From Clostridia bacterium (GTDB lineage: Bacteria; Bacillota; Clostridia; Oscillospirales; Acutalibacteraceae): a stretch of DNA of 61,367 nt. The position numbers and the translations under genes were made by a program. How positions within the stretch are numbered: the first letter of the stretch is position 1; every line of letters begins with the position of its first letter. The stretch covers positions 1-61,367 of the forward strand of contig JAFSEF010000121.1 in assembly GCA_017435865.1 (NCBI GenBank), read 5' to 3'. The notes beneath the pieces were generated by a model, which had not been told where the DNA came from, searched no databases, and was given only the letters and a program-made list of their open reading frames with translations. Below are positions 1 through 61,367 of this stretch, in pieces.

Positions 1-7
1 GCAGAAA

Positions 8-125
8 GGTATGTAATCAATCCGAAGGAGGACTAATGCAAGGCTGAATCCTTGATGACATTCAGTTCGCGAAGCGAACTGATTACATACGCCTGACGGC
101 GATTACATACCAATCCTTCGGATTG
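8..125. repeat. Composite palindromic repeat (MITE/REP-like remnant)
   Basis: GATTACATAC occurs at 81-90 and 101-110, and inverted at 9-18. CAGTTCGC/GCGAACTG forms a hairpin at 63-81, and AATCC/GGATT forms another at 112-124. CAATCCGAAGGA at 18-29 is complementary to 114-125. No reading frame is evident. The modular, palindromic layout resembles small interspersed repeats. The copy number elsewhere is unknown, and the left side may be cut by the window edge. Confidence 0.5.
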
Positions 126-128
126 AAT

Positions 129-167
129 AAAAAAACGACAACCTTCTGTCGAAGATTGTCGTTTTTT
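129..167 (-). terminator. Terminator of tRNA-Gln
   Basis: The stem CGACAA-CTTC/GAAG-TTGTCG is flanked by an A-run on one side and a T-run on the other. Read on the minus strand it lies directly after the tRNA CCA end and ends in a U-run. Confidence 0.8.
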
Positions 168-241
168 TGGCAGAGGAATAGGGATTCGAACCCCAACAAA
201 CAGAGTCAGAGTCTGTCGTGCTACCGTTACACCATTCCTCT
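168..241 (-). tRNA. tRNA-Gln (anticodon CTG)
   Basis: On the minus strand a 74-nt cloverleaf is visible. The acceptor AGAGGAA pairs with TTCCTCT, and the anticodon stem ACAGA/TCTGT encloses the loop CTCTGAC, giving CTG. The T-loop is TTCGAAT and CCA is encoded. It has its own consensus promoter and terminator. Confidence 0.93.
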
Positions 242-253
242 AAACGCATGGCT

Positions 254-282
254 ATTATACACACTTGAAATGCAAAAGTCAA
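254..282 (-). promoter_or_regulatory. Promoter of tRNA-Gln
   Basis: Minus-strand TTGACT (277-282), 17-bp spacer, TATAAT (254-259). It lies about 13 bp before the mature tRNA 5' end. Confidence 0.75.
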
Positions 283-347
283 GTCTTTTTTTTAATTTTT
301 TTTGACTTTTTTTATCAGTTCAAAAAAGAATAATTCCGCAAGTGTTG

Positions 348-376
348 TTGCATTTTTGCAGACAGTATGATACCAT
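348..376 (+). promoter_or_regulatory. Candidate promoter of the ROK kinase gene
   Basis: TTGCAT (348-353), 17 bp, TACCAT (371-376). The -10 is weak, so the call is moderate. Confidence 0.4.
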
Positions 377-408
377 ATTGAATATCATATTTTTGCGAGG
401 TACGCACT

Positions 409-1380
409 ATGTATTCACTCGGCATTGATATAGGCGGCACAAAATGTGCTGTGGTTCTCGGCGGCGGCAAGCTGCCCGAAAATACCGACGGGTTTATTAT
501 TGACAAGCTCTCGTTCCCCACCCTCGTTCAAAGAGGATGGCAAGCCGTTACGGCTGAACTGCTTTCTACTGCTGAAAAACTGTTGCAAAAAAACAACATC
601 AGTTTCTCGCAGCTCATCGGTATCGGCATCAGTTGCGGCGGCCCGCTGGACAGCAAAAAAGGGTTGATTCAGTGTCCTCCGAACCTGCCGGACTGGGACA
701 ATGTTCCGATTGTCAGCATGTTTGAAGAAAAATTCGGTGTCCGCACGTTTTTGCAGAACGATGCAAACGCCTGTGCGGTTGCCGAATGGCGTTTCGGTGC
801 TGCAAAAGGACTGGAAAATGCGGTTTTTCTGACATTCGGCACCGGTATGGGGGCAGGTCTGATTCTCAACGGTCAGCTTTACAGCGGTACCAATGACATG
901 GCAGGTGAAGTCGGTCACATCCGATTGGCGGAAGACGGCCCTGTCGGGTACGGTAAAAGAGGTTCCTTTGAAGGTTTTTGTTCAGGCGGCGGCATTGCAA
1001 GACTCGGTCAGGAGATGGCAGAATTGACTGCACTGTCTTCCCCGTTGCTTGAAAATCCCGAAGAAATGACAGCCAAAAGCATTGCGGATGCAGCCAAAAA
1101 CGGTGATCTTTTTGCACAGCAGGTTTATAACACGTGTGCAGAAAAACTCGGTCTCGGCCTGTCTGTTCTCATTGACATCCTCAATCCGCAGGCGATTGTC
1201 ATCGGCAGCATCTACGAACGTGCACAATCCCTTTTCGACCCGATCATTGAAAAAGTCATTGCAAAAGAAAGTCTTGCACTGTCTGCGGCGAATTGTCGGA
1301 TTCTGCCTGCAAAACTCGGCAACTCCATCGGCGATTTTGCCGCCCTCGGACTTGCGTTTACTGAAAGGAGTTCAAAATGA
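409..1380 (+). CDS. ROK-family sugar kinase
   Basis: This 323-residue protein has the ASKHA fold of ROK kinases. The phosphate-binding DIGGTK lies at residues 7-12, GISCGGP near 70-77, the catalytic-base motif NDANA near 117-121, and the ATP-binding GTGMGAG near 145-151. The family phosphorylates glucose, N-acetylmannosamine, allose or similar sugars in the cytoplasm. The usual zinc motif CxCGxxGCxE is not present: the equivalent stretch around GYGKRGSFEGFCSGG keeps only one Cys. It is therefore a zinc-free variant or a divergent substrate class. No strong SD precedes the ATG. The gene overlaps the following SIS-domain isomerase by 4 nt (ATGA), so the two are translationally coupled and probably act on the same sugar. 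The exact substrate cannot be read from the sequence. Confidence 0.88.
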   Translation: MYSLGIDIGGTKCAVVLGGGKLPENTDGFIIDKLSFPTLVQRGWQAVTAELLSTAEKLLQKNNISFSQLIGIGISCGGPLDSKKGLIQCPPNLPDWDNVPIVSMFEEKFGVRTFLQNDANACAVAEWRFGAAKGLENAVFLTFGTGMGAGLILNGQLYSGTNDMAGEVGHIRLAEDGPVGYGKRGSFEGFCSGGGIARLGQEMAELTALSSPLLENPEEMTAKSIADAAKNGDLFAQQVYNTCAEKLGLGLSVLIDILNPQAIVIGSIYERAQSLFDPIIEKVIAKESLALSAANCRILPAKLGNSIGDFAALGLAFTERSSK

Positions 1381-2015
1381 AATCGGATTTTATTTTTGAA
1401 AAACTGTATCGTGATTATCCTGCCCTCAACACTGCAAAGGAAAGCATTTCGGCTGCCTTTGCGCTGCTGCTTGATTGCTACAAAAACAACGGCAAGACCC
1501 TTTGCTGCGGCAACGGCGGCTCTGCTGCGGACAGTGAACATATTGTCGGCGAGCTGATGAAGGGATTCAACCTCCGCCGTCCCCTGACTGCTGCAGAAAA
1601 GGATAAATTCAACGCGGTGGAAGGCGGTGCCGAAATTGCCGCAAAACTGCAGACACCGCTTCGTTCCATTGCACTGACAGCCCACAGCGGATTGATTTCT
1701 GCGTTTGCAAACGATGTGGATGCATCGCTTGTTTTTGCACAACAGGTCTGGGGATATGCCGATGCACCGGCAGACGTTTTGATTGCATTGAGCACATCGG
1801 GCAATTCCTGCAATGTCGTGCAGGCTGCCAAAACAGCAAAAATCGCCGGCATTCGCACATTGGCGATTACCGGCGGTAAAGACAGCAAATTATCGGCATT
1901 GGCAGATGTCTGTGTGCAGTTGCCTGCATACACTCCGTATGAAGTACAGGAGCTGACATTGCCTGTTTATCATGCTCTTTGTGCAGCATTGGAAGCCGAG
2001 TTTTTTACGGAATAA
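1377..2015 (+). CDS. SIS-domain sugar-phosphate isomerase, GmhA-like
   Basis: This 212-residue single SIS domain carries the phosphoheptose isomerase signature CGNGGSAADSEHIVGELM (about residues 42-59), then ALSTSGNS near 140-147, which binds the phosphate. GmhA converts sedoheptulose 7-phosphate to D-glycero-D-manno-heptose 7-phosphate. Relatives act on N-acetylmuramate or other hexose phosphates. It starts inside the ROK kinase stop (ATGA), so kinase and isomerase form one unit. A heptose route would normally also need HddA/HddC-type genes, and none are in the window. It may instead process an imported sugar. Its stop codon directly abuts the stop of the convergent gene on the other strand, with no room for a terminator between them. 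Confidence 0.85.
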   Translation: MKSDFIFEKLYRDYPALNTAKESISAAFALLLDCYKNNGKTLCCGNGGSAADSEHIVGELMKGFNLRRPLTAAEKDKFNAVEGGAEIAAKLQTPLRSIALTAHSGLISAFANDVDASLVFAQQVWGYADAPADVLIALSTSGNSCNVVQAAKTAKIAGIRTLAITGGKDSKLSALADVCVQLPAYTPYEVQELTLPVYHALCAALEAEFFTE

Positions 2016-2702
2016 TCATTCCGACAGAATTTTTACCACAAGAGCAGGATCACGGGATGTGATATTGTCGGGACTGCATTGCAGTGCACGTCTGATCTCA
2101 TTCTCCTGCGTACAGGTCCATACCGAGAGCAACAAGCCGTTTTCGTGCAGAAGACGGCTTAATTTTTTTGTTGCACCTGTTTTGTTGATATTCAACCCCA
2201 CACAGCCGAGTTCTTTGCACAGAGCAATCAGACGATTGATGTATTGAGCGTGATTTGCAAGAATTCTGTTGACACCGATGTTCAGATAATACGGGATTCC
2301 CGTATCTGCTTTTGCGACGGTGACAGCCCATGCACGGTCCACACCCGTAAAAAAGATACGATCAAGCACTCCGTATTGTTCTGCAACGGTTTTGACATTG
2401 CCGACAAAATCAACACTTTTCAGATCCACATTCATACGTAACTGCGGATGCTGTGCAAGAGCCGCAAATGCAGCATCAAGCTTTACAACGCTGTCTGCAT
2501 CACTGTCAGACACCGCATCATGCGACAACACAGGTGTACCGTCTGACAAAAAACGGACATCAATTTCAACAATATCCGCACCGCATTCCACGGCTGCAGC
2601 AACAGACTCCAAAGAATTATCCTTTGTTTTTGTGCCGTCCTTGGCAAAACAACCTGTATGCCCCGTTACCGTAAAACCGACGGGAAGAATGCCCTTCTCC
2701 AT
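2016..2702 (-). CDS. Glycerophosphodiester phosphodiesterase-like protein, altered active site
   Basis: This 228-residue TIM-barrel protein of the GDPD family has no signal peptide. The frame GADIVEIDV, DGTPVLSHD and a C-terminal GLNINKTG region match the family. The N-terminal catalytic HRG reads GHTG here, losing the phosphate-contacting Arg. The metal-site PENT reads KDNS, with Asp in place of Glu. The second catalytic His in SHD is kept. Activity is therefore uncertain, or the substrate is unusual. It starts 13 bp after the secreted peptidase gene and is probably co-transcribed with it. A canonical paralogue is at 22950-23945. Confidence 0.8.
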   Translation of the reverse strand: MEKGILPVGFTVTGHTGCFAKDGTKTKDNSLESVAAAVECGADIVEIDVRFLSDGTPVLSHDAVSDSDADSVVKLDAAFAALAQHPQLRMNVDLKSVDFVGNVKTVAEQYGVLDRIFFTGVDRAWAVTVAKADTGIPYYLNIGVNRILANHAQYINRLIALCKELGCVGLNINKTGATKKLSRLLHENGLLLSVWTCTQENEIRRALQCSPDNITSRDPALVVKILSE

Positions 2703-2715
2703 TTATTTTTCTCCT

Positions 2716-4335
2716 TTATATCAGTTTATCAAAATTAGCAAAAACAGCCCAGAACAAAGCAAGCAATCTGCGATAAAAGACTGCGGTTCTGATTGTCATG
2801 GCAGTATCGCAAATGTCACAGACAGCATCTGCATCCGCATCTTCATGCGTGTGTGCGGTGAATGCTTTTATGCAGACATTATTAAGACCTTCAACGGATG
2901 TATCGAACCACGGGCCGTTTTCTGCAATTTGCACATAACTCTGTCCGGGTCGGCTGTAGCTGACATAGTCAGACGCATTTGCATTTTCAATGGGAATACT
3001 CACCTGCGGACAATCCGCGGAAACACGCATTTCGACCGCTACGGAAAAAACCTCACCGCTGCGGACAAAAACAGGGGTGTGCAAAGGAATCACATGATAG
3101 CCGTAGGTCTCCTGCAGTCCCTTTACGGATGCAATGCGGTAATTGCCGATCGGAAACGAGGACGATTCGGGAGAACGATAAACACTGATTTCATAATCGG
3201 AACAATCCTGCAAAAACCATGTGGCAACTGCGGCAATTTCACAGTCGGAATCCGCGGTAAACACATTGACAAAACGCACATACGAATCACTGAACAGTCT
3301 GCCGTGGAAACCGAAGCCGTCATACTGATAATTATCAGCGTAATAACGACCTTCTGTAGCAGCATAACTGACGATCTGATTCAAAGACGGCTCCTCATAA
3401 GAGATCCAGAAATAGCCGTCATCTCCCCATGCAGCTCCCCAACTGTTTTTACACAGCCAAGCACCGTTATTCTTCGGTTGTTTTGTCGTTTTAAAGGCGG
3501 AAACCGGGTAAGAATCATCCCACCCGACAATCAGAACGGCATGATTTGTCAACCAGACTGCATCCTGATAATAGGCAGTCCCTTGCGAAGAATTGTTATA
3601 ATGTGCATAATCAGAATAAAAAGATGTCTGCACGGCACCGTCTCTGAGAATTGCCTGTTTGATCTCTGTCATAACATTCTGCGAAATCTGCGATGCTGCA
3701 TTGCCGTTTTTGGCATAATAACAGGATACATCTGTCAGAATGGCTTCATGGACATAGCGATCCTGTTCGGAATAATTGCCCATACCGGCTACGGAATTAC
3801 CGTCAAACGGAAACACGGCAGACAGAGCAGGTCCCGACCAACGGGCAAGCGTGACGGCTGCATCTACCCAATTGCCGCCATGTAAAAACGGATTCTGAAT
3901 ATTGGTACCGTCACCTGCATCTCTGCCCGATGAATAAACAAGGCTTCTGTGTGCAAACCATGCAAGGTGTGCAGGCGACAATGCAGGAACTTGCTTTTGC
4001 TGCATCATAAAATTATGCGCCAATGCATCTGTTGCGGCAATTGCCCAACAAGCGGATGTTGCTCCCTGCAGAAAAACATCGGTCTGTACACCGTTTTCCC
4101 TCGCATCATAGGAAGCAGGCAAAGATGGTGTAGTTTCAGCAGTCCGCAGAAAAAAAGTTCTGACATCTGACGATGAAATCAGGCAGGGTTCATCCGCATC
4201 CCAATACAAATGCTCCTGTCCGTTTTCGGATTCAGCATGAAAATCCTGCACAGGCATTGAAAGCCCTGCTGCGGATACACCGCCAAGGCTGCATATAAGG
4301 AATATAAGAATAAAAGAAAGAAAACATTTTTTCAT
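2716..4335 (-). CDS. Secreted papain-family (C1) cysteine peptidase with helical tail
   Basis: This 539-residue protein begins with a signal peptide (about 1-22). The C1 catalytic core contains the oxyanion Gln and nucleophile in QGATSACWAIAA (about 90-101), the His in NHAVLIVGWDD, and the Asn in KNSWGAAWGDDGYF. After the core a beta-rich stretch of about 150 residues resembles the lectin-like module seen after such peptidases in clostridia. The end carries HTHEDADADAVCDICD and then an aromatic amphipathic segment rich in F, L and W. The same acidic CxxCD plus helix arrangement ends the neighbouring protein at 4396-4857. The peptidase likely cleaves host or dietary protein outside the cell, and how the tail is anchored is unknown. 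Confidence 0.88.
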   Translation of the reverse strand: MKKCFLSFILIFLICSLGGVSAAGLSMPVQDFHAESENGQEHLYWDADEPCLISSSDVRTFFLRTAETTPSLPASYDARENGVQTDVFLQGATSACWAIAATDALAHNFMMQQKQVPALSPAHLAWFAHRSLVYSSGRDAGDGTNIQNPFLHGGNWVDAAVTLARWSGPALSAVFPFDGNSVAGMGNYSEQDRYVHEAILTDVSCYYAKNGNAASQISQNVMTEIKQAILRDGAVQTSFYSDYAHYNNSSQGTAYYQDAVWLTNHAVLIVGWDDSYPVSAFKTTKQPKNNGAWLCKNSWGAAWGDDGYFWISYEEPSLNQIVSYAATEGRYYADNYQYDGFGFHGRLFSDSYVRFVNVFTADSDCEIAAVATWFLQDCSDYEISVYRSPESSSFPIGNYRIASVKGLQETYGYHVIPLHTPVFVRSGEVFSVAVEMRVSADCPQVSIPIENANASDYVSYSRPGQSYVQIAENGPWFDTSVEGLNNVCIKAFTAHTHEDADADAVCDICDTAMTIRTAVFYRRLLALFWAVFANFDKLI

Positions 4336-4354
4336 ATGCTCTACGACCTGTACA

Positions 4355-4381
4355 GAAAAAAAGCCGCAACAATGTGCGGCT
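4355..4381 (-). terminator. Terminator after small secreted protein gene
   Basis: On the minus strand AGCCGCA pairs with TGCGGCT across a 6-nt loop and is followed by a run of T. It separates the small secreted gene from the downstream peptidase. Confidence 0.8.
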
Positions 4382-4395
4382 CTTTCAATAATTTC

Positions 4396-4857
4396 TTAAG
4401 CGAAAATTGCCCGGAACCAAGCAACAAGGTTTCTGAAAAAGAGTTTGAGCCATTCATAAGGACTCAATTCATTATTCTCTTCTTTTTCAAACACAAAATC
4501 ACAGGTATCGCAAGTGCCGTCTCCGTCCGCATCTGCATGATCAAGCATACCGATCGTACGGGTTTCCGTACCCTGGCAAACGCGGCAGACTCTCTTTTGC
4601 AAACCCGTTGCTGTACAGGTAGGCTGCGAAAGATCCTGCCATTCCCCATACATATGTCCTGTTGCATTGACAAAACCTTCCTGAATACGATCACCGCAAA
4701 GGCTGCAGACATATTCAGTGTATCCGCGATCATTACAGGTGGGCGGATAATAGGTAGGATCATACTCATGTGCACATTCTGCCATTGCAAGCACACCGCA
4801 AGCGGCAAGCAGCAACACGGCAAGCAAAACGGAAAGCATGGTTTTCATCGTTTTCAT
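4396..4857 (-). CDS. Small secreted protein with CxxC repeats and amphipathic tail
   Basis: The chosen ATG has GGAGG 8-9 bp upstream and starts a signal peptide; the longer frame to 4902 has no ribosome site. The 153-residue product holds two repeat units of the type seen in clostridial surface proteins: H-x-Y, PTC, a Thr/Gly-rich turn, then VCxxC (YVCSLCG and RVCRVCQG). An acidic DADGDGTCDTCD motif follows and then a terminal amphipathic helix, WLKLFFRNLVAWFRAIFA. The cysteine pairs could bind metal or form disulfides. The function is not recognisable. It has its own consensus promoter and terminator, so it is a separate transcription unit between galT and the peptidase. Confidence 0.8.
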   Translation of the reverse strand: MKTMKTMLSVLLAVLLLAACGVLAMAECAHEYDPTYYPPTCNDRGYTEYVCSLCGDRIQEGFVNATGHMYGEWQDLSQPTCTATGLQKRVCRVCQGTETRTIGMLDHADADGDGTCDTCDFVFEKEENNELSPYEWLKLFFRNLVAWFRAIFA

Positions 4858-4892
4858 AGCAAAGCCTCCGGTTATGTAATTTATACAATACA

Positions 4893-4921
4893 AATATAGC
4901 AAAAAGATGAGAATTTGTCAA
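4893..4921 (-). promoter_or_regulatory. Promoter of small secreted protein gene
   Basis: Minus-strand TTGACA (4916-4921), 17 bp, TATATT (4893-4898), just after the galT stop. It gives a leader of about 30 nt before the chosen ATG. Confidence 0.8.
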
Positions 4922-4931
4922 CCGTTTTCCG

Positions 4932-6425
4932 TTACCGGTTCACACTCTCTGCAAAACGCAGGAAAGCAGCTTTTCCTTCTTCGGTACGAGCAAAGACACC
5001 TGCGTGTTCAAGCACCTTGGCAAAGACAATACCGACTTCTTTTTTCAGAATCGCATCTGCATTTTCCGCATTCAGTTCCGGATAGGCAGCTGCAATTCCG
5101 GCAGCCCAGTCTGCATGTTTTGCAGTGCGTTCATCCGCATTCAGATCTTCTTTGTTTGCCATTTTCTGTGCAAGCACAGCGAGTTCTTCTTTCAGTCTTG
5201 CAGGCAGAACGGCAAGTCCCATAACTTCAATAAGACCGATGTTTTCTTTTTTGATGTGGTGCAGTTCTGCATGAGGATGATATACCCCCAACGGATGTTC
5301 TTCTGTTGTGATATTGTTACGCAGAACAAGATCCAGTTCGTATTTTCCGTCCCTCATTCTTGCAATGGGGGTCACGGTGCTGTGCGGAGTCGAGTCCGTT
5401 TCGGCAAAAATGAAAGCGGCTTCGTCTGTATAAGCACGCCACTTGACAAGAATCTTGTCTGCAAGATCCACAAGTGCAGCACGGTCTTCGGATGCAAGAC
5501 GGATTACGGACATCGGCCAGCGGACGATACCGGCATTTACATTTTCGTATCCGTCAAAATGCAGTTCGGTCTCAACAGGTGCTTTTGCCATGGCAAATTC
5601 AAATTTTCCGCCCTGGAAATGCTCGTGAGCAAGAATGGAACCGCCGACAATGGGAAGATCCGCATTCGAACCGATAAAGTAATGCGGAAAAAGTGTAACA
5701 AAATCAAGCAGTTTCTCAAAAGCGGTACGGTCAATCACCATGGGTACATGCTTTGCATTCAGGGCAATGCAATGTTCATTGTAATAAACATAAGGGGAAT
5801 ACTGCATAAACCAGTCACCGCCACCGATGTGCAGAGGAAGAATGCGGTGATTTTCTCTTGCAGGGAAATTGAGATTGCCCGCAAAACCTTCACATTCACG
5901 GCAAAGCATACACTTCGGGTAGCCGCTTTGCGGTTTGTTCTTGGCTGCGGCAATTGCCTTGGGATCTTTTTCGGGTTTGGAAAGGTTGATGGTGATATCC
6001 AGTTCACCGTATTCACTTTCCGCTTTCCATTTGACATCCTTTGCAATGCGGCTGCGGTTGATGTAATTGGTGTCGCCACTGAATGTATAATACCAATCTG
6101 TCGCTTTTTCGGGATTTTCAGCATACAGAGCCTTGAATTTTGCAATGACTTCCGAGGGTTTGGGTGTGATCATGCCCATCAGCTTTGCGGTAAACAGGTC
6201 GTAGGATGCAATACCGTCCTCAATGACACCTCTTGCAACAGCATCTTTGGTAAGCACATCAAGAATATCCTCAATGCGGTCAGACACATCGCCTTCGGCA
6301 TCAGCATTGTAGCTGTCAAGTTCAAGTACCCACAAAAGGCTGTTGGCAGCCCACGCTTTGTCTTCTTCTGTGATAAAGCCTTTTTCTACAGCATATTCAA
6401 CAAGTTTTCTGATATAAATATCCAT
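4932..6425 (-). CDS. galT: UDP-glucose--hexose-1-phosphate uridylyltransferase, type 2
   Basis: This is a 497-residue GalT of the Firmicutes type 2 family, which is longer than the type 1 enzyme. It transfers UMP from UDP-glucose to galactose 1-phosphate in the Leloir pathway. Visible landmarks are VYYNEHCIALNAKHVPM and the active-site LAHEHFQGG, whose second His is the uridylylated nucleophile. The start at 6425 is chosen because GGGGGACAG precedes it; a frame extending to 6461 lacks a ribosome site. The gene starts 13 bp after the ceramidase-like gene and is probably co-transcribed. Galactose released by the GH36 and GH35 enzymes in this window is the likely supply. No galK or galE is visible here. 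Confidence 0.95.
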   Translation of the reverse strand: MDIYIRKLVEYAVEKGFITEEDKAWAANSLLWVLELDSYNADAEGDVSDRIEDILDVLTKDAVARGVIEDGIASYDLFTAKLMGMITPKPSEVIAKFKALYAENPEKATDWYYTFSGDTNYINRSRIAKDVKWKAESEYGELDITINLSKPEKDPKAIAAAKNKPQSGYPKCMLCRECEGFAGNLNFPARENHRILPLHIGGGDWFMQYSPYVYYNEHCIALNAKHVPMVIDRTAFEKLLDFVTLFPHYFIGSNADLPIVGGSILAHEHFQGGKFEFAMAKAPVETELHFDGYENVNAGIVRWPMSVIRLASEDRAALVDLADKILVKWRAYTDEAAFIFAETDSTPHSTVTPIARMRDGKYELDLVLRNNITTEEHPLGVYHPHAELHHIKKENIGLIEVMGLAVLPARLKEELAVLAQKMANKEDLNADERTAKHADWAAGIAAAYPELNAENADAILKKEVGIVFAKVLEHAGVFARTEEGKAAFLRFAESVNR

Positions 6426-6438
6426 ACCTGTCCCCCGT

Positions 6439-7881
6439 TTATTTCTGTGCGTCACGCACACGTTTCATCATGCCTCTGAATGTTTTTTCCATTACATCAG
6501 TCGTCAGATAGCCGAGCGAGTTGGTTTCATGGTAATGGTGACGACCAAAGCGGTCATTTGTTGTATTGACATATGCCTGTGTGGGATGCAGAACAAAGTC
6601 GTTCTTGGGAACCATGTAACCGGTCATATCGTTGGTAACACCAAATACAATAAGGTTTTCATCTTCTGCAATTTCCGCAAGCGGAGTTGCATTGATTTCA
6701 GCCGAAAGACCTGTTGAAGAATGTTCGGCATCGTCATAACCGCCGTAAATATTTTCGGGGAATGCTTCGCCGGGAATCATAAGAATCTGACGGGAACCGA
6801 TTTTAAGATATGTCATTTCAGTAATGAGTGCCATACCGAGAGTGCCCTGCTTGTAGGGTGCCATATCAGAGGAAATTGCACCGACAGCGGGCATCATGGC
6901 CAACAAATAGTTGTCCGCAGGGGCAAAATATTGCTGACGAAGAACCGTAATTTCAGAATTGAGCAACTCATCGTTGTCAATTTTCCATGCAGCTTCACCG
7001 AGAATTTCACCGCCGCGTTCAGTACGTTCGACACGATCTTCCGCAACGGAAGGTGCAATATCGACAGCTGCGATCGCACCGACCGCAAACAGCACGTTGA
7101 CCTTTTTGGTCTCGTTGATTTTGCGACGCATATAGCAGGGGTAATCTGCACTGATAAGGGTATTATCGCCACCCATGGTATTGGGGTGTGCACCGTAATT
7201 CAGGAACCATGTTTCGGTACTGCCGTCGGCAGGAACAAAACGAAGTCTTGTCAGTGTGTCTTTGCAGAAAATAGGTTCTCTGTGGTCTTCAATCGCTTCG
7301 GGAACACTGATGTCGCCCATATACAGGTTGCCGACGGTGCGGTTCTGCCATGCCTCGATGGCAACCTTTTTGAGAGCTGCAAAGAGCTGCTTCTGATAAG
7401 ACTTGTTTTTGCCGGAAATGGGAAGCGGTCCCCAATAACCGACCGTATCAATACCTGCATGTGTATGAGAGCAGGAAATGCTGATGTTCTTACATCCTTT
7501 TTCTTTACAGAAGTCGGCAAGAGAAGCTCGCACTTCATTGACATCGTGTCCGGTAAGACCGACAATATCCGCACACAAGAGCAAAATACCTTCATCATCA
7601 TTACAGCCGAGCCACATGGCACTGACTGTTGTGGGGTCTTTGACGCCCGTAACGGGATGATTGATTCTGTAGCCTGCTATGTAATATTTCTTTGAATGAA
7701 TATCGGCAGGCATGACTTCGGCACTTGAAAAGCCGCAAACAAAAGTATTGTCATTTTTGTTTTTGAGAATACTGGGTTCTACATCAGGCAAAAAGGGAGC
7801 CGTTTTCTTTTTCTGCATTCTTTTCGTGCCCATGTGAATCATTCCGGCCAATGCCTTGGTTGCAATATCAAGAATTTCCAT
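6439..7881 (-). CDS. Neutral/alkaline ceramidase-family protein, cytoplasmic
   Basis: This 480-residue protein has no signal peptide. It matches the N-terminal domain of neutral/alkaline non-lysosomal ceramidases. The zinc-ligand positions are visible: SCSHTHAGID, NYGAHPNTMGG and the Glu of PGEAFPENIYGG. The Ser-containing N-x-GD-x-SP loop of true ceramidases is replaced by GAIAAVDIAPS, so ceramide hydrolysis should not be assumed. Many Firmicutes proteins with this domain are of unknown substrate. AGGAGG sits 10 bp before the ATG. It leads a transcription unit with galT. A secreted relative is encoded at 43022-44839. Confidence 0.82.
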   Translation of the reverse strand: MEILDIATKALAGMIHMGTKRMQKKKTAPFLPDVEPSILKNKNDNTFVCGFSSAEVMPADIHSKKYYIAGYRINHPVTGVKDPTTVSAMWLGCNDDEGILLLCADIVGLTGHDVNEVRASLADFCKEKGCKNISISCSHTHAGIDTVGYWGPLPISGKNKSYQKQLFAALKKVAIEAWQNRTVGNLYMGDISVPEAIEDHREPIFCKDTLTRLRFVPADGSTETWFLNYGAHPNTMGGDNTLISADYPCYMRRKINETKKVNVLFAVGAIAAVDIAPSVAEDRVERTERGGEILGEAAWKIDNDELLNSEITVLRQQYFAPADNYLLAMMPAVGAISSDMAPYKQGTLGMALITEMTYLKIGSRQILMIPGEAFPENIYGGYDDAEHSSTGLSAEINATPLAEIAEDENLIVFGVTNDMTGYMVPKNDFVLHPTQAYVNTTNDRFGRHHYHETNSLGYLTTDVMEKTFRGMMKRVRDAQK

Positions 7882-7909
7882 TTTATAATCCTCCTATTAT
7901 TCTTATTAT

Positions 7910-7938
7910 ATTATATCACTCCATATCCGTTTTGTCGA
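7910..7938 (-). promoter_or_regulatory. Promoter of ceramidase-like/galT unit
   Basis: Minus-strand TCGACA (7933-7938), 17 bp, TATAAT (7910-7915). It is divergent from the GH38 promoter about 40 bp away. Confidence 0.65.
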
Positions 7939-7975
7939 GGGGGTATGACATTTTTTTTATTATTAGGAAACTGTA

Positions 7976-8004
7976 TTGCAAAATGTGAAAAATAATGGTA
8001 ATAT
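7976..8004 (+). promoter_or_regulatory. Promoter of GH38 gene
   Basis: TTGCAA (7976-7981), 17 bp, TAATAT (7999-8004). A start near 8011 excludes the longer upstream frame and supports the ATG at 8036. Confidence 0.6.
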
Positions 8005-8035
8005 CAGTTTATCAAACAAAAAAGAGGCAGACGGT

Positions 8036-11000
8036 ATGAAAAACAATCAAAAAAGAATTTACACGATCGCAACCGCACACCTGGATACCTCATGGCTTTG
8101 GAAATTCGAAAAAACCGTTTCGGATTTTATTCCGCGTACCATCAACGACAACATTGCCCTGTTCAAAAAATACCCGGATTACACCTTCAACTTTGAAGGT
8201 TCGTACCGCTATGAACTCATGGAAGAATATTTCCCCGAAGATTTTGAACAGGTCAAAGAATACATTGCCGTCAATCGTTGGGTTCCTTGCGGCAGCTGTT
8301 ACGAAAACGGGGATGTCAACACACCGTCCCCCGAAGCATTGTGGAGAAATATCCTGTACGGCAACTCCTACTTTGAAGAAAAATTCGGCAAACCGTCTAC
8401 CGACATATTCCTGCCTGACTGCTTCGGTTTCGGCAGAGCATTACCGACCATTGCCGCACACGCAGGTCTGAACGGATTTTCCACATCCAAACTGACATGG
8501 GGCTGCGGTGAGGACGTTCCTTTTGATATCGGCAGATGGAGAGGTCCCGACGGAAGTGAAATTTTTGCGGCACTCAAACCCGGTGCATACACCACCTCTT
8601 TTGCAGCCGTACGCAATTTCCAGAAAATCAATGCTAAATTAAAAGACAACCAAAGCCGCTTCGGATTGCCGTGGACTTTTGCTTACCACGGCACAGGGGA
8701 TCGCGGCGGTGCACCGGGCGAAAGCTCCGTGCGTACGGTTGTTCGTGAAATGAAAAGCAACAAAAAGAGTAATACCGCAGTATTGAGTGCTTCGACACAG
8801 GACTTTTTTGCCGACATGGCAGCATTGCCTGCGGAACAAAAAGAAATGCTCCCCGTTTTTGACGGTGAACTGCTGCTGACCGAACACGGTGTGGGCAGCT
8901 ACACCTCACGTGCCGTTTCGAAACGCTGGAACCGTCGCAGTGAACTGCTTGCCGATGCTGCCGAAAGAAATGCCGCAGCAGCCTTTGCACTCGGTCTTGC
9001 TGACTATCCGCAGCAATCCCTTGACACGGCATGGAAAAGCGTCATTGCACACCAGTTCCACGACGATATCACAGGCACATCATTCCACGACTGCTACAAA
9101 CGCAACTGGAATGATTATGTGCGTGCCATGAATATGCTCTCAAGCGAATACACCGCTGCAACCGCAAAACTGGCAGCAAAACTGGACACCTCTTTTGCAC
9201 AGGGTACACCCGTTGCGGTTTCAAATCCCGTGCAGTCGGCAACAACCCGTCAGCAGGTCGTCACAGCTGAAATTGCCAACCCTGACAACGCTTTTTATGT
9301 GCAGGTGTTTGATGCACAGGGAAATGAAGTTCTCTCGCAGATTCTGCAACGCAAAAAAGACAGCATGGTGCTTGCCTTTCTTGCGGATGTTCCCGGCAAC
9401 GGCATCAGCGTGTATGACGTCAGATTCTCCGACAAACCCTGTACGGTCGAAAAAAATCCGATCAAAGTCACCACCTATTCCCTTGAAAACGAAAGATACC
9501 GTGTCCGCCTGAACCATGATGCTGACATTGTTTCCGTATATGACAGATTCCTCAAACGCGAACTGTTGAGTGCTCCTGTTCGTATTACCATTCAGGACAA
9601 TGTCAACTCCAAAGTCTGGCCTGCATGGGAAATCAAATACAAAGACATCACATCCCCCGTGCGTGAAAGTGCATCAAACCCCGAAATCAGATTGACGGGA
9701 TTCGGTCCTGCACGCGGTGAAATTGAAATCATAAGAAAAATCAACAAATCCACATTCAAGCAAACTTTATCACTGGATGCAGGCGGCAATTGCCTGCGTG
9801 TTGAGAATGAAACCGATTGGCAGCATGAAGCATCTCTTTGCAAAATTGAATTTCCGCTGCAACCCAGAAATGCATTTGCGGAATATGATATCGGCATCGG
9901 TACCGCAAAAAGAACCACCAACACAGAGCGTTTGTTTGAAGTGCCCGCACAGCGTTGGGCAGGTATTACCGACAGCGAAAACCCGTTCGGTGTTGCCGTC
10001 TTCTCCGACTCACGCTGCGGTTGGGACAAACCCGATGCACAGACACTGCGGCTGACCTGTATGCACACGCCTTTGTCTGCTTACAGATGGGAATGTTCAC
10101 AGCATCTTCTTGATTTCGGTCTGAACCGATATGCATTCGGCATTTTCGGTTTTGAAGACAAGGAAAGCGTACAGGATCAGGCAGATTGCTTCTGCCAGCC
10201 GCTGCATTCCTTTGTGCTGAACAAACACGAAGGTTCCCTTGGCAGTCGATTCTCATTCGCAAATATCAACACGGATGCGGTCAGATTCAGCTGCATCAAA
10301 AAAGCACACAGAGAAGATTGCATTGCAGTACGTCTGATTGAAAACACCGGCAAAAATGCCGACAATGTTACACTTTCCTTCTGCCTTCCCGTCCTGTCGG
10401 CAACCGAAGCGGACGGATGCGAAAAACACAAAGGTAATTTACCTGTTACGGACGGCAAACTGCTGCTTTCCTTCAAACCGTTTGAAGTAAAAACCATTCT
10501 TGTGCAACTGCAGGAAAGTGAAAAATCAATACCTGCAACAACGGAATATCCGGTTCTTCCTTTCAACATAACGGCTTTCACAGGCAACAAAGAAAGAGCA
10601 AACAGTGTTCTGGACGATTGTTTTTCAATTCCGAAAGAAATCACCCCCGATGCAATTCACCACGCAAACAAGGTGTTCCCCATACAAAAAGACGGTCTTT
10701 CTGCCGTGGTCTGTGACGGACAGACCATTGACCTGCCCGCACATTGCGAGCACGTGACATTGCTTGCGTGCTCTTTGCACAGAGACAGAGAAGCTGTATT
10801 CAAAGCAGATGAAAACGAATACAACTGCACCGTTTGTGACTGTTTTGAAGCGGTCGGTGCATGGGACCTGCTCAGCCTCGGTGAAACAGGGTACATCAAA
10901 ACACAACCGCTTGCTTTCACCGCAACCCACATTCATGCTGCGGATGAAGATATCATCGGCAAACAGTTCTATCTTTTTGCCGTGACCATCCCTGTCAACG

Positions 11001-11317
11001 GTGCTGCAACACTGACCCTGCCGAAGGATGAAAACATTCTTGTCTTCTCGGCTGCAACGGATGCAGATCAGAACATATGCATTCCTGCCGATGCACACTT
11101 TGACAGGCTTGCAAAAAGAGAATTCACATATCTTCTTTCGGATACCGCTGTGAAGAAGACACAGCCGAATGCGATTGAAGGAAAACTGAAGGATGCTTAC
11201 AAACGAGAAAAAGTCTTTTATGCAAACCTCGGACTCGGTGCCATGGCAATCAACCGTGCACAGGTTTACTACTCGGTCAAATCCGTTCTGAATCCCGAAA
11301 AGAAAAAGACAAAGTAA
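8036..11317 (+). CDS. Alpha-mannosidase, GH38
   Basis: This 1093-residue enzyme has no signal peptide, so it acts on imported oligosaccharides. The GH38 N-terminal barrel is clear: TAHLDTSWLWKFEKT (metal-binding His and Asp, about residues 13-27), LPDCFGFGRALP (nucleophile region, about 122-133) and FAYHGTGDRGG. A helical middle domain (HQFHDDITGTSFHD) and a long beta-sandwich C-terminus follow, as in bacterial GH38 enzymes. It removes alpha-mannosyl residues, for instance from N-glycan fragments. The ATG at 8036 is preceded by AGAGG and lies downstream of the promoter. The gene stands alone on this strand and ends at a bidirectional terminator. Confidence 0.93.
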   Translation: MKNNQKRIYTIATAHLDTSWLWKFEKTVSDFIPRTINDNIALFKKYPDYTFNFEGSYRYELMEEYFPEDFEQVKEYIAVNRWVPCGSCYENGDVNTPSPEALWRNILYGNSYFEEKFGKPSTDIFLPDCFGFGRALPTIAAHAGLNGFSTSKLTWGCGEDVPFDIGRWRGPDGSEIFAALKPGAYTTSFAAVRNFQKINAKLKDNQSRFGLPWTFAYHGTGDRGGAPGESSVRTVVREMKSNKKSNTAVLSASTQDFFADMAALPAEQKEMLPVFDGELLLTEHGVGSYTSRAVSKRWNRRSELLADAAERNAAAAFALGLADYPQQSLDTAWKSVIAHQFHDDITGTSFHDCYKRNWNDYVRAMNMLSSEYTAATAKLAAKLDTSFAQGTPVAVSNPVQSATTRQQVVTAEIANPDNAFYVQVFDAQGNEVLSQILQRKKDSMVLAFLADVPGNGISVYDVRFSDKPCTVEKNPIKVTTYSLENERYRVRLNHDADIVSVYDRFLKRELLSAPVRITIQDNVNSKVWPAWEIKYKDITSPVRESASNPEIRLTGFGPARGEIEIIRKINKSTFKQTLSLDAGGNCLRVENETDWQHEASLCKIEFPLQPRNAFAEYDIGIGTAKRTTNTERLFEVPAQRWAGITDSENPFGVAVFSDSRCGWDKPDAQTLRLTCMHTPLSAYRWECSQHLLDFGLNRYAFGIFGFEDKESVQDQADCFCQPLHSFVLNKHEGSLGSRFSFANINTDAVRFSCIKKAHREDCIAVRLIENTGKNADNVTLSFCLPVLSATEADGCEKHKGNLPVTDGKLLLSFKPFEVKTILVQLQESEKSIPATTEYPVLPFNITAFTGNKERANSVLDDCFSIPKEITPDAIHHANKVFPIQKDGLSAVVCDGQTIDLPAHCEHVTLLACSLHRDREAVFKADENEYNCTVCDCFEAVGAWDLLSLGETGYIKTQPLAFTATHIHAADEDIIGKQFYLFAVTIPVNGAATLTLPKDENILVFSAATDADQNICIPADAHFDRLAKREFTYLLSDTAVKKTQPNAIEGKLKDAYKREKVFYANLGLGAMAINRAQVYYSVKSVLNPEKKKTK

Positions 11318-11331
11318 GAATACAAAAAAGT

Positions 11332-11363
11332 AACAGCCGGGGTAAATACCCGGCTGTTGTTTT
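11332..11363. terminator. Bidirectional terminator
   Basis: AACAGCCGGG/CCCGGCTGTT stem with T-rich flank, placed between the convergent GH38 and zinc-ribbon genes. Confidence 0.8.
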
Positions 11364-11863
11364 CACTTATCACCAAAAAGCACACGCACTTCAAAGAGCT
11401 TTCCGCAGGCAGGACAACGTGTTTTGTGTTTCCCTCGTTTTTTGGCAAGACGAAGCACCGCCTTGCAATCGGGACACTTTTTATATATGTGGTCAGGGTC
11501 CTGCATTTTACGGACAAACATACGCATTTTCGGTTCTGCTTTTTGTGCCTGCTTGTGAAAATACGGCTGCCAGTTTCCCCACCAACGCATGAAAAAGTCA
11601 TTTTCGCGGATACGGCGGTTGTGATTCTTCGACAAAGCACGGAATACGGTCACGGCAAAAATGACAAGCGACACGATATAAAGTGCATAATGGATTCTGT
11701 ACAACACTACGGAGTGCGAAAAACGGACGATGATCCGCAGTACAAATCCGATCACAACAAGAAGCATATAAACGGCAGATAAAAAACGGTTCAAAGAGTC
11801 ATTGCCGTATCTTCCGTACATAAAACGGTTGATTGACTCCTGCAAACGGTAAAGAAAATTCAT
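11363..11863 (-). CDS. Membrane protein with C-terminal zinc ribbon
   Basis: This 166-residue protein has a short N-terminal helix, two hydrophobic segments (about 28-47 and 58-78) and a basic linker. It ends in a C-terminal zinc ribbon, KCPDCKAVLRL...RCPACGKLFEV (Cys at about 131, 134, 150 and 153). AAGGAGG precedes the ATG by about 10 bp. It is the last gene of a three-gene unit after DUF5685 and a J-domain protein, with a 24-bp gap. Such trios recur in Clostridia, but I know of no established function. The zinc ribbon may contact the J-domain partner or a nucleic acid; that is inference. Confidence 0.75.
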   Translation of the reverse strand: MNFLYRLQESINRFMYGRYGNDSLNRFLSAVYMLLVVIGFVLRIIVRFSHSVVLYRIHYALYIVSLVIFAVTVFRALSKNHNRRIRENDFFMRWWGNWQPYFHKQAQKAEPKMRMFVRKMQDPDHIYKKCPDCKAVLRLAKKRGKHKTRCPACGKLFEVRVLFGDK

Positions 11864-11887
11864 AAAAAAGCGGTTCCTCCTTATATA

Positions 11888-12592
11888 TCAACAACAGAAA
11901 AACGGACAATACATACCGTTGCCGCCAAGGCAGCCGATTATATTGCAGAGTATGTTTGTCAGAATCATGCCCAGACACAGCTTATTGACTCGCAGCCTGG
12001 GCATTCCGTAACGGGCTTCCCCCGTACGGCGGTAAAACGTACCGGCATTTTCCATACGTTCCACAAGGTCGGCATAACGCGGATTGTCGGGTTCCATTTC
12101 GGCAGCTCGTTTTGCATAATCAAGACCGAGTATGGTATTGCCTGCACCGTAATTGGCAACCCCTGCAAGGAAATACCATTCGGCACTTCTTTGCTGCATA
12201 CCGTTGAGAATCTGTATGGCTTCGGCATAACGGCGGGCATTGATCAGGATGCGTACTTTTCCGAGCAGATCCGATGCGGTCTGTTCCCCTGTATAGCCGT
12301 ATGCACCCGATCCGAACGGATTGAAACCGCCGAACGGATCATAAGAGGTTCTTCTGTAATAGCCGCCCTGTCTTGCATACGGATTTCCCGTACGCGGACC
12401 ACCGTTGCCGGCACCGGTCGGATTTTTGATACGGTCATATGCCGCATTGATTTCGCTCATTTTTTTGGCAGCTGTTTCGTCACCGGGGTTCAGATCAGGG
12501 TGATATTTCTTTGCAAGTTTTCTGTAGGCTTTGGTAATCTCTTCCTCGGAAGCATCCCGAGAAACGCCGAGAATTCTGTAAGGATCATCCAT
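11888..12592 (-). CDS. J-domain protein with TPR-like region
   Basis: The 234-residue product starts with a complete J domain, [20 protein letters not shown], and the HPD tripeptide in [11 protein letters not shown] (about residue 31). A Gly/Tyr/Arg-rich linker comes next, then two or three TPR-like helices ([27 protein letters not shown]). The C-terminus is hydrophobic and Cys-rich and may be a membrane anchor. It should stimulate DnaK ATPase, but it lacks the DnaJ zinc and substrate domains, so it is a specialised co-chaperone. It overlaps the end of the DUF5685 gene by 8 bp. Confidence 0.85.
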
Positions 12593-13409
12593 GGTGTTTC
12601 TTCGCCTCCTGTTGCATGATCATTTCTGCCTTTGTCCACACACCCGAATACAGAATATTTTCACAAAGGTCACGGTCTTTTTTTACGGGCAGCCGTTCAA
12701 AAAGATCGACACACTGTGCCATTTGTGCATTGAGCATGGGACTGATTTCATCCCTTGTGTAACGGATCAAGGGGTTGTATTTTTGTTTCTTTATATCACT
12801 TTTCAGATCGGCATATGCATCCATCAGATAAATGAAACGACCAAGAGCAAAACCGAAATCAAACAAAGCATCTCCTGTTTCGTTTTCCTCATAACGGAAC
12901 AATTCACCGAGCAATTCACCGAAATAATTGGCAGGCACTTCGGGGTCGGTTTCATTTCTGCGTTCCGCTTCGTTGAGCAGATGCAGGCATTCTGCAAGCG
13001 TTTTCATCTGCCGCGGATATTTTTTTTCTGCAGACTTCATCTGTTGGCCGAGTAATTGTGCCAGTGCACGGGCTTTTACGCTTTTATCATCCTGCCAGTC
13101 GTCAAGACAATTATAATATGCCAGTGCAACATTCATATCCGCTGCATATTCGGTAAAGGTATCATAAAGATAATCTCTTTTTTTGACGGGATGTGCAACA
13201 CAGGGGGAACAATCTTTTTTTACATCGTCACCATCCAGAACGGATGACAACACGAGAATCAGAAAAACAAGATCATACGTCAGCACAAGACGGGCAGACG
13301 GACCGTGTCGCTCGCCGAGACATCTGCAAAGACCGCAATACAAAGAGCGATACCGCCACTGCTGTTGTTCATTCAGCTTATCGGTATTTGCAACCACATA
13401 TCCGAACAC
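12585..13409 (-). CDS. DUF5685 family protein
   Basis: This 274-residue protein begins [12 protein letters not shown] and has the early [17 protein letters not shown] motif typical of the family (Cys pair at about 26 and 29). Later Cys residues lie near 69-72 ([11 protein letters not shown]) and in YNCLDDW. A metal or cofactor site is possible. I choose the GTG at 13409: GGAGG is 9 bp before it, whereas the ATG at 13415 is only 3 bp from the same SD, and family members start at the phenylalanine-glycine-tyrosine motif. It heads the operon with the J-domain and zinc-ribbon proteins. Function is unknown. Confidence 0.75.
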
Positions 13410-13479
13410 CGTCATGCACCTCCGTGAGATTTTTTTCATATTACTTTTAATGTTACCATATTTTTTCCCGAAAAATCAA

Positions 13480-13508
13480 TTGCATTCCGTCTCTGTTCTT
13501 GTTATACT
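13480..13508 (+). promoter_or_regulatory. Promoter of nitroreductase/GH36/FAH unit
   Basis: TTGCAT (13480-13485), 17 bp, TATACT (13503-13508), about 40 bp before the TTG start. Confidence 0.7.
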
Positions 13509-13546
13509 GAAAATACTTAAATTGTTTTTAAACAGGAGGGATTTTT

Positions 13547-14068
13547 TTGAATCAGACTCTTACCTCTTTAAAAGAACGCAGAAGTGTTCGCAGTTTCAAA
13601 GAAGAACAAATTGCCGAAAACCTGCTGGATGCCGTTCTGGAAGCAGGCACCTATGCTCCGACAGGTATGAATCGTCAGTCTCCCCTGATGGTGGTTGTGC
13701 AGAACAAGGATACACTTGAAACCCTTCGCAGAATGAATGCTGCCATCCTCGGCAATCCCGATGCGGACCCGTTTTACGGTGCACCGACAGTCATCATCGT
13801 ATTTGCCGACAAAAATGTCCGCACCTACCGTGAAGACGACTCGCTTGTCATCGGCAATCTCTGCAATGCAGCACACGCAGTGGGACTGGGTTCATGCTGG
13901 ATTCACAGAGCAAGAGAAGAATTTGAAACCGAGGAAGGCAAAGCACTGATGAAAGAATGGGGCATTGACGAATGCTATGAAGGCATCGGCCATTGCATTC
14001 TCGGCTATGCGGCAGTCACGCCCGAAGTCAAACCACGCAAAGACGGTTACATCATTAAAATAAAGTAA
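13547..14068 (+). CDS. Nitroreductase-family flavoprotein
   Basis: This 173-residue FMN-dependent oxidoreductase starts at TTG, with CAGGAGGG 6-7 bp upstream; no ATG fits. Family features are RRSVRSFK (FMN phosphate contact, about 11-18), AGTYAPTGMNRQSPLMVVV (about 32-50), and GLGSCWIHRAREEF near 112. The length is typical of the small nitroreductase group. It reduces nitro, quinone or similar electron acceptors with NAD(P)H; the true substrate is not deducible. It is followed after 10 bp by the GH36 gene, so the two are co-transcribed, although their functional link is unclear. Confidence 0.88.
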   Translation: MNQTLTSLKERRSVRSFKEEQIAENLLDAVLEAGTYAPTGMNRQSPLMVVVQNKDTLETLRRMNAAILGNPDADPFYGAPTVIIVFADKNVRTYREDDSLVIGNLCNAAHAVGLGSCWIHRAREEFETEEGKALMKEWGIDECYEGIGHCILGYAAVTPEVKPRKDGYIIKIK

Positions 14069-14078
14069 GAGGTATATT

Positions 14079-16256
14079 ATGGCTATTATTTTTGACAGTG
14101 AAAACAGAATTTTTAAGCTTGACACCGCAACCTCAAGCTACCTGATTGAGATTTTTGAAGAAAATTACCTGCTGCATCTGTATTACGGTGCAAAGATTGC
14201 CGACACAAATCTCAATGCCCTTCGTTCCCGTTCCACCTATGCTTCATTCAGTGCAGGAAACGAGAATATTCCGTTCTGTGATTTCTCCGCAGACACATGG
14301 CCCATGGAATGCGGCTGTAACGGCAGCGGAGACTTCCGCATTTCCGCTTTACAGATCAAAGACAAAACCGGCTGCAATGCGACAGACATCCGCTATGTTT
14401 CGCATGAAATCATCAACGGCAAACCAGCTCTCCCCGGTATGCCTTGTCTGTATACGAATACAGACGATGAGGCACAGACCCTTGCCATCAAGACACTTGA
14501 CAAGGCAAGCGGTGCAGAAGTGACGCTGTATTATACCGTTTTTGAAAACCTCGGTGCCATGACCCGTTGGGCAGTGATCAAAAACACATCCGACACCGCT
14601 ATGGATATTGAACGCAGTATGAGCCTTTGTGTGGATCTGCCCGAAATGAATTACGACATGATCACGCTGTACGGCAGACACAACAAGGAACGCACCGCAG
14701 ACCGCAGAGCCCTTGCACACGGCATTCAGGGCATTGCAAGCAAACGCGGTTCTTCCAGCCATCAGCAGAATCCCTTTATGGCACTTTGCGAAAACACCGC
14801 AACGGAAGACTACGGCAATGCATACGGCTTCAATCTTGTATACTCCTGCAATTTCCTTGCAGAAGCAGAAGTGGACTCCAACTGCGGCACAAGAGTGATC
14901 ATGGGTATCAATCCTTCCTCTTTCGGCTGGCATCTTGAAGCAGGTGAAGAGTTCTGCACTCCCGAAGCTGTCATGGTATTCTCCGAAGAGGGCTTGGGCG
15001 GCATGAGCCGTACTTTCCACCGTCTTTACAACAAACACCTCATCCGCGGTGAATGGAAAGAAAAGAAACGTCCGCTGCTCATCAACAGCTGGGAAGCTGC
15101 TTATTTCAGCTTCGATGATGACAAGCTGGTCGCATTTGCGGAAAAAGCAAAAGATCTCGGCATTGAAATGCTTGTTATGGATGACGGCTGGTTCGGCAAG
15201 AGAAATGATGACCGTTCCTCTTTGGGCGACTGGTATGTAAATACCGACAAACTCAAAGGCGGTCTTGACAGCCTTGTTAAACGTGTCAAGGCTCTCGGAC
15301 TCAAATTCGGTATCTGGTATGAACCCGAAATGATCTCCCCCGACTCCGATCTGTACAGAGCACATCCCGACTGGTGCATCCACGTTGCAGGCAGAGAACG
15401 CTCCATCGGCAGACAGCAGTATGTCATTGACTTCTCCCGTAAAGATGTCCGTGAAGCCATCTACAAACAGATGTACGACGTAATTTCTTCGACCGATATC
15501 GACTATATCAAGTGGGACTTCAACCGCAACATCACCGAAGCCGGCAGTGCTTTGCTGCCTGCTGAAAGACAGAAAGAATTCTTCCATCGTTTTGTACTCG
15601 GCACTTACGAAATCATGGACAGACTGACAAAGGATTTCCCGCATATTCTGCTTGAAAACTGCTCAGGTGGCGGCGGTCGTTTTGATCCGGGTATGCTGTA
15701 TTATTCTCCGCAGATCTGGACCAGCGATAACACCGATCCCATTGAAAGACTTTCCATTCAGTTCGGCACTTCCCTTTGCTATCCTGCTTCCACCATGGGT
15801 GCACACGTTTCCGCTTGCCGCAGAACGGGCTATGACACCAAGGGTGCCGTTGCACTGTGGGGTACTTTCGGTTACGAACTTGACCCGACAAAGCTCAGCG
15901 AGGAAGATACGTACCGCGTAAAGAGACAGATCAGCGAATACCACAAGTTCTATGACCTGATCCGTTTCGGCGACCTGTACCGCATCAAAACTCCCGAAGA
16001 GGACGGTTTTGACTGTGCATGGGAATTTGTATCGGAAGACAAAAAAGAAGCACTGCTGACGGTTATTGTTATGCGCAGAGATGCCATGAAGAACCATATC
16101 GTCCGTTTCAAGGGTCTTGATCCCGATAAGGTGTACGAATGCGACATCGACGGAGAAGAATACCACGGACAGACCCTCATGAAAGCAGGCATCAATTTCT
16201 CACAGCACCACTGGAATGACCACGAAGTCATCCGCATTTACCTGAAGGAAGTGTAA
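14079..16256 (+). CDS. Alpha-galactosidase, GH36
   Basis: This 725-residue GH36 enzyme has an N-terminal beta-supersandwich and then a TIM barrel with MLVMDDGWFGKRND (about 364-377), WYEPEMISPDSDLY, and the nucleophile motif YIKWDFNRNI (about 475-484). The acid/base lies in SDNTDPIERLSIQ (about 550-562). It hydrolyses terminal alpha-1,6 galactose from raffinose-series sugars or galactomannan fragments. No signal peptide is present, so the substrate is imported. The nitroreductase lies upstream and the FAH-family gene downstream, with gaps of 10 and 4 bp. GalT at 4932-6425 could use the galactose. Confidence 0.95.
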   Translation: MAIIFDSENRIFKLDTATSSYLIEIFEENYLLHLYYGAKIADTNLNALRSRSTYASFSAGNENIPFCDFSADTWPMECGCNGSGDFRISALQIKDKTGCNATDIRYVSHEIINGKPALPGMPCLYTNTDDEAQTLAIKTLDKASGAEVTLYYTVFENLGAMTRWAVIKNTSDTAMDIERSMSLCVDLPEMNYDMITLYGRHNKERTADRRALAHGIQGIASKRGSSSHQQNPFMALCENTATEDYGNAYGFNLVYSCNFLAEAEVDSNCGTRVIMGINPSSFGWHLEAGEEFCTPEAVMVFSEEGLGGMSRTFHRLYNKHLIRGEWKEKKRPLLINSWEAAYFSFDDDKLVAFAEKAKDLGIEMLVMDDGWFGKRNDDRSSLGDWYVNTDKLKGGLDSLVKRVKALGLKFGIWYEPEMISPDSDLYRAHPDWCIHVAGRERSIGRQQYVIDFSRKDVREAIYKQMYDVISSTDIDYIKWDFNRNITEAGSALLPAERQKEFFHRFVLGTYEIMDRLTKDFPHILLENCSGGGGRFDPGMLYYSPQIWTSDNTDPIERLSIQFGTSLCYPASTMGAHVSACRRTGYDTKGAVALWGTFGYELDPTKLSEEDTYRVKRQISEYHKFYDLIRFGDLYRIKTPEEDGFDCAWEFVSEDKKEALLTVIVMRRDAMKNHIVRFKGLDPDKVYECDIDGEEYHGQTLMKAGINFSQHHWNDHEVIRIYLKEV

Positions 16257-16260
16257 GAAG

Positions 16261-17109
16261 ATGCGCCTTTATACCATCAAAACAAAAGACGGCATTTTTC
16301 CCTTTGTGGAAGGACTCAACAAAACCGCACACAAGCTTCCCTTTGCTGACATGAATGCCCTGATTGAAAGCGGTCGCGTGTATGAATACAAACATCTTTG
16401 CAATGAAGCCGGCAACACCGTTCTTGCAGAAGCTGCGATTCTCGCTCCCATTCCGCAGCCGAAACAGGACATTCTGTGCCTTGGCATCAACTACGCTGCC
16501 CATGCAGAAGAATCCGCACGTTTCAAAAAAGAGGTCTTTGAAAAAGACAGACAGTATTCGGTCTATTTTTCAAAACGTGTCAACGAAGCGGTTCCCGACG
16601 GCGGCACAATTCCCTATCCGACCGTTGACACACAGATCGACTACGAAGCGGAACTTGCTTTCATTGTCAGCAAAGATGCAAAAAATGTCAAAAAAGAGAA
16701 TGCAAAAGATTACGTTTTCGGATATACGATCATCAATGATGTCAGTGCAAGAGGTTTGCAACAACGCCACAAGCAGTTTTATTATGCAAAAAGTCTGGAC
16801 GGATTTACACCGATGGGTCCGTGTATCGTAACGGCGGATGAATTCGATTTTGAGCCTGCTTTGAACATCCGCAGTTACGTCAACGGTGAACTGCGGCAGA
16901 ACTCCAACACTTCCCTGTTGCTTGCAGGAATCGGACAGATTCTGGAAGACCTGACTGCGGGCATGACCTTAAAAACCTGCTCGATCATTTCAACGGGTAC
17001 GCCCAGCGGTGTCGGTATGGGCTTCGTGCCGCCGAAATTCTTAAAACCGGGCGATGAAGTTCGCTGTGAGATCGACGGAATCGGCTCTTTGACAACAAAA
17101 CTTCAATAA
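16261..17109 (+). CDS. Fumarylacetoacetate hydrolase family protein
   Basis: The 282-residue protein has the FAH C-terminal fold: LCLGINYAAHAEES (about 74-87), the metal ligands in DYEAELAFIV (about 124-133), YTIINDVSAR (about 157-166), SLDGFTPMGPC and TGTPSGVGMG. Members cleave or decarboxylate acylpyruvates and 2-oxo acids in the cytoplasm using Mg2+ or Mn2+. It lies 4 bp after the alpha-galactosidase in the same unit. This suggests a role in handling a keto-sugar or sugar-acid by-product, but that is inference. A good terminator follows. Confidence 0.9.
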   Translation: MRLYTIKTKDGIFPFVEGLNKTAHKLPFADMNALIESGRVYEYKHLCNEAGNTVLAEAAILAPIPQPKQDILCLGINYAAHAEESARFKKEVFEKDRQYSVYFSKRVNEAVPDGGTIPYPTVDTQIDYEAELAFIVSKDAKNVKKENAKDYVFGYTIINDVSARGLQQRHKQFYYAKSLDGFTPMGPCIVTADEFDFEPALNIRSYVNGELRQNSNTSLLLAGIGQILEDLTAGMTLKTCSIISTGTPSGVGMGFVPPKFLKPGDEVRCEIDGIGSLTTKLQ

Positions 17110-17116
17110 ATGAATG

Positions 17117-17155
17117 ACAGCCATTTCGTCACAAGTCGACAGAATGGCTGTTTTT
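17117..17155 (+). terminator. Terminator after FAH-family gene
   Basis: ACAGCCATT/AATGGCTGT stem followed by TTTTT. Confidence 0.75.
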
Positions 17156-17174
17156 GCACACAATGCAACAATAT

Positions 17175-17211
17175 TTATACAAATTGTTACACTGTGTAAT
17201 AATTTGTATAT
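17175..17211. promoter_or_regulatory. 37-bp near-perfect palindrome, candidate operator
   Basis: Two 18-bp arms (17175-17192 and 17194-17211) around a central T differ from perfect symmetry at only two positions. The core is TTACACTGTGTAA. It abuts the -35 box of the membrane protein gene and has no U-run, so a protein-binding operator is more likely than a terminator. The regulator is unknown. Confidence 0.6.
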
Positions 17212-17240
17212 TGACAATGGACAACCTTGTATGTTTTAAT
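17211..17240 (+). promoter_or_regulatory. Promoter of membrane protein gene
   Basis: TTGACA (17211-17216), 18 bp, TTTAAT (17235-17240). Its -35 touches the palindrome at 17175-17211. Confidence 0.6.
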
Positions 17241-17284
17241 TGTATTGTCTTTACGACAGAAAAAAAACAGACAGGAGCTAACAA

Positions 17285-17878
17285 ATGAGCAACACCGTAA
17301 ACAACGAAAAATTCAAACTTCTCCACAAACCGCCGAAAGGCAAAATGGGCGGCTTGCTGATCGTTTTTATTTGGATCGCAATCTGGAATATCATTTATCA
17401 GTTTGTACATGATGCATGGCATGATATGCCGATCGTTAACTGGGCATTTTTCATTTCCGTTACCATTTTCTTTATGCAGGAAGAACTCACTTACAAACAG
17501 CGTTTCTGGCACACGCTTGTCGGCGGATCGGTCGGTCTGTTGCTGGCGGCAGGTGTCAGCATCCTTGCAAGACAGTTGATGGGATTCGGACTTTCTCATG
17601 CAATTGCAGTCAGTATTCCCCTGTTGGTCGTCATCGCTATGCTGATCCTTTTACATCCTTATCTTCCGCTGTTCTTTAACAATGTCGGGTTCTGCTATCT
17701 CATCATTGCTTTCATAGAAAGTGGTAAGATCGTGGAACAATTGCCGAACTACCTTCTTTCCTTGTTGCTTGGCAGTATCTGCCTGAACCTGGGTTGCAGT
17801 GTATTGATCGGTTTTTACACAAAACAGAGAAAGAAAAAGGCAATGGCCGCCGCACAGGCACAAACTGCTGCAAAATAA
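17285..17878 (+). CDS. Integral membrane protein of unknown function
   Basis: This 197-residue protein has a basic N-terminus and about five or six hydrophobic segments (near 23-42, 51-64, 82-102, 107-128, 135-145 and 156-178). A basic cytoplasmic tail KQRKKK then runs into an Ala/Gln stretch. ACAGGAGC lies about 6 bp before the ATG. I do not recognise the family with confidence; the pattern faintly resembles small DUF1097-type membrane proteins. It is a single-gene unit between terminators, with a consensus promoter whose -35 adjoins a 37-bp palindrome, so it is probably tightly regulated, perhaps by a ligand it transports. Confidence 0.65.
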   Translation: MSNTVNNEKFKLLHKPPKGKMGGLLIVFIWIAIWNIIYQFVHDAWHDMPIVNWAFFISVTIFFMQEELTYKQRFWHTLVGGSVGLLLAAGVSILARQLMGFGLSHAIAVSIPLLVVIAMLILLHPYLPLFFNNVGFCYLIIAFIESGKIVEQLPNYLLSLLLGSICLNLGCSVLIGFYTKQRKKKAMAAAQAQTAAK

Positions 17879-17886
17879 AACTTCCC

Positions 17887-17915
17887 TGTCCGCCGCCGTG
17901 CGGACAGTTTTTTTT
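17887..17915 (+). terminator. Terminator after membrane protein gene
   Basis: TGTCCGC/GCGGACA stem followed by eight T. Confidence 0.85.
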
Positions 17916-17926
17916 ACATAAACCCC

Positions 17927-17955
17927 TTGCACATTACAAAAAAATGTAATATAAT
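17927..17955 (+). promoter_or_regulatory. Promoter of fba unit
   Basis: TTGCAC (17927-17932), 17 bp, TATAAT (17950-17955), about 36 bp before the ATG. Confidence 0.75.
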
Positions 17956-17990
17956 ATTTTTCCGGAAAATGAAAATCGGAGGTAATTAAA

Positions 17991-18854
17991 ATGCTCGTAT
18001 CCGCAAAAGAAATGCTCACAAAGGCAAAAGAAGGCAAATATGCCGTAGCACAGATCAACATCAACAACCTTGAATGGACCAAGACCGTTCTTCTGACCGC
18101 ACAGGAACTCAACTCTCCCGTCATCCTCGGCGTTTCCGAAGGTGCTGCAAAATATATGTGCGGCTTCAACACCGTCGTTGCTATGGTCAACGCTATGATG
18201 GACACTCTCAAGATCACCGTTCCCGTAGCTCTTCACCTTGACCACGGTACCTATGAAGGTGCTTATGCAGCTCTGGAAGCAGGTTTCTCTTCCATCATGT
18301 TCGACGGCTCTCACTATCCGATCGACGAAAACATTGCAAAAACAAAGCAGCTCATCGCTGATGCCGGTGCGAAGGGTGTTTCCCTTGAAGCTGAAGTCGG
18401 TGCAATCGGCGGCGAAGAAGACGGCGTTGTCGGCAGCGGCGAAGTTGCAGATCCCGACGAATGCAAGATGATTGCTGACCTCGGCGTTACCATGCTTGCA
18501 GCAGGCATCGGCAACATCCACGGCAAATATCCCGAAAACTGGGCAGGTCTGAACTTTGATGTTCTCGCTCAGATTCAGGAAAAGACCGGCACCATGCCCC
18601 TTGTTCTTCACGGCGGCACAGGCATCCCTGCTGAAATGATTCAGAAAGCCATCTCTCTCGGCGTTTCCAAGATCAACGTCAACACCGAACTGCAGCTCAG
18701 CTTTGCAGCAGCAACCCGCAAGTACATCGAAGAAGGCAAAGATCTTGCAGGCAAGGGCTTCGACCCCAGAAAGCTGCTTGCTCCCGGTTGTGCAGCCATG
18801 CGTGAAACCGTGATCGAAAAGATGACTCTGTTCGGATCCGTCGGCAAGGCATAA
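17991..18854 (+). CDS. fba: Class II fructose-bisphosphate aldolase
   Basis: This 287-residue zinc-dependent aldolase cleaves fructose 1,6-bisphosphate to dihydroxyacetone phosphate and glyceraldehyde 3-phosphate. Visible motifs are LHLDHGTYEGAYAAL (catalytic Asp and zinc His, about 80-94), SLEAEVGAIGGEEDG (about 129-143), AAGIGNIHGKYP (zinc His, about 167-178), VLHGGTGIP (zinc His, about 202-210) and KINVNTEL. The length fits class IIA. GGAGG precedes the ATG by 8 bp. The T- and C-rich optimal codon use and strong promoter indicate high expression. The stop overlaps the next gene start by one base. Confidence 0.96.
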   Translation: MLVSAKEMLTKAKEGKYAVAQININNLEWTKTVLLTAQELNSPVILGVSEGAAKYMCGFNTVVAMVNAMMDTLKITVPVALHLDHGTYEGAYAALEAGFSSIMFDGSHYPIDENIAKTKQLIADAGAKGVSLEAEVGAIGGEEDGVVGSGEVADPDECKMIADLGVTMLAAGIGNIHGKYPENWAGLNFDVLAQIQEKTGTMPLVLHGGTGIPAEMIQKAISLGVSKINVNTELQLSFAAATRKYIEEGKDLAGKGFDPRKLLAPGCAAMRETVIEKMTLFGSVGKA

Positions 18855-19306
18855 TGACAATTCACGAAGAAAAAGCAGTAGCTCTCTTTAAAGAGGGCTA
18901 CAACTGTGCACAGGCTGTTTTTGCTGCCTTCTCGGATCTGACGGGACTTGATGAACAAACAAGTGTGAAGCTCGCATCCTCTTTCGGCGGCGGTTTCGGC
19001 AGACAAAGAGAAGTCTGCGGTGCTGTCAGCGGCATGGTAATGGCACTCGGTGCGATCGAAGGCTATGACAGTCCGACCGATCAGATTGCAAAAAAAGAAC
19101 AGTATGCAACCGTGCAGAGTCTTATGAAACAGTTTGCCGAGATAAACGGCTCTTACATATGCCGTGAACTGCTCGGTTTGCAGGAAAAAGAAAACAGCGA
19201 TCCGAACCCCACTCCGCGCAGCGATTCTTTTTATAAGAAACGTCCTTGTTCGGAATTGGTCGGCGAAGCAGCAAGACTGCTTGACTGTTATTTTGATAAC
19301 AAATAA
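18854..19306 (+). CDS. C_GCAxxG_C_C family protein
   Basis: This 150-residue protein carries the cysteine pattern that names the family: YNCAQAVFAAF (about 16-26), VCGAVSGMVMALGA (about 55-68), YICRELLG, and PCSELVGEAARLLDCY near the C-terminus. The conserved Cys residues suggest a redox or metal-binding role, but no member has an established function that I can cite. It starts within the fba stop codon (TAATG), so it is translated with the aldolase. The unit ends at a strong hairpin. Confidence 0.85.
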   Translation: MTIHEEKAVALFKEGYNCAQAVFAAFSDLTGLDEQTSVKLASSFGGGFGRQREVCGAVSGMVMALGAIEGYDSPTDQIAKKEQYATVQSLMKQFAEINGSYICRELLGLQEKENSDPNPTPRSDSFYKKRPCSELVGEAARLLDCYFDNK

Positions 19307-19310
19307 GCAA

Positions 19311-19348
19311 AACAACCGACCACCCCGCAGCGGATGGTCGGTTTTGTC
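19311..19348 (+). terminator. Terminator after fba unit, repeated sequence
   Basis: ACCGACCACCC/GGATGGTCGGT stem followed by TTTTG. The stem and loop are almost identical to the hairpin at 21616-21654, 2.3 kb away. Confidence 0.75.
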
Positions 19349-19368
19349 TGTCAATAAGAGTTATTATA

Positions 19369-20007
19369 TTAAAATATGTCAACAATGACGGGGAAATTCT
19401 CGATTCGCCCCCTCTGAACAGTCAGCGTATATTTCTGCAGCACCTCATTCGTCTGCAGATTTTTCAGCTCAAAAACAAAGGAATATGTACCGTATGTTTT
19501 CAGGCGGATATGAAAACTCTGTGTCACAGGATCACCGTCTGCACCGATTGCTGCATTGTCAGACGTACTCTGCTGCACACTTGCAAATCCGACAAAAGGA
19601 GCATCGGTACACTTCCATGCATAACGACCGCTGTACGGTGTCAAAAACGGACCGACCGCCAGCGTATCACTGTCGGGACGTACAATATCGGTATTCAGCT
19701 CCTCAAGACCGACACTTGCTCTTAAAATGATTCTTGCATTGTTGCTGACAAGTGTTGCATTTTCGGACACATCAGCAGCCTGCAACTGCAGGTCATTCAA
19801 TTCTTCGAGTCCGACCACAGCACGCAGACAAAGTCGGGCATCTTCTGCCGTGACTTTTCCGTCGCCGTCTATATCCCCTTTGCGATTCAGCAAAAAGGGG
19901 TCAGGCCCCTGTGCAGATTGATTGTTCAGCTTTTCTGCTGCCGTTGCAGGTATGGTGAGAACCAAAACAAAAATCAGACTCATAAAAACAGAAATATACT
20001 TTTTCAA
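19369..20007 (-). CDS. Secreted dockerin-domain protein
   Basis: A TTG start at 20007 with AAGGAG 8 bp upstream gives a 212-residue protein with a clean signal peptide (about 1-24). The longer frame to 20130 begins upstream of the predicted transcription start. A type I dockerin-like pair follows: GDIDGDGKVTAEDARLCLRA (good calcium loop) and DVSENATLVSNNARIILRA (weak second loop), both ending AxVGLEELN. The C-terminal 90 residues (GRYAWKCTDAPFVGF, YTLTVQRG) look like an Ig-like or chagasin-type inhibitor fold. It may dock a small inhibitor or binding module onto a cohesin scaffold; no cohesin is in the window. Confidence 0.78.
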   Translation of the reverse strand: MKKYISVFMSLIFVLVLTIPATAAEKLNNQSAQGPDPFLLNRKGDIDGDGKVTAEDARLCLRAVVGLEELNDLQLQAADVSENATLVSNNARIILRASVGLEELNTDIVRPDSDTLAVGPFLTPYSGRYAWKCTDAPFVGFASVQQSTSDNAAIGADGDPVTQSFHIRLKTYGTYSFVFELKNLQTNEVLQKYTLTVQRGRIENFPVIVDIF

Positions 20008-20132
20008 AACGGTCACTCCTTTTGGCCACAATATTGGTTTTCGGACATCACATTTGCAAAAACGATCATGAAAGCAGCAAATTATTTTGACTTTCTTAAA
20101 AAGCGTATTCGTTTTTCTCACCTCCTGCATTC

Positions 20133-20161
20133 ATCATAGCACAAGACTTATATTGTGTCAA
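20133..20161 (-). promoter_or_regulatory. Promoter of dockerin gene
   Basis: Minus-strand TTGACA (20156-20161), 17 bp, TATGAT (20133-20138). It leaves a leader of about 120 nt. It is divergent from the PadR promoter, with the -35 boxes 30 bp apart. Confidence 0.75.
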
Positions 20162-20167
20162 TAGTTA

Positions 20168-20182
20168 TTTTGTGTTACAAAA
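20168..20182. promoter_or_regulatory. Candidate PadR operator
   Basis: TTTTGT-GTT-ACAAAA is an inverted repeat midway between the divergent -35 boxes of the dockerin and padR genes. Autoregulation by the adjacent PadR protein is plausible but unproven. Confidence 0.35.
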
Positions 20183-20190
20183 TATACAAC

Positions 20191-20219
20191 TTGACAAAAC
20201 TCATTTTTTCTGTTATAGT
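20191..20219 (+). promoter_or_regulatory. Promoter of PadR operon
   Basis: TTGACA (20191-20196), 17 bp, TATAGT (20214-20219), about 31 bp before the chosen ATG. It excludes the longer frame starting at 20172. Confidence 0.8.
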
Positions 20220-20249
20220 GAAAACAATCAATCAAGAGGATCAATAAAA

Positions 20250-20585
20250 ATGCAGAATGCAGAGAATTTCAAACGCGGCACGGTCGAATTGGTCATCCTC
20301 AGTGTACTGACACAAAAGGATCTGTACGGGTATGAACTCGTAAAAACGATCAGCGAAAAAAGTGAAAAGAATTTTGATTTGCCATTGGGGACACTTTATC
20401 CTGTTTTGTACAGACTTGTAGAAAACGGGCTGATTTCGGACCGTGATGAGGTGGTAAACAAACGCTTGCGTAAGTATTATCACCTTGAAGAAAAAGGCAA
20501 AGAATACTACAAAGAACTTTTGGCGGAATATGAAAAAATTTCCTTGGGTGTGAATCTGATTTTAAAGGCGGTGGACGAAAAATGA
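20250..20585 (+). CDS. PadR-family transcriptional regulator
   Basis: This 111-residue winged-helix regulator has the PadR N-terminal domain: GTVELVILSVLTQKDLYGYE, then LPLGTLYPVLYRLVENGLI (recognition helix) and the wing with RKYYHLEEKGKEYY. A short C-terminal helix serves dimerisation. The ATG at 20250 follows AAGAGG and lies downstream of a consensus promoter. It overlaps the next gene by 4 bp (ATGA). PadR proteins next to HAAS-type membrane genes usually repress their own operon in response to membrane-active or antimicrobial signals; that role is inferred here. Confidence 0.9.
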   Translation: MQNAENFKRGTVELVILSVLTQKDLYGYELVKTISEKSEKNFDLPLGTLYPVLYRLVENGLISDRDEVVNKRLRKYYHLEEKGKEYYKELLAEYEKISLGVNLILKAVDEK

Positions 20586-20983
20586 CAGATACATTAAAAA
20601 AAGAATTGGATGCTTATTTCAGCAGCGTGGAAGCCTTGTTGCTCTGCGACCGCAAAAGCAAAAAAGCATTTATGAGTGATTTGCAGAATGATGTCGATGA
20701 ATTCATACAACAGGAGAATGTCACGGATTTCGAAAGCATTCAGTCTGCCTTCGGGACACCCGATGAAATTGCAGAAAGTTTTTTAAAGACCACCGACATT
20801 GCCGGCATCAAAAAGAAAATGAACATTAAAAAGATAGTTCTGTTTTCGCTGTTGACAGTTGTGCTGGTGTATGTTTTGTTTGTAATTGCAAGTTTTATCG
20901 ATGTGCATACGGAATCACACGGTTACTATGAAGAAGGAATCTTGCAGGCAGGTCTTTTACTGACAGGAGGACTCGGAATATGA
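20582..20983 (+). CDS. HAAS/DUF6120-like membrane protein
   Basis: The 133-residue protein has an N-terminal helical HAAS-type domain (LKKELDAYFSSVEALL, LQNDVDEFIQQ, FGTPDEIAESFL, about 5-64). A basic linker KKKMNIKK comes next, then one strong transmembrane helix (about 84-104) and an external C-terminus. Such proteins are typically encoded directly after PadR regulators and are thought to sense or bind at the membrane. It overlaps both neighbours by 4 bp, so the three genes are translationally coupled. Confidence 0.75.
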   Translation: MTDTLKKELDAYFSSVEALLLCDRKSKKAFMSDLQNDVDEFIQQENVTDFESIQSAFGTPDEIAESFLKTTDIAGIKKKMNIKKIVLFSLLTVVLVYVLFVIASFIDVHTESHGYYEEGILQAGLLLTGGLGI

Positions 20984-21558
20984 AACGGTTTTTGATTTCT
21001 TTTCTTTGTTGCATACTTGTTTGCTTGCAGGTCTTACCTTGTTTTGCATCTGCCGACAACACAAAAACGGAAATAAACGAAGACGGTTCATTCTTTGTCA
21101 TCCGTGACACACCTCTGGATCCTGCAGATTTACCGCCCGGATTCGAAGGGTCACTGCCGCCCGGATCATCGGAAATCAACGGCAACACGAATGCATTGAT
21201 CAGATTTTTCAAAATCATTATAGAAAAGCTGATGCAACTGATCAGACAATTGCAGGGAAAAGAAGAAGTAACAAAATCAAAATATATTTATTATTATTCT
21301 TCGGATTCAAAACTTTTATGGTGTGCAAAGCTGACAGGCAGGTTTTTGTTATCAAGTGATTCTGCAGAGTGTATTGATGTTGCATTTGATTTTGAATCCT
21401 ACGACAGCAACTGGAGTATAAGTGATTACAACTGCAAAAAGGATGCCGCCACTGCACAGGTTACATTTTATGTTGTGCAGAAATCGCTCGGTGTTAAATT
21501 GCAAACGATTGAAAAAACACTGCAACTGACCTGTGATAAAAACGGAAATGTGACATAA
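20980..21558 (+). CDS. Small secreted protein of the PadR operon (DUF6147-like)
   Basis: This 192-residue protein has a signal peptide (about 1-24), an acidic/Pro linker (EDGSFFVIRDTP, LPPGFEGSLPPGSS) and an amphipathic helix near 70-90 (ALIRFFKIIIEKLMQLIRQL). A beta-rich domain of about 95 residues follows, with SDSKLLWCAKLTGRF, YDSNWSISDYN and TLQLTCDKNG. This C-terminal pattern matches small exported proteins that accompany PadR/HAAS pairs in Firmicutes, which I recall as DUF6147; the number is from memory. Its substrate is unknown. It is the last gene of the operon, followed by a terminator. Confidence 0.65.
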   Translation: MKRFLISFLCCILVCLQVLPCFASADNTKTEINEDGSFFVIRDTPLDPADLPPGFEGSLPPGSSEINGNTNALIRFFKIIIEKLMQLIRQLQGKEEVTKSKYIYYYSSDSKLLWCAKLTGRFLLSSDSAECIDVAFDFESYDSNWSISDYNCKKDAATAQVTFYVVQKSLGVKLQTIEKTLQLTCDKNGNVT

Positions 21559-21615
21559 GACACCGCATCGGCTGAACTTTGACATCTCCCCTGCAGTACG
21601 ATATTTTTGTTGTGC

Positions 21616-21654
21616 AAAAAATGACCGACCACCCGCAACGGATGGTCGGTTTTG
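21616..21654. terminator. Bidirectional terminator, repeat of 19311-19348
   Basis: ACCGACCACCC/GGATGGTCGGT stem with TTTTG on one side and AAAAAA on the other. It sits between the convergent secreted-protein and GH29 genes. Confidence 0.75.
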
Positions 21655-21658
21655 CATT

Positions 21659-22879
21659 TCAATACGGTTGTTTACCGCTGTGATAACACGGGGTAAATGC
21701 GGTCAATGTTTCTTTGCCGTCACTGTCCTCAATCACAACTGTCAGACGGCTTGCACGGACAGGCGGAAATGAGCAGATATGCTTTCTGCCGACGGTATCG
21801 GAAGAATAGACCTTAATCCCTTTTTCACGGTTATTCTGCGAAGCGTAGACGGAAAAAGAACGGATTTTTTCACCGTCTGCATTCTCTTCGGACAAAATCA
21901 CGGTGTCAACAAGATAATGCCTGTCAAAGCACAACACATACGCATGGTTCTCTTCGTTATGTTCAAAACCGTCATTTTCGAGAACGCAATCCGTGTACCG
22001 CCGTCTGATTTCATTTTTCATTTCTTCCATCAGACGGACATTTTCCGCAGGCAAAAGACCGCGGCGGTCGGGTGCAATGTTGACAAGCAGATTTGCTCCC
22101 CTGCCGACAGAGTACAGATACAAGGCTGTCAACTCTTCGGGGGTGCGGACATACTGTCGGTTCGTTTCATTGTAGAACCAGAAGTTTTCCCATTCTTTTC
22201 GTGTAATGCAGCAATCGCATTCACCGGGAGCATAAAAGCCTTCAACCGTATTGTCATTGGGCATGGGTGACAAGCCCCATTCATTACCGATCCAACGGAT
22301 GTCTTTGCCCCATGAGCCGAACACAAGCACATCCGGTTGCAAAGAATAAATCGTTTTTTGAATACGTGCCACATCAAAATCAAAATTCTCGCTGCCGCAG
22401 CTGTCAAACCACAGAATATCAATCTGGCCGTAGTTGACAAGCAGCTCCCCGAGCTGACCGCAGACAAAATCATTGTAGGTCTTGCTGTCCATATCCTTGC
22501 TGCCGAACTGTGCACAGGAATAGTACAAACCAACCTTGATTCCGTATTTGCGACAGGCATCACAATATTCGCGAACAACATCACCCTCACCGTCTTTGAA
22601 CGGCGTATTCTGTACAGCGTAGTCGGAATACTTTGTCCGCCACAAGCAGAATCCGTCATGGTGTTTGGTTGTCATGACGGTGTATTTGCCGCCCATTCTG
22701 ACAACATCCTGCATCCATGCTTCACAATCAAGTTGTGCAGGATTGAAGGTAGACAGCTCCATCTGTTTCATATCCCAGTCGCGGTTTTCCTCATTGAATG
22801 TGCGTATGCCGAAATGAAAGAAAATGCCCACTTCAAGATCGTTATATGCTCTTTGGGCTGCCGTAGGTTTGTTACACAT
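21659..22879 (-). CDS. Alpha-L-fucosidase, GH29
   Basis: The ATG at 22879 has AGGAGG 9 bp upstream. The longer frame to 23086 runs antisense through the end of the neighbouring gene region and lacks a start signal. The 406-residue enzyme shows the GH29 barrel: DLEVGIFFHFGIRTF (about 12-26), VMTTKHHDGFCLWRTKYSDY (about 67-86), KVGLYYSCAQFG, and the nucleophile motif DILWFDSCGSE. The C-terminal beta domain is short. There is no signal peptide, so it acts on imported fucosylated glycans, such as mucin or milk oligosaccharide pieces. It is transcribed from its own promoter. Confidence 0.92.
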   Translation of the reverse strand: MCNKPTAAQRAYNDLEVGIFFHFGIRTFNEENRDWDMKQMELSTFNPAQLDCEAWMQDVVRMGGKYTVMTTKHHDGFCLWRTKYSDYAVQNTPFKDGEGDVVREYCDACRKYGIKVGLYYSCAQFGSKDMDSKTYNDFVCGQLGELLVNYGQIDILWFDSCGSENFDFDVARIQKTIYSLQPDVLVFGSWGKDIRWIGNEWGLSPMPNDNTVEGFYAPGECDCCITRKEWENFWFYNETNRQYVRTPEELTALYLYSVGRGANLLVNIAPDRRGLLPAENVRLMEEMKNEIRRRYTDCVLENDGFEHNEENHAYVLCFDRHYLVDTVILSEENADGEKIRSFSVYASQNNREKGIKVYSSDTVGRKHICSFPPVRASRLTVVIEDSDGKETLTAFTPCYHSGKQPY

Positions 22880-22907
22880 AAAAAACGCCTCCTTTGCTAC
22901 TGTTTTC

Positions 22908-22936
22908 ATTGTAGCAAAGAAAGCGATAAAATACAA
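22908..22936 (-). promoter_or_regulatory. Promoter of GH29 gene
   Basis: Minus-strand TTGTAT (22931-22936), 17 bp, TACAAT (22908-22913). Confidence 0.65.
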
Positions 22937-22949
22937 TTGCTTTTTTATT

Positions 22950-23945
22950 TTATTCAGCGGCATGAATGACGGCATATGCCATGTCAGGATAGTCCGACAT
23001 AATGGCATCGGCTCCCTTTTCAGCCAATTCGGCAACGGTCTGTGCATCGTTGACGGTCCAGTACTGCATAGCAAGATTGTGTTCATGAGCGTAGTTCACA
23101 ACACGGGTACTTGCAAGATTGAGCACTGCTGCCATGGGCGGCACCTGCAACGCTTCAAATGCAAAGGCATCTTCCGATGCGGGAATGGAGAATGTGGCTC
23201 GCAGGAAGAAGAATACCGCTTCAACAATGGATGCAGAACGAAGCATATCGGGGTATTGTTCATCAATATACTTTGTCACTTCACCGTTGAAAGTACCGAC
23301 CACCACTTTATCGAGCATATTGCGTTCCTGCAACACGGCATACAGGGAATCCGTAGCTTTGTACCCCAGTTCGCCGCCGTTTTTGATTTCAATGATATAG
23401 CGGAATCCGCCGTTGCTTTCAAGATAATCGATCGCATCCGTAAAAGACAATGCACGCAGATTTTCGGGCACTGCATCCCCTGTCAGACCTGCATAGGGTT
23501 TGCTGCCGTCTTCCGCGGTAAAGCCTTCACCGAAGTTGAGCTGTCTGATTTCTTCGTATGTCAGATCGGCAATGCGAACACTGTCATGGCCGAACACTTC
23601 TTCTGCATTTGTCATTCTGTCCAACGTGGAATCGTGACTCAGAATCAGAACATCATCTTTGGTGATGTGCAGATCAAACTCGTAAATGTCGGTTTCAAAG
23701 GTTTCACTTTCCATGCAGCCTTCAAACGCCATCAGCGTATTTTCAGGGAAAATACCTGCACCCGAACGGTGTGCCGAAACGAGTGTTTTTCCCTCTGTGA
23801 CAATATACGGATTGTCTGTTTCAAAAGTCTGCAAGGGTTCGGGTGTTTCTCTGTAAAGTTCAAACAACAACAAAACCAATGCTGTGACAACGCACATAAA
23901 AACAAACAATGCCTTGTAAGCTTTTTCACCTGCTGTTTTTTTCAT
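22950..23945 (-). CDS. Membrane-anchored glycerophosphodiester phosphodiesterase
   Basis: The protein has about 331 residues with one N-terminal transmembrane anchor (about 13-30). The GDPD domain is canonical: SAHRSGAGIFPENTLMAF (catalytic His and Arg, Ca-binding PEN), YEFDLHITKDD, LSHDSTLDRMTN (second catalytic His), and DAIMSDYPD at the end. It hydrolyses glycerophosphodiesters, possibly from host phospholipid or teichoic acid breakdown, at the outer face of the membrane. Of two in-frame ATG codons I prefer the second, because GGGG lies too close to the first. The C-terminal half reads EAVFFFLRATFSIPASEDAF, a hydrophobic insertion that may touch the membrane. Confidence 0.9.
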   Translation of the reverse strand: MKKTAGEKAYKALFVFMCVVTALVLLLFELYRETPEPLQTFETDNPYIVTEGKTLVSAHRSGAGIFPENTLMAFEGCMESETFETDIYEFDLHITKDDVLILSHDSTLDRMTNAEEVFGHDSVRIADLTYEEIRQLNFGEGFTAEDGSKPYAGLTGDAVPENLRALSFTDAIDYLESNGGFRYIIEIKNGGELGYKATDSLYAVLQERNMLDKVVVGTFNGEVTKYIDEQYPDMLRSASIVEAVFFFLRATFSIPASEDAFAFEALQVPPMAAVLNLASTRVVNYAHEHNLAMQYWTVNDAQTVAELAEKGADAIMSDYPDMAYAVIHAAE

Positions 23946-24033
23946 TTTCATTTCCCCTGTTGTATTTTTTGAATAGTATATTCCTTTTTTTTATTTTCGT
24001 CAATCTCTTTTTTTCTTTTTTTGCATTGCACTA

Positions 24034-24062
24034 TCGACAATTCCTGCATATTGTGTTATAAT
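24034..24062 (+). promoter_or_regulatory. Promoter of aldo/keto reductase gene
   Basis: TCGACA (24034-24039), 17 bp, TATAAT (24057-24062). Confidence 0.65.
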
Positions 24063-24091
24063 GATCACATTCTTTTGGGGAGGTTTTTTCT

Positions 24092-25207
24092 ATGCAATAC
24101 AGACGATTCGGAAAAACAGAAGAAAAAGTATCCGTCCTCGGTTTCGGTTGTATGCGTTTTCCGAAAACAAACAACGAAGACGATGCTTCCATTGACGAAG
24201 CCCGTTCCATAGCAATGCTTCGCAATGCCATTGACAATGGTGTGAATTATGTCGATACCGCTTATTTTTATCATAAAATGAAGAGTGAAGAACTGGTCGG
24301 CAAAGCTTTGCTTGACGGTTACCGCGACAAGGTTTTTGTGGCAACAAAACTGCCCTTGGGCCATGTGGAAAACGAAGACAGCTTTGACGAACTGCTCAAC
24401 ACGCAGCTGAACCGTTTGCAGACAGATCACATTGACTTTTATCTTCTGCACGCAGTCAGCCGCAACAGTTGGGAAAACAAAGTGCTGCCGTTCGGTATTC
24501 TCGATAAGCTCAGACAGGCAAAAGCAGACGGCAGAATCCGCCACATCGGTTTTTCGTTCCACGATGACCTGGATGCTTTCAAAATGATCGTTGACGGTTT
24601 TGATGCATGGGAGTTTTGTCAGATTCAGTTCAATTATATCGACACGGATTACCAGGCAGGTCTTGAAGGATTGCAGTACGCTGCAGAACGCGACCTCGGT
24701 GTTGTCATCATGGAACCGCTGCAGGGCGGCAGTCTTGCAAGACCCGAAAAGGAAATGCTTGCCATGATGGACGGCAGAAATCCCGTTCAGTTTGCATTGG
24801 ATTACATCTGGAGTTTCCCTGCCGTTTCGCTGCTGCTCAGCGGTATGTCTGACGAACAGCAGGTGCAGGACAACCTGCAATATGCAGACGAAAGCAAAGA
24901 AAACAAACTGACACAGGCAGAAATACAGCTTCTGTCCGAAATTAAAAACGTGCACGACAAGCTCAACCTCATTCCCTGCCGCGATTGCAAATACTGTATG
25001 CCCTGTCCGCACGGTGTTGAAATCCCGGATGCATTCAAGGCATTCAACGAGGGCATCACCCAAGGCAACCGCCGCATCATTGAGCAGATTTTCCCCACCA
25101 TCGAAGCCAACTGCCGCCAGTGTGCCGAATGCGGTGAATGCGAAACCAAATGCCCGCAGCAGATCGAAATCATCAAAAAGCTGAAAGTTGTAAGAAATAA
25201 CGTGTAA
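24092..25207 (+). CDS. Aldo/keto reductase with C-terminal 4Fe-4S domain
   Basis: The 371-residue protein has an AKR barrel with GFGCMRFPKT (about 16-25), NYVDTAYFYH (catalytic Asp and Tyr, about 51-60), ATKLPL (Lys) and FYLLHAV (His). It then has a ferredoxin-like C-terminus with two Cys clusters, CRDCKYCMPCPHG (about 290-302) and CRQCAECGECETKCPQ (about 334-349). This architecture is common in anaerobes and couples carbonyl or sugar oxidoreduction to an iron-sulfur relay; the substrate is unknown. It is a single gene with its own promoter, ending at a strong bidirectional terminator. Confidence 0.92.
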   Translation: MQYRRFGKTEEKVSVLGFGCMRFPKTNNEDDASIDEARSIAMLRNAIDNGVNYVDTAYFYHKMKSEELVGKALLDGYRDKVFVATKLPLGHVENEDSFDELLNTQLNRLQTDHIDFYLLHAVSRNSWENKVLPFGILDKLRQAKADGRIRHIGFSFHDDLDAFKMIVDGFDAWEFCQIQFNYIDTDYQAGLEGLQYAAERDLGVVIMEPLQGGSLARPEKEMLAMMDGRNPVQFALDYIWSFPAVSLLLSGMSDEQQVQDNLQYADESKENKLTQAEIQLLSEIKNVHDKLNLIPCRDCKYCMPCPHGVEIPDAFKAFNEGITQGNRRIIEQIFPTIEANCRQCAECGECETKCPQQIEIIKKLKVVRNNV

Positions 25208-25211
25208 GAAT

Positions 25212-25250
25212 AAGCGAAGAAGCGTCCGTTGCTTCTTCGCTTTACTTTTT
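25212..25250. terminator. Bidirectional terminator
   Basis: AAGCGAAGAAGC/GCTTCTTCGCTT, a 12-bp stem with T-rich flank, between convergent genes. Confidence 0.85.
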
Positions 25251-25658
25251 GAAAAACCGTTTCTTTTTGCTTTCCGGTTCGCGGACGAAGGAATCATCGA
25301 AGAAGGCATCTTCAATGATGTTTATGTCGTAATCGCGCAGTGTGTGCATATAAACCTCTGCGACATCGAAGCGGACGGGTGTGCCGGGTTCAATTTTTGC
25401 AGCCTTGCAGTATGCCCTTGCGGCACTGACAAGACGGGACTGCTTGGCTGAATCCACTGCTTCAGACGGTGCGAACGCGGTTTCGGGAGATCGCGTTTTT
25501 ACTTCCACAAAACGCAGGTACGTTCCGTCATATACCACAAGGTCCAACTCCCCCGATGCAATGCGAAAATTGGCCGTACAGATTGTACAGCCTCTGTTTC
25601 TGTATTCTGCGGCAACCACCTGCTCGCCGCGGTAACCTCGCTTTTGTGCTTCTGTCAT
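25242..25658 (-). CDS. YraN/UPF0102 family nuclease-fold protein
   Basis: This 138-residue protein has the restriction-endonuclease-like core typical of YraN: GYRGEQVVAAEYRNRGCTI (about 8-26), SGELDLVVYDG (catalytic Glu and Asp, about 35-45) and LRFVEVKTRS (Glu-x-Lys, about 48-57). YraN proteins are conserved but poorly characterised, with suggested roles in DNA processing. I choose the ATG at 25658; its AGGGGGA ribosome site lies inside the 3' arm of a stable hairpin that also ends the upstream gene, so translation may be throttled. It is the last gene of the oxidoreductase operon. Confidence 0.88.
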   Translation of the reverse strand: MTEAQKRGYRGEQVVAAEYRNRGCTICTANFRIASGELDLVVYDGTYLRFVEVKTRSPETAFAPSEAVDSAKQSRLVSAARAYCKAAKIEPGTPVRFDVAEVYMHTLRDYDINIIEDAFFDDSFVREPESKKKRFFKK

Positions 25659-25664
25659 ATTGTT

Positions 25665-25693
25665 AAAAATCCCCCTGTGCAGCACAGGGGGAT
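25665..25693 (-). terminator. Hairpin between small helical protein and yraN (terminator or SD-sequestering)
   Basis: On the minus strand TCCCCCTGTG pairs with CACAGGGGGA and is followed by TTTTT. The 3' arm contains the only SD candidate of the following yraN start. Confidence 0.7.
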
Positions 25694-25703
25694 AAACTGA
25701 CTC

Positions 25704-25928
25704 TTAGCCGAGTTCTTCAAGACGCTTTTTGAAGTTTTCAACGCGTTCTTCACCGTTTTCGCCTGCATAGTCGAGGATGAAGGGCATTGCAGCGTTGACA
25801 GAGAAGTTTCTGCCGAGTTCAAGAAGCGGATGGTCGAATGCTTCGGGAGCAAGCTCCTTAACGAGTTCGAGGGTTTCGGGATTGTCCAGAAGTTCACCGA
25901 TGGTGTTTTCAAAGCTCCATTTTGCCAT
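25704..25928 (-). CDS. Small helical protein, unknown function
   Basis: The 74-residue protein is probably all-helical: FENTIGELLDNPETLELVKE, an Ala/Pro turn, LLELGRNFSVNAAMPFI and a charged C-terminal helix. The motif IGELLDNP followed by a Pro turn resembles a short helical unit also seen fused to other clostridial enzymes; that is a recollection, not a search result. AAGGAG is 8 bp before the ATG. It follows the oxidoreductase gamma gene by 40 bp and precedes yraN. It could be an accessory subunit or substrate handler of the oxidoreductase. Confidence 0.65.
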   Translation of the reverse strand: MAKWSFENTIGELLDNPETLELVKELAPEAFDHPLLELGRNFSVNAAMPFILDYAGENGEERVENFKKRLEELG

Positions 25929-25968
25929 GATAATATCTCCTTTTTTTATAATAATTATAACAATATTA

Positions 25969-26514
25969 TTAAAGAACTGCTTTTGCAGCCTCTAATCCTT
26001 TTTCGAGTGCCTTGAGGTTCAGGTCAACGATTGCCTGCTTCTTGGAAGCAAACTTGCGTTTGATGCTTTCTGCAAGGTCGTCGGGGCTGATGATGCCGGT
26101 TGCACCTGCAAGGGCACCGAGCATGATGATGTTTGCAACTTTAGTGTTGCCCAATTCAACAGCAATATCATCAACAGCAAGAGAAATAACCTTGATGTCG
26201 GTTCTTTCAACGGTGGAAGTAACGCGGTTGGAGTTGAGAATCAACAGACCGCCTTCTTTGAGCTGACCGCAGAACTTTTTGTAGGACTGTTCGTTCAGAC
26301 AAACAAGGTTGTCACACTTTTTGATCAGCGGAGAAATGATTTCGTCATCATTGATGATAACGGTACATTTTGCACTGCCGCCACGCTGTTCGGGACCGTA
26401 TTCGGGAAGATAAGTAACGCTCTTGCCGATTTCAGCTGCAGCCTGTGCAAGCATGATACCTGCACTCATGATACCCTGTCCGCCGGAACCGGAAAATACA
26501 GTAGACTTTTTCAT
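25969..26514 (-). CDS. 2-oxoacid:ferredoxin oxidoreductase, gamma subunit
   Basis: This 181-residue gamma-type subunit (KorC/VorC-like) has SGSGGQGIMSAGIMLAQAA (about 9-27), TYLPEYGPEQRGGSAKC (about 35-51) and GALAGATGIIS. In the four-subunit enzymes it forms part of the interface that positions the CoA and thiamine site. Its start overlaps the beta-subunit stop by one base. The family converts 2-oxo acids, CoA and oxidised ferredoxin to acyl-CoA, CO2 and reduced ferredoxin. Confidence 0.92.
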   Translation of the reverse strand: MKKSTVFSGSGGQGIMSAGIMLAQAAAEIGKSVTYLPEYGPEQRGGSAKCTVIINDDEIISPLIKKCDNLVCLNEQSYKKFCGQLKEGGLLILNSNRVTSTVERTDIKVISLAVDDIAVELGNTKVANIIMLGALAGATGIISPDDLAESIKRKFASKKQAIVDLNLKALEKGLEAAKAVL

Positions 26515-27260
26515 TATACTTCTGCCTCCTTGTCTTTGTAAACACCGGGCTTGAAGTAAGGAATTGTGTTGGTATCCATATAATCAAGCGTCTGCAGCGG
26601 TGACATACCCCAGTTTGTCGGGCAGTTGATAAGCAGTTCAACAAAGGTAAAGCCTTTGCCTGCAAGCTGATATTCAAACGCCTTCTTGATACCCTTTCTT
26701 GCTTCGTTGACACCCTTGGGAGTGTTCAGTGCATAACGTGCTACGAAAGCAGGTGCATCCAGTGTGGAAATGAGTTCGCACATCTTCATGGGATAACCCG
26801 TGGTCTGCGGGTCACGGCCCATTTTACAGGTGGTGGCTTTCTGACCGATGAGAGTGGTGGGAGCCATCTGACCGCCTGTCATGCCGTATGTAGAGTTGTT
26901 TGCAAAAATAACGGTGAAGTTTTCGCCTCTGTTGGCAGCTGCAATGATTTCTGCAAGACCGATGGAAGCAAGGTCACCGTCGCCCTGGTATGCAAAAACA
27001 AGACGATCGGGACAAACACGCTTGAAACCGGTTGCAACAGCCGGTGCACGACCGTGTGCGGAACCGAGGTTGTCGCCCTTCCAGTACAGAAGGTTCAGTG
27101 TGGAACAACCGACGGGAATGATATGCATGGTGTTGTCAAGCTGACCGAGTTCGTCAACAACTTCACCGACAAGCTTGATTGCCATGGAATGCAGACATCC
27201 GGGACAGAAGCCGCTGGGTACAGGCAGCAGAGACTGCGGACGGGAATAAACTTTAGCCAT
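26514..27260 (-). CDS. 2-oxoacid:ferredoxin oxidoreductase, beta subunit
   Basis: The 248-residue protein is the thiamine diphosphate-binding beta subunit. CPGCLHSMAIKLVGE (about 19-33), the ThDP/Mg motif YQGDGDLASIGLAEII (about 94-109) and NNSTYGMTGGQMAPTT (about 121-136) are all present. It carries out decarboxylation of the 2-oxo acid in the cytoplasm. The gene overlaps the alpha and gamma genes by one base on each side. The sequence is of the KorB/VorB type rather than the pyruvate enzyme; the acid used (2-oxoglutarate, branched-chain or aryl) is not settled by sequence alone. Confidence 0.93.
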   Translation of the reverse strand: MAKVYSRPQSLLPVPSGFCPGCLHSMAIKLVGEVVDELGQLDNTMHIIPVGCSTLNLLYWKGDNLGSAHGRAPAVATGFKRVCPDRLVFAYQGDGDLASIGLAEIIAAANRGENFTVIFANNSTYGMTGGQMAPTTLIGQKATTCKMGRDPQTTGYPMKMCELISTLDAPAFVARYALNTPKGVNEARKGIKKAFEYQLAGKGFTFVELLINCPTNWGMSPLQTLDYMDTNTIPYFKPGVYKDKEAEV

Positions 27261-28333
27261 TATTGAGCACCTCCCGTGATGATCTTTTTAATTGCATCGT
27301 ATGCTTCTTCGTCATTGAAAAGCATACCGCCGGAACGGCCGTAATCATAAATAGGAGCACGTTCCATAACTTCAAGAGCAATGTCATCATGCATCTGAGC
27401 AGGAATGGCAAGCTCAACGTCAATAATGCCCTTTACGCGGTTATAATCAAGGTTACGCAGGCTCTTTTTGGGGAACGGAAGAAGAGTGATGGGACGGATC
27501 ATGCCGACCTTGAAACCTTCTTCACGAAGCTTGAGCATTGCTTCCTTGGCAACTCTTGCGGAAATGCCGTAAGCAACAATGACATATTCTGCATCTTCAA
27601 GGAAAAGTTCTTCAACCTGAACGTCATTTTCTTCCCAGGATTTGAGAAGCTGGCCTCTGGCTGCATTTTCTTTTTCGAGCACAAATTCGGGATATACGGG
27701 AGAAAGACCTTTGCCGGGTCTCTTTTCATCCGGGAAACGGCTCATGTTCCAGGCCTTTGTTTTCTTTCTGTCGGGTTCTACCATTTCGGGCAGCTCAACC
27801 ATTTCCATGATTGCGCCAAGGCAGCCATCCATCAGAACAAGAACGGGATTGCGGTCACGTTCTGCATAATCAAATGAATTGTAAACAAGGTCAACAGCTT
27901 CCTGCAGTGTTGCGGGAGCAAAGCACATAAGGCGGAAACCGCCGTGACCGAGGGCCTTTGTCATCTGATAATAGTCACACTGTGCCGGCTGAATGGAACC
28001 CAGACCGGGGCCGCCACGGGACACGTTGACAATCAGAGCCGGCAGTTTGGTACTGGAAAGGTAAGAAATACCTTCGCTCTTCAGGCTGATGCCGGGGCCG
28101 GAAGAACTTGTCATGGAACGAACACCTGCAGCGGAAGCACCGTATACCATACTGACGGAAGCAACTTCGCTTTCGCCCTGTACAAATACGCCGCCGACTT
28201 CGGGCATTCTGGAGGACATATATTCGGGAATTTCATTCTGAGGTGTGATGGGGTAACCTGCGAAGAAGCGACAACCTGCTCTGACAGCAGCTTCAGCTAC
28301 GGCTTCGCAACCCTTCATAAGCACTTTTGCCAT
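27260..28333 (-). CDS. 2-oxoacid:ferredoxin oxidoreductase, alpha subunit (VorB-type)
   Basis: This 357-residue alpha subunit has FFAGYPITPQNEIPEYM (about 23-39), QGESEVASVSMVYGASAAG (about 52-70), the TSSSGPGISLKSE loop (about 75-87) and SRGGPGLGSIQPAQ. These match the 3-methyl-2-oxobutanoate/2-oxoglutarate group. The C-terminal segment has the transketolase-C-like fold. It starts 24 bp after the ferredoxin gene and overlaps the beta gene. With an acyl-CoA synthetase gene upstream, it may interconvert branched or aryl acids and their 2-oxo acids. Confidence 0.93.
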   Translation of the reverse strand: MAKVLMKGCEAVAEAAVRAGCRFFAGYPITPQNEIPEYMSSRMPEVGGVFVQGESEVASVSMVYGASAAGVRSMTSSSGPGISLKSEGISYLSSTKLPALIVNVSRGGPGLGSIQPAQCDYYQMTKALGHGGFRLMCFAPATLQEAVDLVYNSFDYAERDRNPVLVLMDGCLGAIMEMVELPEMVEPDRKKTKAWNMSRFPDEKRPGKGLSPVYPEFVLEKENAARGQLLKSWEENDVQVEELFLEDAEYVIVAYGISARVAKEAMLKLREEGFKVGMIRPITLLPFPKKSLRNLDYNRVKGIIDVELAIPAQMHDDIALEVMERAPIYDYGRSGGMLFNDEEAYDAIKKIITGGAQ

Positions 28334-28357
28334 AGTAATACTTCCTTTCTGTCCGGC

Positions 28358-28567
28358 TTATTCGCCTTTGGTGACTTCGATTGCAGCTTCGGGACACATC
28401 GTGGCACAGATGCCGCAAGCAATGCACTTTTCGGGATCGGTCACAACAGGGTTGAAGTGACCTTTACGGCTGCGAACCGTACCCATTTCGAGAATCTTTT
28501 TCGGACAGAACTTTACACAATAAGCGCAGCCTTTGCAGAACAGTGCGCTGATCTGTACAGTGTTCAT
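28358..28567 (-). CDS. Ferredoxin (2x 4Fe-4S), oxidoreductase delta subunit
   Basis: The 69-residue protein carries two CxxCxxCxxxC clusters, CKGCAYCVKFCPKK (about 15-28) and CIACGICATMCPEAA (about 48-62). It is the delta subunit that relays electrons from the ThDP site to external ferredoxin. GGAT precedes the ATG. The gene order delta-alpha-beta-gamma is usual for four-subunit VOR/KOR enzymes. Confidence 0.93.
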   Translation of the reverse strand: MNTVQISALFCKGCAYCVKFCPKKILEMGTVRSRKGHFNPVVTDPEKCIACGICATMCPEAAIEVTKGE

Positions 28568-28593
28568 AATATCATCCTTTCAATACAAACCGC

Positions 28594-28923
28594 TTAAGCG
28601 ATCTTTACGCCGTCCTTGATTTTGAATCCCATACCGTACTTCGGGATGGAAACAGTTGCATTCATGGTTTCACCGGAGAAAGTGCAGGTGACTTCAGCGA
28701 TGATTTCTTTGCCGGGGATGATGCCGCGGATGGCACCTTTGCCTTCGAGGGTATCGTCACCGACTTCTTTTACTTCGAGAACGTTGATTTTGACCATGGC
28801 CAGCTTGCCGGGAAGTTTGAAATCAAAATCATATTCGCCGTTTTTGTCGATGACTTCAACTTCTACGTCACCTTCAAAAAGTCTGGCTTTTACATAACCT
28901 TTCCATTTACCGATACCAATCAT
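28594..28923 (-). CDS. Small beta-rich protein, unknown function
   Basis: This 109-residue soluble protein has no Cys and no signal peptide. Alternating hydrophobic strands (VKARLFEGDVEVEVID, YDFDFKLPG, MVKINVLEVKEVGD, EIIAEVTCTFSGE, NATVSIPKYGMGF) suggest an eight-stranded small barrel of calycin-like type. It sits between the acyl-CoA synthetase and the ferredoxin subunit with short gaps, so it is part of the same transcription unit. A fatty-acyl or aryl ligand carrier is a reasonable guess. I recognise no named family. AAGAAAGGG lies before the ATG. Confidence 0.7.
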   Translation of the reverse strand: MIGIGKWKGYVKARLFEGDVEVEVIDKNGEYDFDFKLPGKLAMVKINVLEVKEVGDDTLEGKGAIRGIIPGKEIIAEVTCTFSGETMNATVSIPKYGMGFKIKDGVKIA

Positions 28924-28982
28924 TTGTATAACCCTTCTTTCAAATAATTTAAAATCAAATAATTTAAAAAATAAATGAATCC

Positions 28983-30668
28983 TTAAATAAGATGATACTT
29001 TCCTTCATAATTAGCAAGAATGTTTGCATCTTTGCTTTCTTCCTGCAGCTTCATGAAGTCAATTTTCATAAGAGGAGTTTCGGGAAGTGCATCCATAACA
29101 ACAAATTCGGAAGGCATGGAGAACTTCGAGAAATTCTTATCAATCAGAGAGATGATCTCTTTCTTATACTGCTGTTCGTCACCCTTTTCACGGAAGGTCA
29201 GGAACAGACGGATGATCATTCTGCCGTCCTTGAATCCCTTGACCGCACAGCTGTCCTTGATGTAAGGCAGGTCTTCGAGAGTCTTTTCGATATCGCCGGG
29301 ATATACGTTGTAACCGGAGATGATGATAACTCTCTTTTTACGACCGGAGAAGAAGTAATAACCGTCGTCATCACGATAACCGAGGTCACCGCTGCAGACC
29401 CATTTGACACCGTTTGCATCGGTATAAAGACCGGCATCTTCCGGACCGTCTTCGGTCAGATACCCCTGCATGATGGTGGGACCGGAAATGCAGATTTCGC
29501 CGACAGTGCCGTTGGGAACAGGATTGTGATCATCGTCCATGATGCAGATATTGACACCGTCAAGTGCACGGCCAATGGAGCCCTTGCGGTAATCGGTATT
29601 GGTGTTGGTGCAGCAGACGGAACCGATTTCGGTCAGACCGTACCCCTGGCGAAGACGGGCAATGGAACCCCATTTTTCGAAATAGCTGTTGAATTCGTCA
29701 AGGAATGCATCGGAAGCATCGTCACCGCCGCAGAACATAAGACGGATATTCTTGATCCATTCGCCGTCGAATTTCTTGTGTGCCATCAGCTTCTTGAACA
29801 TGACGGGAATGCCGCCGAAGCCGACAATGTTGTATTTGCGGCAGAGTTTAAGGAACAAACCTGCATCAAACTGCATCATCGGGATAATTCTTGCAGAATT
29901 GCACATTGCCATGTGCATAGCAATAACAAGACCGAAACAATGGAAAATGGGAAGCACAACAACTTCACATTCTTCGCCGGGAACGTGGATTTCGTCAATT
30001 TTGGAAACACGGCAGGTCAGTTCATTGATGGCTCTGTTGGTGAGCTTGATGGTTTTGCTCTTGCCGGTGGTACCGCCGCCGTTGAGGTATACGGCAATAT
30101 CGTCAGCGTTGTTGACAACGCCTTCTTTTACGGGATACTTATGGATGATGTCTCTCCAGTAAACCGCATTGTTGAGTTTGAGTTTCAGTCCTCTCAGAGC
30201 AGCTTCAGCAATGCGAAGTCCCTGTGTCTTAAGAGGAGCTGCATAAGAAGACTTGCTGCAGACAAGAACGGGAATACCGAGGTCGTTGATTGTATCAACA
30301 AGACCGTCACCGATGGCGGTCAGCAGGTCAAGCACCATCAGACCTTTGGAGCCGACCTCTGCAACTGTTGCGCGAAGCACTTCTGCAGGTTGCAACGGAT
30401 GAATGAAGTTTGCAATGACACCGATCTTGTTCATTGCATAGAAAGCTGCAAAAGATTCGGGAGTATTGGGCATGAAAACAGAGTAAACATCACCCTTTTT
30501 CAGGCCGAGTTCTTCAGTGAAATAGGCCGCAAGACCATCAATTTCACGAAGATACTCACTTCTCTTGAGTACCTTGTCCATGTGCTGCATCATGTTGAAA
30601 TCGCCATGGATTTCGGTGTTGATTTTCAGATACTCATAACAGTTGTAGTTTTGAACATCCTTTAACAT
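28983..30668 (-). CDS. Acyl-CoA synthetase (AMP-forming)
   Basis: This is a 561-residue member of the ANL superfamily. The phosphate loop YLNGGGTTGKSKTIKLTN (about 203-220), GYGLTEIG (about 343-350), SGDLGYRDDDGYYFFSGRKK and SGYNVYPGDIE (hinge) are intact. The catalytic Lys lies in TPLMKIDFM near the C-terminus. The start at 30668 follows GGAGG by 9 bp; the frame to 30683 starts within the SD. It activates a carboxylic acid through acyl-AMP to acyl-CoA. It is the first gene of the oxidoreductase operon, so its product may be reductively carboxylated, or it may salvage acids released by the oxidoreductase. Confidence 0.93.
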   Translation of the reverse strand: MLKDVQNYNCYEYLKINTEIHGDFNMMQHMDKVLKRSEYLREIDGLAAYFTEELGLKKGDVYSVFMPNTPESFAAFYAMNKIGVIANFIHPLQPAEVLRATVAEVGSKGLMVLDLLTAIGDGLVDTINDLGIPVLVCSKSSYAAPLKTQGLRIAEAALRGLKLKLNNAVYWRDIIHKYPVKEGVVNNADDIAVYLNGGGTTGKSKTIKLTNRAINELTCRVSKIDEIHVPGEECEVVVLPIFHCFGLVIAMHMAMCNSARIIPMMQFDAGLFLKLCRKYNIVGFGGIPVMFKKLMAHKKFDGEWIKNIRLMFCGGDDASDAFLDEFNSYFEKWGSIARLRQGYGLTEIGSVCCTNTNTDYRKGSIGRALDGVNICIMDDDHNPVPNGTVGEICISGPTIMQGYLTEDGPEDAGLYTDANGVKWVCSGDLGYRDDDGYYFFSGRKKRVIIISGYNVYPGDIEKTLEDLPYIKDSCAVKGFKDGRMIIRLFLTFREKGDEQQYKKEIISLIDKNFSKFSMPSEFVVMDALPETPLMKIDFMKLQEESKDANILANYEGKYHLI

Positions 30669-30734
30669 AATTATTTCCTCCAACTAAAATTATAAAATTC
30701 AAAATTAGTTACATTATTAAGTTGACACCCGGGA

Positions 30735-31736
30735 TCAATATGTAATAGTCCAGGTTTCATCAAGATATCCTTCGAGTGTTGCCGTAGCACTCAGGAAGCC
30801 CATCTTACCGCCGCCGACACCGTCAAGAGGCATATTTTCATGATATTTCACAACTCTGCCCTGTGCATCGATTGTGATATCGATTGTTGCACCGTGGTAG
30901 TTAAAGTCGGCACTTGTGACTTCAATCGGAATATCAAGTGCTGCAAAATCGAAGCAGTCCATTGTGGCACCATGATAAACGGGCGGTGCATCCTTTGTGG
31001 ATGATTCGGGCTTCAGGACGATCGTATAAACCGTGTTCGTACCGTCAGATGCGCTTGACATGGATGCAATACCATCTGCCATCAGATTGAAATCCTTATC
31101 TGTGGGAGGAATGGCAGTTTTGGGAGCAACCTGTGTATTTTCTTCGGGATCGGTTGCAACACCGTTGACAAAGGTGTAGGTGTATTCTTCAGTTCCCATC
31201 ATTCCGTTGATAACACCGTTGATAATGCTGGTAAAAGCAGGAGCCGAACAATCGGTCAGCTTGATATCAATGGTCTGCTGTTTGACAGCCGTCATATTCT
31301 GCGTGGCACGCATGGTGTTCACCGCATTGTTCAGATATGCAATTGTTTCGGCATCGCCGGTGGGAGCTGCGGCAGGAGGCTGCGTTGCAACATCACTGAC
31401 AGCCGGAGCATCCGTAGAAGGAGCCTGAGTGGCTGGATTTTCCTGCACGGGGGGATTTGTAGCCTGCACCTGCGGAACGGAAGGCTGTGTTGCGGGAGTG
31501 ACGGCAACGGTGCCGCTTTCGCCTGCAGGAGGCAGAACAATATCGATGGAATTGGGAACAGAACTGCCCTGTACGGCATTCCCCTGATTGGCACCTGCCT
31601 GTGTTGTCAATGTGCTGTTCAGACTTTCAAGTGTCAGCGTAAAGCGGCGGTCACTTGATCTGATAAAAACAGACAAGAGAACAATGGCAGCGATAGCAAC
31701 AACGGCGGTGATTACATATTGAACCGAATTCTTCAA
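30735..31736 (-). CDS. Membrane-anchored extracellular protein with Pro/Thr-rich linker
   Basis: I choose the TTG at 31736, 11 bp after AAAGGG; the GTG at 31748 has no spacing from that SD. The protein of about 333 residues has one N-terminal transmembrane helix (about 7-25). A long Pro/Ala/Thr/Gln linker follows (about 50-140, TQPS/TNPP/TQAPST units). The beta-rich C-terminal domain of about 190 residues contains two YHGAT repeats (PVYHGATMDCFDF and FNYHGATIDITID). It is presumably exposed outside the cell. No catalytic motif is visible and I do not recognise the domain. It is divergently transcribed from the cysteine peptidase gene. Confidence 0.7.
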   Translation of the reverse strand: MKNSVQYVITAVVAIAAIVLLSVFIRSSDRRFTLTLESLNSTLTTQAGANQGNAVQGSSVPNSIDIVLPPAGESGTVAVTPATQPSVPQVQATNPPVQENPATQAPSTDAPAVSDVATQPPAAAPTGDAETIAYLNNAVNTMRATQNMTAVKQQTIDIKLTDCSAPAFTSIINGVINGMMGTEEYTYTFVNGVATDPEENTQVAPKTAIPPTDKDFNLMADGIASMSSASDGTNTVYTIVLKPESSTKDAPPVYHGATMDCFDFAALDIPIEVTSADFNYHGATIDITIDAQGRVVKYHENMPLDGVGGGKMGFLSATATLEGYLDETWTITY

Positions 31737-31772
31737 AACAAAGTACACCCTTTATAATTTATTAATGTTATA

Positions 31773-31800
31773 ATTATAGCACACATATAAAAAATTGCAA
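31773..31800 (-). promoter_or_regulatory. Promoter of membrane-anchored protein gene
   Basis: Minus-strand TTGCAA (31795-31800), 16 bp, TATAAT (31773-31778). Confidence 0.65.
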
Positions 31801-31866
31801 GTGGCAAATTATAAACATCTGTTCATAATTGCATGGTATTAAACAGATTGTTTTCTTAAATTATTC

Positions 31867-31895
31867 TTGTAAAGTATTTTTCTGTATGGTATAAT
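31867..31895 (+). promoter_or_regulatory. Promoter of peptidase/acylphosphatase/GH35 unit
   Basis: TTGTAA (31867-31872), 17 bp, TATAAT (31890-31895). Confidence 0.7.
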
Positions 31896-31927
31896 AAAAA
31901 AAACAAAGCAGATACAGGAGGATGTTT

Positions 31928-33364
31928 ATGAAAAAGACACTATCAATCATTCTGACGATCGTTATGATACTGTGCTGCATCCCGTTTTCGGCAAACGCCG
32001 CACAGACAAATGACATCTCTGTCCTGACGGCACGCAACATCGCAACCATGTTTGCAGCCATTTGGCAATTCAACCTCGACGACGGTGCCACTTTCAGTTT
32101 CGGCAATGATTTCACCCTTTCACATTCCGAAGAAATCAAAAACGAAAACGGCAAAACCACTGCTGTTTTGTTTAACATCAACAGCAATGAACCGGAAGAA
32201 CAGAACGGTTACATTGTCATTGCACTCAATAACAACATTCCGCATCTTTCGCAGATCGGTCTCGGTGAAGCCCCGCAGGAATCCCTTGTTGTTCTCGCTG
32301 ATGACGTGCAGCAATCCGACACGACTGCAGAACAGGTACAAAACGAAAACAAAACCGTCCTTGAGGCTCTTTCCGTCATGAAAGAAATGAACTTCAAAGA
32401 CAGCCTGCTCTGGCTGTTCGATCAGATCACTTTCAGACTCCGTTATTATCTCGGTGACGTATGGTACGGTTTTGAATGGGATGCCGAAAGTGCAAACCGC
32501 ATGGTAGAAGAAACCATCCGCAACTATGCAGCCGAACACGCAGGTGTTGTGACACAGGTGTATACCGTGGACAAAAATTTCTGCAAACCGCACACACAGA
32601 GTTATTTCTTCGGAGAAGAAGAATATTATGACGGCATCTGCGGTGTCGCAGCATGGGAAATGGTTCTCGGTTATTACCGCGACGGTTGCGGTTATGACAA
32701 CCTTCCCGATGATCATACCATGTACAAAGAAATCATGGTCATCATGGACGATCTGACAGAGCGTGTTCTGGGCGGTCTTGATTTTCTGTCCGACCTCAAC
32801 GATATCGTGACCGAATACACCGATTATTACATTCCGCACAATATCCGTGCACATGAAATTCTGGGCACGCTGGATGCCGGCATTGCCATGTATCTGCATC
32901 AGAAAGGTTACACGCAGGAAGCCCTGAATGTGCTTGAAAACCTTACCATCAACATTCCGTTGCTGACAAGTGCAAAAAGAGAATTGCTGCTGAGTGACCT
33001 GCAGGCCGCACTTGCTGACTGGATCTATGCGGAAACAGACGGCGAAATCAGCTTCCTGACGGGGATTGCAAACTCTGCCGAGGACATTATTGTCCGCACA
33101 CTCAAACGCGGAGAACCCGTTGTTATCGGCAACTGGTTCACGCTGGATGAAAGCAAATTCACAAACCATTACTTCACGGCTGTCGGTCTTTACAACATTG
33201 ACTGCACCATCAAGCTGACAAACGACATCGACTTCAGCTTCAACAGACAGTTCATTGAAATTTATGATACATGGACCAATTACGGTTCTTCTTTCGTTGA
33301 CCTTGACAATCTCATGCTGAAATCCATGGGCAATGCAAACTGCATGGCTGACCTGCAGAAATGA
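31928..33364 (+). CDS. Secreted papain-fold (C39-like) cysteine peptidase, putative
   Basis: The ATG at 31928 lies 6 bp after AGGAGG; the in-frame ATG at 31922 touches the SD. The 478-residue protein has a signal peptide (about 1-23). An N-terminal propeptide-like region comes next (FNINSNEPEEQNGYIVIAL resembles the strand-rich prodomain of C10 enzymes), then a hydrophobic/aromatic stretch (LLWLFDQITFRLRYYLGD). The catalytic domain has YDGICGVAAWEMVLGYY (candidate Cys, about 236-252), TNHYFTAVGLYN (candidate His) and IEIYDTWTNYGSSFV (candidate Asp or Asn). A large helical insertion separates Cys and His. The substrate is unknown. The acylphosphatase gene overlaps its stop. Confidence 0.65.
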   Translation: MKKTLSIILTIVMILCCIPFSANAAQTNDISVLTARNIATMFAAIWQFNLDDGATFSFGNDFTLSHSEEIKNENGKTTAVLFNINSNEPEEQNGYIVIALNNNIPHLSQIGLGEAPQESLVVLADDVQQSDTTAEQVQNENKTVLEALSVMKEMNFKDSLLWLFDQITFRLRYYLGDVWYGFEWDAESANRMVEETIRNYAAEHAGVVTQVYTVDKNFCKPHTQSYFFGEEEYYDGICGVAAWEMVLGYYRDGCGYDNLPDDHTMYKEIMVIMDDLTERVLGGLDFLSDLNDIVTEYTDYYIPHNIRAHEILGTLDAGIAMYLHQKGYTQEALNVLENLTINIPLLTSAKRELLLSDLQAALADWIYAETDGEISFLTGIANSAEDIIVRTLKRGEPVVIGNWFTLDESKFTNHYFTAVGLYNIDCTIKLTNDIDFSFNRQFIEIYDTWTNYGSSFVDLDNLMLKSMGNANCMADLQK

Positions 33365-33630
33365 TCAGAAAACACTATCATTTTACAGGTGACGTACAGG
33401 GTGTCGGCTTCCGTTACAGGGCAAAATATGCCGCAGATCTTCTTGGAGTCAGCGGTTGGGTCAGGAACAACGATGACGGCTCCGTTTCCATGGAAGCACA
33501 AGGTGAGCCCGATGCATTACAAAAGCTCACCGATCTCATTGCACAAGGTAAATACATTTCCATTGACAGCATCAGAAAAACCGAAATTCCCGTTTGCGAA
33601 CACGAACACGGGTTTTATACAATCGACTGA
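33361..33630 (+). CDS. acyP: Acylphosphatase
   Basis: The 89-residue protein is a complete acylphosphatase. The phosphate-binding loop GDVQGVGFRYRAK (catalytic Arg near residue 20) and GVSGWVRNNDDGSV (catalytic Asn near 38) are both present. It hydrolyses carboxyl-phosphate bonds such as acetyl or carbamoyl phosphate. The ATG overlaps the peptidase stop (ATGA), which is an odd partnership for an exported peptidase. The GH35 gene follows after 11 bp. Confidence 0.93.
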   Translation: MIRKHYHFTGDVQGVGFRYRAKYAADLLGVSGWVRNNDDGSVSMEAQGEPDALQKLTDLIAQGKYISIDSIRKTEIPVCEHEHGFYTID

Positions 33631-33641
33631 GGAGGCTACAT

Positions 33642-35393
33642 ATGTCAACTTTTGAAATCAGAGATGACAGTTTTTATTTCGACGGTCAACCCATGCAGAT
33701 TCTGTCGGGTGCCATTCACTATTTCCGCATTTTGCCGCAGTATTGGGAAAACAGACTGCGTAAGCTTGCTGCCTGCGGTCTGAACACGGTCGAAACCTAC
33801 GTGCCGTGGAATTTGCATGAACTGCATGAAAATGAATTTGACTTTGACGGTATTCTGGATATTGAACGATTCCTCGAAACAGCACAGAAACTCGGACTCA
33901 AAGCAATCGTACGTCCGAGTCCGTATATCTGTGCGGAATGGGAATTCGGCGGATTGCCCGCATGGCTGCTGAAAACAGGCTGTACACTTCGCTGCTCCGA
34001 CCCTGTTTTTCTTGAAAAAGTCGGTCGCTACTACGATGCACTCATCCCCCGCATTGCACGTTTTCAGTGCACAAAAGGCGGTCCCGTGATCGCATTGCAG
34101 ATCGAAAACGAATACGGCAGCTACGGAAACGACAAAGTATATCTCAATTTCCTTGCCGACAAAATGCGTGAGAACGGTATTGATGTACCGCTGTTCACAT
34201 CCGACGGTGACTGCGACCTGATGCTTACGGGCGGTACACTTCCCGAAGTCTACAAAACGGTCAATTTCGGCTCCAATCCGAAAGAACGCTTCGACTGTCT
34301 GCGTCGCTATCAGCCGACAAAACCTCTGATGTGCACCGAATTCTGGAACGGATGGTTTGATCATTGGTTTGAAAAACATCACACCCGTACCGATGATGAC
34401 ACGGCGGAATGCTTCAAAGAAATGCTCGACATGGGTGCATCCGTCAACTTCTATATGTTCCACGGCGGCACAAATTTCGGCTTTACAGCCGGTGCCAACT
34501 GCCCGAATTATATGCAGTATGAGCCGACCGTCACAAGCTATGACTACGACTGCCTGCTGAGTGAAGAAGGTTACATAACCGACAAATACCTCGCCTGCAA
34601 AAAAGTGCTCACCGACATGGGTATCACAAGCGATGTCACGTTTGAACCCGATCAGCCTCCTGTCAACTTCGGCACCGTACAGTTCACACAATCGGCTCCG
34701 CTTCGTTCGCAGTTGGATTGTTTGGGTGTGCGTCATTACAGCCCCTCTGTCAAGTCCATGGAAGACCTCGGACAGAATTTCGGCGTCATTTACTACAAAA
34801 CAAAAGTTGCCAAAGTCGGCTCTCATCCCGTTCATATGCGTGATGTGCATGACAGAGCCCATGTATGGGTCAACAACGAATACAAAGAAACCGTCTGGCG
34901 TAACGATGCCAATGCTACGGGCAAACTTGATTTTGACAAGGATGAAAACACCCTCGAAATCATGGTCGAGGCCATGGGCAGAACCAACTACGGTCCCTGG
35001 CTCGCCGACAAAAAAGGTATTACAGCAGACATAGCAGTCGGTCAGCAATTCCAGTTCGGTTGGGAAATCGTCTGCATGGAACTTGACGACATTTCAAAAG
35101 CACAGCTCTCCCCCGTTGCGGAAATGACCGAAAATGAACCGACACTTCTGCGCGGTTTCATTGATATTGAGGAACCTGCAGACACCTATTTCAGAGGTGA
35201 CAGCCTGCACAAGGGTATTGTGTGGGTCAACGGTTTCAACATCGGCAGATACTGGAACGATGCAGGTCCGCAGAAAACACTGTATATCCCTGCAGGATTG
35301 CTGCAGAAAGGTACAAACGAGATCACCGTTCTTGAATTTGACAACGCTGAATCCATGCAGATTGAACTGACAAACGTGCGTGACCTCGGCTGA
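33642..35393 (+). CDS. Beta-galactosidase, GH35
   Basis: GAGGAGG 6 bp before the ATG at 33642 fixes the start. The 583-residue GH35 enzyme shows SGAIHYFRILPQYW (about 18-31), NTVETYVPWNLHE, RPSPYICAEWEFGGLPAWLL, the acid/base in VIALQIENEYGSYG (about 148-161) and the nucleophile in PLMCTEFWNGWFDHW (about 228-242). Two beta domains follow, including a jelly roll with YFRGDSLHKGIVWVNGFNIG. No signal peptide is present. It releases terminal beta-galactose, probably beta-1,3-linked as in type 1 or mucin core structures, inside the cell. Confidence 0.95.
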   Translation: MSTFEIRDDSFYFDGQPMQILSGAIHYFRILPQYWENRLRKLAACGLNTVETYVPWNLHELHENEFDFDGILDIERFLETAQKLGLKAIVRPSPYICAEWEFGGLPAWLLKTGCTLRCSDPVFLEKVGRYYDALIPRIARFQCTKGGPVIALQIENEYGSYGNDKVYLNFLADKMRENGIDVPLFTSDGDCDLMLTGGTLPEVYKTVNFGSNPKERFDCLRRYQPTKPLMCTEFWNGWFDHWFEKHHTRTDDDTAECFKEMLDMGASVNFYMFHGGTNFGFTAGANCPNYMQYEPTVTSYDYDCLLSEEGYITDKYLACKKVLTDMGITSDVTFEPDQPPVNFGTVQFTQSAPLRSQLDCLGVRHYSPSVKSMEDLGQNFGVIYYKTKVAKVGSHPVHMRDVHDRAHVWVNNEYKETVWRNDANATGKLDFDKDENTLEIMVEAMGRTNYGPWLADKKGITADIAVGQQFQFGWEIVCMELDDISKAQLSPVAEMTENEPTLLRGFIDIEEPADTYFRGDSLHKGIVWVNGFNIGRYWNDAGPQKTLYIPAGLLQKGTNEITVLEFDNAESMQIELTNVRDLG

Positions 35394-35413
35394 TAAAATA
35401 AAACAAAACAAAA

Positions 35414-35456
35414 AAGACGGAAGATGTGAACATGAATCACATTTTCCGTCTTTATT
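35414..35456. terminator. Bidirectional terminator
   Basis: AAGACGGAA/TTTCCGTCTT stem extended by ATGTGA/TCAC, between convergent GH35 and GatD-like genes. Confidence 0.8.
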
Positions 35457-35467
35457 ATTATCTTAAT

Positions 35468-36187
35468 TTAACCGATGTGGCGGCTCTTGTCCTTGAATTC
35501 TTCAAGGCGGAGCCGGTATGCCTTCATAGTAACATCTTCAAAAGGAAGCTTGTCAGACTGACCGAGACTCTTCATAAGGAACTTTGTGAACAAGGGATTC
35601 AGCACAAGCAGAGGTCCGATCAGGTAGGTTGCATAGAAGTTGTTCTTATGAATGCCTTCATAAGAAACGCCGGGATGAATACCGACACCTCTTTTGACTG
35701 TGATAAAAGAGAGGTCTTCGGGCAAATCATACATATGTCCGAACTGGGTCTTGAAACCGACAAAATCAATTCCCTGTGCTTTGCCGAGGAAGCTGCCGTA
35801 ATAACGGTCTGCCATTTCGAGTTTTGTGTGGAACGGGAAAATACCAAGTGCATCGTAACGGTTGGTTGTGACTTCGTCAAATTCAACAATGTGCACGTAT
35901 TCACCGAAAATATCGATGGAATTGCCCGTAAAGAGCATATGAACGCCTTCGTCAATCAACTGCACAAGACGATCCTTGTAAGGACGAAGTGCAGCAATGG
36001 CTCTTTGCTGATTGCGTTCACTGGTGGCTCCCATGTAAATGAGGTCCGGTTTATGCTCCGCAAAATACGGCTTGTCCAGAAGATCGGTACAAATAAACTC
36101 AGCATCGGGAAGCAGACGACGCAGATAATTTGCATTCCATTCATCACCGAACAAAAATGCTTTTTCAAAAAGAATTTCAACCGTCAT
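35468..36187 (-). CDS. GatD-like class I glutamine amidotransferase, catalytic residues lost
   Basis: The 239-residue protein has the CobB/CobQ-type amidotransferase fold of GatD, the partner of MurT, which amidates lipid II glutamate. The scaffold matches (GVHMLFTGNSIDIFG, YDALGIFPF, VGFKTQFGHMYDL, YLIGPLLVLNP). However, the nucleophile elbow normally reads CGGYQ and is TGNSI here, with Thr at residue 87 in place of Cys. The catalytic His of YLHGPLL is Ile at residue 190. Glutamine hydrolysis should therefore be absent. It overlaps the end of the MurT-like gene by one base, as the canonical pair does. It may be a structural subunit or bind another ligand. Confidence 0.85.
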   Translation of the reverse strand: MTVEILFEKAFLFGDEWNANYLRRLLPDAEFICTDLLDKPYFAEHKPDLIYMGATSERNQQRAIAALRPYKDRLVQLIDEGVHMLFTGNSIDIFGEYVHIVEFDEVTTNRYDALGIFPFHTKLEMADRYYGSFLGKAQGIDFVGFKTQFGHMYDLPEDLSFITVKRGVGIHPGVSYEGIHKNNFYATYLIGPLLVLNPLFTKFLMKSLGQSDKLPFEDVTMKAYRLRLEEFKDKSRHIG

Positions 36188-37566
36188 CAGCGTTCACCTC
36201 CCAAAGACTGCAGTTTCTTTTCAATGGCTGCACGCACTTTCAGCTGATCGTCATAATAATAAAGTTCAAACAGCATGATAAATGTCGGAGCCAGGCTGAA
36301 ATCAACCTTTTCCGTGACATCGTTAAAATCGAGGAATGTTGTCATGCGCTCTGCAGGAACACCTGCAAGCAGCAGACGATAACGCATATCTTCGGCACGA
36401 TACCCGGAGATATAAATATGCTTGATGGAATCATCAGCAAGACGTTCAAGGTCAGCTTCGTAATACCATGTCAGATTTTCGGATGCAACCTTGATTTCGA
36501 TGTTGTCATCCAGCATCATGAAGATGGTCTTTTCTCCTTCCAGGTGCTTTACATAGTTGCTGACAACGGAGAAAGCAATCGGATTCTGGCCTTTGACAAC
36601 GTGGCTGATGAATTTGATATCGTTGATCTGATTCTCATAATAACGGGAATCGGTCACTTTGATATCTTCAATAGCCTGTGCAATCTGTTCGGGTTTGAGA
36701 CCGATTTCAAGCAGCAAAGAGATAGCGGCAAGTTCATTGTAGATATTGAACACACTCGGCTGAATCAGCGGATAGGTGTACTTCTGACCCTTCTGTTCAA
36801 TGTAGAGTTTGCCTTCTTTTGCATCAAAGCCGCGGGCAATGTTGTCTGCCTTCGGATTTGTCAGACCGCAGTCACGGCAGCGGATGTGACCGATGTGGTG
36901 ATATCTGCGGAAAGAAAACTCAGTGGTGCCGCCGCAGGCAGGACAATAGCTTGCATCGTTGATGATATTGTCTTCACCGACAATTTCACCGGGCATGGGA
37001 TCCACTGCAAAATAAATACGCTTGTTGTTTCCGTCAACACGGATACGGGAACCGATGATATCATCCGCATTCAGAATCAGGACCGTATCATCAGGAACAT
37101 TCGTCGAAATGACATCGGAAATAAAATCGGGATGTGCATTTCTCTTTACGGAATCACGGAACAGGTCAACAACAATCACATAGTCCGGATGCACAAAGTT
37201 GTATACCTTGGGAGAACTGAGTTCATCAACTTCCAGTACGCAATCGTCGTACTGGCATTTGTTGAACATATTCACACCGTCCGTCAGCGAAACAGCAATG
37301 CCGTTTGCCGTGTTGGAACCGAACTTATTGTCAAGAACCTTGTAGCCGCATTTACGCAGCGTATCTTCAAGCAAATTACAAACGGTGGATTTGCCGTTGG
37401 TACCGGTTACACAGATAATATGCTCCGGTTTTTTGAGATATTTGATATAATCCGGGCAAATAAAAAGTGCCATTCTGCCCGGTGTGTGCGATGCACGTCG
37501 ACCAAGTGCACGCAAACCGAAAATAGACAGTTTACAAACAATAAAAGCAATAACAAACCGAATCAT
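36187..37566 (-). CDS. MurT-like Mur ligase (DUF1727), altered amidation site
   Basis: The start at 37566 follows AGGGGAAA. The 459-residue protein has a hydrophobic N-terminus (about 3-20), the ATP loop CVTGTNGKSTV (about 52-62), VLEVDELS, and an inserted zinc site CPACGG...CRDCG, as in MurT. The C-terminal DUF1727 domain is recognisable from FNIYNELAAISLLLEIG onward. The segment that in MurT reads DGRDxSW and supplies the catalytic Asp for amidation is VASENLTW here (about 360-367), and KNPxG has become GQNPIA. The ligase core seems intact, but glutamate amidation by the usual mechanism does not. The partner GatD-like protein is similarly altered. Confidence 0.85.
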   Translation of the reverse strand: MIRFVIAFIVCKLSIFGLRALGRRASHTPGRMALFICPDYIKYLKKPEHIICVTGTNGKSTVCNLLEDTLRKCGYKVLDNKFGSNTANGIAVSLTDGVNMFNKCQYDDCVLEVDELSSPKVYNFVHPDYVIVVDLFRDSVKRNAHPDFISDVISTNVPDDTVLILNADDIIGSRIRVDGNNKRIYFAVDPMPGEIVGEDNIINDASYCPACGGTTEFSFRRYHHIGHIRCRDCGLTNPKADNIARGFDAKEGKLYIEQKGQKYTYPLIQPSVFNIYNELAAISLLLEIGLKPEQIAQAIEDIKVTDSRYYENQINDIKFISHVVKGQNPIAFSVVSNYVKHLEGEKTIFMMLDDNIEIKVASENLTWYYEADLERLADDSIKHIYISGYRAEDMRYRLLLAGVPAERMTTFLDFNDVTEKVDFSLAPTFIMLFELYYYDDQLKVRAAIEKKLQSLGGER

Positions 37567-37624
37567 GTGCGTTTCCCCTGCATCCAGATAATAAACAGCA
37601 TCAATATGGTGCCTGTAAATATTT

Positions 37625-37653
37625 AGTTTAACATATAAAGCAAAAAATTGCAA
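37625..37653 (-). promoter_or_regulatory. Promoter of MurT/GatD-like pair
   Basis: Minus-strand TTGCAA (37648-37653), 17 bp, TAAACT (37625-37630). Confidence 0.5.
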
Positions 37654-37698
37654 TAATTACAAGTCTTAAAAATACTGAAAATATGCCGATTTTTACAA

Positions 37699-38271
37699 TT
37701 ATTTTTCATATCCGACTTGTGTATTCTGACACAATCGCATTCCCGCTTCTGCAGCAGCCTTCAAAACAGCATCCTGCGGTGCGGTTTTGTCGGTTTCGGC
37801 GGCAAAAACAGTATCCGATAAAACGAATCCGACATAGCGGCCTGCATTATCAAGCTGCTTTTTTATGATATCCACAGCATACAAGCCTGTCCGTCCTGCC
37901 GTCAACAAAAGCAAAGCAGGGCGTTTGCAGTCTGCAAACACCTCTTCGCCGCGTTCTTTTAATTCATAATACCGCTGAAAACGATCCAGCAATGCCTTGA
38001 CGGGTGCAGGTACGGAATAGTTATATACAGGCAATGCCCATATAAACGCATCCGCACGGCGCAGCAAAACATCCGTTTCCGACAAATCCGAAAACATACA
38101 GGTATCCTGTGTTTTGCAGCAGCCGCAGGCAGTACACGGCATCGGCAACAAGGAATACAGATCAATCACCTGCACCTGTGCATCCGCAGGCATTCCCGCA
38201 AGTGCCGCCTGCAAAAGACCTGCCGTGTTCCCGTCCGCACGGGGTGAACCGTTAAATACAACAATTTTCAT
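37699..38271 (-). CDS. NADPH-dependent FMN reductase/flavodoxin-like protein
   Basis: This 190-residue flavodoxin-fold protein has the FMN phosphate loop FNGSPRADGNTAGLL (about 6-20) and a Cys cluster MPCTACGCCKTQDTCMFSD (about 48-66) typical of iron-sulfur flavoproteins and related NAD(P)H reductases. VLLRRADAFIWALPVYNYSVPAPVK follows. The ATG overlaps the stop of the upstream sugar isomerase (TAATG), so the two are translationally coupled. Likely an electron-transfer or quinone-type reductase; the partner is unknown. Confidence 0.88.
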   Translation of the reverse strand: MKIVVFNGSPRADGNTAGLLQAALAGMPADAQVQVIDLYSLLPMPCTACGCCKTQDTCMFSDLSETDVLLRRADAFIWALPVYNYSVPAPVKALLDRFQRYYELKERGEEVFADCKRPALLLLTAGRTGLYAVDIIKKQLDNAGRYVGFVLSDTVFAAETDKTAPQDAVLKAAAEAGMRLCQNTQVGYEK

Positions 38272-39098
38272 TACCAGCCGAGCTTTTTCAGGAATGCACG
38301 GCTGATTTCGGCACACTGCAGTTCGGTGTGTCCCTTATCAGGCTGATCCTGTTCAACGACAACCCACTGTGCACCCGCTTTTACGGCAGCATCCAGAATG
38401 GCAGGCATATCCTGCACACCGCTGCCGACGGGTTTGAAGCTGAATGTTTCTTCCGCAGCCTGTTCTTCATCGTCATCTATACCGATGAGTGCATACAGTT
38501 TCTGCGGTTTTTCTTTTCCCTGCATGACAAAGTCTTTCAGATGCACAACCGGTGCTCTGCCGCTGTATTTCAGCACATATTCTGCAGGATTTTCACCGCC
38601 GACATTAACCCAACAGGTGTCCAGTTCGGTTGCAAGCAGGTCAGCAGAAACGGTATCATACATCACATCAAGACCGTATGCATCACCGAGTTTTACAAAC
38701 TCAAAATCATGGTTATGGTAAAGAAGTTTCGTTCCCTGTTTGTTGCATTCTTCACCGAGCATTGCCATTTCGGCAAGTGTTTTTTCAAAATCGGCAAAAC
38801 CGGGTCTGCGTTCTTCGGGAAGATATGGAATAACAACATAAGAACAACCGATTTCTTTGTAAGTGGCAATCGTACCTGCAGGATCGGCAAGCAGCTCATC
38901 CAGCGGCACATGTGCAGAAACAGCCTGCACACCGGCAGCAGAACAGATCTCTTTGACCTGCTGTGCACTGTGCCCGAACAAACCTGCAAATTCAACACCC
39001 TGATAGCCGAGATCGGCAACTTTTTTTATTGTACCTTCAAAATCTTTTTCCATCTCATTTCTGACGGAATATAATTGTAATGCGACAGGCAATGCCAT
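38271..39098 (-). CDS. Sugar phosphate isomerase/epimerase-like TIM-barrel protein
   Basis: GGAGG 8 bp before the ATG at 39098 sets the start. The 275-residue xylose isomerase-like barrel begins ALQLYSVRNEMEKDFEGTIK and has GYQGVEFAGLFG, YHNHDFEF (metal His and Glu), DTCWVNVGGENPAEYV and HLKDF (metal His and Asp) in the expected order. A closing VVEQDQPD matches the inositol/sugar isomerase group. Its substrate, a sugar, inositol or 3-keto sugar, is not deducible. It is followed by the coupled flavoprotein gene, suggesting an oxidised-sugar pathway. Confidence 0.88.
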   Translation of the reverse strand: MALPVALQLYSVRNEMEKDFEGTIKKVADLGYQGVEFAGLFGHSAQQVKEICSAAGVQAVSAHVPLDELLADPAGTIATYKEIGCSYVVIPYLPEERRPGFADFEKTLAEMAMLGEECNKQGTKLLYHNHDFEFVKLGDAYGLDVMYDTVSADLLATELDTCWVNVGGENPAEYVLKYSGRAPVVHLKDFVMQGKEKPQKLYALIGIDDDEEQAAEETFSFKPVGSGVQDMPAILDAAVKAGAQWVVVEQDQPDKGHTELQCAEISRAFLKKLGW

Positions 39099-39128
39099 AA
39101 AAATTTCCTCCGTTACTTTTTTATACAT

Positions 39129-39157
39129 ATAGTAGCACAGGAATTTTCTTTTTGCAA
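39129..39157 (-). promoter_or_regulatory. Promoter of isomerase/flavoprotein unit
   Basis: Minus-strand TTGCAA (39152-39157), 17 bp, TACTAT (39129-39134). Confidence 0.6.
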
Positions 39158-39160
39158 GAT

Positions 39161-40303
39161 TCACTTGCAGTTTTCGACAACTTTTGCAATGACTCCGGCA
39201 CACAGATCTGCTGCATACAAGGCTTCATCCAAAGAATTGGCATCGCTTCCGATTTCAAGCAGCAAAGAGTTTTTCCCGACATCCATATTGTATTTCCGCT
39301 GACAAAAAAACAGCGGCCGCATCAGTCCGGGATACATCACACCTGCCGTATCCTGTAATGCCAGAGCAAACCGCAGATTGGTTTCCCAGTTCGGAAAATC
39401 AACAATATCCCCCTCCTGTGCACCGCTGATAATCATGATCTGTGCTGCTTTTTTGCCGTTGATCTCACAAACAGGTTTACCGCGGCTGTCATCGGAATAA
39501 TAAAACGCATCCCTGTGTACATCCAACACAATTTCCACGGACGGATACTGTTCAAGAATCTGCTGAATGCCCTGTCTTGAATTTGCATAAGCCGTTGTGT
39601 AATCCGTATCATAAACCCGTGTATCATGGATCACACCGATTCCGTTTGCACGCAGTCTTTCCGTAAGCACGCGACCGATGCGGATCATATTCTGCTGCGT
39701 CTGCAGGGTATGCGTGCTGTAATCCTCCCAGAACACCCCGTTGTCGGACAACAGATATGTTTCACTGGTATGCGTATGAAAGACAAGCACCAGCGGCTCA
39801 TCGGTTTCGGCATTCTCAAGCACGGGACCTTGCTGCAACAGGGCGGCAAAATCGGGATTTTTGGTTTCGGTTGCATTGCGGATGACTGCATTGCCGACAT
39901 AATGTGTGGCACCTGCATGGCTGAAGTCATCTTCAACAATGACACCGCTTGTTTTGAGAGGTGCAAAGGCAGCAAGGTATTCTTCTTCCATTTCAAAAAC
40001 ATCTTCAGGAGTGACATAGGTGTCCGTCGGCGTGTCCGCTGATACTGACGGTTGTGTTGTCGGTGTTTCGGCTTCGCTGCTTTCCTGCACTGTGTCCGCA
40101 AGAACCTGTCCCGTCTTTTTTGGTTTCTGCAACACATCATATTGTTCCTGCGACACGGAAGAAGCAACGTCAAAAAACCGCAATGCCGCATCTGTGCTCC
40201 GCAAAAAGACACATTTCAGAATCAGCACCGACAGCACCATTCCCGCAACAAGAAAACCGATGCAATACAGTGCATTTTTCATATTTATTTTCATGATCCG
40301 CAT
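39161..40303 (-). CDS. spoIIP: Stage II sporulation protein P
   Basis: The 380-residue protein starts at 40303, with AAGGAGGG 6 bp before the ATG. It has a short cytoplasmic N-terminus, one transmembrane helix (about 13-32), a Thr/Gln-rich stalk and the SpoIIP amidase domain: LVFHTHTSETYL (zinc His and Glu), EIVLDVHRDAFYY (second His) and SLLLEIGSDANSLDEAL. SpoIIP is an amidase/endopeptidase that, with SpoIID and SpoIIM, remodels septal peptidoglycan for engulfment. It lies 46 bp after gpr, as in Bacillus. Confidence 0.93.
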   Translation of the reverse strand: MRIMKINMKNALYCIGFLVAGMVLSVLILKCVFLRSTDAALRFFDVASSVSQEQYDVLQKPKKTGQVLADTVQESSEAETPTTQPSVSADTPTDTYVTPEDVFEMEEEYLAAFAPLKTSGVIVEDDFSHAGATHYVGNAVIRNATETKNPDFAALLQQGPVLENAETDEPLVLVFHTHTSETYLLSDNGVFWEDYSTHTLQTQQNMIRIGRVLTERLRANGIGVIHDTRVYDTDYTTAYANSRQGIQQILEQYPSVEIVLDVHRDAFYYSDDSRGKPVCEINGKKAAQIMIISGAQEGDIVDFPNWETNLRFALALQDTAGVMYPGLMRPLFFCQRKYNMDVGKNSLLLEIGSDANSLDEALYAADLCAGVIAKVVENCK

Positions 40304-40349
40304 ATTTTTCCCTCCTTGCATATTTTTATGCACGACAGAGAGTGAATAT

Positions 40350-41216
40350 TCATCGCGAAAGCGACAACAATTCTTCTGCGGTCAACTGCGGTTGCAGGGC
40401 ACAGTTGATTGCCAGTGCAAGAAGCATGGCTGCCGATTCGGTTACGGTGTCAGCTTCCCGCGGTGCAACGAGCATATCGGCATATTCCGTCCCCGCTTTG
40501 TCCTCTTCACAGCCTGTCACATCTTTTGCAAGACTCAGTGCATCAACAACGGTCGGCACGCCGATTGCAATCACGGGAACCCCTGCAGTGGCTTTGCTGA
40601 TTTCTTTTCTGTGATTTCCGACTCCGGAACCTGGGGAAATCCCCGTATCGCTGATCTGAATCGTTCCTGCAAGCCGCTTTACACTTTTGGCTGCCAGTGC
40701 ATCCACGGAAATAATGGCACAGGGCTTGATTTTTTCCGCAACAGCCGCTATAATTTCTGCAGCTTCGATTCCCGTACAACCGAGCACACCCGGTTGCAGC
40801 ACCGCAACGGGACGCAGTGCAGACAAGCCTGCCGTTTTCTGCAATTCGGCTCCTATGTGCCGTGTGGCAAAAATCTGCTGTGCACAACGCGGACCGAGAG
40901 CATCTGCCGTGATGGCAGGATTTCCGAGGCCTGCAACAAGGACGGTCCCCTGCGACGGAATCAGAGATTGAATGATTTGTGCAACCGCATCCAAACGGCC
41001 GTCTGTCAGCTCCGCACTGCGGGTAAATGTCGGTACTTCAACGGTAATGTATGTTCCGACCGGTTTTCCGAGCAAACGAGCACCGTCTTCTGAAGTGATT
41101 CTGATTTCCGACACGGTTGTACCGAATGATTCATAAGACCTGCTTTTTACCCCTTCTATTGACTCTTTTCCGAGCAATTCCCTGCGTTCAAGTGCAAGAT
41201 CCGTTCTGAAAAGCAT
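40350..41216 (-). CDS. gpr: Germination protease GPR
   Basis: The 288-residue protein is the spore-specific aspartyl-like endopeptidase that degrades small acid-soluble proteins at germination. The propeptide-processing region FRTDLALERREL lies at about 3-14. Later blocks are GTYITVEVP, VAGLGNPAITADALGPR, LQPGVLGCTGIEAAEII and DALAAKSVKRLAGTIQISDTGISPGSGVGN. The length is shorter than the roughly 370 residues of Bacillus, because a loop near the middle is lacking. AAAGGGG precedes the ATG. A sporulation sigma promoter is expected; a GCATA box lies upstream, but the -10 is unclear. It is divergent from rpsT. Confidence 0.93.
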   Translation of the reverse strand: MLFRTDLALERRELLGKESIEGVKSRSYESFGTTVSEIRITSEDGARLLGKPVGTYITVEVPTFTRSAELTDGRLDAVAQIIQSLIPSQGTVLVAGLGNPAITADALGPRCAQQIFATRHIGAELQKTAGLSALRPVAVLQPGVLGCTGIEAAEIIAAVAEKIKPCAIISVDALAAKSVKRLAGTIQISDTGISPGSGVGNHRKEISKATAGVPVIAIGVPTVVDALSLAKDVTGCEEDKAGTEYADMLVAPREADTVTESAAMLLALAINCALQPQLTAEELLSLSR

Positions 41217-41298
41217 AAGTATAACCCCTTTCTGCTTTTCATTTTTGTCACTTCAGGGACTCCTATGCAAAAAAAATATAATTTTCGAAAAAAAGGTA

Positions 41299-41327
41299 TT
41301 GCTTTTTTTTGGTTTTCGTGATAACAT
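41299..41327 (+). promoter_or_regulatory. Candidate promoter of rpsT
   Basis: TTGCTT (41299-41304), 17 bp, TAACAT (41322-41327), about 48 bp before the ATG. Confidence 0.5.
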
Positions 41328-41374
41328 AACCAAGTGTATAAAACAAGTGTACTCAGTAAGGAGGTGCAATCCGA

Positions 41375-41629
41375 ATGCCCAACATTAAGTCCGCAAAGAA
41401 GCGTGTTCTTGTTAATAAGACCAAGCAGGCTCGCAACAAGTCCGCTAACTCTGCACTCAAGACTGCCATCAAGAAGGCTAACGTTGCTCTTGAAACCAAC
41501 GCTGCTGACAAAGAGGCTGTTGTTGTTGCCGCTGTCAAGAAGATCGACCAGGCTGCTGCTAAGGGACTGATCCATAAGAACAATGCAGCTCGCAAAAAGT
41601 CTGCTCTCGCAAAGAAGCTCAACGGCTAA
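41375..41629 (+). CDS. rpsT: 30S ribosomal protein S20
   Basis: The 84-residue, very basic helical protein begins PNIKSAKKRVLVNKTKQARNK and ends GLIHKNNAARKKSALAKKLNG, both diagnostic of S20, which binds 16S rRNA early in 30S assembly. AGGAGG precedes the ATG. Codon use is strongly biased to a few codons, as for highly expressed genes. The divergent gpr-spoIIP neighbours reproduce the Bacillus arrangement. A small membrane protein gene follows. Confidence 0.97.
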   Translation: MPNIKSAKKRVLVNKTKQARNKSANSALKTAIKKANVALETNAADKEAVVVAAVKKIDQAAAKGLIHKNNAARKKSALAKKLNG

Positions 41630-41698
41630 GACTTGCTTGTTGTATTCAGTCTGTGCACGGCGTTTCAACATATTTTTCTGAAAGGACGGTTATTATTT

Positions 41699-41866
41699 AT
41701 GAAGAAAGCTCTTAAGATCATCGCCATCGTTCTTGCTATTGCTGCTGCAATTGCTGCAATTTATGTCATTGTAACGAAGGTCATCAAAAAGAACCAGAAC
41801 ACTTCGGAAGAAAATTACGTTTCCTGCTCCTGCGAAGAAGAATTCGCATCTGAAGCAATAGCGTAA
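41699..41866 (+). CDS. Small single-pass membrane protein
   Basis: The 55-residue protein has a basic N-terminus (MKKALK), one Ala/Ile-rich transmembrane helix (about 6-26), a KVIKKN stop-transfer and a short acidic tail with two Cys (YVSCSCEEEFASEAIA). AAAGGA lies about 12 bp before the ATG, and the codon use resembles rpsT. It is 70 bp after rpsT with no terminator between, so probably co-transcribed. Function unknown; the acidic CSC tail could bind metal. A frame extending upstream to 41633 has no start signal. Confidence 0.7.
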   Translation: MKKALKIIAIVLAIAAAIAAIYVIVTKVIKKNQNTSEENYVSCSCEEEFASEAIA

Positions 41867-41888
41867 AACGCTGTCAAAAAAAGAGTTT

Positions 41889-41922
41889 ACGGTCACTCTG
41901 CAAAGAGTGACCGTTTCTCATT
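41889..41922 (+). terminator. Terminator after rpsT unit
   Basis: ACGGTCACTCT/AGAGTGACCGT stem; the following T-run (TTTCTCATT) is imperfect. Confidence 0.65.
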
Positions 41923-41929
41923 GTATTCT

Positions 41930-41970
41930 GCAAAACAACAAAGCGGCAGGGAGTCGGTTCCCTGCCGCCT
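41930..41970 (-). terminator. Terminator after lipoprotein gene
   Basis: On the minus strand GCGGCAGGGA pairs with TCCCTGCCGC and is followed by TTTGTTGTTTT. Confidence 0.75.
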
Positions 41971-41991
41971 TGTTATGATTCGATTCGTTTT

Positions 41992-42864
41992 TCACCAACG
42001 ATAATACTCGTTGTACTGTTCTTCGTAAGCAGCTTCTCTGGATGCTTCTTCGGCGGCAAGACGGCTTTCCTCCGCCTCTTCGGAAGCAACCTCGGATGCA
42101 AGTTCAGCAGCCATTGACTCACGGGCAACAGCATCTTCTTCAAACTGTACCTGTTCGGACTGAATTTCTTCCGCCAGTGCATTCAGGTCTGCGGATTCGA
42201 TTTCGGCTTCATATTTGACAATATCGGTTTTGCATTTAATGAAATAGCTGTCATCCAACGGGAAAACATCAATACAGGATGCATCAATCATGGCAATCTG
42301 CTCTTTGGTATAGTTTTCCTCTTCAGCCAGTTTCAGACGTACAAAAGATGCAATCACATCAATATCAAGTCCGATATCCTTGCACAACGTGGCGGCATCA
42401 CATGCTGCACCTTTTTTTACATCATAATAATATACGGAATAGGAGTACGAGCCGCCCGAATGCAGCATAACAGTGGCAACATTGGTACGGATGGCAATGA
42501 AGTCACCGTTTTCAAACAGATCATACGTAAAGCCATAAGCAAGACCTGTGTTGCTCTTTTCTGCGGTCTGTGCCATGCTGAAATACTTATCAAATTCAGT
42601 TTTGATTTCGTTGTTCATATGTGTTGCGGACGGTGTATCGGCATTCAGCACCGGATACACAAAGCGGCCCGTAAAAAAGGAACAATTCCCCTTGCAGACA
42701 TCACAGGCGTATTGAAAGTCAGCAGAACTTTTTTCCGATACAGATACCTTGGCAGAAGAAAGCACCGGCTTTTCAGATTCATCGGCAATATTCACGGCGG
42801 TCTGATCACAACCGCACAAAGCTATAAATAATAAAGCAATGAACAAACATAAAAACTTCTTCAT
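41992..42864 (-). CDS. Lipoprotein with DUF3298/RsiV-like domain and acidic coiled-coil tail
   Basis: This 290-residue protein has a lipoprotein signal ending in ALCGCD (lipidated Cys near 19). The central domain of about 180 residues shows the arrangement of DUF3298/DUF4163 proteins: YPVLNADTPSATHMNNEI, YGFTYDLFENGDFIAIRTN, YYYDVKKGAACDAATLCKD, DSYFIKCKTDIVKYEAEI. A Glu/Ala-rich tail (about 225-285) is a probable coiled coil. One relative, RsiV, binds lysozyme. Two Cys (CDVCKGNC) near residue 55 are unusual additions. It is divergent from the secreted ceramidase-like gene, with promoters back to back. Confidence 0.75.
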   Translation of the reverse strand: MKKFLCLFIALLFIALCGCDQTAVNIADESEKPVLSSAKVSVSEKSSADFQYACDVCKGNCSFFTGRFVYPVLNADTPSATHMNNEIKTEFDKYFSMAQTAEKSNTGLAYGFTYDLFENGDFIAIRTNVATVMLHSGGSYSYSVYYYDVKKGAACDAATLCKDIGLDIDVIASFVRLKLAEEENYTKEQIAMIDASCIDVFPLDDSYFIKCKTDIVKYEAEIESADLNALAEEIQSEQVQFEEDAVARESMAAELASEVASEEAEESRLAAEEASREAAYEEQYNEYYRW

Positions 42865-42897
42865 TGATACACTACCTCATCTTAATATTTGTTAATA

Positions 42898-42925
42898 ATT
42901 ATACTATAATTATTGCAAATGTCAA
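42898..42925 (-). promoter_or_regulatory. Promoter of lipoprotein gene
   Basis: Minus-strand TTGACA (42920-42925), 16 bp, TATAAT (42898-42903). Confidence 0.75.
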
Positions 42926-42959
42926 CTGTTTTTACAATATCAGACTGTAATTTTGCTTA

Positions 42960-42988
42960 TTGACAATCACCGGCAGTTTTTTTATAAT
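42960..42988 (+). promoter_or_regulatory. Promoter of secreted ceramidase-like gene
   Basis: TTGACA (42960-42965), 17 bp, TATAAT (42983-42988). Full consensus, so strong expression is expected. Confidence 0.85.
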
Positions 42989-43021
42989 AGAAAATACAGT
43001 AAATGAAAAGGAGTTTTTATA

Positions 43022-44839
43022 ATGAAAAAAATTTCCCGCAAACTACTGGCAATTATTCTTTGTCTGACAATGTTGCTCCCTGTTTCTGCTCCGGCTGCAT
43101 TTGCATCCGAAGACGCAGCAGCAACCACCACCGCAAGCATGTATTTTGTTGAAAAGCTCGTCGGCGGCATCATGAATGTGCTCATCGGCAGCCTCGGAAC
43201 ATTCTTCACCCGCATCGGTCTGGACAGCTACGATGAATACATGGAAAAAGAACATCCGTATTTCTATGAAGGCACGGACGGTGAAGTGTCCGGTGACGGC
43301 TGGAAACTCGGCTATGCTTCCACAAGCTACATTCCCGATCAGTGGCGCAGAAATGCTGACGGTGCCGAAGATCCCGACGGTTACTGCCTGAACAAGAGCT
43401 ATTATTTCGGCGGTTATTTCTCCGCAAAAGTCAAAAACATTTACGACGATCAGTGTGTCAACATTGCTGTTCTTTCCTGCGGCAGTGACAGCAATGCAAA
43501 CGGTGTTGAAGACATTCTTGTGCTTGCCTCCATCGACGGCATCGGTTTCAGCAACCAGGACGTTCTTGCCGTTCGTGAAGCATCCGCTGCAAAACTTGCA
43601 AATCTCGGCGTTGCTGCTGATGACATCATCGGCTTCAACATGATCGCAACACACGCACATTCCGTCATCGACCCGCAGGGTATGGGGCTTGACATCATCG
43701 GCAAGCTCTTTGCTTCCCGTCTTTCCGTTGACAGAATGCGTTCGATTGAACCCGAACTTCTTGAAACCATCATCGAAAATGCTTCCGATGCTGCTGTTGA
43801 AGCATACAGCAAAATGGAAGACGGTGAGCTGTACTTCTTTGAAACCGCAGAACTCATCGAAAATGGCGAAGGCATTGAAATGGTCAACGACAAACGCCAT
43901 TTCGGTCAGGATGTACAGGACAAAGCAGGTTGTTTCCTGTTTGAAGGTGTCAGCGGTGAAAAGACCATCATGGCAAACCTCGCTACCCATCCGACAAAGG
44001 CTGACCGCGGCAGTGAACGTGTCTGTGCTGACTTCCCCTACTATGTTGCACTCGCAATGAAGGACCTCGGTTACAATTTCCTGTATATGCAGGGTGCACA
44101 GGGTTCCGTTTCTCTTTCTTTTGACTGCAATGCAGACGGTGATGCATGGGCAACCGAAAATGCACTCACATATGAAGATTGGGTTGCACGTTACGGCAAA
44201 GAATATGCAGATGAAAACTTTGCTGCAGAAGCAGATGATTATTTTGAAATCCGTTCCGGTTCCTACGCTTTCGCACAATATGTTCTGGAAGCTTCCGCAA
44301 ACAAGGTTCCCGTGAAGGCATCTCTTGATGTTGCCATGGCACAGATCGCCATTCCGCTTGACTACGGTATTCTTTACCTTGCTGCTGTTTCGCAGCTGCT
44401 CGGTTTCAACTGCGTCAGATACAAGGGCACAAAGACCGGTTATGCAGTCATGACCGAAATCGGTGCACTGTCCTTCGGTGATACTGTCACCCTCATCACC
44501 ACCCCCGGCGAAACCTTCCCTGCCATTCCTTACGGCATTGAAGAAAACTACGAAGGTGAAAAATGCTGGACCGGCCCGACATCCTGGACAGGTGAAGACT
44601 GGGAATACAAGGCACTCGATGAATACGTCCGCATTGCAACAGGTGACGAAGACAGAGTTGTTCTTGCAATCGGTCTTTGCAACGATGGTCTCGGTTACAT
44701 CATCCCCGACACAGATGCAAGCCATATGTGTGTTGATTGGTTCTACGGCGGCCACTATGAAGAATTGCTGACCTGCTCGGTCTATGCAGGTTCCGCTCTT
44801 GCACAGGGATTTGTTGATCTGCTCGGTGTCGAAAAATAA
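43022..44839 (+). CDS. Secreted neutral/alkaline ceramidase-family protein
   Basis: This 605-residue protein starts with a signal peptide (about 1-28). A hydrophobic amphipathic stretch near the mature N-terminus follows (LVGGIMNVLIGSLGTFFTRIG, about 45-65). The ceramidase-type domain has MIATHAHSVIDPQG (zinc His), NLATHPTKADRG (zinc His), QGAQGSVSLSFD in the position of the nucleophile loop, and TTPGETFPAIPYG (zinc Glu). A Ser is present in the loop, unlike the cytoplasmic relative at 6439-7881. It may hydrolyse host sphingolipids or another amide; this is not proven by sequence. AAAAGGAG precedes the ATG, and it is a single-gene unit with a strong terminator. Confidence 0.83.
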   Translation: MKKISRKLLAIILCLTMLLPVSAPAAFASEDAAATTTASMYFVEKLVGGIMNVLIGSLGTFFTRIGLDSYDEYMEKEHPYFYEGTDGEVSGDGWKLGYASTSYIPDQWRRNADGAEDPDGYCLNKSYYFGGYFSAKVKNIYDDQCVNIAVLSCGSDSNANGVEDILVLASIDGIGFSNQDVLAVREASAAKLANLGVAADDIIGFNMIATHAHSVIDPQGMGLDIIGKLFASRLSVDRMRSIEPELLETIIENASDAAVEAYSKMEDGELYFFETAELIENGEGIEMVNDKRHFGQDVQDKAGCFLFEGVSGEKTIMANLATHPTKADRGSERVCADFPYYVALAMKDLGYNFLYMQGAQGSVSLSFDCNADGDAWATENALTYEDWVARYGKEYADENFAAEADDYFEIRSGSYAFAQYVLEASANKVPVKASLDVAMAQIAIPLDYGILYLAAVSQLLGFNCVRYKGTKTGYAVMTEIGALSFGDTVTLITTPGETFPAIPYGIEENYEGEKCWTGPTSWTGEDWEYKALDEYVRIATGDEDRVVLAIGLCNDGLGYIIPDTDASHMCVDWFYGGHYEELLTCSVYAGSALAQGFVDLLGVEK

Positions 44840-44853
44840 AGTATAATCCGCAA

Positions 44854-44889
44854 AAGTGTCTCTCCGTAGTGAGAGGCACTTCTTTTTTT
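44854..44889 (+). terminator. Terminator after secreted ceramidase-like gene
   Basis: AAGTG-CTCTC/GAGAG-CACTT stem followed by CTTTTTTT. Confidence 0.85.
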
Positions 44890-45029
44890 GGTATTTTGTC
44901 TATAAAAACCTTGCAGTTTTTGTGAGTAAAATAAAATTTTTACATAATCTCTCAGCATATTTAATAATTTGTTAAAGAAATCATTGTATAAATATTACAA
45001 TCAATAATTGCATGAAACGGAAGGATATC

Positions 45030-47732
45030 ATGAAACTCATTGTTAAAAAGCATATATGTGTTTTAATGGCAGCACTGCTTGTGCTCTTGCCGTTCTCAAC
45101 GAGTGTAAAAGCTGCAGAGCAAACCGCATTCAAGTATCCGGACGGCGTTCCGGCTGCAAAAGCAGAAGAAATCATCACATCCGCAGATGCGTTGGTTTTA
45201 AAGGCCGTACAGACCATGACCGACAAAACATTGGCACAGACGGTCATGCCCATGCTGTATGAAAGCAATCTGCTGAGCACCATGCTCATCGGTATTTACA
45301 AAACACTGAACAGTCCCGACATGGCAGAAATGTTGTCGGCTTTGTCTGTCACCACGTCACCGACAGAATTATCTGCCGTTCTTTTTGCATATCCGGAAGT
45401 CTCCGCTGCCCTTGCAAATACAAGTTCATGGGACACTGCTGACTTGTCCGATGTTTCATGGAATATTCATACCAAAAACGAATTTGCAACAGCATTCGGA
45501 ACCATTTTGTCCCCCTTGCACACACTGTTGCAGTTCTTACTGTGTGAAGGCAAATTCAATATTGTTGGCAACCTCATCAAATACACAGGCGGCAACGGTT
45601 ACATGAATGCGGTTGTGCCCGTATATGAAGCATTTGGTTGCACGTCCTACCCGGATTATTCTACTTTCCAGTCGCAGGCTGCTGCCAACGGACAGACATT
45701 GGGTGCCAATCTGATTCTGCCGATTCTGCAGTATGTTGAAGAAATACTCACCTCACCGCTTACAAATCTCTGCAGTGTCCTTCCGAATCTTGCAGAGTTC
45801 ATTCTTTCCGGCGGTTTTGAAGATGCAATCAATGCATTGCTTGCCCCCATCACGGAGCTGGCCGCAACCATTGAAAAGATTCCCCTGCTTAATTCCGTTA
45901 TTTCCGACAGTATGTTCTCAGGTCTGAGTGATAACTTTGCAGGCAATCTGGTTCCCGACCTCAACGAAATGCTCAACAACTCCGAAACGGGGCTTGCACT
46001 TCCCGAAATTGACTGGGAACTGCTTCGTTCCTGCGGCACGTCGGACGGAACCAAAGTGGTCGCAAACAAAGGCAAAACATTCGTCGTCGTTTTCCGTTGG
46101 TTGTGGGAAACACTGCAGCAAAACGGAAATGCCCTCGGTGATCTGCTCTCGCAGGGTGCTGAAACCGAAAGCAGCAACGAAATGTTCGGCAGTATGGATC
46201 TGTCTTCCGTGATCAATGAATTTTTGCAGGATGATGCAGACAGCGTTCTGCGTGCACTTGCCTTTATGCTCAAACCCGACACAAAAGCAAGTGACCTGTA
46301 CTGGGTATACGGTGACATCAAAACAACCGCCTATGCATTCACACAGGATATGCCCCGTGAGAATTATGCCAAAATGATGGAAGGTTTTGACTCTTTGCTC
46401 GGTGCACTCATTGCAGAAATGACCGGCTCCGCTTCTTTGTCGGAAGGTGTGAAATCCATGCTTTACACCAACGACAACATCACTGCCGTCATCAAAACAA
46501 TCTACGGTCTTCTGAACGATGAATCCATGGCTCCCGTGGTTTCCCTGTTGGGAATCGAAGCAACACCAAAGGCTGTTTTTGCACAACTCGAAGATGAACA
46601 ATACAAGGCAGCCGTCACATTCCTGTCGCGTTACCTGACATGGGAAGAAGTGCCCGACAGCGGCATCAACTGGGGATTTACGGATGGTGACAAAGCTGCT
46701 TTTGCAGCTGCCTGTGCAGCAGTGCTGCGTCCTGTGAATGACCTGCTTGCCTTTTTGCTTGCAGGTGAGGATTTCGTTTTCCTTGACAGTATTACAATCC
46801 GTGGTGCCTACGGCTACAACAGTGCCGTCATTCCTCTTTTTGAAGCACTCGGTGTGGATGCTTCCCTGTATGTTTCCGCGGCTGAATACAACAAAACAGC
46901 CGACACGGATGCTTTGCTGACCAATATCCTCAATCCCCTTTTCACACAGATCGAAAACATCTGCCAATCCCCCGTAACATATCTCACAGCGCAACTGCCG
47001 ACGATTGCATACTTCATCTCTGACGGCGGTCTGCAGAAAATGCTTTATGCACTTGCAGCCCCCATTCTTGAATTCATTGCAAGGTCGGGTCTGTCCGTTG
47101 ACATCATGTCCGTTATGGAAGAAATGATCGCATTCGATCTGACCTTCGGACCCGAACAGATGAAAAAACTGATGGCAGAAATGAACACAGGTGAAAACAG
47201 CATGGCTCTGCCGGAACTGCCTGCCCTGTCAACGCTTGCCTCCCTTGGTACGCTGAAAGAAATTGACAGCAAACGCACTTTTGACGGCAAAGCAACAAAG
47301 AGCAAAGTCGTTGAAGCAGACAAGGAAAGCGTGCTTGCCTACCTTGTGGATTTCATAGTTTCCATGATGCAGATGCCTGAAAATGCCGATATGCTGACAG
47401 GTTCGATCATGAGTGCCGACTCTGCAGATGCCGCAAATCCCTTTGCATCCTATACAGACTCATTCTCTGCGGAAATGGAAAACATGACCCATGCCGACAT
47501 GGTCAGATGGTTCTATGACATGGTCGTTTTTGAAGCACCCGCTGAGGAAGAATCGGTCACACTGCCCGATGAAGTTCCGCAGATTATTTATCAGTCCGAA
47601 GAGGACGGTACAAACATCGGTGCCGTTATCATTCCTGTTATCATCGCAGCCGCTGCTGTTGTTTTTATTGTGTTGATCGTAAAAAAGAGAAAACAGGGCG
47701 GCAACCGCAAACATAAAGAAACGGAGGAATAA
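45030..47732 (+). CDS. Large surface protein with internal duplication and C-terminal anchor
   Basis: The ATG at 45030 follows AAGGA; the in-frame ATG at 45012 has none. The 900-residue protein has a signal peptide (about 1-26) and a single C-terminal transmembrane helix near 862-882 followed by KKRKQGG. Two long modules, about 30-260 and 450-730, are recognisably duplicated: both carry a short SMLY/PMLY helix, an SxxW-x-F/I strand, NDLL-FLL or HTLLQFLL, GGNGYMNAVVPVYEAFG matching RGAYGYNSAVIPLFEALG, then LPxxAxFIxxGGxxxxxxALxAPI. No known domain is evident. The ABC ATPase-permease begins 3 bp downstream, so the two probably work together at the cell surface. Confidence 0.75.
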   Translation: MKLIVKKHICVLMAALLVLLPFSTSVKAAEQTAFKYPDGVPAAKAEEIITSADALVLKAVQTMTDKTLAQTVMPMLYESNLLSTMLIGIYKTLNSPDMAEMLSALSVTTSPTELSAVLFAYPEVSAALANTSSWDTADLSDVSWNIHTKNEFATAFGTILSPLHTLLQFLLCEGKFNIVGNLIKYTGGNGYMNAVVPVYEAFGCTSYPDYSTFQSQAAANGQTLGANLILPILQYVEEILTSPLTNLCSVLPNLAEFILSGGFEDAINALLAPITELAATIEKIPLLNSVISDSMFSGLSDNFAGNLVPDLNEMLNNSETGLALPEIDWELLRSCGTSDGTKVVANKGKTFVVVFRWLWETLQQNGNALGDLLSQGAETESSNEMFGSMDLSSVINEFLQDDADSVLRALAFMLKPDTKASDLYWVYGDIKTTAYAFTQDMPRENYAKMMEGFDSLLGALIAEMTGSASLSEGVKSMLYTNDNITAVIKTIYGLLNDESMAPVVSLLGIEATPKAVFAQLEDEQYKAAVTFLSRYLTWEEVPDSGINWGFTDGDKAAFAAACAAVLRPVNDLLAFLLAGEDFVFLDSITIRGAYGYNSAVIPLFEALGVDASLYVSAAEYNKTADTDALLTNILNPLFTQIENICQSPVTYLTAQLPTIAYFISDGGLQKMLYALAAPILEFIARSGLSVDIMSVMEEMIAFDLTFGPEQMKKLMAEMNTGENSMALPELPALSTLASLGTLKEIDSKRTFDGKATKSKVVEADKESVLAYLVDFIVSMMQMPENADMLTGSIMSADSADAANPFASYTDSFSAEMENMTHADMVRWFYDMVVFEAPAEEESVTLPDEVPQIIYQSEEDGTNIGAVIIPVIIAAAAVVFIVLIVKKRKQGGNRKHKETEE

Positions 47733-47735
47733 GTC

Positions 47736-50507
47736 ATGCTTGCATTAAAGAATATCACAAAAGAATATGCCTCCGGTGAAGAAAAGCTGATGGCACTGAA
47801 AGGCATCAGCTTCTGCTTCCGCAAAAGCGAATTTGTTTCCATCCTCGGTCCTTCGGGCTGCGGCAAGACCACAACGCTGAACATCATCGGCGGCCTGGAC
47901 CGCTATACAGATGGTGACCTTGTTATCAACGGCAAATCCACCAAGGATTTTACCGACAGCGACTGGGATACCTACCGCAATCATTCCGTCGGTTTTGTTT
48001 TTCAGAGTTACAACCTCATTCCCCATCAGACCATTCTTGCAAACGTGGAACTTGCTCTTACACTGTCGGGTGTTGGCAAAAAAGAACGCCGCGAACGTGC
48101 CGTCAAAGCACTCGAACAGGTAGGACTCGGCACACAGATCAACAAAAGACCGAATCAGCTTTCGGGCGGTCAGATGCAGCGTGTTGCCATTGCCCGTGCA
48201 CTCATCAACGATCCCGAAATTCTGCTTGCCGACGAACCGACAGGTGCACTTGACAGCGAAACCAGCGTGCAGATCATGAATATCCTCAAGGAAATTTCCA
48301 AGGACCGTCTGATCATCATGGTCACACACAACCCCGAACTTGCAGAAGAGTATTCCAACCGCATCATCCGCTTTGCCGACGGCGTTGTTGTTGACGATAC
48401 CAACCCGTTCTCGGAAGAAGAGGAAGCAAAGGAAATCAAGGCACTTGCCGAAGCACCCAAGGATAACAAGGGTAAAAGCGGTATGTCTTTCAGAACAGCA
48501 CTCACACTGAGTCTGCAGAACCTGATGACAAAACGTGCCAGAACGATTCTGACGGCATTCGCAGGCAGCATCGGTATCATCGGCATTGCTCTGATTCTTG
48601 CCCTTTCGACCGGTATCAATAATTATATTGACAACATCCAGGAAGAAACCATGCTGTCAATCCCCATCACCGTTGAACAGCAGGCACTGGACACGGATGC
48701 ACTGATGTCCTCCATGACAGGCATCGGGCAGGAAATGATGAACACAGACCGCGAAAAAGACGGCATTTATGTCAACACCGCCATGAAAGAAATGCTCAAA
48801 GCGTTTCTTGCGGAAGCATCCGTCAACAACCTGACCAGCTTCCGTCAGTATATTGAAGACAACCGCGAAATCTTTGATGAACTGTGCAATGAGATTACCT
48901 ACAATTACAGCACCGTGCTCAACGTTTATAAGGCAGACACCACAGACGGTGTTGTGCAGGTCAATCCCACCACATTCATGCAGGATGCCATGTCCATGTC
49001 GGGCGGTATGGGCGGCATGGGCGACATGAGCAGTATGATGTCCGGCAATTCCATGATGAACATGAATATGTGGGTACAGCTGATCGGTGATGAAGAGCTG
49101 ATGGATATGCAGTACGACATTGTAGCCGGAAAATTCCCGACCGACAAATCGGAAGTGGTGCTCATCGTTGACCCGACGTATTCGGTCAATGAATTTGTGC
49201 AATACGCATTGGGTCTTAAAGACATGGCAAACATTACGGAAGACATCATGAAGGTGTTCACCGAATCGGAAACGGATACACCGACCGAACAGATCAAGTA
49301 TTCTTTCGACGAGATTCTGGATATGCGTTTCAAACTGGTGCTGAATTCGGATTGCTTTGTTTATAACGAAGAAACAAAATGCTGGGATGATTTCAGAGAA
49401 AACAGCCTGTTCCTGCGTGAAGCAGTCAACAACGGACTGGAGCTGAAGATCGTCGGTATTCTGTGCCCTGACGAAGACCTGACACTTGCAAGCAACCCGG
49501 GCGGCATTGGCTTCACATCCGCACTGATGGATTGGGCAATTGCCGAAACCGCAAACAGCGAAGTGGTTCAGCAGCAGCTGGCACAGCCGAACACAAATAT
49601 CATAACAGGTACCGAATTTGCAAACACAAATCTTTCGGAGATCCGCCTTGCAGATATTGATTTTTCCAAAATTGACATGAACAAGCTTGATATCACTCCG
49701 TTCATGATCATGATGGCAGACATGGACATGGAATCAATGGACATGGCAAGTATGACAGATATGTCTTCGATTATGGATTTTTCCACCATGACACCGCTGA
49801 TGCAGACCATGATGGAAAGCTTTTTAACCGAAGATCAGGCAAATGCAATTAAAAAAGCCTATCTTGACAGCGTTTCTTCGGACGACACCTACAACAGCAA
49901 TCTTGCAAAAATGGGATATGCAAATGTGCTGACCCCGTCTTCCATTTATCTGTATCCCAAGGATTTTGCTACCAAAGCAGAGCTTGAAACGGTTATTGAT
50001 TATTACAACGAACAGGTGGAGGCACTCGGTTTTGAATCCTACACCATTCAAGTGACCGACTTCATCGGCATTCTGCTTGACAGCGTGACCACGATTCTCA
50101 ACATTGTCACTTATGTGTTGGTTGCATTCGTAGCCATTTCGCTGATCGTTTCGTCCATCATGATCGGCATTATCACCTACATTTCCGTGCTTGAACGCAC
50201 AAAGGAAATCGGTATTCTGCGAAGCATCGGTGCATCCAAAAAAGACGTTTCGCGTGTTTTCAATGCTGAAACGGTCATTGTCGGTCTTGCATCGGGTTGC
50301 CTCGGTATAGGGGTTACATTGCTTCTGGAAATTCCGATCAACCTTGTTCTGAAATACCTGACAACCGTCAAAGCAGCGGCATCACTCTCCCCTGTTGCAG
50401 CGATCGTGCTCATCGGTATCAGCGTTCTGCTGTCCTTCATTGCAGGCCTGATCCCGTCCGGTCTTGCAGCGAAAAAAGATCCCGTGGAAGCACTGCGTAC
50501 AGACTGA
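47736..50507 (+). CDS. ABC transporter, MacB-like ATPase fused to FtsX-type permease, Met-rich loop
   Basis: This 923-residue fusion has an N-terminal ATPase: LGPSGCGKTTTLN (Walker A, about 37-49), FVFQSYNLIPHQT (Q-loop), [15 protein letters not shown] (signature) and ILLADEPTGALD (Walker B). An acidic linker follows, then transmembrane helix 1 (about 267-290), a large external region of about 480 residues, and three C-terminal helices (FtsX-like core about 785-915). The external region contains two Met-rich stretches, about 412-446 with 12 Met and about 650-692 with 14 Met. MacB-type transporters move lipoproteins or peptides mechanically rather than through a pore. Pairing with the large duplicated surface protein directly upstream suggests a dedicated partner. 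Confidence 0.9.
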   Translation: MLALKNITKEYASGEEKLMALKGISFCFRKSEFVSILGPSGCGKTTTLNIIGGLDRYTDGDLVINGKSTKDFTDSDWDTYRNHSVGFVFQSYNLIPHQTILANVELALTLSGVGKKERRERAVKALEQVGLGTQINKRPNQLSGGQMQRVAIARALINDPEILLADEPTGALDSETSVQIMNILKEISKDRLIIMVTHNPELAEEYSNRIIRFADGVVVDDTNPFSEEEEAKEIKALAEAPKDNKGKSGMSFRTALTLSLQNLMTKRARTILTAFAGSIGIIGIALILALSTGINNYIDNIQEETMLSIPITVEQQALDTDALMSSMTGIGQEMMNTDREKDGIYVNTAMKEMLKAFLAEASVNNLTSFRQYIEDNREIFDELCNEITYNYSTVLNVYKADTTDGVVQVNPTTFMQDAMSMSGGMGGMGDMSSMMSGNSMMNMNMWVQLIGDEELMDMQYDIVAGKFPTDKSEVVLIVDPTYSVNEFVQYALGLKDMANITEDIMKVFTESETDTPTEQIKYSFDEILDMRFKLVLNSDCFVYNEETKCWDDFRENSLFLREAVNNGLELKIVGILCPDEDLTLASNPGGIGFTSALMDWAIAETANSEVVQQQLAQPNTNIITGTEFANTNLSEIRLADIDFSKIDMNKLDITPFMIMMADMDMESMDMASMTDMSSIMDFSTMTPLMQTMMESFLTEDQANAIKKAYLDSVSSDDTYNSNLAKMGYANVLTPSSIYLYPKDFATKAELETVIDYYNEQVEALGFESYTIQVTDFIGILLDSVTTILNIVTYVLVAFVAISLIVSSIMIGIITYISVLERTKEIGILRSIGASKKDVSRVFNAETVIVGLASGCLGIGVTLLLEIPINLVLKYLTTVKAAASLSPVAAIVLIGISVLLSFIAGLIPSGLAAKKDPVEALRTD

Positions 50508-50520
50508 TCATATACTCAAA

Positions 50521-50561
50521 AAAATACAGACGATACATTTGCGTATCGCCTGTATTTTTTT
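50521..50561. terminator. Bidirectional terminator
   Basis: AATACAG-CGATAC/GTATCG-CTGTATT stem flanked by A- and T-runs, between convergent genes. Confidence 0.85.
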
Positions 50562-51705
50562 ATATGGATGTATAAACAGTTTTTTCAAACTTAACAGCGG
50601 TTCTTGCACCTGCACCGCCGTCAACAAGGGAGTTTCGCATCATCACCGCAGTGATTCCGTTTGCGGGATCCACCCAGAAATGCGTTCCGTAGGCACCGCT
50701 CCAGCCGAAACAACCGATCGGCAGATAGCTGTAGCCTTTTCCTGCAATCACACGCATGGACAAGCCCCATTTCTGCGCACCCGGCATAATTTGTTCGGAA
50801 AGCTGTGCGGTTTTCATCTGCCGTACACTCTCTTTACTGAGCACACGAACGCCGTTGCAGGTTCCCTCTTGCAGTAACATCTGTGCAAATTTTTCGTAAT
50901 CGGCAAGCGAGCCTGCAAGACCGGCACCACCGCAACAATGACTGTTCGGGAACACATCGAACATCTCCCCGTTGACAGGTGTTGCATCCGCAGACATATC
51001 TTCCTTTTTATCATGCAAAAAAACGAGCCGGCTTTTTTGCTCAGCAGAAGGATCAAACGTGGTGTCCTGCATTCCCAAAGGAGTAAACAATTCGTCCTGC
51101 AGGAATTGTGCTATGCTTTTATCTGATGTGACTTCCACAAGGTGCGCCAAGATATCAAATCCGAATAAACCGCTGTATTCCGTCCTCGTGCCGGGTTCAA
51201 ACAACAACGGCAGCGTTGCGTAATAACAAACCGCATCACTGAGATTACACTTTGCGTTCTGCGGCATCTGTGCACACTGCACATCGCCGAAAGAACCGCT
51301 TCCGATTCCGCTTGTATGTGTCAGCAAATGGCGGACGGTGACAGCATTTTTCGTTTTTGCAGCAGGGACAATCATCCCGTTATCTTCTTTACCGACATAC
51401 ATCTGCGCAAATGCAGGCAGGTATACACTGATTGCAGCATCAAGATCAAGCAAACCTCTTTCAACCTGCAGCATGACAGCCGCCCCGACAATGGGTTTTG
51501 TCATGGATGCAAGTCGGAACAGGGAGTCAGCATCGGGTACATTGTTTTTGCCGAACGAAACAGAACCGTAAAATGATCGGCACAGCACCTTTCCGTTTTG
51601 TATGACCGAAACGGCCGCATTGCCGATTTTTTGTCGGGTAAGATATGTTTCAAAAACATGATCCGTATTTTTTTGCAAAACGGCAGTATCAGGTGAAAAA
51701 ATCAT
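50560..51705 (-). CDS. Beta-lactamase-family serine hydrolase (class C fold)
   Basis: This 381-residue protein lacks a signal peptide. It has the SxxK motif in RLASMTKPIVGAAVML (about 66-81), a YxG variant of the YxN motif (RTEYSGLFGFDIL), and the C-terminal region GAYGTHFWVDPANG in place of KTG. This matches the broad esterase/peptidase group of the beta-lactamase superfamily rather than a resistance enzyme. A cytoplasmic ester or D-amino peptide hydrolase is likely. AGGAGG precedes the ATG by 7-8 bp. Single-gene unit. Confidence 0.88.
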   Translation of the reverse strand: MIFSPDTAVLQKNTDHVFETYLTRQKIGNAAVSVIQNGKVLCRSFYGSVSFGKNNVPDADSLFRLASMTKPIVGAAVMLQVERGLLDLDAAISVYLPAFAQMYVGKEDNGMIVPAAKTKNAVTVRHLLTHTSGIGSGSFGDVQCAQMPQNAKCNLSDAVCYYATLPLLFEPGTRTEYSGLFGFDILAHLVEVTSDKSIAQFLQDELFTPLGMQDTTFDPSAEQKSRLVFLHDKKEDMSADATPVNGEMFDVFPNSHCCGGAGLAGSLADYEKFAQMLLQEGTCNGVRVLSKESVRQMKTAQLSEQIMPGAQKWGLSMRVIAGKGYSYLPIGCFGWSGAYGTHFWVDPANGITAVMMRNSLVDGGAGARTAVKFEKTVYTSI

Positions 51706-51734
51706 ACGTACACCTCCTGTTTCTCAACAGAAAA

Positions 51735-51763
51735 ATAGTACCATACATTTATTAAAAATTCAA
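51735..51763 (-). promoter_or_regulatory. Promoter of beta-lactamase-family gene
   Basis: Minus-strand TTGAAT (51758-51763), 17 bp, TACTAT (51735-51740). Confidence 0.55.
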
Positions 51764-51806
51764 TCATATATTAAGCAAGAGAAACATTGTTAAAATATTA
51801 TCTGTA

Positions 51807-51835
51807 TTGACAATTTTTATGCTGTCCTGTATAAT
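51807..51835 (+). promoter_or_regulatory. Promoter of glycan-priming operon
   Basis: TTGACA (51807-51812), 17 bp, TATAAT (51830-51835), consensus in both boxes. Confidence 0.85.
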
Positions 51836-51865
51836 AAATAAGAATAAACTCAAAGGAGATTTATC

Positions 51866-52462
51866 ATGTACAATCGATGCATAAAGCGATTTTTTGATAT
51901 TTTATCCTCAGGATTGGGTATTGCAATCCTGTCCCCCGTGCTTGCGTTGCTTGCATTGCTGATCAAACTGGACAGTCCCGGTCCCGTTTTTTTCAAACAA
52001 AAAAGAGTCGGCATTCACAAAAGTCATTTTATGATATACAAATTCCGCACCATGCGTACGGATGCACCCCATGACACACCGACCGCACAGCTGTCCGACC
52101 CTGAAAAATACATCACCCGCACAGGCAAGTTTTTGCGTAAGACAAGTCTTGACGAACTGCCGCAGCTGTTTAACATTTTCAAGGGTGAAATGTCTGTCAT
52201 CGGTCCTCGTCCTGCCCTGTGGAACCAGTATGATCTGCTTGCAGAACGTGACAAATACGGTGCAAACGATGTTCGTCCCGGTCTGACCGGCTGGGCACAG
52301 ATCAACGGCAGGGACGAACTGCCGATTGAAGTGAAAGCATCCCTTGACGGTGAATATGTCAAGAAAATGAACATCTTTTTTGACATCAGATGCCTTTTCG
52401 GCACTGTGCTTGCTGTCTTGCTGCACAAAGGTGTTGTTGAAGGCGACACCAACCAAAAATAA
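51866..52462 (+). CDS. Phosphoglycosyl transferase (PglC/WcaJ catalytic type)
   Basis: The 198-residue protein is a minimal monotopic sugar-1-phosphate transferase. A re-entrant hydrophobic helix (about 11-35) ends in DSPGPVFFKQKRVG, followed by YKFRTMR, RKTSLDELPQLFNIFKGEMSVIGPRPAL (catalytic Asp-Glu) and GLTGWAQINGRD. It transfers a sugar phosphate, often a bacillosamine or N-acetylhexosamine phosphate, from UDP-sugar to undecaprenyl phosphate at the inner membrane face. The 4,6-dehydratase-type gene follows after 26 bp and could supply its modified sugar. AAAGGAG precedes the ATG. Confidence 0.93.
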   Translation: MYNRCIKRFFDILSSGLGIAILSPVLALLALLIKLDSPGPVFFKQKRVGIHKSHFMIYKFRTMRTDAPHDTPTAQLSDPEKYITRTGKFLRKTSLDELPQLFNIFKGEMSVIGPRPALWNQYDLLAERDKYGANDVRPGLTGWAQINGRDELPIEVKASLDGEYVKKMNIFFDIRCLFGTVLAVLLHKGVVEGDTNQK

Positions 52463-52488
52463 GTCCGTTCAAAAGGATCAATAACATC

Positions 52489-54390
52489 ATGGATATAAAA
52501 AACAAACGAAAATGGTTGCTGCTTGCCATTGACATCTGCCTGTTCCTGACAGTGTATTTCGGTGTCGGTTTTATTGCACAGTACTCTTCTTCCAGTATTC
52601 CGATCACACAGCAGGATTATTATCTGAATCTTGCTGTATTCGGCGTTGCATTGCTTATTTGCCGTCTTTTTACGGGTGTATATGCAAACGTATGGAGATA
52701 TGCCAACTCCAAAGCCTACCTGCAAATGGTCATTGCGGACGTCATCGGCGGCGTTTCTGCCCTGCTGATCACCCATGCCATTCATGCCTATTTCGGAATC
52801 TGGCAGTCTGCCTCCATTGTGGCTATGTTTGACGTGCTGACCCTGACAACACGTTTTGCCTATCAGCAATATTACCGCCATCTCAACGTGAGCGTGAATG
52901 ACCTTAATAAAATCGGTGTCGCCATTGTCGGTGCCGGTCAGATCGGTTCGCTTTTTGCCGAAGAATTGCTTTATAACCCGTCCTCACATTACCGCCCCAT
53001 CTGTTTTATTGACACAAACAATGAAAAAATCGGCGGCAAAATGTCAGGTCTGAAAGTGTATGCCGAAAATGAAAAAACGGTCGAACTGATCAAAACTTTA
53101 CCCGTACAGGAAATTTTCATTGCACTGCCGAATATCGACAACGAAATGGCAAGAAAACTGCACGCTTTTTATTCGCAGACAGGTTGCAAAGTCAAGATGT
53201 ATGACTTCCCGATCAAGGATGCAAACGATGAATCCGACAACTCACGCCGCGTACTGCGTGAAATCCACATTGAAGACCTGTTGTTCCGCGACAGTCTGAA
53301 AATCAACAACAGCGAAGCCAAGGCATACTACCGCGACAAAGTCGTGCTTGTTACGGGTTGCGGTTCCATCGGCAGTGAAATCTGCCGCCAGATTGCAAAA
53401 CTGCATCCGAAAAAGCTTGTTATTTTTGATATTTATGAGAATAACGCTTATGACATTGAACAGGAATTGATCCGCAAATACGGCAACACACTGCCGCTTG
53501 CCGTCGAAATCGGCTCCGTGCGTGACAGAAACCGTCTTGACACCGTATTTTCACAATATAAACCCGACGTTGTTTTCCATGCAGCGGCACACAAACATGT
53601 TCCGTTGATGGAGCAGAGTGCCTGTGAAGCCATCAAAAACAACTGCATGGGTACAGCCAACACGGCTGACATGGCAGAAAAATACGGCACAGAAAAGTTC
53701 ATTCTTGTTTCAACAGACAAGGCTGTCAACCCCACCAACATCATGGGGGCATCCAAGCGTGTCTGTGAAATGGTTGTGCAATGCAGAACCGACAGCAAAA
53801 CATCCTTTGTTGCCGTCCGTTTCGGCAATGTTCTCGGTTCCAACGGCTCTGTGATTCCGCTGTTCCGCAAACAGATTGAAAAAGGCGGTCCGATCACAAT
53901 CACAGACAAACGCATCATCCGTTATTTCATGACCATTCCCGAAGCATCGCAGCTTGTTATGCAGGCAGGTGCCATGGCTGACCGCGGAGATTTGTTTGTG
54001 CTGAACATGGGCAAACCTGTTAAAATTCTGGATCTTGCCGAAAACATGATCCGCTTAAGCGGTCTGCGTCCGTATGACGATATCGACATCGTTGAAGTCG
54101 GCTTGCGTCCCGGTGAAAAGCTGTATGAAGAACTTCTGATCAAAAGCGAAAATCTGACAAAAACCGACAATGATATGATTTTTGTCGAGCATGATACACC
54201 GCTGACAAGAGAACAGATGCAGGCAAATCTGCAACTGCTTTCGGATGCTGTCAAAGAATCTGAAAACGGTGGCGGTATGGATTGCATCCGCACGGCTCTT
54301 AAAAAAGTGGTACCCACCTACCATGATCCTGAAGAAATCAACCGCAATGCCGAGCAATCGGAAGAAATGAAAACACAAAACAAGGAATAA
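52489..54390 (+). CDS. Membrane nucleotide-sugar 4,6-dehydratase, CapD/PglF/FlaA1-like
   Basis: The 633-residue protein has four N-terminal transmembrane helices (within about 9-125), a first Rossmann-like domain (VAIVGAGQIGSLFAEELL, about 143-160) and a second SDR domain. The SDR domain shows VLVTGCGSIGSEICRQIAKL (about 285-304), HAAAHKHVPLME, STDKAVNPTNIMGASKRVCE and RFGNVLGSNGSVIPLF. This is the architecture of UDP-GlcNAc 4,6-dehydratases that start di-N-acetylated or deoxyaminosugar synthesis. Together with the preceding transferase it forms the priming step for a glycan. No further glycosyltransferase genes follow here. Confidence 0.92.
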   Translation: MDIKNKRKWLLLAIDICLFLTVYFGVGFIAQYSSSSIPITQQDYYLNLAVFGVALLICRLFTGVYANVWRYANSKAYLQMVIADVIGGVSALLITHAIHAYFGIWQSASIVAMFDVLTLTTRFAYQQYYRHLNVSVNDLNKIGVAIVGAGQIGSLFAEELLYNPSSHYRPICFIDTNNEKIGGKMSGLKVYAENEKTVELIKTLPVQEIFIALPNIDNEMARKLHAFYSQTGCKVKMYDFPIKDANDESDNSRRVLREIHIEDLLFRDSLKINNSEAKAYYRDKVVLVTGCGSIGSEICRQIAKLHPKKLVIFDIYENNAYDIEQELIRKYGNTLPLAVEIGSVRDRNRLDTVFSQYKPDVVFHAAAHKHVPLMEQSACEAIKNNCMGTANTADMAEKYGTEKFILVSTDKAVNPTNIMGASKRVCEMVVQCRTDSKTSFVAVRFGNVLGSNGSVIPLFRKQIEKGGPITITDKRIIRYFMTIPEASQLVMQAGAMADRGDLFVLNMGKPVKILDLAENMIRLSGLRPYDDIDIVEVGLRPGEKLYEELLIKSENLTKTDNDMIFVEHDTPLTREQMQANLQLLSDAVKESENGGGMDCIRTALKKVVPTYHDPEEINRNAEQSEEMKTQNKE

Positions 54391-54401
54391 TTCTGTACTA
54401 C

Positions 54402-54430
54402 AGGTCTGCCCGTACGGTGCAGACCTTTTT
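54402..54430 (+). terminator. Terminator or attenuator before PHP gene
   Basis: AGGTCTGC/GCAGACCT stem followed by TTTTT. No clear promoter lies between it and the next gene. Confidence 0.75.
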
Positions 54431-54460
54431 CATATTCTGATGCAGAAAGGAAGTAAAAAA

Positions 54461-55852
54461 ATGAAAAGAAGAATGCAAAAACTCACAGCCCTGTTACTCT
54501 GTATGTTGATGCTGATACCTCTCGGTGTTCCTGCCTCTGCCATGACCGGGGACATTCAGAATGTGTATGTCACCTACCTTTCGGAAAGCGATGACAGAGA
54601 CTACACAATTGAAAATCCTTATGAACCTGTTGACTGGGACACATGGGATCAATACAAGGCAGCACTGCATCTGCATACAAACGCCAGCGACGGTGCTCCG
54701 AGCATTGCAGAGTGTGTTGAAGAGCATTACCGACTTGGCTTTGACATTCTTGCCATCAGTGACCATGCCGTACTGGGGGCAAGATGGGATGAAGTACCCG
54801 AAATGGTGCCGCTTTACAGGGCTTTCAAATATGAACGCACCCTGCTTGCTGATCCTGTTGTGCTGACAAGTGAACGCAGACAGGAAATCCTGGACGGTGT
54901 CGGCAGAGACGGCAGAGGTATGCTTGAAGTCACCACCGCTTGCGAAGCCAACGGAGCAACGCCCATCAACGATTGCCACATCAACACATTCTGGTCGGAT
55001 TACGGACAGGCAAAAATGGGCATTTACGGGGACTATGAAACAGTTGTCAAGCAGGCCGAAAAAGACGGCGGCTTGAGTTTCCTGGATCATACGGGTGAAT
55101 TTGTCGGTTGCGAAGATGATCCCGACAGAGCCGACGAACCGTATTACATCAACAAATTTGCAAACATTTTCCTTGATTATGAATCCTGCATTGCCATGGA
55201 CATCAATTCCGGCAAAAACAACCGCACAAGATATGACGTTGACCTTTGGGACAATGTGCTGCAGCTGACACTTCCGCAGGGCAGAAATGTATCCAACATC
55301 ACATTTTCCGACGGTCACCTGATTGACGAATACGACCGTGCATTCACCATGATGTGCATGCCCGAAAACACACTCGAAAACCTGCGTACCTGCATGGAAA
55401 GCGGCACATGGTTCTCGGTTGCAAGATTCGCACGAAAAGACCTCGGTGAAGAATTTGTCGGTGTCGGTACACCGCCGAGCGTGCAGAATGTTCTTGTGGA
55501 CAACGAGGCAGACACCGTCGCGTTTGAAGGCAGCGATTACAACTACATCAAATGGATTTCCAACGGCAAAGTCATTCAGGAAGGCACAGACTGCTCTGCT
55601 CTGTGTCTGGACGATTTCACTGATGAGGAACTCGGAATGTATGTTCGTTTTCAGATCACAGGTGACGGCGGTATCCTGTATTCGCAGGCATTCCCCGTTC
55701 ACTGCGACGATATCGTATGGGAGTCCGTCGTAGTGCCGACATTCGATTTCTCAACCATCGTCCGTTTCTTTGTGGATCTGTTCAATCTGATCCTCGGCAA
55801 AACACTCATGGTCACAACCATCCGTGAAGTTCTGTGGGGAACTTCCTGGTAA
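54461..55852 (+). CDS. Secreted PHP-domain phosphoesterase-like protein
   Basis: The ATG at 54461 follows AAAGGAAG. The 463-residue protein has a signal peptide (about 1-24) and then a PHP domain: ALHLHTNASDGAPSIAECVE (metal His pair and Asp, about 65-84), FDILAISDHAVLG (Asp-His, about 93-105), TACEANGATPINDCHINTF (Glu and His), FLDHTGEF (His) and NITFSDGHLID. An Ig-like stretch follows (PPSVQNVLVDNEADTVAFEG), and the protein ends in hydrophobic helices around IVRFFVDLFNLIL. Secreted PHP proteins may hydrolyse phosphoesters, but the substrate is unknown. The two following short genes carry tails of the same type. Confidence 0.83.
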   Translation: MKRRMQKLTALLLCMLMLIPLGVPASAMTGDIQNVYVTYLSESDDRDYTIENPYEPVDWDTWDQYKAALHLHTNASDGAPSIAECVEEHYRLGFDILAISDHAVLGARWDEVPEMVPLYRAFKYERTLLADPVVLTSERRQEILDGVGRDGRGMLEVTTACEANGATPINDCHINTFWSDYGQAKMGIYGDYETVVKQAEKDGGLSFLDHTGEFVGCEDDPDRADEPYYINKFANIFLDYESCIAMDINSGKNNRTRYDVDLWDNVLQLTLPQGRNVSNITFSDGHLIDEYDRAFTMMCMPENTLENLRTCMESGTWFSVARFARKDLGEEFVGVGTPPSVQNVLVDNEADTVAFEGSDYNYIKWISNGKVIQEGTDCSALCLDDFTDEELGMYVRFQITGDGGILYSQAFPVHCDDIVWESVVVPTFDFSTIVRFFVDLFNLILGKTLMVTTIREVLWGTSW

Positions 55853-55869
55853 AACGAAAGGAGATACAC

Positions 55870-55956
55870 ATGGATATCAATAAGATTCTTCGTGAAATGA
55901 TTGCACTTTTCAACAATATGCTTTACAGAATCACCCGCTTTTTCAACGGGTATTGA
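55870..55956 (+). CDS. 28-residue amphipathic peptide
   Basis: The product is 28 residues, reading from MDINKILREMIALF to RFFNGY, with AAAGGAG 8 bp before the ATG. It starts 17 bp after the PHP stop. Hydrophobic residues (I, L, M, F) fall on one face of a predicted helix and charged ones (K, R, E) on the other, without a signal peptide. This resembles phenol-soluble-modulin-like peptides in general form, and it also resembles the helical tails of the secreted proteins in this window. A strong ribosome site and conserved-looking position argue for a real gene. Function unknown. Confidence 0.6.
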   Translation: MDINKILREMIALFNNMLYRITRFFNGY

Positions 55957-55975
55957 CAGATAAGGAGTAACACAC

Positions 55976-56164
55976 ATGGATAAAATCAATGAAGGAATCA
56001 CCTATGTATTCGGCGAAAATGCAGCCGTTGACGGCAATGTAAATGCAGATTGGGCAGTTGACTTTTTCTACAACAAAGACACGCCGATGTTCGATGACCT
56101 GTTTGCAAAAATGCGTGATACATTCTGGTCGCTGATCAAAAAACTCATCGAATTGTTCAAATAA
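55976..56164 (+). CDS. 62-residue protein with C-terminal amphipathic helix
   Basis: TAAGGAG precedes the ATG by 8 bp. The 62-residue protein has a polar first half (INEGITYVFGENAAVDGNVN), then ADWAVDFFYN, and ends in a strongly amphipathic helix, FAKMRDTFWSLIKKLIELFK, with Trp and Phe on the hydrophobic side and a net positive charge. No signal peptide is visible. It forms a run with the PHP gene and the 28-residue gene, and a terminator follows. I do not recognise a family; possible roles are membrane-active peptide, or an assembly partner of the exported PHP protein. Confidence 0.65.
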   Translation: MDKINEGITYVFGENAAVDGNVNADWAVDFFYNKDTPMFDDLFAKMRDTFWSLIKKLIELFK

Positions 56165-56200
56165 TCATCTGTTCATTCTCCAACATTCCCTGAATACCAA

Positions 56201-56245
56201 TAAAAAAGAAGGATGCAGCTCACATTGAACTGCATCCGTTTTTTT
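56201..56245. terminator. Bidirectional terminator
   Basis: GGATGCAG/CTGCATCC stem with AAAAAA before and TTTTTTT after, between convergent genes. Confidence 0.9.
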
Positions 56246-56247
56246 GA

Positions 56248-57027
56248 TTATAACACTTTGCTCAAAAATGTTTTCAGACGTTCCGTCTGCGGATTGGTAA
56301 AGAATTCCTGCGGTGTATTCTCTTCCGCAATCACACCTTCGTCAATGAACAGAACACGGGTACCGACTTCGCGGGCAAATCCCATTTCGTGCGTAACGAC
56401 CACCATGGTCATACCGCTTGCAGCAAGCTCTTTCATAACATCAAGAACTTCACCGACCATTTCGGGGTCCAATGCACTCGTAGGTTCGTCAAACAACATG
56501 ACCTTGGGATTCATAGCCAGTGCTCTTGCAATTGCAACACGCTGCTTCTGACCGCCCGACAATGTAGACGGATAAGCACTTGCCTTTTCTTCAAGACCGA
56601 CTCTGCGAAGCAAACGTCTTGCATCTTCTTCACAGTGGGCTTTTAGCTCTTTGGCTGTTTTCGGACCTGTATACTGCGGATCTTTTTTCAGCTTTCTGAG
56701 CTTCTTTTTGCCCAGGCAGTACGGTGCAAGCATGACATTGTCAAGTACGGTTTTGTTGTTGAACAGATTGAACTGCTGGAACACCATACCGATTTTTTCA
56801 CGGTGGCGGTTGATATCCACATGGATGTTTGCAATGTCTTCGCCTTCAAAAATGATGGAACCGGAAGTCGGGTCTTCCATACAGTTCAGACAACGCAGAA
56901 ATGTACTCTTGCCGCTGCCGGAAGGTCCGATCACAACGACCTTTTCACCCTCATGAATGGTGGTGGTGATTCCCTTGAGAACTTCATGGTCTCCAAAGCT
57001 TTTATGCAGATTAACGACGTCTATCAC
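56248..57027 (-). CDS. Amino-acid ABC transporter ATP-binding protein
   Basis: This 259-residue ATPase is of the polar amino-acid (GlnQ/HisP) type: [17 protein letters not shown] (Walker A, about 32-48), [38 protein letters not shown] and [14 protein letters not shown]. Between the Q-loop and the signature there is an extra basic stretch of about 25 residues ([20 protein letters not shown], about 108-127) that ordinary GlnQ proteins lack. It may contact the enlarged cytoplasmic loop of the adjacent permease. Its start overlaps the permease end by 17 bp. Confidence 0.94.
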
Positions 57028-57844
57028 TTTTTGCCAACCACCTTTCCATAATTTTCAGACCGATCGTAATGATAACGACCAATGCAATGTAAATAACCGA
57101 AAGCACGATATACGGAACAGTATATTCATAAGTACTTGTACCGATCTGCTTGAACGCATAAACCAGATCCAATGCACCGGCATAACCGATGATCGAGGTT
57201 TCCTTGATGAGAGCAATGAACTCATTTCCCAATGTGGGCAGAATGTTTTTGATTGCCTGCGGAACCACGATTTTGATCATGGAAGACGCATAACTGAAAC
57301 CGACGGCTCTTGCAGCTTCAAGCTGCCCGCTGTCTACCGAATTGATACCGCCGCGCATGATTTCGGAAACATAAGCACCACTGTTCAGACCGAAGATGAT
57401 GATACTTGCCTGCACGGCCGTCGCTTTGAACCCCATGGACGGAATCAAAACGAAGTAGCCGAGCAACAACTGTACCATAACAGGTGTACCTCTGAACAAG
57501 GCGACATACAAAGAACAGATCTTCTGCAGAATGACGGGCGTTCTCTGCAGAATCCACATGATTGCAAAGAACACATAATACAAAGTCACAACACGCAGCA
57601 AAGGCTTTTTCGGAAAACGATCCAGAAAACGGTCAAAACGGCTCTGCATTGCATACGGCAGCACAGGATATTTCGGCATTACACTGACAACAGCAATAAT
57701 GCAACCGATCAGCATACCGATGATCAGGCCAAGTACGGCAACCATAATGGTGTTTTCAAGTCCGGCAACGACTTGTTTATAGCCGCCCTTATCAATAAAG
57801 TTGACAACAAATTTATCCCATTTCAGGGCAAAGTCTGTCAGCAT
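57011..57844 (-). CDS. Amino-acid ABC transporter permease with long insertion
   Basis: This 277-residue permease of the HisMQ family starts [25 protein letters not shown], has transmembrane helix 1 (about 31-54), and carries the EAA-type loop [24 protein letters not shown]. Between helix 1 and the usual [20 protein letters not shown] segment it has about 60 additional residues, including [13 protein letters not shown] and a hydrophobic stretch [15 protein letters not shown]. Standard members pass directly from helix 1 to the RGTP segment. A hairpin separates it from the binding-protein gene, as is common to balance expression. Confidence 0.92.
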
Positions 57845-57900
57845 ATCTTTTTACCGTGCCGTATTCTCAACAGAATCCGGCGACTCCCCTTTCATACTGA

Positions 57901-57931
57901 TAAAAACAACCCCGTCTGTCGGCGGGGTTGC
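57901..57931 (-). terminator. Partial terminator between binding protein and permease genes
   Basis: On the minus strand AACCCCG pairs with CGGGGTT and is followed by GTTTTTA. It probably reduces readthrough, so the binding protein is made in excess. Confidence 0.75.
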
Positions 57932-57949
57932 TGTATTGGTTTGAATAAC

Positions 57950-58894
57950 TTAACCGTTAACGCCTGCAACGATGTTGTTGGCAGGAGCTTCGTCGATCAC
58001 AACGTAAGCGATGTTGCCGTTGAGGATATCCTGCACAGCAAATGCACCGTTGGAGTAGCCGACACCGACAATGTTAGCAAAACCTGCGAAATCCCAGTCT
58101 GCATCACCGACAATGTAGAATGCACCGGTGGTACCGGTCTGATAACCGACCTGAGTGCCTTCTGCAAGACCTGCAAGGATAGCTTCAACTTCTTCAACTG
58201 TTGTGCAGTTGTCAAAAGTGGTATCGTTTGCAGCAGCAATGATCTTCTGAGAAGCATTGTAGTAAGAAGTGGAGAAATCAAGGATTTCTTCGCGTTCGGG
58301 CTTGATGGTAAGACCGGAAGCAGCGACATCACACATACCTTCGCCGACAGCTGTGCAGACGGAGTCGAATTCCATGTCGTTAACAGCAAGAGTCATGCCA
58401 AGGGACTGTGCAAACAGGTTCATGATTTCGATGTCAACACCGTAGTAGTATTCGCCTTCAACATATTCGAAGGGAGCGAATGCTGCATTGGTAGCGATGA
58501 CAAGCTGATTTTCATTTTCGGTATCAACTTCTGCGTCAGCAATCAGAACGCCGGTCTTTTCACCGTCACCGAAGTAAGCGTTCATGATAGCATCAAACTG
58601 ACCGTTTGCACGGATTTCAGCAAGGAAATCGTTAAGAGATGCAAGCAGTTCTTCGTTACCTTTGGTAACAGCGAAAGCGTATTCTTCGTTGGTCAGCGGA
58701 ACATCAATAACCTTAAGAAGGTCGGTGCTTTCAGCTGCATCTTCTTCAGCTGCGTTGCCGTCGGTGACAACATTGCCGTCGGTAACAGCGTTGCCGTCAG
58801 ACACATTTGCATCATCCTTGCTGCAAGCTGCGAAGCAGCCGATTACAAGGCAAAGAGCAACAAGAACAGAAAGAACAGAAACAAGTTTTTTCAT
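57950..58894 (-). CDS. Amino-acid-binding lipoprotein with circularly permuted domain order
   Basis: The 314-residue protein has a lipoprotein signal (AACSKDD, Cys 24) and a linker with three VTDGN-type repeats. Residues 59-108 (LKVIDVPLTNEEYAFAVTKG, NDFLAEIRANGQFDAI) match what is normally the C-terminal end of family 3 binding proteins. Residues 131 onward (LVIATNAAFAPFEYVEGEYY, VNDMEFDSVCTAVGEGMCDV, GLTIKPEREEILDFS) match the normal N-terminus. The protein ends at AYVVIDEAPANNIVAGVNG, exactly where the missing C-terminal part would continue. The order is therefore a circular permutation. The ligand is probably a polar amino acid. AAAGGAG precedes the ATG. Confidence 0.9.
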   Translation of the reverse strand: MKKLVSVLSVLVALCLVIGCFAACSKDDANVSDGNAVTDGNVVTDGNAAEEDAAESTDLLKVIDVPLTNEEYAFAVTKGNEELLASLNDFLAEIRANGQFDAIMNAYFGDGEKTGVLIADAEVDTENENQLVIATNAAFAPFEYVEGEYYYGVDIEIMNLFAQSLGMTLAVNDMEFDSVCTAVGEGMCDVAASGLTIKPEREEILDFSTSYYNASQKIIAAANDTTFDNCTTVEEVEAILAGLAEGTQVGYQTGTTGAFYIVGDADWDFAGFANIVGVGYSNGAFAVQDILNGNIAYVVIDEAPANNIVAGVNG

Positions 58895-58926
58895 TTTTAT
58901 AAACTCCTTTGAATTTTGGTGGCTTT

Positions 58927-58954
58927 AGTATATCATACTTTTATAATTATGCAA
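58927..58954 (-). promoter_or_regulatory. Promoter of amino-acid ABC operon
   Basis: Minus-strand TTGCAT (58949-58954), 16 bp, TATACT (58927-58932). Confidence 0.65.
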
Positions 58955-59154
58955 GACCCATTTTCATTTTTCTCTTTTCTGCCTATTTCAGACAATTCCT
59001 GCCAATCCTTTTTGTTAACTTCGCCGAAGCGGCATCCTCAAAAGCGGGATAGATTTTGTCACAGCAGCATATTGCCATGATAGTGCGTTAAATTTTCACA
59101 GAACACAGCAAATACAGCAAATGCATAATTCGAATATTTATACATCTGTATACA

Positions 59155-60918
59155 TTACTGATATTTTGCCAGAGAGTACTTTTCGGCAAAGGATTCGTAC
59201 TTACTGCGGAACGAAGGATCGTCATGCTTCACGGCTTTCAGGTACTGGTGCATATCCATTGCATCATGCGACATCTCAAGAATGCAACCTGCTATATTGG
59301 AACAATGGTCGGACACTCTTTCAAAGTTATTCAGCAAATCCGCCCACACAAAACCGACAGCGATGGTACAATTTCCCTTTTGCAGTCTCTTGATGTGTCT
59401 TGCACGCAACTGTTCTTTGAGATCGTCAACAACCTGTTCAAGCGGTTCAACATAGGTTGCAGCTTCCAGATCGTTCTGCAGGAACGCTTTCATGGTATAG
59501 AATACAATCTCTTCGGTAGCGGTCGTAAGTACTTTGAGTTCCTGTTTTGCGGACTCGGAAAACGCAATATCTTTTTCATTGATTTCTTCTGCAGATTCAA
59601 GAATATTGACGGCATGGTCGGAAATACGCTCAAAGTCGCCGATCATATGAAGAAGCTTAGCAGCTTCACGGCTGTCCTTGTCGTTCATGGCTGCGGAATT
59701 CATCTTTACAATGTAAGTACCGAGGATATCTTCGTAATGGTCAGCTTTATTTTCTTTCTTGCGTATATCCGCTGCCAGTTCAGGCGAGTAATCCTCCAGA
59801 GAAAAAATGGCTTTTCTGAATGCATCTTCGCTGATATGTGCCATTTTTTCCGTCAGTTCACGGCATCTCTGAATTGCAAGGGACGGGGTGATCATCAGAC
59901 GTTCGTCAATTTCAATTCTTTCCTCTTTGGCCTGCTCCCCTTTCGGTTCGGGAATGAGTTTCATGGAGAGTTTTTCAAGCAGCGAAGAAGCCGGGAACAT
60001 AAGAACGGTACACAGAACATTAAACATGGTATGAATCAACGCAATTTCCCAGGCACCCGCGGCAGAATCAAGTACCGGTAATTCGACCAAAGCTTTTACC
60101 GCAGAATAGACCACTAAAAGCACAACCGTCCCGATGACATTAAAGGAAAGATGCACAACGGAAGTACGGCGGGCATTTCTGGAAGTGCCGACGGAAGACA
60201 GCAACGAAGTCACGCAGGTACCGATATTCTGTCCCATAATAATCGGTACAGCAGCACCGACAGATACCTGACCTGTTGCAGCCAGGGCCTGCAGAATACC
60301 GACCGATGCGGATGAAGACTGAAGAATGCCTGTCAGCACGGCACCGACGGCAACACCGAGAATCGGATTGGAGAACATAATAAGCAGATTGCGGAACCAT
60401 TCCACATCACGCAAACCGACCACAGCTCCGGACATGGTGTCCATACCGAACATCAGGGTCGCAAAACCGAGAAGAATGCCGCCGATGTCTTTTTTGCGAT
60501 TGTCCTTGGATCCCATAAACAGAATAATACCGATCAGAGCAAGCAGCGGTGAAAAAGATGTCGGTTTGAGCATCTGTACAAGGAAATTATCGCCCTCAAT
60601 GCCGGACAAACTCAGAATCCATGCAGTGACGGTTGTCCCGACGTTGGCCCCCATGATGACGTTGATTGCCTGTCGCAGGGTCATCAACCGGGAGTTGACA
60701 AAACCGACCACCATAACCGTTGTTGCGGAAGAGGACTGAATGACAGCAGTCACACCGATACCTGTCAGGAAGCCCGTTATCTTTTTGTTTGTCAAACGGC
60801 CGAGCAGAGACTTCAATCCCTCACCTGCTGATTTTTCAAGGCCGGCTCCCATCAGGTTCATGCCGAACAGAAACAGACACAAACCGCCGACCATTGTTAA
60901 TACATCAAAAAAATCCAT
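59155..60918 (-). CDS. Na+/phosphate cotransporter-like protein with PhoU domain
   Basis: This 587-residue NptA/Na-Pi family protein has two inverted repeats with the QSSSATTVMVVGFV (about 61-74) and QSSSASVGILQALAA (about 200-214) signatures. GANVGTT and GQNIGTCVTS follow, with about eight membrane helices up to about residue 310. The C-terminal 240 residues are PhoU-like helices (LLHMIGDFERISDHAVNILE, LLNNFERVSDHCSNIAG). It likely imports phosphate with sodium. AAGGTGACGC precedes the ATG. The promoter overlaps a 24-bp palindrome containing TTAACA half-sites. Confidence 0.92.
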   Translation of the reverse strand: MDFFDVLTMVGGLCLFLFGMNLMGAGLEKSAGEGLKSLLGRLTNKKITGFLTGIGVTAVIQSSSATTVMVVGFVNSRLMTLRQAINVIMGANVGTTVTAWILSLSGIEGDNFLVQMLKPTSFSPLLALIGIILFMGSKDNRKKDIGGILLGFATLMFGMDTMSGAVVGLRDVEWFRNLLIMFSNPILGVAVGAVLTGILQSSSASVGILQALAATGQVSVGAAVPIIMGQNIGTCVTSLLSSVGTSRNARRTSVVHLSFNVIGTVVLLVVYSAVKALVELPVLDSAAGAWEIALIHTMFNVLCTVLMFPASSLLEKLSMKLIPEPKGEQAKEERIEIDERLMITPSLAIQRCRELTEKMAHISEDAFRKAIFSLEDYSPELAADIRKKENKADHYEDILGTYIVKMNSAAMNDKDSREAAKLLHMIGDFERISDHAVNILESAEEINEKDIAFSESAKQELKVLTTATEEIVFYTMKAFLQNDLEAATYVEPLEQVVDDLKEQLRARHIKRLQKGNCTIAVGFVWADLLNNFERVSDHCSNIAGCILEMSHDAMDMHQYLKAVKHDDPSFRSKYESFAEKYSLAKYQ

Positions 60919-60938
60919 AGCGTCACCTTATATAATAT

Positions 60939-60962
60939 GTTAAATTAATTTGTTAATTTAAC
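60939..60962. promoter_or_regulatory. Palindromic operator candidate upstream of phosphate transporter
   Basis: GTTAAATTAA-TTTG-TTAATTTAAC is a perfect 10-bp inverted repeat just downstream of the -10 box. It contains TTAACA-like half-sites reminiscent of Pho boxes, though the spacing is not the 11-bp repeat of Bacillus PhoP sites. Confidence 0.45.
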
Positions 60963-60989
60963 TTTATCATACTTGAGATGAATGTGCAA
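60961..60989 (-). promoter_or_regulatory. Promoter of phosphate transporter gene
   Basis: Minus-strand TTGCAC (60984-60989), 17 bp, TAAAGT (60961-60966). Confidence 0.55.
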
Positions 60990-61057
60990 TATGATTTTTG
61001 TGTTTTTTGAAAAGCAGAGGACACGAAAATTTTTTTCAAAAAAATTGAAAAAAAGTC

Positions 61058-61086
61058 TTGACAAATCTGCTTTCGTGTAGTATATT
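61058..61086 (+). promoter_or_regulatory. Promoter of tRNA operon
   Basis: TTGACA (61058-61063), 17 bp, TATATT (61081-61086), 20 bp before tRNA-Val. Confidence 0.85.
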
Positions 61087-61105
61087 AAGTGAGCCGCACA
61101 GATGA

Positions 61106-61181
61106 GGGAGCATAGCTCAGCTGGGAGAGCACTTGCCTTACAAGCAAGGGGTCACAGGTTCGAGCCCTGTTGTTCCCACCA
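61106..61181 (+). tRNA. tRNA-Val (anticodon TAC)
   Basis: 76-nt cloverleaf. Acceptor GGGAGCA/TGTTCCC, anticodon stem CTTGC/GCAAG with loop CTTACAA, T-loop TTCGAGC, CCA encoded. First of three tRNAs in one transcript. Confidence 0.95.
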
Positions 61182-61185
61182 TTTT

Positions 61186-61262
61186 GGCCCGGTAGTTCAG
61201 TTGGTTAGAACGCTAGCCTGTCACGCTAGAGGTCGACGGTTCGAGCCCGTTCCGGGTCGCCA
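61186..61262 (+). tRNA. tRNA-Asp (anticodon GTC)
   Basis: 77-nt cloverleaf. Acceptor GGCCCGG/CCGGGTC, anticodon stem CTAGC/GCTAG with loop CTGTCAC, CCA encoded. It lies 4 nt after tRNA-Val. Confidence 0.95.
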
Positions 61263-61278
61263 TTTTTTCTGTGCATTT

Positions 61279-61354
<76 letters not shown>

Positions 61355-61367
61355 AGGGAGGAAGCAA

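Follow-up and report, generated by a model that had tools for sequence, protein, structure and literature searches.

Natural circular permutation is a known kind of change in binding lipoproteins, as the published case of TpMglB-2 attests. In the portion of its description considered here, TpMglB-2 (Tp0684) of Treponema pallidum is presented as a naturally permuted type I sugar-binding protein, for which the designation 'type Ic / cluster Bc' was proposed, with homologues in Gram-positive, often gut, bacteria and with anchoring suggested by the authors as a possible reason (PMC4990184). The protein analyzed in this work resembles TpMglB-2 in being a naturally permuted binding lipoprotein of an ABC importer. 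Going by the same portion of that description, however, TpMglB-2 has a type I (cluster B) fold and binds sugar, whereas our protein belongs to family 3, of amino-acid type, and this difference in fold and family makes its permutation a separate event.

Canonical members of the SBP_bac_3 family, represented by GlnBP (1ggg) and AncQR (4zv1), share with our protein the family, the segments, most aligned pocket positions and the kind of operon partners. Their segments follow the order N1-L2-C1 (lobe-1 front, lobe 2 and C-terminal part), with the tether or N-terminus entering lobe 1; our protein differs in segment order and, by prediction, in the lobe that receives the tether. The GlnPQ-type tandem 6h30, whose domains we take to be fused to a permease (as the name of the entry also has it), is made up of two complete canonical domains, unlike our protein, and the junction between its consecutive domains aligns with the stretch that runs from C1 through a linker to N1 in our protein. 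Circular permutants of family 3 were reportedly engineered for FRET sensors by Clifton et al. in 2017, which suggests that this fold may tolerate permutation in the laboratory; those permutants were designed, whereas the present one is natural.

Altered order of structural elements also distinguishes OpuAC from ProX. A domain dislocation between the type I and type II folds was described by Fukami-Kobayashi in 1999, as cited in the consulted part of PMC10601554, and the consulted part of the OpuAC paper mentions neither permutation nor dislocation (PMC2861598). In both the type I/II dislocation and the OpuAC/ProX case the order of elements changed between families, anciently, whereas the rotation described here lies within one family. 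Among the matches listed in a search of the open-licence literature, judged by title and start of abstract, we found no report of a natural permutant of family 3, and to our knowledge one seldom meets natural circular permutants whose close canonical relatives share the operon layout.

Here we analyze a gene located in the window, that is, the whole stretch of 61,367 nucleotides of clostridial DNA under study. With a probability of about 0.9, we read its product as a functional amino-acid-binding lipoprotein of family 3 (type II fold), circularly permuted by nature, that serves an ABC importer whose permease is encoded by one gene and whose ATPase is GlnQ-like. The observations on which this reading is based are segment order, conservation, clade, operon and selection.

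Segment order and operon context of the window protein

The minus-strand reading frame at 57950-58894 runs without an internal stop and encodes 314 amino acids, in which a solute-binding protein of family 3 is preceded by a lipoprotein signal peptide and a tether of 34 residues. The signal peptide (58823..58894) ends in the lipobox FAAC, and its predicted lipidated residue, Cys24 as read from the translation, is invariant in 25 of 25 aligned members. The tether (residues 25-58; 58721..58822) is followed by segment C1 (residues 59-110; 58565..58720), the canonical C-terminal segment placed first, which was delimited with a segment hidden Markov model (HMM) and crossed alignments. A linker (residues 111-128; 58511..58564), defined by the distance between the C1 and N1 hits, leads from the canonical C-terminus to the canonical N-terminus. 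Beyond it lie segment N1 (residues 129-221; 58232..58510), the canonical N-terminal lobe-1 segment as placed by Pfam and alignment, and the lobe-2 segment L2 (residues 222-314; 57953..58231), placed by translation and segment HMM, which ends in VVIDEAPANNIVAGVNG and is closed by the stop codon at 57950-57952. The reading frame, strand, coordinates and residue boundaries given by the sequence-only reading agree with this translation. Within the tether, whose length varies widely among relatives, the DNA contains an 18-bp tandem repeat in 2.4 copies (58755-58798).

Pfam assigns the protein to the family, with SBP_bac_3 (PF00497) matching at an E-value of 3e-30 and 105.1 bits against a gathering cut-off of 26.4; the best stretch places residues 131-227 on profile positions 1-97 of 132. 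Beyond SBP_bac_3, the Pfam scan of the window protein returned only Lig_chan-Glu_bd, below its cut-off, and no type I sugar-binding family; OpuAC was absent among the matches up to an E-value of 0.01.

The sequence-only reading had proposed a circular permutation, with the C-terminal segment placed before the N-terminus, and three lines of evidence bear it out. Alignments to solved structures are crossed: positions 12-171 of AncQR (4zv1) match window residues 131-305 (i-Evalue 2.4e-13) and positions 182-233 match residues 59-110 (9.6e-5), while positions 3-117 of E. coli GlnBP (1ggg) match residues 129-246 (9.8e-16) and positions 174-223 match residues 61-110, the latter weak when taken alone (0.13). 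Segment HMMs for N1, L2 and C1 were built from 10 canonical-order relatives and used to read the segment order in the reading frames of 113 loci; the window protein contains all three canonical segments, arranged as C1 (8e-12), N1 (2e-33), L2 (5e-14) rather than as the canonical N1-L2-C1. We take segment order to be usual, not defining, for SBP_bac_3, and the window protein is a permuted member of the family.

In the third line of evidence, a rotation scan, a core of canonical order was opened in steps of three residues, its ends were rejoined through a linker of 20 X, and each rotated version was scored against each protein. For the window protein against the canonical L028, the local score rises from 315 unrotated to 395 with the best rotation, and the best cut falls at core residue 165, between L2 (which ends at 165) and C1 (which starts at 166). 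The scan thus favors rotation over the collinear order that could have contradicted the proposal, with the cut at the L2/C1 boundary. A gain of at least 20 was obtained for 48 of 48 proteins of the window clade, all with the best cut at core residues 159-168. In a control of 34 canonical proteins, from which the reference and its near relatives (4 of 38 rows) were left out, rotation brought no gain at all.

Downstream of the binding protein lie a single permease gene of the polar amino acid ABC importer type (57011..57844, minus strand; Pfam/homology and permease tree) and a gene for a GlnQ-like ATPase (56248..57027, minus strand; Pfam/homology), so that the three genes adjoin on one strand in the layout of a polar amino acid ABC importer. 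The product of the single permease gene is probably a homodimer. Between the binding-protein and permease genes, a stem-loop followed by a T run (57902..57932, minus strand) has a folding energy of -16.9 kcal/mol (z -2.0), with equally stable structures in 7 of 200 shuffles. Its role as an attenuating terminator is only suggested, because the consensus terminator scan did not list it, and it may possibly lower the expression of the permease relative to that of the binding protein.

The operon is flanked by a gene for a Na+/phosphate cotransporter with PhoU domains (59155-60918), which is also adjacent in near relatives (L007-L009), and three tRNA genes (Val, Asp, Phe) cluster at the end of the window (61106-61354). 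The same genome encodes a paralogue (L004-L006) with N1 before C1 (L2 was not detected) and with its own permease and ATPase.

Conservation, selection and distribution of the window clade

Within segment N1, residues F139, F176, G194, T196 and R201 align with pocket residues of GlnBP. All 25 aligned members are identical at the positions matching GlnBP F13, F50, G68 and R75 and at D301, which belongs to the VIDEAPA motif; R201 is the residue that aligns with residue 75 of 1ggg. We presume that the GlnBP-aligned positions keep their pocket roles and that an arginine and an aspartate of this kind serve alpha-amino acids; D301, assigned by its motif, is the predicted amino-group ligand. Asn136 stands where GlnBP has Asp10, and the ligand may therefore differ from glutamine.

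Across 6 of the 15 possible pairs among six near relatives, dN/dS was 0.03-0.22 for C1, 0.01-0.12 for N1 and 0.07-0.26 for L2, against 0.16-1.4 for the tether and 0-0.55 for the linker, all rough values because synonymous differences are high in some pairs. Conservation in the pocket, together with purifying selection on each of the three segments, suggests that the protein works. Tether length, which was weighed as a possible reason for the permutation and was measured up to the first HMM hit, has a median of 15 residues (4-51, n = 48) in the window clade; canonical proteins, for which a lipobox was found in 36 of 38 using a loose pattern, have 24 (7-54) and other rotated groups 6-9, the ranges overlapping. 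The distance between the C1 and N1 hits is 20-24 residues in the 48 window-clade proteins and 18-26 residues across all rotated groups (medians 18-22), as expected if this stretch bridges the same two ends of lobe 1.

Genome sampling covered one phylum. The window type occurs in 18 of 59 near genomes and in 27 of 391 genomes of the class, its own genome included in both counts, the criterion in the class survey being an E-value below 1e-50 with a match along almost the full query. Among the named carriers are Acetivibrio mesophilus (an isolate, L041) and metagenome-assembled genomes of Oscillospiraceae and Clostridia. In a sample of 398 genomes of the phylum, the matches listed have window-type ranges only in G144 and in the window's own genome, both of the class. 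Among the 25 of 1794 plasmid matches listed, none resembles a single rotated protein by ranges and piece counts; H4, which matches in one piece with high coverage, is annotated as a fusion of binding protein and permease.

The 48 distinct proteins with the window order form one clade with support 99/94. Together with a second group of 9, they make up 57 distinct C1-N1-L2 proteins; in 55 of these, the next gene downstream, in the same orientation, encodes a permease (the distance limit of this count left out the permease of L071, which overlaps the gene); an ATPase follows the permease in 52 of the 57. In a quick permease tree, all 47 window-clade permeases tested fall into one group with an SH-aLRT of 100, this tree resulting from a short search with long branches and carrying one warning that touches L075, the outermost member. 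Homologues of the same order thus track their permease type, as the sequence-only reading had asked. The window permease and those of its nearest relatives carry about 40 residues (positioned by eye) that are absent from other window-clade permeases. An insertion of this size going with the permutation was considered and rejected: only the nearest relatives match the window permease over all 277 residues, and the other complete window-clade matches span about 225-240.

Other rotations in family 3 and the number of events

The second group with the window's cut comprises 9 proteins (L083, L086, L088-L091, L093, L095 and L112; L107 repeats L083) that are close to canonical relatives and sit in two places of the tree. 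A crossover-cut group of 21 proteins (L029, L076-L082, L084, L085, L087, L092, L094, L096-L098, L102, L104, L108, L111 and L125) is opened at the N1/L2 crossover between lobes 1 and 2 and has the order L2-C1-N1, with a direct permease fusion in L077, L078 and L104. A lobe-2-cut group of three (L138, which equals the gene in L146, L144 and L145) consists of half of L2, C1, N1 and the other half of L2. The rotation scan places the best cut at core residue 165 in 9 of 9 proteins of the second group, at 93-96 in 21 of 21 crossover-cut proteins and at 129-141 in 3 of 3 lobe-2-cut proteins. This last group rests mostly on the scan, since the HMM hit of its moved L2 half is weak in L145 (0.03) and lacking in L138 and L144.

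Larger architectures also occur. L150 (1454-3790, plus strand, 779 aa) encodes a tandem of two crossover-cut L2-C1-N1 units and a permease, and L105 (1206-4205, minus strand), L109 (118-3789, plus strand) and L110 (1263-3530, minus strand) encode large permease fusions with arrays resembling L150, some of their segments being detected and the remainder read by eye. L106 and L113 resemble the crossover-cut rotation in another subfamily, with C1-N1 detected and the lobe-2 part read by eye. Tandem canonical binding domains are present in the phylum in L129/L149 (one gene), with a permease, and in L148, with a separate permease gene.

Order groups were defined by segment order before a careful tree was computed for 119 re-ordered proteins and 215 columns; the tree is unrooted, and in its three lobe-2-cut rows the second L2 half was placed by position. 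The tree left out reading frames whose best segment hit exceeded 1e-15 (among them the L004-L006 paralogue, the cut-off L048, the array L110 and a second reading frame of L137), duplicates of a core already included, and 10 multi-unit or segment-lacking reading frames (L105, L106, L109, L113, L129 and L148-L152). The lobe-2-cut proteins form one clade (100/99). Explaining the segment orders on this tree takes 8 changes, against a minimum of 3; C1-N1-L2 requires 3 changes and L2-C1-N1 requires 4, both numbers being forced by the branches starred in the tree. A single origin was rejected modestly for all 57 C1-N1-L2 proteins (p-AU 0.031) and strongly for the 21 crossover-cut proteins (p-AU 7e-45). 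We conclude that family 3 underwent several independent rotation events but give no exact number, because the tree has no root, the proteins were sampled for their similarity to permuted queries and some changes may be reversions.

Mechanism, origin and alternative readings

Comparison with canonical relatives allows us to predict the fold, the placement of the lobes, the class of ligand, the effect on the tether and the route of origin. The linker of about 20 residues would join the canonical N-terminus to the canonical C-terminus, each of which belongs to lobe 1, and the new termini would fall in lobe 2, past the stretch that follows the pocket aspartate and ahead of the final strand of that lobe. 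Given this cut position, and what we take to be the lobe limits of GlnBP, lobe 2 would receive the lipid tether that enters lobe 1 in canonical proteins. With neither lobe nor the pocket losing any part, the result would be an ordinary lipoprotein for amino-acid capture that would pass its ligand to a homodimeric permease. As the docking site built from a single permease gene would be symmetric, a change of the tethered lobe may carry little cost, and this low cost could explain why the permutation is tolerated. The structural and docking effects that the sequence-only reading had attached to the permutation likewise stand as predictions.

The same segment order would be left by a trimmed tandem, and the gene might then be a decaying, truncated tandem duplication, in which C1 would be a functionless C-terminal remnant of a first copy since lost, and the protein's own C-terminus would be missing. 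The tandem binding domains of 6h30 do align across the C1-N1 junction: among the solved-chain rows (the best 60 of 81, the best 60 of 135, all 46 for the crossover-cut L082 and all 32 for L088, from the second group with the window's cut, used as queries), which were judged by their best stretch, with further stretches considered only where alignments existed, 6h30 alone has a best stretch that crosses this junction and covers most of the protein. Decay is nevertheless improbable, given that C1 is under purifying selection (dN/dS 0.03-0.22 in 6 pairs) and that one clade of 48 distinct proteins has retained the C1-N1-L2 order within a transporter operon. The truncated duplication that the sequence-only reading had offered as an alternative does not compete with the permuted topology; it is the likely route by which that topology arose.

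An artefact of assembly or gene calling that fused two genes might be suspected in a draft of 133 contigs that is 85% complete, yet the frame is free of stops and the same protein type is found in independent genomes, including the A. mesophilus isolate; an assembly error is excluded by its presence in three single-contig genomes (G248, G277 and G403), and we assign a fusion artefact a negligible probability. We also consider a domain-swapped dimer improbable, where the early C1 would pair between molecules and each chain would complete the fold of its neighbor. Swapped elements are described for permuted ribose-binding protein constructs in the consulted part of PMC10601554; the C1-N1 linker, however, is of similar length across rotated groups (medians 18-22), as expected if it spans the termini within one molecule, although this is no direct test.

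For the permuted lipoprotein that we favor, the most likely origin would be an in-frame tandem duplication, followed by loss of the front of the first copy and the tail of the second. Tandem canonical domains, the expected intermediate, are found in the phylum in L129/L149 and L148, which may be unrelated to the window clade; none was found inside the window clade, and the fetched flanks of the 57 C1-N1-L2 genes contain no second reading frame of at least 100 codons with a binding-protein segment.

More broadly, we lean towards the view that family 3 in Clostridia and nearby Bacillota is prone to permutation, with several independent cuts (at L2/C1, at the N1/L2 hinge and inside L2), with tandem arrays as the source, with some rotated arrays (L150) entering the permease straight from the lobe-1 crossover strand, and with rotation as a recurrent choice of which lobe is tethered, to membrane or permease. 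The layout of a rotated array leading into a permease recalls the pore insertion point of ionotropic glutamate receptors.

Several rotations within one family constitute a natural series, which makes it possible to test how much it matters in ABC import which lobe bears the membrane tether, and how circular permutants arise, with tandem arrays as intermediates. The rotated proteins of family 3 are also ready-made permutants for biosensor design, and they warn that changes in segment order escape any annotation that relies only on domain content. Family 3 binding proteins seem to tolerate cutting and rejoining in nature.
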